From a virus, in the IMG/VR virus record IMGVR_UViG_3300031703_000049, positions 1-25,452 of that record: a DNA stretch of 25,452 nucleotides. One strand, given 5' to 3'. The position numbers and the translations under genes are program-made. Shown here one piece after another: positions 1-25,452 of the stretch. Under the pieces are notes generated by a model, which did no database searches, was not told the origin of the DNA, and saw nothing but the letters and a program-made list of their open reading frames with translations. Position 1 is the stretch's first letter. Each line of letters begins with the position of its first letter.

Positions 1-210
1 AATGCAGAACTGATTGAGATAAAACCAGCAAACCAGTCTATTCCAAGTCTCGCAAAAGGCAGGGCACAACAGGCACAAGTTGCAATCAACTATGCCAAGT
101 GGGATGCCGCGACACATTGGGCTAAGAAAAGGGGCATGAAGTTTCGAGTTCTCAATGAGGGCGATATATACGCCAACACTAAGAAACAAAAGCCTCGCAA
201 AAAGAAATAA
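1..210 (+). CDS. 4: Head completion protein gp4, C-terminal end (partial)
   Basis: The open frame enters from the left edge and stops with TAA at 208-210, giving the last 69 residues. In T4, gp4 (gp50/gp4) finishes the DNA-filled head before tail joining, and the family has a TnsA-like nuclease fold. The visible ELIEIKP fits the acidic-x-Lys part of a PDDEXK-type site. The later pattern YAKWDAA...KKRGMKFRVLNEGDIY matches the family's 'AKW-AA, K-(x)-(W/G)-(x)-FR(I/V)LTE' ending. The tail is very basic (KKQKPRKKK). No start or RBS is visible because the gene is cut by the window. The assignment is from remembered family patterns and could be another TnsA-like phage nuclease. Confidence 0.72.
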   Translation, partial: NAELIEIKPANQSIPSLAKGRAQQAQVAINYAKWDAATHWAKKRGMKFRVLNEGDIYANTKKQKPRKKK

Positions 211-349
211 ACACCTTAGGACCGTTTAATTACTGGCTTGTCCGTTTTTATTCTAAGGTTAGAACGCTAGTTTAGTGTTCTAAGGATGCCGTTATCCTTT
301 ATCTTGTATTATCGCTACTACACTATATAAAAAACGGCAACTTATTATA
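211..349. other. Non-coding, structured gap between gp4 and gp16
   Basis: No plausible ORF is present. Several inverted repeats overlap. The best is an 11-bp stem at 259-269/273-283 with loop GTT and one G-T wobble. AAGGAT/ATCCTT pairs at 282-287/294-299. TGCCGTT (287-293) can also pair with AACGGCA (333-339), so the last two are mutually exclusive. CTAAGG recurs at 253-258 and 280-285, with its complement CCTTAG at 214-219. There is no clear U-tract terminator and no tRNA-like T-arm. It may be an RNA processing site or termination region for the upstream late operon. Confidence 0.45.
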
Positions 350-358
350 GATAAATAC
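350..358 (+). promoter_or_regulatory. T4-type late promoter upstream of gp16
   Basis: GATAAATAC matches the T4 late -10 box TATAAATA at seven of eight positions and is identical to boxes before other structural genes in this window (2569, 4163, 24442). The predicted start is about 6 nt beyond the box, near 363, leaving a leader of about 23 nt with AAGGAT at 375-380 as RBS for the ATG at 386. Confidence 0.7.
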
Positions 359-385
359 GTATATAACTGTATTTAAGGATGTATT

Positions 386-955
386 ATGACTAAAAAATTA
401 GAAGAAACTTTCAACTTGGCTCCAACTGATGAAAAAGACCCATTAGATGCGTACAATGATGACAGATTGAGTACTAATAAAGATGTCGAGTCGTTGACCA
501 ATCAGATTGTTCCTTCAATAGAAGAATCAAAAGAAATATCAGAACTTCTATATGCTGAATTAGAGACTACAGAGAAGATCGATAGTGCGTTACCACTTGT
601 TCGAGATCTTAATGAACACGATAAAGAGATGGACGATATTCATAAGATGGCATTAGATGCGTTCACCGATTTACTTTCATTGGGAATGAACGTAGAAATT
701 CATGCTGGCGCAAAGTTGCTAGAAACAGCGAATCAGATGTTGAAAACTGCCATGGAAGCAAAAGATAGCAAGGTAGATAGAAAGTTAAAGATGATTGGAC
801 TTCAATTACAGAAAGCAAAACTAGATCATAGTATCACGAAATCAGTTAAATCTGATGGTTCTGAACTCGAAAGCGAGGGTACTGTTATAATGGATAGAAA
901 TGAATTGCTAAAGCGAATAGAGAATGCCAAGAAAGACATAAAAAATGATAAATAA
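386..955 (+). CDS. 16: Terminase small subunit gp16
   Basis: This 189-residue protein is very likely the small terminase that regulates the gp17 packaging motor. The N-terminal 70 residues are acidic and probably flexible. Residues about 85-150 form a long helical region (ALDAFTDLLSLGMNVE, then HAGAKLLETANQMLKTAMEAK and KLKMIGLQLQKAKLD) that matches the central coiled-coil oligomerisation region of marine T4-like gp16 proteins. The C-terminus is rich in Lys and Asp. The length is close to T4 gp16 (164 residues). The start follows AAGGAT with 5-nt spacing and lies behind a late promoter. It lies upstream of gp17, but two extra genes separate them, unlike the adjacent pair in T4. Confidence 0.75.
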   Translation: MTKKLEETFNLAPTDEKDPLDAYNDDRLSTNKDVESLTNQIVPSIEESKEISELLYAELETTEKIDSALPLVRDLNEHDKEMDDIHKMALDAFTDLLSLGMNVEIHAGAKLLETANQMLKTAMEAKDSKVDRKLKMIGLQLQKAKLDHSITKSVKSDGSELESEGTVIMDRNELLKRIENAKKDIKNDK

Positions 956-993
956 GAATAGAGCGAAAGCAATTACTTAGCAGAGAACATATT

Positions 994-1572
994 ATGAAAA
1001 AAACATTTAAACAATATTTAACAGAGTCTACTAAAGAACACAAATTTACATTGCGGTTCTGTTGTGACTTGGACGAAGCCCAAGAAAATCGTATTGAATC
1101 ATTTTTGTCAAAATATGATCTTAAAACGATGTCAAAGACATCTACTACACCAATTACTAAGAACCCAATGTTCTTTGCTGGTGCAACGAATTCAAAAGTT
1201 TCAAAAATCGAAATAGTTACTGGTTATCCACTATCAGCAGACATTCTTCAGCAACAATTAAGTGATGTAATTGGTGTATCATTGACAGACGTTGTTGTTC
1301 ATCCAGAAGGATGGGAAGAAGACGTAGCAGAAGATGATGACAAAGAAAAAGAAGCAATTTTAGGTACAGAGTATGATGATAAATCAGATGCTGGCAAATC
1401 TTACGGCAAGACATTTGTGGATAAATTTTTGAACGACCTAGAGAAAAAAGAATATGATACTGTAGAAAATGAACTAAGTATCAAACAGAAATCTGATCCA
1501 GCGCCGGAACAGATGTCCAAAGATGAACAATCAAGTGCATCAGTTATTAGCGGAGAAGCAAATGGAAAGTAA
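994..1572 (+). CDS. Putative internal head protein with capsid-targeting-like N-terminus
   Basis: The 192-residue product is not assigned to a named family. It opens with MKKTFKQYLTES, which resembles the capsid-targeting sequence of T4 internal proteins (MKTYQEFIAE). LTE at residues 9-11 fits the (L/I)-x-E cleavage rule of the T4 prohead protease gp21. Residues 17-105 look like a compact alpha/beta domain (HKFTLRFCCDLDEAQENRI...). Residues 105-192 are acidic, low in hydrophobics and probably disordered. It lies between gp16 and gp17 in the late packaging operon and overlaps the next gene by 11 nt. I infer it is packaged into the head and processed; its function after that is unknown. It could instead be a scaffold component. 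Confidence 0.5.
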   Translation: MKKTFKQYLTESTKEHKFTLRFCCDLDEAQENRIESFLSKYDLKTMSKTSTTPITKNPMFFAGATNSKVSKIEIVTGYPLSADILQQQLSDVIGVSLTDVVVHPEGWEEDVAEDDDKEKEAILGTEYDDKSDAGKSYGKTFVDKFLNDLEKKEYDTVENELSIKQKSDPAPEQMSKDEQSSASVISGEANGK

Positions 1573-2518
1573 AAAGCATTATAATCTGTCAACGACAGAA
1601 GACAACGGTCAGTCTATTACGACTACCAATACAAGTACAGAGCATCCAGCAGAAATTTTACGTATGATGCAATTAGCAGGTATTCAAGGCAGTCCTGTAG
1701 TACATCAACATGAAGAAATTGAAGAAGAAGTTGAATCAGAATTCAAACCTACTCCTGCAAATGATAAGTTAGACTTAGATGATTATTCTAAAAAATCACC
1801 AGAAAGTATCAACAAGCAAAATAAAGAACTTCAGCCATCTCGTGGCGATAATCCATTAGAGTACTCAATTGATGAGAATGAGATTTTTGAAGGACTAATG
1901 AAAGAGTTCAATGAAAGTGAGCAAATTGCAGAAGAAAGAACTGACGAAATTTTACCAGTAATCGGAGCGGTGGTCGGAGCAGTTGCAAAAAAAGCCATCG
2001 GCGCTATTGTGAGAAATCCAATTAAATCAATTGCGGCAGCAAGTCTACTTAAAAAAGATGAGCCAGCACCAGTTAATGCTAGTTCAAAGAAAAAAGGCGC
2101 AAAATTAAACGCAGTTAAAGAAGAAACTGAAGAATTAGAAGAAGCCCAAAGCCCAGCACAAAAGGCAGCATTCGCAAAAATGTTAGCCGCTAAGAAAGGC
2201 AAAACTGAGCCTACAATGAAAGATGAACCGAAGGCTGATGATGACAAGAAAGAGCCAACTATGAAAGATGAGCCAAAGGCTAATGATGACAAGAAAGAAC
2301 CTACTATTTCAGAAGCAGAAGAAAAATGTGCTTGTGGACATGATTCAGATTGTGATTGTGATTCAGATTGTGATTGTGGTTGTAATGCAGTCAATGAAGC
2401 AGAAGAAAAATGTTCATGTGGACATGATTCAGATTGTGATTGTAGTTCAGATTGTGATTGTGGTTGTAACGCAGTTAATGAAGCACAAGCAAGATTGGCT
2501 AAGTTAGTAAAATATTAA
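1562..2518 (+). CDS. Low-complexity virion-associated protein with Cys-rich tandem repeats
   Basis: The frame is open from an ATG at 1523, but the ATG at 1562 is the better start because GGAG at 1552-1555 sits 6 nt upstream; this gives 318 residues. I do not recognise the family. From the 1562 start the order is: acidic disordered region; PAEILRMMQLAGI helix near residue 30; acidic stretch; a Gly/Ala/Ile-rich hydrophobic segment near residues 130-165 (PVIGAVVGAVAKKAIGAIV) that could insert in a membrane; two 15-residue Lys/Asp repeats; two 28-residue Cys repeats; short basic end. Each Cys repeat carries seven Cys and one His, suggesting metal binding. It is followed by a strong terminator, so it closes the gp16 operon. 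A virion role is inferred from position only. Confidence 0.55.
   Translation: MESKKHYNLSTTEDNGQSITTTNTSTEHPAEILRMMQLAGIQGSPVVHQHEEIEEEVESEFKPTPANDKLDLDDYSKKSPESINKQNKELQPSRGDNPLEYSIDENEIFEGLMKEFNESEQIAEERTDEILPVIGAVVGAVAKKAIGAIVRNPIKSIAAASLLKKDEPAPVNASSKKKGAKLNAVKEETEELEEAQSPAQKAAFAKMLAAKKGKTEPTMKDEPKADDDKKEPTMKDEPKANDDKKEPTISEAEEKCACGHDSDCDCDSDCDCGCNAVNEAEEKCSCGHDSDCDCSSDCDCGCNAVNEAQARLAKLVKY
2207..2296 (+). repeat. Two 45-bp in-frame tandem repeats
   Basis: The units at 2207-2251 and 2252-2296 each encode EPTMKDEPKA(D/N)DDKK, and a third copy begins at 2297 (EPTIS). Synonymous differences such as ACA/ACT and CCG/CCA between units show the duplication is not recent. The sequence is highly charged and probably a flexible spacer before the Cys-rich units. 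Confidence 0.85.
2312..2479 (+). repeat. Two 84-bp in-frame Cys-rich tandem repeats
   Basis: Units 2312-2395 and 2396-2479 encode two near-identical 28-residue blocks. Each starts EAEEKC and runs through CGHDSDCDC to DCDCGCNAVN. Within a unit DSDCDC is itself repeated. Seven Cys, one His and several Asp per unit resemble a metallothionein-like or zinc-cluster composition, though no named motif fits. Confidence 0.88.
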
Positions 2519-2540
2519 AATAGCAAATTGTTAATATAAG

Positions 2541-2565
2541 AGGCAGCCTTCGGGCTGCCTTTTTT
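2541..2565 (+). terminator. Rho-independent terminator with UUCG loop
   Basis: AGGCAGCC (2541-2548), loop TTCG and GGCTGCCT (2553-2560) form a perfect 8-bp GC-rich stem, followed by TTTTT at 2561-2565. It ends the gp16 operon just before the late promoter of gp17. Confidence 0.92.
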
Positions 2566-2568
2566 GTT

Positions 2569-2577
2569 GATAAATAC
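2569..2577 (+). promoter_or_regulatory. T4-type late promoter for gp17
   Basis: GATAAATAC lies 4 nt after the T-tract of the preceding terminator. The predicted start is near 2582, giving a leader of about 23 nt that contains AAGTGAG as RBS for the TTG start at 2605. Confidence 0.75.
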
Positions 2578-2595
2578 TATTAAATAATTAAGTGA

Positions 2596-4162
<1,567 letters not shown>

Positions 4163-4164
<2 letters not shown>

Positions 4165-4171
4165 TAAATAC
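4163..4171 (+). promoter_or_regulatory. T4-type late promoter overlapping the gp17 stop codon
   Basis: GATAAATAC begins inside the gp17 TGA stop (4162-4164). The predicted start near 4176 leaves a leader of about 19 nt containing AAGGGA before the ATG at 4195. Confidence 0.75.
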
Positions 4172-4194
4172 TACAAAAGGGAAAACGTTAAATT

Positions 4195-5637
4195 ATGGCT
4201 ATAAATTTAGATAACATCGCAACCAAAGTAATGAAATTAATGCAAGGCAGTGGTCTTCAAATGAAGATGTTTGATGCTACCAATGGCAAAAGTGTGGCAT
4301 CGCCAGACAGTGCTAGATATTTCTACGTCAAAGAACCAAATATGATGGTTCACATTGACGATTCTACTAAAGAATTAAAGTTTCATATTGGTGAAGATAT
4401 TGATATCGATAACCCAGACATCAATAATATGATGAAGCAACTAAAAACTATGGCACGTACTAACATGTTAGACTTTGATATCCGTTCATTCGGAAAACAT
4501 ATCGAACCTAAAAATTACACATACAAGATTGAACAAAATAAGGAGCAAACTATGAATGACCTAGTCAGTGAAGGCATGGGCCCATTGTCGGGCTCTTCGA
4601 AAACAAGTCGTCAAACATTGGAAAATGTAAGATTGATTGTTAAGCACCAAACAGCAGTAAATGAAGAACAAAGAGGAGCAAGATCACGTAACATTTCTTC
4701 TCTATTCATTGAAAATGCAGATGGTGAAAGATTTAAGTATCCGTTTAAACATTTGAATGGTGCTAGAGCGATGGCAAGACACGTATCAACTGGTGGAGTT
4801 CCATCTGACGTTGTAGGTGAATCTATTATTGAGTTATCAAGTAACTTATCAAAATTGAAAGAATTTATGAACGTGGTTAATCAACAGAAATTAGTAAACG
4901 AAGATAATCGTTCTGTTGTATCTAACGTTAAGCGTAGTATGAATACTATCAAAGAGAGTATTAAGAGAATTCAAGGTGCAAAAGGCTACGCTAATTTCGT
5001 AGAAGGTATTGCTCTTAAAGAAGAACAAGAAGTGGCTTCAGAAATCACAGAAGATACTATCAATTCATATGTAAAGAAGTTTACAAAATCTACGTTTGAA
5101 GAGTCATTAAAGGATATTATTCCATTAGTACACAAAGTAAACGAAGAAGAAACTGTTAATCGCAGAGTTAATCAAGTAGACAGAGTTAAAGAAATCATGT
5201 CAGCGACAGTAAAGAAAACTGGTGAAAAGATTAATACGATTTCATTTGGTGATTCTAGAGATCCTGAATATGATTATAGTCAAATCAAAAAGCAATATGC
5301 TGAACCACGTACGGCTGATGAAGCGGCACAACGTAAAGTTGATATGATTGCGATGACATTTGATGATTTATCAGACAGAGTTGTAGTTGATACTTTACTT
5401 GACAAGAAGCAGAAAAAGAAAGGTCACGATTTAGCGGCTGAAATTTCATTCTTCTTGACTGATGTTGCTAACGAGATTCGTGCTAATCCAGCCGGTCTAG
5501 GAAAAGATGAACTACAAGTAGCAGGTCACTTGTTGAAATTATCTAAAGCGACTATCGAAAAAGTTGAACCAAAATCAGCAGATGAGCGTATAAGCGAGAT
5601 GCTTGAAGAATCTTTTGCGAAATTCGTCATTATCTAG
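4195..5637 (+). CDS. Conserved marine T4-like phage protein of unknown function
   Basis: The 480-residue product resembles a long protein I recall from many marine T4-like phages, with no known activity. The most typical stretch is residues 133-205 (SSKTSRQTLENVRLIVKH, then RGARSRNISSLFIENADGE and FKYPFKHLNGARAMARHV). Residues 1-120 form a separate N-terminal domain. The remainder is largely helical, with possible coiled coil at 215-275 and 300-345. No catalytic motif or membrane segment is visible. It has a late promoter overlapping the gp17 stop and is followed by a terminator, so it is a single-gene late unit, probably a virion or assembly component. Confidence 0.7.
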   Translation: MAINLDNIATKVMKLMQGSGLQMKMFDATNGKSVASPDSARYFYVKEPNMMVHIDDSTKELKFHIGEDIDIDNPDINNMMKQLKTMARTNMLDFDIRSFGKHIEPKNYTYKIEQNKEQTMNDLVSEGMGPLSGSSKTSRQTLENVRLIVKHQTAVNEEQRGARSRNISSLFIENADGERFKYPFKHLNGARAMARHVSTGGVPSDVVGESIIELSSNLSKLKEFMNVVNQQKLVNEDNRSVVSNVKRSMNTIKESIKRIQGAKGYANFVEGIALKEEQEVASEITEDTINSYVKKFTKSTFEESLKDIIPLVHKVNEEETVNRRVNQVDRVKEIMSATVKKTGEKINTISFGDSRDPEYDYSQIKKQYAEPRTADEAAQRKVDMIAMTFDDLSDRVVVDTLLDKKQKKKGHDLAAEISFFLTDVANEIRANPAGLGKDELQVAGHLLKLSKATIEKVEPKSADERISEMLEESFAKFVII

Positions 5638-5667
5638 TTGACAAACACACCCCAATTGTGTTATAAT
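5638..5667 (+). promoter_or_regulatory. Sigma70-type promoter with extended -10, 5' of gp32
   Basis: TTGACA (5638-5643) and TATAAT (5662-5667) are both perfect, with an 18-bp spacer and TG at 5659-5660 giving an extended -10. It starts directly after the preceding TAG stop. The predicted +1 (about 5674) lies inside the stem of the terminator at 5668-5696. Confidence 0.82.
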
Positions 5668-5696
5668 AAAGGAAGTTAAGTGCTTCCTTTTTTATT
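5668..5696 (+). terminator. Rho-independent terminator overlapping a promoter start site
   Basis: AAAGGAAG (5668-5675), a 7-nt loop TTAAGTG and CTTCCTTT (5683-5690) form an 8-bp stem running into TTTTTT (5688-5693). It would stop late transcripts from the 480-aa gene. RNA started at about 5674 from the overlapping promoter would lack most of the 5' arm and so escape it. Confidence 0.82.
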
Positions 5697-5755
5697 GTCT
5701 ATAATTTAAGGTAAAATTTAGATTTAAAAAACATTCAAAAAGTAGTATTTAACGC

Positions 5756-5784
5756 TTGACTTTTACAAAAAAGATAAGTATAAT
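5756..5784 (+). promoter_or_regulatory. Sigma70-type promoter of gp32
   Basis: TTGACT (5756-5761), 17-bp spacer, TATAAT (5779-5784); no TG extension. The predicted +1 is near 5791, giving a leader of about 80 nt. TTGACTTTT is shared with the promoter at 25269 before the primase-like gene and differs from the TTGACA/TGnTATAAT type used elsewhere here. Confidence 0.82.
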
Positions 5785-5785
5785 A

Positions 5786-5808
5786 GTATCATGCTTAACA
5801 GATGATAC
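5786..5808 (+). repeat. Inverted repeat at the gp32 transcription start
   Basis: GTATCAT (5786-5792) and ATGATAC (5802-5808) are perfect inverted repeats around a 9-nt loop. The left arm overlaps the predicted +1, so it could be a DNA operator rather than a full RNA hairpin. Confidence 0.55.
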
Positions 5809-5815
5809 ATTTAGG

Positions 5816-5859
5816 CTAATAAAAAAACTAATAATATAACAAACTAATAAAGGCTAATA
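5816..5859 (+). promoter_or_regulatory. Candidate autogenous operator in the gp32 leader (four CTAATA repeats)
   Basis: CTAATA occurs at 5816, 5828, 5844 and 5854 in an A/U-rich, G/C-poor and probably unpaired leader; the first and last copies are preceded by GG. The run ends at the RBS (AGGAG, 5861-5865). In T4, gp32 represses its own translation by cooperative binding to an unstructured A/U-rich leader with short repeats, so an equivalent role is inferred here. Confidence 0.5.
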
Positions 5860-5871
5860 TAGGAGAATACT

Positions 5872-6849
5872 ATGGCTACACTAGCAGAAATTCGCGCAAA
5901 ACTACTTGCGCAAGATAACAAAGCATCAGAAAAATCTCAATCTAATCGAGGTTCAGATGCCGTTTACCCATTCTGGAACATGGATAATGATAATACAGCA
6001 GTATTACGTTTTCTACCAGACTCAGATCAAACCAACACTTTCTTTTGGCGCGAACGTCAAGTTATTAAACTTCCGTTCCCAGGCGTTAAAGGTGGTGATG
6101 AATCAAAACGAGTAATCGTTCAGGTTCCTTGTGTTGAAATGTGGGGCGAACCATGTCCGATTCACGCAGAAATTCGTCCTTGGTTTAAAGACCCAGCGAT
6201 GGAAGATCTTGGTCGTACATATTGGAAGAAGCGTTCATACGTATTCCAAGGATTACTTTCAACAGACCCTATCGGTGGTGAAACACCAGACAATCCAATT
6301 CGTAGGTTTATTATCGGACCACAAATCTTCAAGTTATTGAAGGCGGCTCTAATGGACCCAGATATGGATAACATGCCAACTGATTATGAAGCGGGTACTG
6401 ATTTCCGTCTAACTAAGACGCAAAAAGGTCAATACGCAGATTATTCAACTTCAAGTTGGTCACGTAAAGAACGCTCTCTGAACGAAGACGAACGTGCGGC
6501 AATTGAAACTCATGGTCTTTTTGACTTGAATGATTATATGCCAAAACGTCCAACTGCTGATGATATGAAAATCATCACAGAAATGTTCGAAGCATCAGTT
6601 GATGGTGAACTATATGACCCTGCTCGTTGGGGACAACACTATAAACCTTACGGCTTAGATGTTCCTGCGGGAACTTCAGCACCAACTACTACTAATACTC
6701 CTGCTCCGAAAGTAGAAGAAGTAAAAGAAGCAATGGCTGAAGTTGCAACAGCGCCAGTTCTAACTACGGTACCATCAGCACCTGCTGAAGCACCAAAGTC
6801 AGACGCGGCAGATATCTTAGCAATGATTCGTAGTCGCAAAACCGACTAG
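5872..6849 (+). CDS. 32: Single-stranded DNA-binding protein gp32
   Basis: The 325-residue protein coats ssDNA during replication, recombination and repair and is the platform for UvsY/UvsX. Residues 30-250 carry the gp32 core: YPFWNMDNDN and VLRFLPDSD near 32-51, aromatic FFWRERQ at 57-63, VPCVEMWGEPCPIHAEIRPWFK at 85-106 (interrupted by variable positions) and YWKKRSYVFQGLL near 117-129. C87, C95 and H98 are candidate zinc ligands; the fourth T4-like ligand is not obvious. Residues 265-305 are a Pro/Ala/Thr linker and the C-terminal SDAADILAMIRSRKTD is a short helix, less acidic than the T4 tail. The ATG follows AGGAG with 6-nt spacing. Two sigma70 promoters lie upstream and a terminator separates it from UvsX. 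Confidence 0.93.
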   Translation: MATLAEIRAKLLAQDNKASEKSQSNRGSDAVYPFWNMDNDNTAVLRFLPDSDQTNTFFWRERQVIKLPFPGVKGGDESKRVIVQVPCVEMWGEPCPIHAEIRPWFKDPAMEDLGRTYWKKRSYVFQGLLSTDPIGGETPDNPIRRFIIGPQIFKLLKAALMDPDMDNMPTDYEAGTDFRLTKTQKGQYADYSTSSWSRKERSLNEDERAAIETHGLFDLNDYMPKRPTADDMKIITEMFEASVDGELYDPARWGQHYKPYGLDVPAGTSAPTTTNTPAPKVEEVKEAMAEVATAPVLTTVPSAPAEAPKSDAADILAMIRSRKTD

Positions 6850-6859
6850 TAAATCAATG

Positions 6860-6890
6860 AAGAGTGTGGGAAATATTCCACACTCTTTTT
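6860..6890 (+). terminator. Terminator between gp32 and uvsX
   Basis: AAGAGTGTGG (6860-6869) and CCACACTCTT (6878-6887) form a perfect 10-bp stem with loop GAAATATT, and the T-run reaches 6890. The T-tract is short, and uvsX has no obvious promoter of its own, so partial read-through is expected. Confidence 0.85.
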
Positions 6891-6909
6891 CAACATAAGG
6901 AGAATATAT

Positions 6910-7992
6910 ATGGCAAGGGCATTTGATGCGAGTAAATTTCGCAAATCTATAACGAAATCTGTACCTGGTATGAGTGTTGGTTTCAGAGATCCAGACACAT
7001 GGGTATCAACAGGCAATTATTGTCTGAACAAACTAATTTCTAATGATTTCTATAAAGGCATTCCACTCGGTAAAGTAACAGTATTTGCTGGTGAAAGTGG
7101 AGCAGGAAAATCATATATTGCGGCTGGCAATATTGTAAAAGAAGCACAAGATCAAGGTATTTACGTAGTACTACTCGACAGTGAAAACGCACTGGATGAA
7201 TCGTGGCTTAAAGCATTAAACGTTGATACTTCGATAGATAAACTATTAAAATTAAACGTAGCAATGATTGATGATGTTGCTAAAATCATTTCAGACTTTA
7301 TGAAAGGTTACCGAGAAGACCACGAAGGCACAGATCACGCAGATCGTCCTAAGGTTTTGTTTGTAGTTGACAGTTTGGGAATGATGATGACACCTACTGA
7401 CGTTGACCAGTTCAACAAAGGTGACATGAAAGGCGACATGGGTCGTAAGCCAAAAGCACTCGCGTCATTAGTACGTAACAGTGTGAATATGTTTGGTGAT
7501 TATAATGTAGGTTTAGTTGCGACTAACCATACATACGCATCACAAGATATGTTTGATCCAGATGATAAGATTTCTGGTGGACAAGGCTTTATCTACGCAA
7601 GTTCAATCGTAGTAGCAATGCGCAAGTTGAAGTTAAAAACTGACGCAGACGGCAACAAAACATCACAAGTACATGGCATCAGAGCCGCGTGTAAAGTGAT
7701 GAAGACACGATACTCAAAACCATTTGAGTCTGTTCAAGTTGAGATTCCATATGAAACTGGAATGTCACCATACTCTGGATTAGTTGAATTCTTTGAAGCA
7801 AAAGGATTACTAGTCAAGCAAGGTAACAGGTTGAAGTATGTAACAAAGAAGGGTGAAGAAATGATTGAATTCCGTAAGAATTGGTCAGATGAAAAACTTG
7901 ACGTTGTTATGAGTGAATGGAACGATGAAAGTATCGATGCTGAAAAGCATGAATTAGTTCAACAATCTGATGAATTATCCGAAGAAATTTAG
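6910..7992 (+). CDS. uvsX: UvsX, RecA-like recombinase
   Basis: The 360-residue strand-exchange protein forms filaments on ssDNA and drives recombination-dependent replication. Walker A is GESGAGKS (61-68), the catalytic acidic region lies around LLDSENALD (88-96), Walker B is LFVVDSL (150-156), and the ATNHTYA segment (204-210) matches the RecA/UvsX motif before loop L2; GGQGFIYAS follows at 223-231. Length is close to T4 UvsX (391). The start has a strong AAGGAG RBS 8 nt upstream. Placement after gp32 and just before UvsY groups the whole presynaptic machinery. Transcription probably comes by read-through of the intervening terminator. Confidence 0.96.
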   Translation: MARAFDASKFRKSITKSVPGMSVGFRDPDTWVSTGNYCLNKLISNDFYKGIPLGKVTVFAGESGAGKSYIAAGNIVKEAQDQGIYVVLLDSENALDESWLKALNVDTSIDKLLKLNVAMIDDVAKIISDFMKGYREDHEGTDHADRPKVLFVVDSLGMMMTPTDVDQFNKGDMKGDMGRKPKALASLVRNSVNMFGDYNVGLVATNHTYASQDMFDPDDKISGGQGFIYASSIVVAMRKLKLKTDADGNKTSQVHGIRAACKVMKTRYSKPFESVQVEIPYETGMSPYSGLVEFFEAKGLLVKQGNRLKYVTKKGEEMIEFRKNWSDEKLDVVMSEWNDESIDAEKHELVQQSDELSEEI

Positions 7993-8001
7993 TTCGGAAT
8001 A

Positions 8002-8010
8002 TATAAATAC
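8002..8010 (+). promoter_or_regulatory. T4-type late promoter upstream of uvsY operon
   Basis: TATAAATAC is an exact match to the T4 late box TATAAATA, 10 nt after the uvsX stop. The predicted start is near 8015. It implies late expression of the downstream gene at 8073 and uvsY. Confidence 0.72.
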
Positions 8011-8011
8011 A

Positions 8012-8037
8012 ATACTCTTGTCAGGCGGCGAGAGTAT
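8012..8037 (+). repeat. Inverted repeat downstream of the 8002 late promoter
   Basis: ATACTCT (8012-8018) and AGAGTAT (8031-8037) pair perfectly around a GC-rich 12-nt loop. No U-tract follows directly (AACTTTTAAT), so it is at most a weak terminator. It mainly forms in transcripts arriving from uvsX. Confidence 0.5.
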
Positions 8038-8072
8038 AACTTTTAATACAAACATACGAGAGAGGGTGTGGA

Positions 8073-8300
8073 ATGGAATCAGAACAACTTTATGAACTAT
8101 GGGAAAATCTAATATCTTATGTACCCGCGAAAGACCGTTTAGAGGCAGGGGAAGTATTCATTAAGATGCTAGATGATTCTGGAATGAGTCCCGATGATAT
8201 TGAAATATTGATTCAAGGCGACAACACATTACAGGCGGCATTAGACATGTACTTTGATGAAGAAGACGACACTAACGATGATGAAGAAGACTGGGAATAA
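8073..8300 (+). CDS. Small acidic protein upstream of uvsY
   Basis: The 75-residue product is not recognised. It is predicted all-helical for residues 1-60 (ESEQLYELWENLISYVPAKDRLEAGEVFIKML), with an IPAK/VPAKDR-type motif I have seen in small phage proteins, and ends in a strongly acidic tail (residues 61-75, mostly Asp/Glu). The tail could mimic nucleic acid or bind a basic partner. The RBS is GAGAGG with the ATG about 6 nt on. Its TAA stop overlaps the ATG of uvsY (TAATG), so the two are translationally coupled and may act together. Confidence 0.6.
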   Translation: MESEQLYELWENLISYVPAKDRLEAGEVFIKMLDDSGMSPDDIEILIQGDNTLQAALDMYFDEEDDTNDDEEDWE

Positions 8301-8764
8301 TGAATTGGTATAGCAAAGTTACTAAAGACTGGAGTGAAATCCCAAACTGTATTCAATTCTTTGAAAGCGAATTATTGGATGCTAGAAAAGAAGTACACAT
8401 CAAAGGAAACATTGAAAAGAACGCCACATATCTACCTGCATATGTTGAATTGCGCTTCGGACAATTACAAGAAATAGAAGCAATTTTAGAACACTTGAAT
8501 ATTCAGTTACGCAAAAAGCGAAGTGAGTATTTACGAAAGTATCTAGAGAATTACAACAAAGTGTTAAGTAGCCGAGATGCGGAAAAATACGCAGACGGTG
8601 AAGATGAAATTGTTGGAGTTGGCGAACTAATAAATGAAGTAGCACTTGTGAGAAATCAATACCTAGGAATAACAAAGGGTTTTGAAATAAAACATTTCCA
8701 ACTGTCAAACATTATTAAGTTAAGAGTAGCAGGCATGGAAGATTCAGAAATTAACACATATTAG
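8300..8764 (+). CDS. uvsY: UvsY, recombination mediator
   Basis: The 154-residue protein loads UvsX on gp32-covered ssDNA. Diagnostic segments are ATYLPAYVELRFGQLQEIEA (42-61), LRKKRSEYLRKYLENYN (67-85), SSRDAEKYADGEDEIV (89-104) and a C-terminal GFEIKHFQLSNIIKLR (127-142), matching UvsY from T4-like phages. The family is small and helical and works as a hexamer; T4 UvsY has 137 residues. The start overlaps the preceding stop, with GGGA upstream. Its separate late promoter could keep mediator supply up in the phase of recombination-dependent replication. Confidence 0.9.
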   Translation: MNWYSKVTKDWSEIPNCIQFFESELLDARKEVHIKGNIEKNATYLPAYVELRFGQLQEIEAILEHLNIQLRKKRSEYLRKYLENYNKVLSSRDAEKYADGEDEIVGVGELINEVALVRNQYLGITKGFEIKHFQLSNIIKLRVAGMEDSEINTY

Positions 8765-8773
8765 GAAATGAAT

Positions 8774-11068
8774 ATGACAGACATACAAGTAGTTAAAAGA
8801 GACGGAGAAAAAGAGAATCTTGATTTAGAGAAAATGCACAAAGTAGTCTTTGCGGCATGTCACGACATAAATGGCGTTTCAGTTAGCGAACTTGAACTAA
8901 AGTCACATATTCAATTCTACGATGGTATTACGAGTACAGAAATTCAAGAAACATTAATCAAGGCAGCATCAGAACTAATTAACGAGCATACTCCGAACTA
9001 TCAATGGGTTGCTGGAAACTTGATTAATTATCATATTAGAAAAGAAGTATATGGCACATTTACCCCATGGCATGTATCTGAGTTAGTCAGTCAGAACGTT
9101 GCATCTGGATTCTATGACGAATCATTATTAACAGATTACACCGCAGAAGAATGGGACAAGATTAACGGATTCATTAGGCACGATAGAGATTTCGATATTA
9201 CTTATGTTGGAATGGAACAATTTCGTGGAAAATATTTAGTACAGAACAGAGTTGAAAAGCGCCTTTACGAAACGCCACAAATGGCATATGTATTGATTGC
9301 GGCTACGTTGTTTAGTCAGTACGCAAAAGAAGAAAGATTAAAATGGGTTAAAGATTATTACGATGCTATCAGTACTTTTGATATCTCTTTGCCTACGCCA
9401 GTTATGGCAGGAGTACGTACTCCACAACGTCAGTTCAGTAGTTGTGTATTAATTGAAACAGATGATTCATTAGACTCTATTAATGCGACAACTAGTGCAA
9501 TTGTGAAATACGTGTCTCAGAAAGCAGGTATCGGCATTGGAGCGGGTAGTATACGTGCTATTAACTCCCCTATTAGAAACGGCGATGCAAGTCATACTGG
9601 AGTGATACCATTTTACAGGTTATTCCAAACAGCAGTGAAGTCTTGCTCACAGGGTGGTGTACGCGGTGGTGCCGCAACCTTATACTACCCTATCTGGCAT
9701 TATGAAGTAGAAGATTTGTTGGTTCTAAAGAATAACAAAGGAACTGAAGACAATCGTGTTCGTCACATGGATTATGGTGTACAGTTCAATAAACTAATGT
9801 ACGAACGTCTAATGACTGGTGGCGATATTACATTGTTCTCACCAGCAGATGTTCCTGGTTTGTATGATTCGTTTTTTGCTGACCAAGACAAGTTTAAAAA
9901 ATTATACGAGAAAGCAGAAAAGACTGCTAGTATCAGAAAGAGAAGTGTTCCCGCAATTGAATTGTTCAGTTCTTTTATGAACGAACGCAAGAACACTGGC
10001 AGAATCTATCTAATGAACGTTGACCATGCAAATGATCATAGTTCGTTTATAACAGAAAAAGCACCAATCAAGCAATCTAATTTATGTTGTGAGATTAACT
10101 TGCCTACTAAACCATTAAAGCATATCTTTGATGAAGAGGCAGAAATTGCGTTGTGTACTTTGAGCGCAATCAACTGGGGCAACATTAAATCACCAGCAGA
10201 CTTCAAGAAGCCATGTGAATTAGCAGTAAGAGGATTAGATGCGTTATTAGATTATCAACGATATCCAATTCTAGCGGCTGAATTAGCAACGAATAATCGT
10301 AGACCACTTGGAGTTGGTATTATCAACTTCGCATATTGGTTAGCAAAGAACGACACTAATTACACTAATACCGACTTAGAATTAGTTGATGAATGGGCAG
10401 AAGCATGGTCATACTATCTCATTAAGGCATCAAACACATTAGCCAAAGAAAAGGGCGCATGTCCGAAGTCAGATGAAACAAAGTATGGACATGGTATTGT
10501 ACCGATTGATACTCGTAAGAAAGAGATTGACGAACTTGTTCCTCATGTTGAGAGAATGGATTGGACATCATTACGAGCGGACCTTAAAGAATACGGAGTT
10601 CGTAACTCTACTCTAATGGCTCTTATGCCTGCTGAAACATCAGCACAGATAAGTAATAGTACGAACGGCATTGAGCCACCAAGAAGTTTCATTTCGATCA
10701 AACAATCGAAACATGGTGTATTGAAGCAAGTTATTCCCGGCATCCATAGATTGAAAAACAAGTATGAACTTCTTTGGGATCAAGAATCTCCAGAAGGATA
10801 CTTAAAGATTGTATCAGTATTACAGAAATATATTGACCAAGGTATCTCAGTGAACACAAGTTATAATCCTGTGTTCTTTGAAGATGAAAAGATACCAATG
10901 AGTGTTATGTTGCAACATCTTATTATGTTTTATAAGTATGGCGGAAAGCAGTTATACTACTTTAACACATTCGATGGCCAAGGTGAAATTGATGTAGACA
11001 AATTAAATGGTGTAGAATTAGCACCGGGTTTATTAGATGATGAAGATTGTGATAGTTGTACTATCTAA
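8774..11068 (+). CDS. nrdA: Ribonucleotide reductase class Ia, large subunit NrdA
   Basis: NrdA reduces NDPs to dNDPs with NrdB and supplies dNTPs for phage DNA. The ATG at 8774 (764 residues) is preferred over the in-frame ATG at 8768, because AGGAA at 8763-8767 is 6 nt from the former and abuts the latter. An ATP-cone lies at the N-terminus (IQVVKRDGEKENL). Counting from 8774, the active-site cysteines are C224 (QFSSCVLIE) and C461 (ALCTLSAIN), and the thiyl-radical triad is N436/C438/E440 in SNLCCEINLP. The C-terminal DCDSCTI carries the shuttle CxxC. Length matches E. coli NrdA (761). It is followed directly by nrdB. An extra Cys (439) replaces the Leu found in E. coli. Confidence 0.96.
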   Translation: MTDIQVVKRDGEKENLDLEKMHKVVFAACHDINGVSVSELELKSHIQFYDGITSTEIQETLIKAASELINEHTPNYQWVAGNLINYHIRKEVYGTFTPWHVSELVSQNVASGFYDESLLTDYTAEEWDKINGFIRHDRDFDITYVGMEQFRGKYLVQNRVEKRLYETPQMAYVLIAATLFSQYAKEERLKWVKDYYDAISTFDISLPTPVMAGVRTPQRQFSSCVLIETDDSLDSINATTSAIVKYVSQKAGIGIGAGSIRAINSPIRNGDASHTGVIPFYRLFQTAVKSCSQGGVRGGAATLYYPIWHYEVEDLLVLKNNKGTEDNRVRHMDYGVQFNKLMYERLMTGGDITLFSPADVPGLYDSFFADQDKFKKLYEKAEKTASIRKRSVPAIELFSSFMNERKNTGRIYLMNVDHANDHSSFITEKAPIKQSNLCCEINLPTKPLKHIFDEEAEIALCTLSAINWGNIKSPADFKKPCELAVRGLDALLDYQRYPILAAELATNNRRPLGVGIINFAYWLAKNDTNYTNTDLELVDEWAEAWSYYLIKASNTLAKEKGACPKSDETKYGHGIVPIDTRKKEIDELVPHVERMDWTSLRADLKEYGVRNSTLMALMPAETSAQISNSTNGIEPPRSFISIKQSKHGVLKQVIPGIHRLKNKYELLWDQESPEGYLKIVSVLQKYIDQGISVNTSYNPVFFEDEKIPMSVMLQHLIMFYKYGGKQLYYFNTFDGQGEIDVDKLNGVELAPGLLDDEDCDSCTI

Positions 11069-11085
11069 CAAGGAAAACAAAATAA

Positions 11086-12216
11086 ATGGCTATTTTTAAT
11101 ATAGAGAATAAAACTGACCATACACACGCCCAAGCGTTCTTAGACAAGAACGGTAGGGCAGCATTACAGCGATACGATGTATTGAAGTATAAACAGTTTG
11201 ATAAGTTGACTGATAAGCAATTGGGCTTCTTTTGGCGTCCTGAAGAAATTGATGTTTCGAAAGATTCCAATGATTTCAAGAACTTAACTGTACACGAACA
11301 GCATATCTTTACATCAAATCTAAAACGACAAATCTTATTAGATTCAGTACAAGGTAGGGCGCCAGCAGAAGCATTCGGCCCTTTGATTTCTATTCCAGAA
11401 TTAGAAGCATGGACGACAGCATGGACTTTCAGTGAAACAATTCACTCGCGTTCATATACACATATTATTCGTAATGTGTATGCTAATCCAAGTGTTATAT
11501 TTGACGAAATGCTCGAAGTTAAAGAGATTATTGATTGTGCTTCAGATATCACAGAGTGCTACGAAGAGTTACATAAGGCTTCTTTATATTATCAATTGTT
11601 AGGAGAAGGTACTCATACTGTTAATCGTAAGAGAGTAGAAGTTGATTTGTATGAACTTAAAAAGTTATTATACAAGACTCTTATGAGTGTAAACATCCTA
11701 GAAGGCGTAAGATTCTACGTATCATTTGCATGTTCATGGGCATTTGCTGAACTTAAAAAGATGGAAGGCAATGCTAAGATTATAAAATTAATCGCACGAG
11801 ATGAAAATTTACACCTAGCATTCACTCAGTCTTTGTTGAAGATTTTACCAAAAGATGACCCAGATTATATTTCAATTGCGAAAGAAACAGAAGAAGAATG
11901 TATTCAAATGTTTGTTGATGCAGTTAAGCAAGAGAAAGAATGGGCAAGTTATTTGTTCAAAGACGGCTCTATGATTGGTCTTAACGCAGAATTATTACAT
12001 CAATATATTGAATGGATATGTTGTAAGCGTATGCTTGCCATCAATCTAAAATGTCCATTTGCGGTCCCACAATCAAATCCATTGCCATGGACACAAAAGT
12101 GGATTGCTGGTGGAGATGTTCAAGTAGCACCACAAGAAACAGAAATAACATCTTATATCACCGGTGGTGTAAAACAAGATGTATCAACCTCAAGTTTTGG
12201 CGGAATGACATTATGA
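11086..12216 (+). CDS. nrdB: Ribonucleotide reductase class Ia, small subunit NrdB
   Basis: The 376-residue subunit houses the di-iron centre and tyrosyl radical. Ligands align with E. coli R2: D86 (LLDSVQG), E117 and H120 (FSETIHSRSYTHI), E206 (NILEGVRF), E240 and H243 (ARDENLHLAF). The radical Tyr is Y124. AAGGA lies upstream of the ATG at 11086, 17 nt after nrdA. The C-terminus (STSSFGGMTL) would be the tail that docks in NrdA. The stop overlaps the next ATG (ATGA). No glutaredoxin or thioredoxin gene is seen in this window. Confidence 0.96.
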   Translation: MAIFNIENKTDHTHAQAFLDKNGRAALQRYDVLKYKQFDKLTDKQLGFFWRPEEIDVSKDSNDFKNLTVHEQHIFTSNLKRQILLDSVQGRAPAEAFGPLISIPELEAWTTAWTFSETIHSRSYTHIIRNVYANPSVIFDEMLEVKEIIDCASDITECYEELHKASLYYQLLGEGTHTVNRKRVEVDLYELKKLLYKTLMSVNILEGVRFYVSFACSWAFAELKKMEGNAKIIKLIARDENLHLAFTQSLLKILPKDDPDYISIAKETEEECIQMFVDAVKQEKEWASYLFKDGSMIGLNAELLHQYIEWICCKRMLAINLKCPFAVPQSNPLPWTQKWIAGGDVQVAPQETEITSYITGGVKQDVSTSSFGGMTL

Positions 12217-12458
12217 TGCAATTAGATAAAATTGGTACAATAGAGTATGAAGTGAAAGATTTCGTGGCATTGGTTCCTCATAATGATGCTAATTTTTGTT
12301 TGGTTCCTAGAACTGTTGACCAAAAGAATATCTTAAAATTACAAAAGATTATGATGGATATTGGCAATGCTAATGTAAAAAATGGCACATGTGAAAAATA
12401 TAGGACAGTAATGACATTTGTAGATGATTATCCATTAGTAGAATTGTATACTGAATAA
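12213..12458 (+). CDS. Small protein after nrdB, unknown
   Basis: 81 residues from the ATG at 12213, which overlaps the nrdB TGA as ATGA; a second ATG follows at 12216. The frame is open further upstream, but that part is nrdB read out of frame. Composition is ordinary, with beta-like stretches (IGTIEYEVKDFVALVPH, TVMTFVDDYPLVELY). No family recognised. Overlaps at both ends (ATGA, TAATG) indicate a translated operon member downstream of the reductase genes. Confidence 0.65.
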   Translation: MMQLDKIGTIEYEVKDFVALVPHNDANFCLVPRTVDQKNILKLQKIMMDIGNANVKNGTCEKYRTVMTFVDDYPLVELYTE

Positions 12459-12748
12459 TGCGTTATATTATAGAAGACGGCGAAGTACATTGTATTAGAA
12501 AATTTGTATTACATGAATTTGATGGTACTGACCAAACATACACTAAAGATTATACAGAGGATTACGCAGAAAATAACTTAGTCAGTTGGTTAAACGAAAC
12601 AGAAGGTCATAGAGAATGGATAGATCGATACGCTAGAGACTTATCTATCCAGAAGCAATACAGGCCTATAGATGACGAACATTGTTACATTGTCTCGGTA
12701 GATCTGACTGAATCAAGATACGCAGAGTATCTTTTAATTTTTAAGTAA
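12458..12748 (+). CDS. Small hypothetical protein
   Basis: The 96-residue product is not recognised. Its ATG overlaps the previous TAA (TAATG). It is acidic overall and aromatic-rich (DQTYTKDYTEDYAENN, SRYAEYLLIFK), looks soluble and shows no catalytic motif. It is probably co-transcribed with nrdAB and the fusion gene that starts 10 nt downstream. Confidence 0.65.
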   Translation: MRYIIEDGEVHCIRKFVLHEFDGTDQTYTKDYTEDYAENNLVSWLNETEGHREWIDRYARDLSIQKQYRPIDDEHCYIVSVDLTESRYAEYLLIFK

Positions 12749-12758
12749 AGAGAAAATA

Positions 12759-13541
12759 ATGCATATAAAGAAAACAATCGTAATGGTAACAGGTGGTTTT
12801 GATCCATTGCATAGTGGACATATTGCTTATTTCAAAGCAGCCAAAGAATTAGGTGATATTCTCATAGTCGGTTTAAACTCCGATGAATGGTTAGAACGCA
12901 AAAAGGGTCAAGCGTTTATGTCATGGAATGAACGACTTTGTATAGTTAATAATCTATCAATGGTAGATGAAGTGTTCACATTCATGGACGATGATGATAC
13001 TGCTATAAACTTTATAAAACAAGTAAGAGCGCATTATCCTACTGATAAATTAGTCTTTGCTAACGGCGGAGATAGAACAAATGAGAATGTACCAGAAATG
13101 GTATTCGATGATGTCGAGTTTGTATTCGGTGTCGGTGGAGAGAATAAGAAAAACTCTAGCAGTTGGATATTAGACGAGTGGAAAGCACCCAAGACACATC
13201 GTGATTGGGGATATTATCGAATCTTACACGAAGATGGAATCACTACTAAAGTAAAAGAACTAACAGTTGAACCTGGCGAATCATTAAGTCTTCAGTATCA
13301 TTATGATAGACACGAGTATTGGCAGGTAACTTCGGGTGTTGCTACGTGTGAAATAGACGGTATAAGACATACACTGCATGTTGGAGAATCGATAGTTATT
13401 CCAACGACAGCGTGGCACAAGTTAAGTAATAATGGTCCCTTGCCATTACGTATCGTAGAGATTCAATCAGGAACGCGATGCGTAGAAGAAGATATTGTAA
13501 GAGCAGAATCTTGGTCAACCCAAGATATTGGTGATATTTAA
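12759..13541 (+). CDS. Nucleotidyltransferase-cupin fusion (sugar-phosphate metabolism)
   Basis: Two domains are fused in 260 residues. Residues 6-141 are a cytidylyltransferase-type (RfaE2/TagD-like) domain: GGFDPLHSGH (12-21) has the HxGH nucleotide-binding motif, VGLNSDEWLERKKG follows at 37-50, and KNSSSWI (131-137) fits the C-terminal (I/N)SS(S/T) loop. Residues 148-248 resemble the cupin half of type II mannose-6-phosphate isomerase/GDP-mannose pyrophosphorylase: RDWGYYRIL, SLQYHYDRHEYWQVTSG (177-193) and IPTTAWHKLSN (214-224). Likely metal ligands are H181, E186 and H220, with D183 where His is usual. The combination suggests activation and isomerisation of a sugar phosphate, for example in surface-glycan chemistry. 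Substrate is unknown. AGAGAAAATA precedes the ATG. Confidence 0.78.
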   Translation: MHIKKTIVMVTGGFDPLHSGHIAYFKAAKELGDILIVGLNSDEWLERKKGQAFMSWNERLCIVNNLSMVDEVFTFMDDDDTAINFIKQVRAHYPTDKLVFANGGDRTNENVPEMVFDDVEFVFGVGGENKKNSSSWILDEWKAPKTHRDWGYYRILHEDGITTKVKELTVEPGESLSLQYHYDRHEYWQVTSGVATCEIDGIRHTLHVGESIVIPTTAWHKLSNNGPLPLRIVEIQSGTRCVEEDIVRAESWSTQDIGDI

Positions 13542-13561
13542 AATAACTATAAGGAAATACT

Positions 13562-13744
13562 ATGAATCTATTAAGTTTAACAGAGAGCGAAATAAATCAA
13601 TTAATCCAATCTTTAAAAATCAATCCAAATATTGAAGAAGATGATAAGTCCCCTACTTTGATTTGGCTCACGGAACAACTAACAGAGCAACAAGTTGGTG
13701 GAGCCTGGAAGCGTAGACTAAGAGAGAAAGGTCACGTTATTTAA
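13562..13744 (+). CDS. Small hypothetical protein (60 aa)
   Basis: Begins with a strong RBS (AAGGAAATACT-ATG). The N-terminal half is a helix (LTESEINQLIQSLKI), followed by an acidic linker and a basic end (GGAWKRRLREKGHVI). No family recognised. It lies 20 nt after the fusion gene and 3 nt before the secreted protein gene, so it is part of the same transcription unit. Confidence 0.6.
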   Translation: MNLLSLTESEINQLIQSLKINPNIEEDDKSPTLIWLTEQLTEQQVGGAWKRRLREKGHVI

Positions 13745-13747
13745 TTT

Positions 13748-14143
13748 ATGTTCACCGAATTAAAAAATGTAATCTACGCAGTTCTTATAACTTCGATATT
13801 TATATTTATATTTGTAAAGTCAGTAGAAGCATCTCCACACGAGATACCTATTTCCGATGTAATTACTTTACCAGATGAATTATTAGACAAAGCAATGGCA
13901 GTAATGGTCCTAGGAGGAATTGACTATTATGTAGATAAGTGTACTGAATTGACCCCACGTGGTATTGAGTATAGAGACACCATTATTTCGTATCACGAAA
14001 TCAACGCAGAGTTGTTACCTATCAATCCGGGATACATCAAAGGAGCATTATCAGTTTCAATATACAATTGTGATGAAATGTACGAGTTAGTGACAACATT
14101 AGAAGATAGTGAAATTGTATTAAAACCAGAGAAAATTAGTTGA
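13748..14143 (+). CDS. Putative exported protein with signal peptide
   Basis: Residues 1-28 look like a signal peptide: one Lys, a hydrophobic core (VIYAVLITSIFIFIF, 8-22), then VEA before S29, which fits signal peptidase I. The mature part of about 103 residues has two Cys (C65, C108) that could form a disulfide in the periplasm. No family recognised. No clear RBS lies in the 3-nt gap after the previous stop, so translation probably depends on coupling. Its TGA stop is embedded in the -35 box of the next promoter. An envelope or superinfection-exclusion role is possible from topology but unproved. It could instead be a membrane-anchored protein. Confidence 0.6.
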   Translation: MFTELKNVIYAVLITSIFIFIFVKSVEASPHEIPISDVITLPDELLDKAMAVMVLGGIDYYVDKCTELTPRGIEYRDTIISYHEINAELLPINPGYIKGALSVSIYNCDEMYELVTTLEDSEIVLKPEKIS

Positions 14144-14168
14144 CATCGGCATTTTATTGTGTTATACT
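14140..14168 (+). promoter_or_regulatory. Sigma70-type promoter, extended -10
   Basis: TTGACA (14140-14145), 17-bp spacer, TATACT (14163-14168) with TG at 14160-14161. The -35 contains the TGA stop of the preceding gene. The predicted +1 near 14175 gives a 15-nt leader with AAGGAG for the ATG at 14190. Confidence 0.82.
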
Positions 14169-14189
14169 ATTTAAAAAGGAGATAGCGAT

Positions 14190-14318
14190 ATGTTAGGATT
14201 TAATAAAGTATGGAAGTTTCACACAGATTTTATTCGAAATCGTCCCGTCTTTAGTGCTTATGTGGCTTGGACTGAAGGTGTAGTAATGGGCGTTTTATTA
14301 ATGTATTTTTTAAAGTAG
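14190..14318 (+). CDS. Small membrane protein (42 aa)
   Basis: This short ORF sits directly behind a strong promoter and an AAGGAG RBS (14175-14180). Residues 1-28 are basic and aromatic (KVWKFHTDFIRNRPVF); residues 29-40 (EGVVMGVLLMYF) are hydrophobic, giving one possible short membrane helix ending in LK. It is the first gene of an early-type unit with the gene at 14329. Family unknown; small early membrane proteins of T4-like phages often act on the host envelope, but nothing here proves that. Confidence 0.62.
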   Translation: MLGFNKVWKFHTDFIRNRPVFSAYVAWTEGVVMGVLLMYFLK

Positions 14319-14328
14319 GAGAAGTAAA

Positions 14329-14616
14329 ATGGCATTTGATATGTTTAAACTACACAAGTTGTCTGACCATCTTGAGTCAGAAGCATTTGAACACGCTCAG
14401 TGGGCAATTCAATCATTCTATGAACTCGAACTAACCGAGAATGAATATGGTTATGAACAGGGCGTAGAAGAAGTTCTCAACGAAGAACAGATTAACGAGA
14501 TAGAAGCCTATGTGGCTAAATGGTGTGCACCAGACAAATGGCACGAACCATACACTATTTCTTGTCTCAATACTATCGTTGACCGATGGCACGAAGAGAA
14601 CGAAGATTATGATTAA
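14329..14616 (+). CDS. Small acidic protein, unknown
   Basis: 95 residues, strongly acidic and helical (LSDHLESEAFEHAQWAIQSFYELEL; EEVLNEEQINEIEAYVAKW). It has a good RBS (AGGAGAAGTAAA-ATG). Two Cys (residues 66 and 79) and several Trp/His lie in the C-terminal third. It follows the 42-aa gene by 10 nt and overlaps the next ORF. Not recognised. Confidence 0.62.
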   Translation: MAFDMFKLHKLSDHLESEAFEHAQWAIQSFYELELTENEYGYEQGVEEVLNEEQINEIEAYVAKWCAPDKWHEPYTISCLNTIVDRWHEENEDYD

Positions 14617-14818
14617 ATTTAAAGTTGGAACATTAATTGAACACAGAAAGAGTCATAAGATGGCGAAAATCACTGATTATTATCAGCCGCCTGACAGTTA
14701 CTCAATCTGTATAACGTACAGATATGTAGACTCAGACCAAGGTCGTACCATTATGGATACTTCTGAAGAACGATTTGAGCAAAACTGGGAAATTAAAGAT
14801 GTCGAAGCCACAACTTAA
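14609..14818 (+). CDS. Small hypothetical protein (69 aa)
   Basis: The ATG at 14609 overlaps the previous gene by 8 nt; the frame extends upstream, but that part is shadow sequence. The product (MIKFKVGTLIEHRKSHKMAKI...) looks like a small beta-barrel: a KVGTLIEHRKS..AKITDYY-type pattern, then CITYRYVDSDQGRTIMD. This is reminiscent of small SH3-like phage proteins, but no family can be named. Confidence 0.55.
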   Translation: MIKFKVGTLIEHRKSHKMAKITDYYQPPDSYSICITYRYVDSDQGRTIMDTSEERFEQNWEIKDVEATT

Positions 14819-15041
14819 AACTTTACTTGGTACCTATGATTTCGATAATGGGTACGGCGCATCGGTGATAATGAATGAAATATCATATGGTGGTAAAATG
14901 GGACTATACGAAATAGCAGTTTTACACGATGGCTACATATGTTATGACACAGATATCACAGATGATGTGCTTGGTTTTTTAACTAAATCTGCTGTTAATG
15001 ATATTTTAGAGAAGATATCGAATCTATCTCCCAAAACTTGA
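14799..15041 (+). CDS. Small hypothetical protein (80 aa)
   Basis: The ATG at 14799 is chosen over an upstream in-frame TTG at 14775, because GGGAA (14787-14791) sits about 8 nt before it. It overlaps the previous gene by 20 nt. The product (MSKPQLKTLLGTYDFDNGYGASVIMNE...) looks mixed beta/alpha and soluble, with YGASVIM and GLYEIAVLHDGYICYDT strands and a C-terminal helix. Its TGA stop lies inside the -35 of the next promoter. Confidence 0.58.
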   Translation: MSKPQLKTLLGTYDFDNGYGASVIMNEISYGGKMGLYEIAVLHDGYICYDTDITDDVLGFLTKSAVNDILEKISNLSPKT

Positions 15042-15065
15042 CAAATACATAAATAGTGTTATAAT
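15038..15065 (+). promoter_or_regulatory. Sigma70-type promoter, extended -10
   Basis: TTGACA (15038-15043), 16-bp spacer, TATAAT (15060-15065), with TG at 15057-15058. The -35 includes the TGA stop of the gene at 14799. The spacer contains CATAAATA (15048-15055), one base off the late box, so late use is possible too. Confidence 0.82.
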
Positions 15066-15098
15066 AGTAGTTAAGAGATAAAAAAGGAGTTAGTCGTT

Positions 15099-15179
15099 AT
15101 GTATGACCCATCAATGATTGAGATTTTAATTGGAAGTGCTATCGCAGTCGGAGTTTATTATCTTTACAATTCTGAATAG
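15099..15179 (+). CDS. Very small membrane protein (26 aa)
   Basis: The ORF follows a strong promoter and AAGGAG (15084-15089). The 26 residues are MYDPSMIEILIGSAIAVGVY and YLYNSE; almost all of residues 6-23 is hydrophobic, so it is essentially a single membrane helix. The next gene's RBS overlaps its stop (TAGGAG), supporting real translation. Family unknown. Confidence 0.58.
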   Translation: MYDPSMIEILIGSAIAVGVYYLYNSE

Positions 15180-15187
15180 GAGTTACT

Positions 15188-15364
15188 ATGGTAAAAATGA
15201 CACTAAGTACCAACACGAACGAATGGGTTGCTATTGGTCCCACGGACAAAGATTTCAACACTAAGTTTGCTTACACTATTAAAGAGATGAAGGACATGAA
15301 AGGGTCGATTGATCGTGGATTAGAAACCTTTATGAAGGCCCTCGCGATCGAAGGGTCAAAATAA
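15188..15364 (+). CDS. Small hypothetical protein (58 aa)
   Basis: Starts at ATG 15188 with AGGAG 7 nt upstream and ends just before a strong terminator, so it closes the small early unit. The product is soluble, with a beta-like start (TLSTNTNEWVAIGPTD) and a basic helical end (TIKEMKDMKGSIDRGLETFM). Not recognised. Confidence 0.6.
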   Translation: MVKMTLSTNTNEWVAIGPTDKDFNTKFAYTIKEMKDMKGSIDRGLETFMKALAIEGSK

Positions 15365-15396
15365 CAATAATTATAAATTTCTTTTATCTCACTTTG

Positions 15397-15421
15397 GTCC
15401 CCTATATGGGGACTTTTTTTT
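15397..15421 (+). terminator. Strong rho-independent terminator
   Basis: GTCCCC (15397-15402), loop TATAT, GGGGAC (15408-15413), then eight Ts (15414-15421). It ends the plus-strand early unit at the junction with the convergent minus-strand pair. Read from the minus strand it has no U-tract, so it is one-way. Confidence 0.92.
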
Positions 15422-15557
15422 ACTTGGCGTAATTGACGCTTCGGTGTGAACCTGGCTGAGGCATCGCGCCTGCTGAAAAATGTCTGTCAGGATATCCTGT
15501 ATCATATAGCACAGATTTTGTTGGAATTACTCTAGCGAATGGTTTCTTCTTAGTCAT
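15420..15557 (-). CDS. Small protein coupled to the holin-like gene (45 aa)
   Basis: On the minus strand the ATG at 15557-15555 overlaps the stop of the holin-like gene (TAATG), and the frame ends with TAA at 15422-15420. The product is basic (MTKKKPFARVIPTKSVLYDT) and ends in a Gly/Pro/His-rich stretch (AGAMPQPGSHRSVNYAK) with no hydrophobic segment, so it is not a second holin. Family unknown. The tight overlap suggests co-translation and perhaps a lysis or virion role. Confidence 0.5.
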   Translation of the reverse strand: MTKKKPFARVIPTKSVLYDTGYPDRHFSAGAMPQPGSHRSVNYAK

Positions 15558-15931
15558 TACTTTGTGCCTATTTTACCTAGTGGAGTAAACGATACTAGTA
15601 ACCAAAGCAGTCCAGCCGCAATACCCGTCATAAGTGCTTCAGTTGTATCGCCTGCGAAGTGTGATGGATGTATATTAAAATCAACAATCGTAGTTATTAC
15701 CGCAACCAATCCTGCCATTGAATACTTATTGTCGCTAATTGCTTTAGTCTTTATACTAAAAGAAAGTGCTACTAAAACTAAACCCACAATGCCCGCTGTC
15801 TTAAACGCAGTCATCCAGTGCATTAGTGTTATTGCTGACATATTGCCTTGAACCATTAACATAAGGCACGGTGGTGCCACTTTTGCGATTGCGTGTCCAA
15901 ACAATGCTAATTTAGTAGTTATAATTTCCAT
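15557..15931 (-). CDS. Probable holin (multi-span small membrane protein)
   Basis: 124 residues with three clear hydrophobic spans at about 46-60 (AGIVGLVLVALSFSI), 72-87 (MAGLVAVITTIVDFNI) and 99-115 (ALMTGIAAGLLWLLVSF), plus a weaker one near 15-28. The FNIHPSHFAGDTTEALMTGIAAG stretch (85-107) resembles a holin-like family I recall from marine phages. Holins trigger lysis by forming membrane lesions. The RBS GAGGAG lies close to the ATG, and a late-type box lies upstream on the same strand. The gene runs against all its neighbours. No endolysin is seen in this window, so the lysis assignment is an inference. Confidence 0.5.
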   Translation of the reverse strand: MEIITTKLALFGHAIAKVAPPCLMLMVQGNMSAITLMHWMTAFKTAGIVGLVLVALSFSIKTKAISDNKYSMAGLVAVITTIVDFNIHPSHFAGDTTEALMTGIAAGLLWLLVSFTPLGKIGTK

Positions 15932-15957
15932 AGTATTCTCTCCTCGTTGTATTACTG

Positions 15958-15966
15958 TTATTTATT
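15958..15966 (-). promoter_or_regulatory. Late-type promoter for the minus-strand holin pair
   Basis: On the minus strand the sequence reads AATAAATAA, matching ATAAATA of the T4 late box after the first base. The predicted start near 15953 gives a leader of about 21 nt that contains GAGGAG. First and last bases differ from the plus-strand boxes here. Confidence 0.5.
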
Positions 15967-16007
15967 AAAAAAGCTCTAAAGATAGTGTTTTTATACTATT
16001 CAAAAAC

Positions 16008-16035
16008 TTGACAAACTTTCAAAGTATGCTATAAT
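16008..16035 (+). promoter_or_regulatory. Sigma70-type promoter, extended -10
   Basis: TTGACA (16008-16013), 16-bp spacer, TATAAT (16030-16035) with TG at 16027-16028. The flanking CAAAAACTTGACA is identical at 17501. The predicted +1 near 16042 gives a 24-nt leader with GAAGGA. Confidence 0.83.
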
Positions 16036-16065
16036 AAGAGTATATTAAATGAGAAGGAATGAATT

Positions 16066-16416
16066 ATGACAAAATTATTTGAAAAGACTAGGTTTATGAC
16101 TTCTGCTGGATATGTCCACTATGATTGTGGTGCTGATCGCAGGTTTGTCGCACGTTTCAAGTACAATAGGGCTAACGCTGGTCCATTTGTTACATTTCTT
16201 TGTAAGAACTTTGAAGTAGAAGAATACTTCACTCTATTAGAGGCTGGAAGCACTCCAGTTGCTATCCTAGAGACAAAAGGCTATGTTTCGCCTAGTGCTA
16301 AGAAACTTTGTAAAAAGTTGGGGTTTCCGTTGACACTTGAAGGCTACAAAGACGCAATTCACTTTATCGCATCTGAACAGGCAGAAAAGTTCAGTGCCCC
16401 GGAGTTCCATGTATGA
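16066..16416 (+). CDS. Hypothetical early protein (116 aa)
   Basis: Starts after GAAGGA behind a strong promoter. The product is soluble, mixed alpha/beta, basic in the middle, with four Cys (CGADRR, LCKNFE, KLCKKL) and no CxxC pair. Residues 27-48 (FVARFKYNRANAGPFVTFLC) resemble a beta-hairpin domain. The ending YVSPSAKKLCKKLGFPLTLE looks like a small helix-turn-helix-sized segment, which is speculative. The stop overlaps the start of the HD hydrolase gene (ATGA), so the two are coupled. Confidence 0.6.
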   Translation: MTKLFEKTRFMTSAGYVHYDCGADRRFVARFKYNRANAGPFVTFLCKNFEVEEYFTLLEAGSTPVAILETKGYVSPSAKKLCKKLGFPLTLEGYKDAIHFIASEQAEKFSAPEFHV

Positions 16417-16916
16417 TAGATTTAGACGAAGTACTAGCATTCGCTACTGAGGCACACACTGGCCAACTCAGGAAATACACAGGTGACGATTATATTGTTC
16501 ATCCAATAGCAGTATCAGAATTGGTTAAAATTCACGGCGGTAGTCTGGAACAGCAAGCCGCAGCCCTTTTACACGATACTGTAGAAGATTGCGATGTGAC
16601 CCTTGACGATATCGAGAAAGAGTTTGGTACAGATATCGCCTCTTTAGTTTATTGGTTAACAGATACTAGTAAACCAGAAGATGGAAATAGAGCAATTAGA
16701 AAAGCCATTGACGCAGAAAGATTGGGCAATGCTCCGGCGGAAGCACAATTTGTTAAAGTGGCTGATTTGATTGATAACACTAAGTCTATCGTTGAATTTG
16801 ATTCTAGTTTTGCTAAAGTATATTTGAGAGAAAAATCTATATTGTTGTCAAAAATGACAAAAGTTCACGATTCATCATTATTCACTTTAGCATATCACCA
16901 ACTGGAAATGTTTTAA
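16413..16916 (+). CDS. HD-domain alarmone (p)ppGpp hydrolase-like protein
   Basis: The 167-residue protein matches the hydrolase domain of SpoT/MESH1-type enzymes, which remove pyrophosphate from (p)ppGpp with Mn2+. Visible motifs: HTGQLRKYTGDDYIVHP (15-31; R20/K21 and H30), LLHDTVEDC (52-60; H54, D55, E58, D59) and VKVADLIDNT (114-123; D118, N122). All metal-binding positions of the family are present and no synthetase or regulatory domain is attached, so it is a stand-alone small alarmone hydrolase. GGAG is 8 nt before the ATG. A related nucleotide phosphohydrolase activity is the main alternative. The early promoter implies it acts during takeover. Confidence 0.75.
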   Translation: MIDLDEVLAFATEAHTGQLRKYTGDDYIVHPIAVSELVKIHGGSLEQQAAALLHDTVEDCDVTLDDIEKEFGTDIASLVYWLTDTSKPEDGNRAIRKAIDAERLGNAPAEAQFVKVADLIDNTKSIVEFDSSFAKVYLREKSILLSKMTKVHDSSLFTLAYHQLEMF

Positions 16917-17284
16917 TGGCATATATATCTGTACCAGAAGTTAAGGAAATCCGTCATGCTCTTAAAGTGCGTTTCGGAGAGAAACTGAAATTCTCGGTCC
17001 GAAGACGATTTCATCATACTGTGGTGGTTTCTATCTTATCGGGTGATATAGATTTTGAAGATATAGGACGTGATGCGCCACAACGAATTGCAACTTTTCG
17101 ATCTCGTGCATCTACCTATGGCAAACATAACTCATTGTTTGGTGACATTGTTAGTATAATTCAAACACCAGAACAAGGAGTGTATCCTTGTGAACTATCT
17201 CAAGAATATACTATATCATATTTTTATCATTTAGAAGTTGGTAAGAAAGGCAACCTTTATAAATTCGCAGGAGTAAAGAAATGA
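16916..17284 (+). CDS. Conserved phage protein, LPD29-like candidate
   Basis: 122 residues; the ATG overlaps the previous TAA. The N-terminal pattern ISVPEVKEIRHALKVRFGEK, then KFSVRRRFHHTVVVSILSG, looks like the small domain seen in large polyvalent proteins and as stand-alone phage proteins (LPD29 type). That is from memory and no catalytic residues stand out. The C-terminal 45 residues are aromatic-rich (YTISYFYHLEVGKKGNLYKF). It overlaps the next gene by 4 nt (ATGA). Function unknown. Confidence 0.5.
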   Translation: MAYISVPEVKEIRHALKVRFGEKLKFSVRRRFHHTVVVSILSGDIDFEDIGRDAPQRIATFRSRASTYGKHNSLFGDIVSIIQTPEQGVYPCELSQEYTISYFYHLEVGKKGNLYKFAGVKK

Positions 17285-17496
17285 TTAGAGCAAAAACTGA
17301 AAAGACAGAACTTGTTATTGATTTGACTGGACCACAGGGCAACGCATATTCTCTATTGGCTCAAGCAAAATTACTTGCTATACACTTAGAATTAGATTTT
17401 GATAAAATTAGTACTGAAATGATGGCTGGTGATTACGAAAATCTACTACAAGTCTTCGATGCTAACTTTGGAGACTATGTAGTACTTGAACGATAA
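17281..17496 (+). CDS. Conserved small phage protein (71 aa)
   Basis: Typical pattern: LVIDLTGPQGNAYSLLAQAK, then EMMAGDYENLLQVFDANFGD and YVVLER at the end, which I recall from many tailed phages as an uncharacterised small protein. It has AGGAG before the ATG and overlaps the preceding gene (ATGA). The frequent pairing with the preceding protein type suggests a joint role, not known. Confidence 0.68.
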   Translation: MIRAKTEKTELVIDLTGPQGNAYSLLAQAKLLAIHLELDFDKISTEMMAGDYENLLQVFDANFGDYVVLER

Positions 17497-17507
17497 TGTT
17501 CAAAAAC

Positions 17508-17535
17508 TTGACAGATCCTATATTTGTGTTATAAT
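17508..17535 (+). promoter_or_regulatory. Sigma70-type promoter of the AAA+ ATPase gene
   Basis: TTGACA (17508-17513), 16-bp spacer, TATAAT (17530-17535) with TG at 17527-17528. The predicted +1 near 17542 gives a leader of about 27 nt. It lies 12 nt after the previous stop. Confidence 0.84.
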
Positions 17536-17568
17536 TGTTGTATAAGTTAATTAAGTGAGAGAGCAGTT

Positions 17569-18582
17569 ATGAATAATGTCAAAATTGAAAACGGTTTATA
17601 TAACAATAAAGATATTAACGGGGTTTTTCCTTTAATCAAAGGTATTACGAAATCAAAAGACGGTTCGTATTTTGTAACAGTTAATGCTAGTGAATCAGAA
17701 GAAAAAGTATTCACGGGTCGTTCTAATGTGCGAGTTAAGATTCGCACTCATGACCAGATTACAATGTTAGACGAAACAGCGAAAGAAGTCAAAAAAGTTG
17801 TTGAAACTGAAGACCAAGCAATTGAACGAATTGCTGAACGTTTCAAGATCTTAGAAGAAATGACAAATGCCACTCTCGATGGAATTGTGAGAGGCATGGT
17901 TGTTACAGGGCCACCAGGTGTCGGCAAGACATACGGCGTTGAACAAGTTCTTGAAAAAGATAGTTTGTTTGATGTAATGGCTTCTCGACCAGTGCGTCAT
18001 AATTTTGTTAAAGGCGCCATGTCTGCTCTTGGTTTATACAAGATTCTTTACGATTATAAAGATGCGAAAAACATTCTTGTTCTTGACGATTGTGATAGTA
18101 TCTTGTTCAATGAAGATGCTTTGAACATTCTTAAAGCCGCGCTTGACTCGTGTAAGAAACGTAGGATTTCATGGAATACTGAATCTCACTTGTTGCGTAG
18201 GGAAGGTGTGCCACAGCAGTTTGAGTTTAACGGTTCAGTTATCTTTATTACAAACTTAAAGTTTGACAATATGCGTAGCACGAAAATCAAAGATCACTTA
18301 GATGCTATTATGTCTCGTTGTCACTATCTTGATTTAACACTTGATACGACTCGTGATAAGATTATGCGAATTAAACAAATTGCCCGAGACGGTGGATTGT
18401 TTGATACTAAAGGTTTAACAAAAGAACAAGAAGTAGAAATCATTGATTTCATGGTCGAGAAGAAAGATCGATTACGTGAAGTGTCGTTACGAATGGCTCA
18501 AAAAATTGCTGACCTACGTAACATGGATACTAATCGTTGGAAATTACTTGCTGAATCTACCTGTATGAAGCGTAACGTTTAA
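17569..18582 (+). CDS. AAA+ ATPase, conserved phage type
   Basis: 337 residues. Residues 1-100 are a non-ATPase N-terminal region with a small beta part (SYFVTVNASE, NVRVKIRTHDQ). Walker A GPPGVGKT (114-121), Walker B ILVLDDCD (169-176), sensor 1 near N229 (VIFITNLKFD) and a candidate Arg finger R250 (IMSRCHYLDL) define an AAA+ module; a helical lid follows. It is not gp44: the N-terminal region and spacing differ. Similar stand-alone ATPases occur in many phages without a defined role; remodelling of a DNA or protein complex is plausible. It is a one-gene unit between a strong promoter and a strong terminator. Confidence 0.82.
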   Translation: MNNVKIENGLYNNKDINGVFPLIKGITKSKDGSYFVTVNASESEEKVFTGRSNVRVKIRTHDQITMLDETAKEVKKVVETEDQAIERIAERFKILEEMTNATLDGIVRGMVVTGPPGVGKTYGVEQVLEKDSLFDVMASRPVRHNFVKGAMSALGLYKILYDYKDAKNILVLDDCDSILFNEDALNILKAALDSCKKRRISWNTESHLLRREGVPQQFEFNGSVIFITNLKFDNMRSTKIKDHLDAIMSRCHYLDLTLDTTRDKIMRIKQIARDGGLFDTKGLTKEQEVEIIDFMVEKKDRLREVSLRMAQKIADLRNMDTNRWKLLAESTCMKRNV

Positions 18583-18595
18583 GTAAAAGTTTAAG

Positions 18596-18637
18596 CGGCA
18601 TCGAGTTTTCTCTCTTTACTCGATTGCCGTTTTTTTA
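18596..18637 (+). terminator. Rho-independent terminator after the AAA+ gene
   Basis: CGGCA-TCGAGT (18596-18606) pairs with ACTCGA-TTGCCG (18618-18629), giving 11 bp with one bulged T, followed by TTTTTTT. Confidence 0.9.
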
Positions 18638-18655
18638 TATCCGCTGTAAAATGAC

Positions 18656-18684
18656 TTGTATTTGCCTTTAAAGTGTGTTATAAT
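18656..18684 (+). promoter_or_regulatory. Sigma70-type promoter of uvsW
   Basis: TTGTAT (18656-18661), 17-bp spacer, TATAAT (18679-18684) with TG at 18676-18677. The weaker -35 is offset by the extended -10. The predicted +1 is near 18691, and AAGGAA precedes the ATG at 18714. Confidence 0.78.
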
Positions 18685-18713
18685 GTCTTATACATCAAGG
18701 AACATCAGAATAA

Positions 18714-20159
18714 ATGAATAAATGTACAATAGTGATTAAAGACGAGGTTAACGTAAAGTTAGAAGGTCTTGATCCATCAACCCGAAGAAAGTGTAGTGAT
18801 AAGTTAAAGTTTTTCTTACCACACGCATTTCATATGCCCGCGTATAAACTTGGTCGTTGGGACGGTACTGTTCGGTTTTGTGACGTTGGCGGTCGTACTT
18901 TTTTAAACTTATTAGACGATGTACTGCCTGTAATCATAGAAGCAGGATATGAAATCGTAGTAGACGACAAGCGTGAAAGTGAAGAAATGTCTTTTGAACA
19001 CGTGACTGAAAACTTCTGGGAAGGAGTCACTTGGCCCGAAGGACATATGGCTGCTGGTGAACAAATCATGTTACGAGATTACCAAGTAGATGTAATCAAT
19101 CAATTTATATCAGCACCACAATGTCTCCAAGAGATAGCCACGGGCGCAGGTAAGACGATTATGACTGCTACTATGAGTAAAGTTATAGAGAAGTATGGCA
19201 GATCAATAATCATTGTTCCAAATAAAGACTTAGTTAGACAGACAGAAGAAGACTACAATAACTGTGGATTAGATGTTGGTGTTTACTTTGGTGATAAGAA
19301 AGACATAGGAAAGACTCATACGATATGTACTTGGCAGAGTTTGAATTCATTATTGAAGAAGACCAAGAAGGGTGAAGAAAACATCATGGACTTCATTGAA
19401 GGTGTATGTTGTGTAATCGTTGACGAAACTCACCAAGCAAAAGCAGATGTATTGAAAGATTTATTGACAACAGTGTTTGCTAATGTACCAATTCGTTGGG
19501 GATTAACAGGAACTATTCCAAAGAATGATTGGGAGTTCGCAAGTCTACGCAGTTCACTCGGTGATGTAATAAACAAGTTATCAGCAAAAGAATTACAGGA
19601 CCAAGGAGTGTTAGCAAACTGTCATGTCAATATTGTTCAGACACAAGAGACAGTAGCATATCCTAATTATCAGAATGAAATGACATATCTACTTGAAGAT
19701 AAGAAGCGATTAGAGTATATCGCTGAAATGATTAAGGGTATTTCAGAAACAGGCAATACACTTGTATTGACAAATAGAATTAAGAACGGAGAAGCATTAC
19801 AAGAATTGATAGCAAGTGCAGAGTTTGTGCAAGGGTCGATGAAGGTTGTGGACAGAAAAGAAGCATACAAAGAAATAAACGAAGGAACGAATACTATTAC
19901 GATTGCTACTTATGGAGTAGCGGCAGTTGGTATTAACATTCCTCGTATATTTAATTTGGTGTTGTTAGAACCAGGCAAATCGTTTGTGAGAGTTATTCAA
20001 TCGATTGGTCGTGGAGTCAGAATGGCTAAAGATAAAGATTTTGTTCAAATATGGGACGTTACGAGCAGATGTAAGTTTTCAAAACGTCACCTAACAGAAC
20101 GAAAAAAGTACTACAAAGATGCGTCATACCCTTTTACAATCGATAAGGTAACTTACTAA
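18714..20159 (+). CDS. uvsW: UvsW, SF2 DNA/RNA helicase
   Basis: 481 residues. UvsW unwinds branched DNA and R-loops and in T4 helps switch from origin- to recombination-dependent replication. The N-terminal DNA-binding domain shows the family pattern FFLPHAFHMPAYKLGRWDG (33-51). SF2 motifs: I ATGAGKT (142-148), II DETH (237-240), III TGT (265-267), VI QSIGRGVR (429-436). Length is near T4 UvsW (503 residues). Here it has a sigma70-type promoter, unlike T4 uvsW, which is known as a late gene. It heads a run of overlapping small genes to 23149. Confidence 0.93.
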   Translation: MNKCTIVIKDEVNVKLEGLDPSTRRKCSDKLKFFLPHAFHMPAYKLGRWDGTVRFCDVGGRTFLNLLDDVLPVIIEAGYEIVVDDKRESEEMSFEHVTENFWEGVTWPEGHMAAGEQIMLRDYQVDVINQFISAPQCLQEIATGAGKTIMTATMSKVIEKYGRSIIIVPNKDLVRQTEEDYNNCGLDVGVYFGDKKDIGKTHTICTWQSLNSLLKKTKKGEENIMDFIEGVCCVIVDETHQAKADVLKDLLTTVFANVPIRWGLTGTIPKNDWEFASLRSSLGDVINKLSAKELQDQGVLANCHVNIVQTQETVAYPNYQNEMTYLLEDKKRLEYIAEMIKGISETGNTLVLTNRIKNGEALQELIASAEFVQGSMKVVDRKEAYKEINEGTNTITIATYGVAAVGINIPRIFNLVLLEPGKSFVRVIQSIGRGVRMAKDKDFVQIWDVTSRCKFSKRHLTERKKYYKDASYPFTIDKVTY

Positions 20160-20659
20160 TGAAAATATTAACACCAGAAAACACCTGTTTTGAAATGAAC
20201 AGCCTACCAGAAGAAATTGAAGATATCAGATATTGCGTCATGGACGTAACTGACAAAGAAGACCCAGATTTCTTTTTTATTCCATTAGTATTCATTGAAA
20301 CATTCAGTGCGCCAAGCATGAGTCTCACTATTGGTAAACATACTATTGAAATGCCGATTGATTGGAACATAATGATTGGTGAAGCAGACCTCGGACTATT
20401 AGAATTCATTCCATTGACAAGTATTAACGAACGCCAATTTGATACGCTATTGACAAACCCTCTGAATGGGTATACAATGGATTGGCAACCAATTAAGATA
20501 AACAATGTATTCGCAGATGTGAAATGGTTCTTCCCTAAGTTGAAGTATGGACATATTCTTGCTATACCACTTGAGCATGGACCTAGTCCGAAATGCGCAT
20601 ATTTTGTAAAAGACTTAAATCGTATTCCGGACCAAATGAGCAGTTATGACTTTTTCTAA
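20159..20659 (+). CDS. Conserved T4-like phage protein next to uvsW
   Basis: 166 residues, start overlapping the uvsW stop (TAATG). The pattern FFFIPLVFIETFSAPSMSL (38-56), IEMPIDWNIMIGEADLG and LLEFIPLTSINERQFD matches an uncharacterised protein I recall beside uvsW or gp55 in marine T4-like phages. It looks like a beta-rich soluble protein. The C-terminal part has WFFPKLKYGHILAIPLEHGP. No enzymatic motif. Conserved synteny suggests a replication or late-transcription link; role unknown. Confidence 0.68.
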   Translation: MKILTPENTCFEMNSLPEEIEDIRYCVMDVTDKEDPDFFFIPLVFIETFSAPSMSLTIGKHTIEMPIDWNIMIGEADLGLLEFIPLTSINERQFDTLLTNPLNGYTMDWQPIKINNVFADVKWFFPKLKYGHILAIPLEHGPSPKCAYFVKDLNRIPDQMSSYDFF

Positions 20660-20852
20660 GAACCATAGAGTCGTAATTGATTCGTGTGACTTAGGCATGA
20701 CAGCATATGGCTGGTGCGCAGATAATATTCCAGCGTTAAGTTGGACAGTAGTATCGGATGAGAATTGTGATTCTTTTTATTTTGAAGAAGACTCACATGC
20801 TCAGAACTTTTTATTAGTACACGGCGGAAGGCATTACAAACATGGCGGCTGA
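20646..20852 (+). CDS. Small hypothetical protein (68 aa)
   Basis: The ATG at 20646 overlaps the previous gene by 14 nt. The product has four Cys and is acidic in the middle (DENCDSFYFEEDSHAQ), ending HGGRHYKHGG. Weak RBS, so translation is probably coupled. Its own stop overlaps the next ATG by 11 nt. Not recognised. Confidence 0.55.
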   Translation: MTFSKNHRVVIDSCDLGMTAYGWCADNIPALSWTVVSDENCDSFYFEEDSHAQNFLLVHGGRHYKHGG

Positions 20853-21333
20853 AAAGATACCATTAAACGAAGTACTAACAGCAATTGATAATAAAGATTT
20901 CAATTGGTACGCAGGTCTAACAGAAGAGAAAAAGAAAGCATGGGGCAGTTGGTTGTTCTTGCGTTATGCGAGTACAGGCAAGGGTAAAGACAAAGACGAA
21001 CTAATACTTAATACGAATGAGTTTGTAAACAAGCATTACAAAGACATCTATAAGCACGAAGAATTGATTTGGAAGTTATTCTGTTTGACTGGAACTGGTA
21101 AGAAACAGTATCACGAATGGATTAAGCCACCAAACGCAAAAATGAAGACAGACCCGATTACACAATTTGTATTAGGATTATTTCCAGATATGAAAGGTGA
21201 CGAGATAGAGTTATTTCAACATATCAATGGCGCGGATGGTATTAAACAGATGGCAATTGATTTGGGTATGAGTGATAAAGAGATTGGTGATATTTTCGGA
21301 AAAACTAAAAAACCAAGGAAGAAGAAAAAGTAG
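20842..21333 (+). CDS. Conserved T4-like protein, possible clamp-loader small subunit (uncertain)
   Basis: 163 residues, helical and basic, ending KTKKPRKKKK. The pattern PLNEVLTAIDNKDFNWYAGLTEEKKK, then NEFVNKHYKDIYKHEELIWKL and CLTGTGKKQYHEWIKPP, is one I associate with marine T4-like phages, where such proteins may be annotated as gp62-like clamp-loader subunits. I cannot confirm that, since similarity to T4 gp62 is not evident by eye and gp44/gp45 are not adjacent. The start overlaps the previous stop; GGAAGG lies about 11 nt upstream. The C-terminal Lys-rich tail suggests nucleic-acid or clamp contact. Confidence 0.45.
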   Translation: MAAEKIPLNEVLTAIDNKDFNWYAGLTEEKKKAWGSWLFLRYASTGKGKDKDELILNTNEFVNKHYKDIYKHEELIWKLFCLTGTGKKQYHEWIKPPNAKMKTDPITQFVLGLFPDMKGDEIELFQHINGADGIKQMAIDLGMSDKEIGDIFGKTKKPRKKKK

Positions 21334-22002
21334 ATGTTTGAATGTCAATATTGTAAAGTCAAATATAAGTCTGAGAAGACTATCATGGTTCATGTATGTG
21401 AGCCTAAGAGGCGCTGGCTGAATAAGGAAGAGAAATATTCAAGACTGGCACTATTTGCATACAATAGATTCTATGAAATTACACAGGCACCAGGTGGTAA
21501 AACATTTGAGCATTTCGTAGCAAGTAGATTTTATCTGGGATTTACTAAGTTTGGCAAACATATTATAAATATAAATGCGATCAATCCAGAAGAATTTATT
21601 GACTTTGTTATACGAAATAGTGTAAAATTAGATAAGTGGTGTTCTGATGCTGTATATGAAACTTATATTCAAGAATTGAATAGAAAAGAATCAGCCGACA
21701 GAGCAGTAGAACGAAGCGTATTGTTGATGGAAAAATGGGGTAAAGAACATGATAGAACGTTTAATGTATTTTTTAAAGAAGTCAGCAAGCCGTTGGCCAT
21801 ACATTATATTAAATCAGGACGTATTAGTCCTTGGGTCATTTTTAATTGTAGTCGTGGTATGGAACTAATTGATAGTTTTTCAGATCACGAATTAACAATG
21901 ATTAATGAATATTTAGATCCAATCTTTTGGTCAAGAAAGTTTGAGACTAGACCAGATGATGTAGAATTTGTTAAATCAATTTTAAAACAGGCAGACATGT
22001 AA
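21334..22002 (+). CDS. Conserved zinc-finger protein of T4-like phages
   Basis: 222 residues, starting directly after the previous TAG with AAGGAAG about 12 nt upstream. A short N-terminal zinc finger is visible: C4, C7, H20, C22 (CQYCKVKYKSEKTIMVHVC). The rest is helical (YSRLALFAYNRFYEI; FVASRFYLGFTKFGKHI; RISPWVIFNCSRGMELI), matching an uncharacterised family I recall in cyanophages. The finger points to nucleic-acid or RNA-polymerase contact, which would suit transcription control, but this is inference. Its stop overlaps the AbrB-like gene (TAATG). Confidence 0.65.
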   Translation: MFECQYCKVKYKSEKTIMVHVCEPKRRWLNKEEKYSRLALFAYNRFYEITQAPGGKTFEHFVASRFYLGFTKFGKHIININAINPEEFIDFVIRNSVKLDKWCSDAVYETYIQELNRKESADRAVERSVLLMEKWGKEHDRTFNVFFKEVSKPLAIHYIKSGRISPWVIFNCSRGMELIDSFSDHELTMINEYLDPIFWSRKFETRPDDVEFVKSILKQADM

Positions 22003-22205
22003 TGGCTACTAAAAAAGAATCACACACAACGGGCATAATGGAAGTTCAAGAAGATCCTGATACGAAAGAATTGTTTTTAGAATTACCAAAAGCAATGCTA
22101 GATCAGATGGGCTGGGAACCAGACGACTTACTAGAGTGGGTAGAAAATCCAGACGGAACATGGATGATAATTAAAGTTACTGAGGAAGATGAAGATGACG
22201 ACTGA
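22002..22205 (+). CDS. AbrB/SpoVT-like small DNA-binding protein
   Basis: 67 residues. Residues 13-57 fit the swapped-hairpin (AbrB/MazE) fold: strand-loop pattern MEVQEDPDTKELFLELPKAM, then LDQMGWEPDDLLEWV and ENPDGTWMIIKV. Such dimers bind DNA or act as antitoxins. The C-terminus is very acidic (TEEDEDDD). No toxin gene is adjacent. Proteins of this type are common near gp55 in marine T4-like phages, as I recall. It overlaps both neighbours. Confidence 0.65.
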   Translation: MATKKESHTTGIMEVQEDPDTKELFLELPKAMLDQMGWEPDDLLEWVENPDGTWMIIKVTEEDEDDD

Positions 22206-22659
22206 GGTAAAAGAAAAAAGTTTAATTGATGTGTTCTTAGACACACTCACTGGGAAAGATCCTGTTGAAGAATTAACAGAAGATTTCGAAGATGAATTCG
22301 CAGAACACTTAAATGATACATCGTCTGCTTATGTAGTTTCTACTAATACATTATCTACCACTGGGTTGACTGGCACCACAATAGCCTCAACTGGTATTTA
22401 CGCAGGCTCAATCACTGGCGGAACGTCAAATGGCACCGGTTCAATGTGGTCTAATAACACATCAACATCACATGCATATCAGTATGATGTAATAGAGGAA
22501 CAAAAAGAACTTAAAAAATCATTAACAAAAATAGAAAAACGCCTAGCGATTTTAGTACCCAATGAAAAGTTAAAAGAACAATATGAATCACTTCAGAGCG
22601 CGTATGAGCAATACTTAGCCCTAGAAGCATTACTATATGATGGAGAAGACAATGAGTAA
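22195..22659 (+). CDS. Conserved protein with Ser/Thr/Gly-rich centre and C-terminal coiled coil
   Basis: 154 residues from the ATG at 22195, preferred over 22189 because GAGGA (22182-22186) sits 8 nt upstream of the former. Order: acidic N-terminus (1-45); Ser/Thr/Gly-rich stretch (46-92: STTGLTGTTIASTGIYAG...); helix EEQKELKKSLTKIEKRLAILVP (102-123) and a second helix to the end. The RLAILVPNEKL(x)EQYE motif recurs in small proteins of marine T4-like phages that I recall as uncharacterised. It is probably an oligomeric, possibly structural protein. It overlaps both neighbours. Confidence 0.6.
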   Translation: MTTEVKEKSLIDVFLDTLTGKDPVEELTEDFEDEFAEHLNDTSSAYVVSTNTLSTTGLTGTTIASTGIYAGSITGGTSNGTGSMWSNNTSTSHAYQYDVIEEQKELKKSLTKIEKRLAILVPNEKLKEQYESLQSAYEQYLALEALLYDGEDNE

Positions 22660-23149
22660 AATTACACGATACACTTGGGAAGGTGTACAAGAAGCAGTCA
22701 GTTCAATTGCGATGCAAATGTATAAAGACGAATGGCGCCCAGACTATATAGTGGGAATTACTCGTGGCGGTTTGATACCAGCAGTATTGCTTTCACATGT
22801 TACTGATATCCCGATGCATACATTATGTGTTCAATTAGAGTCAGATGGCTTGGAAGAGAACACAGAACATAACGCCATTATGGCAACCGATGCTTTACGA
22901 GATAACAAGAAGATTCTTATCATTGATGATATCAATCGTGGCGGTGATGCGATTCGATGGATTATGGATGATTGGCAGGATGCTATGAACATGTCAGATG
23001 ATGAACAATCAGAAGCATGGCATAATAATGTAAGATTTGCATCACTGATTGATAATCCAAATAATCAAGTAGCAATGGATTACTGTAGTTCTGAAATTGA
23101 TTTAGATGAAGATGATGTTTGGGTAGAATTCCCATGGGAAAGTAACTAA
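22652..23149 (+). CDS. Phosphoribosyltransferase (PRTase)
   Basis: 165 residues from the ATG at 22652, which follows GGAGA by 5-6 nt and overlaps the previous stop. The type I PRTase fold is visible: YIVGITRGGLIPAVLLSH (33-50) and PRPP loop ILIIDDINRGGDAI (88-101). Usual loops read (D/E)D-(x)-(x)-(D/x)TGGT; here DDINRGGD is atypical. It resembles xanthine/hypoxanthine PRTases (Gpt type), so purine salvage is the likely role, alongside NrdAB. The C-terminus has IDLDEDDVWVEFPW, typical of Gpt-like proteins. The exact base is unknown. Confidence 0.8.
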   Translation: MSKITRYTWEGVQEAVSSIAMQMYKDEWRPDYIVGITRGGLIPAVLLSHVTDIPMHTLCVQLESDGLEENTEHNAIMATDALRDNKKILIIDDINRGGDAIRWIMDDWQDAMNMSDDEQSEAWHNNVRFASLIDNPNNQVAMDYCSSEIDLDEDDVWVEFPWESN

Positions 23150-23154
23150 ACATA

Positions 23155-23469
23155 ATGAACTTAGTACCGAGATATCCTAAAAGGACACAGGAAAGACTGG
23201 CTAGACTTCGCGCTCTTGTTGTTAAGAAAGAAGTTAAAAGGCGCTTTCCATCTGATTATAGCAATGAAGAGTACTTGCAATGGACTGCTATGTCGTGTGG
23301 TACAGTACAATATGATAATGCCCCATTGATAAAGGGCACAGGACATCTAACACAGTTAGTAGACTGGTGTGATGATAATTGTAACGGAGTATACGTCATA
23401 GCCAGAGGTGAAAAAGTGTATTTCAAAGAAGAGACAGACGCGGCAATATTTGCCTTGGTATGGAAATGA
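23155..23469 (+). CDS. Hypothetical basic protein (104 aa)
   Basis: No good RBS precedes the ATG at 23155; GGGAAAG near 23136 is too far. Residues 1-40 are very basic (RYPKRTQERLARLRALVVKKEVKRRF), followed by a small domain with three Cys (MSCGTVQYDN; DWCDDNCNGVYVI). Not recognised. It overlaps the following gene, which supports translation as part of the operon. Confidence 0.55.
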   Translation: MNLVPRYPKRTQERLARLRALVVKKEVKRRFPSDYSNEEYLQWTAMSCGTVQYDNAPLIKGTGHLTQLVDWCDDNCNGVYVIARGEKVYFKEETDAAIFALVWK

Positions 23470-24050
23470 ATATAGTAAAAACAGACATAGATATTGATGT
23501 AGTTAGCCGAGATAATGTGTTAGTTCACTTTGAGCATATTCCTGCGTATATGAAGAAAAACAATGAAAAGCATAAAAGTGGAGTATATCTTCAACCTATT
23601 CCATATGACCAATTAACTGGTTTAGCATCTATTGATTATAAGGAAGCAGAGGATCGTGGTTACTTTAAATTAGATTTCTTGAACAATAGTGTGTACACTG
23701 GAATCAAAGATGAAGCACATTTACAGAAACTTCTCAATGAAGAACCTGTGTGGGATTTGTTACAACATCAGGCTGTTGTTGAAAAGTTAGCACATGTACA
23801 TCAGTATATTGATATTTTGAATACACTAAAACCAACTAGTGTTGAAGGACTTGCGGAAGTGCTTGCCATTATTCGCCCTGCGAAAAGATACTTATTGAAA
23901 AGCACTGCAAGTGAAATTAAGAAAGCGGTTTGGACGAAACCATCAGACGGGTCATATTATTTCAAGAAAGCCCACGCAATAGCATACGCAGTAAGTATTG
24001 TGGTACAACTTAATCTATTTTGCGAACAAGTTGAATCGAACGCCGTTTAA
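23460..24050 (+). CDS. Conserved phage protein with DnaE-like segments
   Basis: 196 residues from the ATG at 23460; the ATG at 23466 overlaps the previous stop as ATGA and is an equal candidate. KSGVYLQPIPYDQLTG, DRGYFKLDFLNNSVYTGI and GLAEVLAIIRPAKRYLL recall the bacterial PolIII alpha pattern of K-D-(F/L)-L-G followed by AL(x)RPG. No polymerase Asp triad or PHP domain is present, so it cannot be an active polymerase. Such orphan fragments occur in marine T4-like phages, from memory. A structural or regulatory use of the fold is possible. The last 41 nt overlap the minus-strand gene tail-to-tail. Confidence 0.5.
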   Translation: MEMNIVKTDIDIDVVSRDNVLVHFEHIPAYMKKNNEKHKSGVYLQPIPYDQLTGLASIDYKEAEDRGYFKLDFLNNSVYTGIKDEAHLQKLLNEEPVWDLLQHQAVVEKLAHVHQYIDILNTLKPTSVEGLAEVLAIIRPAKRYLLKSTASEIKKAVWTKPSDGSYYFKKAHAIAYAVSIVVQLNLFCEQVESNAV

Positions 24051-24402
24051 TTCTTTTTTGTATAATATTTGTTAGACTTGTCTCTGGTCCCCATAGTACT
24101 TCGCAATCTTTAGAGTTCATATTGAGAATACAACCTCTAAAGGGTTCTATCTGTTCTCGCAGAAATAGATTTATAGGAATCAATCTGTTAGATTCCCACC
24201 ACCATTGCTCACCAAGTTCTATGAAATATTTTCTAGTCTCTGGACTATCAAGCATTTCAAAGTTGTACATTGAGGTTATCGTTGTGTCGCTGTTTATAAT
24301 GATGCCAAGATATTCTGTATATTCTTTTTTATTGCCATATTTCACGCAAGAAAAGAATGGATAGTTATCCTGGAACCACTGTATTTTGTTTTCATCAATC
24401 AT
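24010..24402 (-). CDS. Conserved T4-like phage protein, minus strand
   Basis: 130 residues from the ATG at 24402. An upstream extension to 24519 would add aromatic low-complexity sequence crossing the promoter region, so it is rejected. The conserved block is ELGEQWWWESNRLIPINLFL, then FRGCILNMNSKDCEVLWGPE and SLTNIIQKRIKRRSIQLVR, which I recall as an uncharacterised protein of cyanophages and relatives. No SD precedes the ATG; a late box (GATAAATAT, 24417-24409) places the predicted start almost on the ATG. It is one of only two minus-strand loci here. Function unknown. Confidence 0.7.
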   Translation of the reverse strand: MIDENKIQWFQDNYPFFSCVKYGNKKEYTEYLGIIINSDTTITSMYNFEMLDSPETRKYFIELGEQWWWESNRLIPINLFLREQIEPFRGCILNMNSKDCEVLWGPETSLTNIIQKRIKRRSIQLVRKID

Positions 24403-24410
24403 ATAAATAT
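24402..24410 (+). promoter_or_regulatory. Late promoter, plus strand (distal) for the fibre gene
   Basis: TATAAATAT contains an exact TATAAATA. It overlaps the minus-strand ATG and shares bases with the opposing box at 24409-24417, making a palindromic two-way promoter. A start near 24415 would give a 40-nt leader. Confidence 0.6.
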
Positions 24411-24417
24411 ATTTATC
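24409..24417 (-). promoter_or_regulatory. Late promoter, minus strand
   Basis: On the minus strand the sequence is GATAAATAT. The predicted start (6 nt beyond the 8-bp box) is near 24404, only 2 nt before the ATG at 24402, so a near-leaderless transcript is expected. Confidence 0.62.
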
Positions 24418-24441
24418 ATAAAATAAATTCGCTCTCTGGAA

Positions 24442-24450
24442 GATAAATAC
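24442..24450 (+). promoter_or_regulatory. Late promoter, plus strand (proximal) for the fibre gene
   Basis: GATAAATAC is identical to the boxes at 350, 2569 and 4163. With T4 spacing the start falls on 24455, the A of the ATG, so the RNA would be leaderless. Confidence 0.72.
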
Positions 24451-24454
24451 ATAT

Positions 24455-25258
24455 ATGATAAACTTTAACTTATACCAATACCAAAGAGAAATAGAAATTG
24501 TTGTTGTCGATAGCGACAATCATACGACTATGACTCAATACCTGGGGAATATGCCAATGTATGATACAACTCATAAACTACATAAGGGGATAGATAATGC
24601 CCTTAGATTCAAATTTAGAGACACAGATAGAAAGTCTATAAACCTTACTAATAAAACTGTTATATGGAAAATGTATGACAGAGATTCGAGAGAAAATGTA
24701 TTGTTTAGATATTTGACTGTGACTAACGCAACTAAAGGATTGGCAAAGTTAGAAATACCAACATCGGATACTGTAATGCTTCCAGAAGGATTCTATCAGT
24801 TCGCGATGTATACTGTCGAAGATGGTGTAGAGCAAATAGTTTATACTGATACGAATGATAATGCGCATGGTACTATAGAAGTTGTTGATGATGTTTATCC
24901 AGAATTTGAAGATTCTCAGACCTCTAGTACTTTTTGGAACGATGGCACTAAGAATATTTCAACTGTTTTCGATGGTTCTGGTAATACTATCAAATCAAAA
25001 TCATTACATACGGTAGCATTGTATTTTACGGGATTCACAGGAGTCATTAAGTTAGAAGGTGATTTAAGTGAAAGTCCTAGTTCAAGTGATAATGATTGGT
25101 TTGACTTAACTCCAAGACTTATGTATGATCCATCTATTACGATCAATAATGAAACTGGTGTACAGGGTTATGTTATTCAAGCAAACGTTAACTGGTTAAG
25201 AGTTACATATCTTAGTACCGCAACTGGAACGATAGATAAAGTATTAGTGAGAAACTAA
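24455..25258 (+). CDS. Baseplate/fibre structural protein (BppU-like N-terminus)
   Basis: 267 residues. Order: strand-rich start (NFNLYQYQREIEIVVVDSDN), then the conserved KGIDNALRFKFRDTDRKSIN (44-63) and LEIPTSDTVMLPEGFYQFAM pattern of a BppU-like domain, a GTIEVVDDVYPEFE hinge (139-152), and a C-terminal beta domain (HTVALYFTGFTG; SDNDWFDL; GYVIQANVNWLRVTYLS; TGTIDKVLVRN). This matches virion fibre/baseplate proteins I recall in marine T4-like phages. The start at 24455 is supported by this full-length pattern despite the lack of an SD; GGAAG is about 12 nt away. Late promoters precede it. Confidence 0.75.
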   Translation: MINFNLYQYQREIEIVVVDSDNHTTMTQYLGNMPMYDTTHKLHKGIDNALRFKFRDTDRKSINLTNKTVIWKMYDRDSRENVLFRYLTVTNATKGLAKLEIPTSDTVMLPEGFYQFAMYTVEDGVEQIVYTDTNDNAHGTIEVVDDVYPEFEDSQTSSTFWNDGTKNISTVFDGSGNTIKSKSLHTVALYFTGFTGVIKLEGDLSESPSSSDNDWFDLTPRLMYDPSITINNETGVQGYVIQANVNWLRVTYLSTATGTIDKVLVRN

Positions 25259-25268
25259 TAACAAGCAC

Positions 25269-25297
25269 TTGACTTTTTGCTTCCAATGTAGTATCAT
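25269..25297 (+). promoter_or_regulatory. Sigma70-type promoter of the primase-like gene
   Basis: TTGACT (25269-25274), 17-bp spacer, TATCAT (25292-25297), no TG extension. CTTGACTTTT is shared with the gp32 promoter. With normal spacing +1 falls on 25304, the A of the ATG. Confidence 0.7.
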
Positions 25298-25303
25298 GTC
25301 TAT

Positions 25304-25452
25304 ATGGAACTACAACAAACTGTTTACTCATTTATACCCGGAAAGACCCGACAAAGTTCGGGCGGATGGCTTAGTTTCAATTGTCCCTGTTGTTTAGAAC
25401 AAGGCGAGAGTAGTTCAGATAAGCGAATGAGAGGTGGATTGAAGACTGAGGC
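25304..25452 (+). CDS. Primase-like protein, N-terminal zinc-finger region (partial)
   Basis: The frame runs off the right edge after 49 codons. It begins MELQQTVYSFIPGKTRQSSG, then WLSFNCPCCLEQGE and SDKRMRGGLKTEA. The pattern 'GW(x)SFN(x)(x)CC...GE...D(x)R(x)RGG' is one I recall from phage primase-like proteins with a CxxC-type zinc ribbon; here CPCC supplies the first Cys pair and the second pair would lie beyond the window. Gene 61-like primase is a possible identity, but the T4 gp61 sequence is not closely similar by eye. No SD is present and the promoter predicts a leaderless RNA. The catalytic domain is not visible. Confidence 0.5.
   Translation, partial: MELQQTVYSFIPGKTRQSSGGWLSFNCPCCLEQGESSSDKRMRGGLKTE

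Follow-up and report, generated by a model that had tools for sequence, protein, structure and literature searches.

The locus raises the question of whether a short open reading frame of a T4-like phage encodes a genuine stand-alone small alarmone hydrolase (SAH) and, if it does, what the phage gains by carrying it. The window, that is, the whole stretch of 25,452 nucleotides that was analysed, is a fragment of a T4-like myovirus from an environmental sample and encodes terminase, a gp32-like SSB, UvsX, a UvsY-like protein, NrdA/NrdB, an AAA ATPase and UvsW, several of these T4-like names having been assigned from sequence and context. Its nearest isolates are PA5oct/Paride-type phages (52% for the terminase and 39% for the AAA ATPase), and no tRNA genes or other clue to the host were found in the contig. 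The features that bear on the question are listed here, L079 being a related locus:

16008 to 16035, plus strand: perfect TTGACA-16-TATAAT promoter with TG before the second hexamer, which heads the operon and is kept in L079
16066 to 16416, plus strand: operon gene 1, 116 amino acids, function unassigned (PHROG 22119), 94% identical in L079
16413 to 16916, plus strand: SAH (PHROG 990), 167 amino acids plus stop, from the list of open reading frames, profile matches, residues and a model
16916 to 17284, plus strand: operon gene 3, 122 amino acids (PHROG 10415; weak, below-cutoff LPD29 match)
17281 to 17496, plus strand: operon gene 4, 71 amino acids (PHROG 1933), with a 4-base overlap with gene 3
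17508 to 17535, plus strand: perfect TTGACA-16-TATAAT promoter before the AAA ATPase gene, which delimits the variable slot on its distal side
17569 to 18582, plus strand: AAA ATPase (PHROG 1250), conserved, anchors the slot on its downstream side
18714 to 20159, plus strand: UvsW-like helicase, conserved downstream anchor, used in the backbone tree and named from sequence and T4-like context

From the perspective of its family, the protein is matched by Pfam HD_4 (E=4.6e-16), by PHROG 990, annotated as 'metal-dependent phosphohydrolase' (E=8.3e-41), and, over the HD part only, by TIGR00691 of the RelA/SpoT family (E=7.4e-23), while a sequence comparison with the PDB yields Lmo0812, Rel and MESH1 as relatives (best E=7e-16); matches of this strength lie well outside what chance would give. 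The residues that an earlier sequence-only reading had listed as an intact HD site (R20, H30, H54-D55, E58-D59, D118 and N122) are all found at those positions and are invariant in an alignment of 27 SAHs taken from contigs of viruses and bacteria; K21, R96 and K97 are likewise invariant. The lack of a synthetase part, also reported in that reading, holds for the protein and, as absence of PF04607, for the whole 25,452-base contig. An AlphaFold2 model (pLDDT 95.9, pTM 0.91) finds its best structural match in human MESH1 (Z 24.4, rmsd 1.7, 163 residues, 30% identity), followed by RelH, a Pseudomonas aeruginosa SAH, SpoT and Rel; the first three are the top matches, with Z of 20.8-24.4, against at most 12.6 for HD hydrolases outside the RSH superfamily. 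The product is therefore a single-domain, hydrolase-only protein with the HD domain, the catalytic set and the fold of an SAH of the RSH superfamily. Family, active site, modelled fold and phylogeny agree, together with 48.6% identity to the tested phage enzyme PaSpo, so that the identification as a genuine stand-alone SAH is well supported.

The gene is also maintained. Overall dN/dS lies at 0.07-0.22, and at 0.07-0.15 in closer pairs, which are the more reliable ones because dS is near saturation for pairs that include the window SAH. Together with the invariant catalytic residues, these values rule out a degenerate or decaying gene, and the enzyme is very probably active. A recent foreign origin is unsupported by base composition (GC 37.7% against 36.6% for the window). 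The gene has no match in PADLOC, which is uninformative, as PADLOC is made up of models for defence genes and not for genes of counter-defence.

Relatives of the window SAH are found in 313 of 50,697 phage records (E<=1e-5), many of them already annotated as (p)ppGpp hydrolase or metal-dependent phosphohydrolase. The closest one with a published activity is PaSpo from the Salmonella phage SSU5 (JQ965645, SSU5_099), with the identity given above extending over residues 10-146. In the phylogeny the window SAH falls among phage SAHs, PaSpo included, and is separated from MESH1, Lmo0812, Rel and the Firmicutes SAHs, the support for this branch being 94/86 with the SAH of phage PVP-SE1 and 89/78 without that long branch; its position near SSU5 PaSpo was obtained in a tree built without the cellular paSpo, pbcSpo and Mesh1-L references of the subgroups of Atkinson et al. 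2011. PaSpo and the window SAH are both phage-borne, stand-alone members of the same phage group and have in common the motifs RKYTGxDY..HP, HD..ED, PEDGNR and D..N. They differ in that PaSpo has a longer C-terminal part and belongs to a phage of the phage-plasmid type, whereas the window SAH sits in a T4-like phage operon behind a perfect promoter, and in that PaSpo is the one that has been tested experimentally. PaSpo reverses the modification that FaRel2 places on tRNA and has been co-expressed for the purification of CapRel (PMC11559606; PMC9712102). According to PMC7644958, which recounts Jimmy et al. 2020, the toxicity of FaRel is relieved by the SSU5 and PVP-SE1 SAHs and by human MESH1. 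The PVP-SE1 enzyme, likewise an SAH of a Salmonella phage, shares 35% identity with the window SAH over residues 8-106 and has a very long branch. An SAH is also described from the lytic myovirus Adele (Pseudomonas phage, Pakpunavirus, PaAdele_032), with (p)ppGpp or (p)ppApp as the proposed substrate (PMC12846349); it is likened to the window SAH by description, and Adele belongs to a different phage group. Among cellular enzymes, MESH1 (HDDC3, human and Drosophila) resembles the window SAH in its whole-length fold and catalytic residues, but it is eukaryotic and lacks the PEDGNR stretch, whereas the hydrolase domains of SpoT and Rel correspond to it as an HD half (Z ~15-19.5 for most entries) that in those proteins is accompanied by synthetase, TGS and ACT domains.

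The same likeness to MESH1 raises the question of the substrate. Solved structures of MESH1 contain NADPH in one case and PAPS in another, and a main substrate elsewhere, for instance one of these two or a defence signal nucleotide, has to be considered for an HD phosphohydrolase of this kind. The nicotinamide-riboside contacts of MESH1, which we take to be W138, R142 and Y146, align in the profile alignment with A134, Y137 and K141 of the window SAH. These contact residues differ, so efficient cleavage of NADPH would be unexpected, and an efficient NADPH phosphatase of the MESH1 type is disfavoured. Orphan SAHs of bacteria accept more than one substrate, as XccSAH does with (p)ppGpp, pppApp and, weakly, NADPH (PMC9765508), and within this family the substrate is not readable from sequence, as changes that preserve the fold may alter specificity. 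The far poorer fit of HD enzymes outside the RSH superfamily to the model also counts against a different main substrate, which we regard as improbable.

In relatives of the enzyme, the 3'-pyrophosphate of (p)ppGpp, (p)ppApp or tRNA-CCA is cleaved off in a Mn2+-dependent reaction. By this token, a single metal ion (Mn2+ in the relatives) would be held by H30, H54, D55 and D118, and the enzyme would act on the 3'-pyrophosphate of a purine nucleotide or of a nucleotidyl end. A broad 3'-pyrophosphohydrolase specificity is rather probable. The phage would most likely make the enzyme from the strong host-type promoter and use it, again most likely, to undo products of host toxins, either 3'-pyrophosphorylated tRNA-CCA ends or (p)ppApp; (p)ppGpp would be lowered as well.

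With regard to its expression, the SAH is the second of four genes, each overlapping the next by 1-4 bases, behind the promoter at 16008-16035. Gene 1 overlaps its start by 4 bases, gene 3 overlaps its stop by 1 base, and a GGAG-like ribosome site lies ~8 bases 5' of its ATG. The sequence-only reading had imagined the gene under an early promoter; the site at 16008-16035 is indeed a perfect sigma70-type match, but it precedes the upstream gene, the SAH being second in the operon. Perfect TTGACA..TATAAT sites number four in the window, against 0.06 expected (5638-5667, 15038-15065, 16008-16035 and 17508-17535), and from their match to the host sigma70 consensus such promoters would presumably act early. 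All four carry TG before the second hexamer, with a spacer of 16 in three and 18 in one, and two of them have the 15-base string TTCAAAAACTTGACA in common; similar sites also occur in the related loci L009, L011, L012, L079, L082, L083 and L086.

The comparison of related loci shows that the gene comes and goes at this position. Locus L079 has the same promoter and gene 1 as the window (90% identity in DNA, 94% in protein), followed by a precise empty site, in which the stop of gene 1 adjoins the start of gene 3 with no SAH between them; operon gene 4 is missing there too. Locus L011, whose AAA and UvsW proteins are near-identical to those of L079 (combined branch lengths of ~0.01-0.02 changes per column), does have an SAH after gene 1, in the same slot, but a different one from that of the window. 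It groups with the SAHs of L009, L012, L003 and L016 (97/95), a group to which the window SAH does not belong, and a tree in which the window and L011 SAHs are forced to be sisters is rejected (p-AU 0.010). In L012 the SAH sits directly behind its own promoter. The slot is covered and holds no SAH in L082, L083/L085, L086/L087 and L089, which together with the empty site of L079 rules out the SAH as a fixed core gene of the lineage. In more distant loci (L022, L026, L028-L030 and L034) an SAH likewise occupies this slot, which lies between the UvsX/Nrd region and AAA/UvsW. SAHs are also found in different phage surroundings (L003-L007, L013-L020 and others).

Thus, the SAH is kept under purifying selection and yet comes and goes among related phages. 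The genomic trio of window, L079 and L011 is the main addition to what has been described for the family, of which the window SAH is, the trio aside, an ordinary further member. The three loci form a natural series of presence (window), absence (L079) and replacement by another SAH (L011). It has been known so far that phage SAHs neutralise toxSAS toxins when over-expressed; with the matched genes of the trio, the purpose itself becomes testable, namely whether phages carry SAHs to neutralise toxSAS.

Another contig (L002/L078, IMGVR_UViG_3300031599_000117) is 99.8% identical to window positions 16612-21913, so the SAH operon has been sampled on two occasions or more, which may go back to a single population. 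On other contigs, relatives of gene 3, the one with the weak LPD29 match, again have an SAH gene within ~1-4.5 kb (L017:1644, L020:1621, L031:626, L032:1822, L022:6053 and L026:6087), and a functional link or a shared mobile cassette is possible. The same variable slot holds a ribose-phosphate-pyrophosphokinase-like gene, as read from its translation, in L082 (3563-4513) and L009 (2583-3536).

A tight operon of small genes that includes an SAH is also what a toxin-antitoxin pair would look like, and bacterial toxSAS operons use SAHs as antitoxins (PMC11782079), so that the gene might be the antitoxin half of a phage-borne pair, as ATfaRel is for FaRel. Such a pair requires a toxin, and the RelA/SpoT synthetase domain is absent from the contig and from 33 other SAH-carrying phage records, in a search that was positive in 11 of 14 control genomes; nor did the neighbours starting at 16066, 16916 and 17281 match a synthetase. 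With no synthetase in 34 phage records and a search that works in controls, the antitoxin reading is mostly refuted and can be given hardly any credence.

Both roles proposed in the sequence-only reading, damping of the stringent response and neutralisation of toxSAS toxins, are possible for an enzyme with this sequence. The second has a direct precedent, since PaSpo neutralises FaRel and undoes the tRNA modification made by FaRel2, and the idea is already known, the action of phage SAHs against FaRel having been published in 2020. The absence of a partner synthetase, the strong promoter match and the turnover at the slot count for the counter-defence explanation. Turnover in a single operon slot is more in keeping with cargo that is specific to a host or a defence than with a fixed housekeeping function, and the patchy gain and loss suggests carriage against host defence, although this pattern also fits other roles in host adaptation.

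The main rival holds that the same enzyme was selected to lower host (p)ppGpp, keeping transcription, translation and nucleotide synthesis going when the stringent response is raised by infection or starvation. In its fold and active site the enzyme corresponds to SpoT, Rel and MESH1. The contig also encodes a ribonucleotide reductase, identified from its sequence, and the supply of nucleotides is therefore of importance to the phage. In a (p)ppGpp-free Pseudomonas putida, infection was more efficient for nearly half of 67 phages, but the other half fared worse (PMC12814882), and Paride, which is among the nearest isolates, needs relA/spoT signalling for dormant hosts (PMC10761892). A query with the window SAH gave no match in Paride or PA5oct, which, for a single-sequence query, is weak evidence of absence, and a link to the replication of Paride on dormant cells was dropped for this reason. 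The turnover of SAHs among near-identical phages is better explained by a host-specific target than by a general one. Selection for (p)ppGpp lowering is thus possible, though on the doubtful side.

Taken as a whole, we lean towards a functional phage SAH of the PaSpo/PHROG 990 type with a MESH1-like fold, which would mostly undo the products of host alarmone-synthetase toxins. Whether counter-defence is its main selected role is an evenly balanced matter. In a tentative, narrower version, the SAH would serve specifically for counter-defence, directed at toxSAS that pyrophosphorylate tRNA. It would be exchangeable cargo of a T4-like phage lineage, housed in a slot behind a promoter, and would be acquired, dropped or exchanged as the toxSAS of the hosts change. 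If this were true, the presence of an SAH would predict which hosts carry such systems.

Two further proteins of the window may be mentioned. At 12759-13541, a cytidylyltransferase-like domain is fused to a cupin of the mannose-6-phosphate-isomerase type in one protein, whose counterparts in related loci (47-75% identity) also lie close to NrdB or UvsY, and the late part of the window encodes a phosphoribosyltransferase-like protein at 22637-23149 (PHROG 8995).
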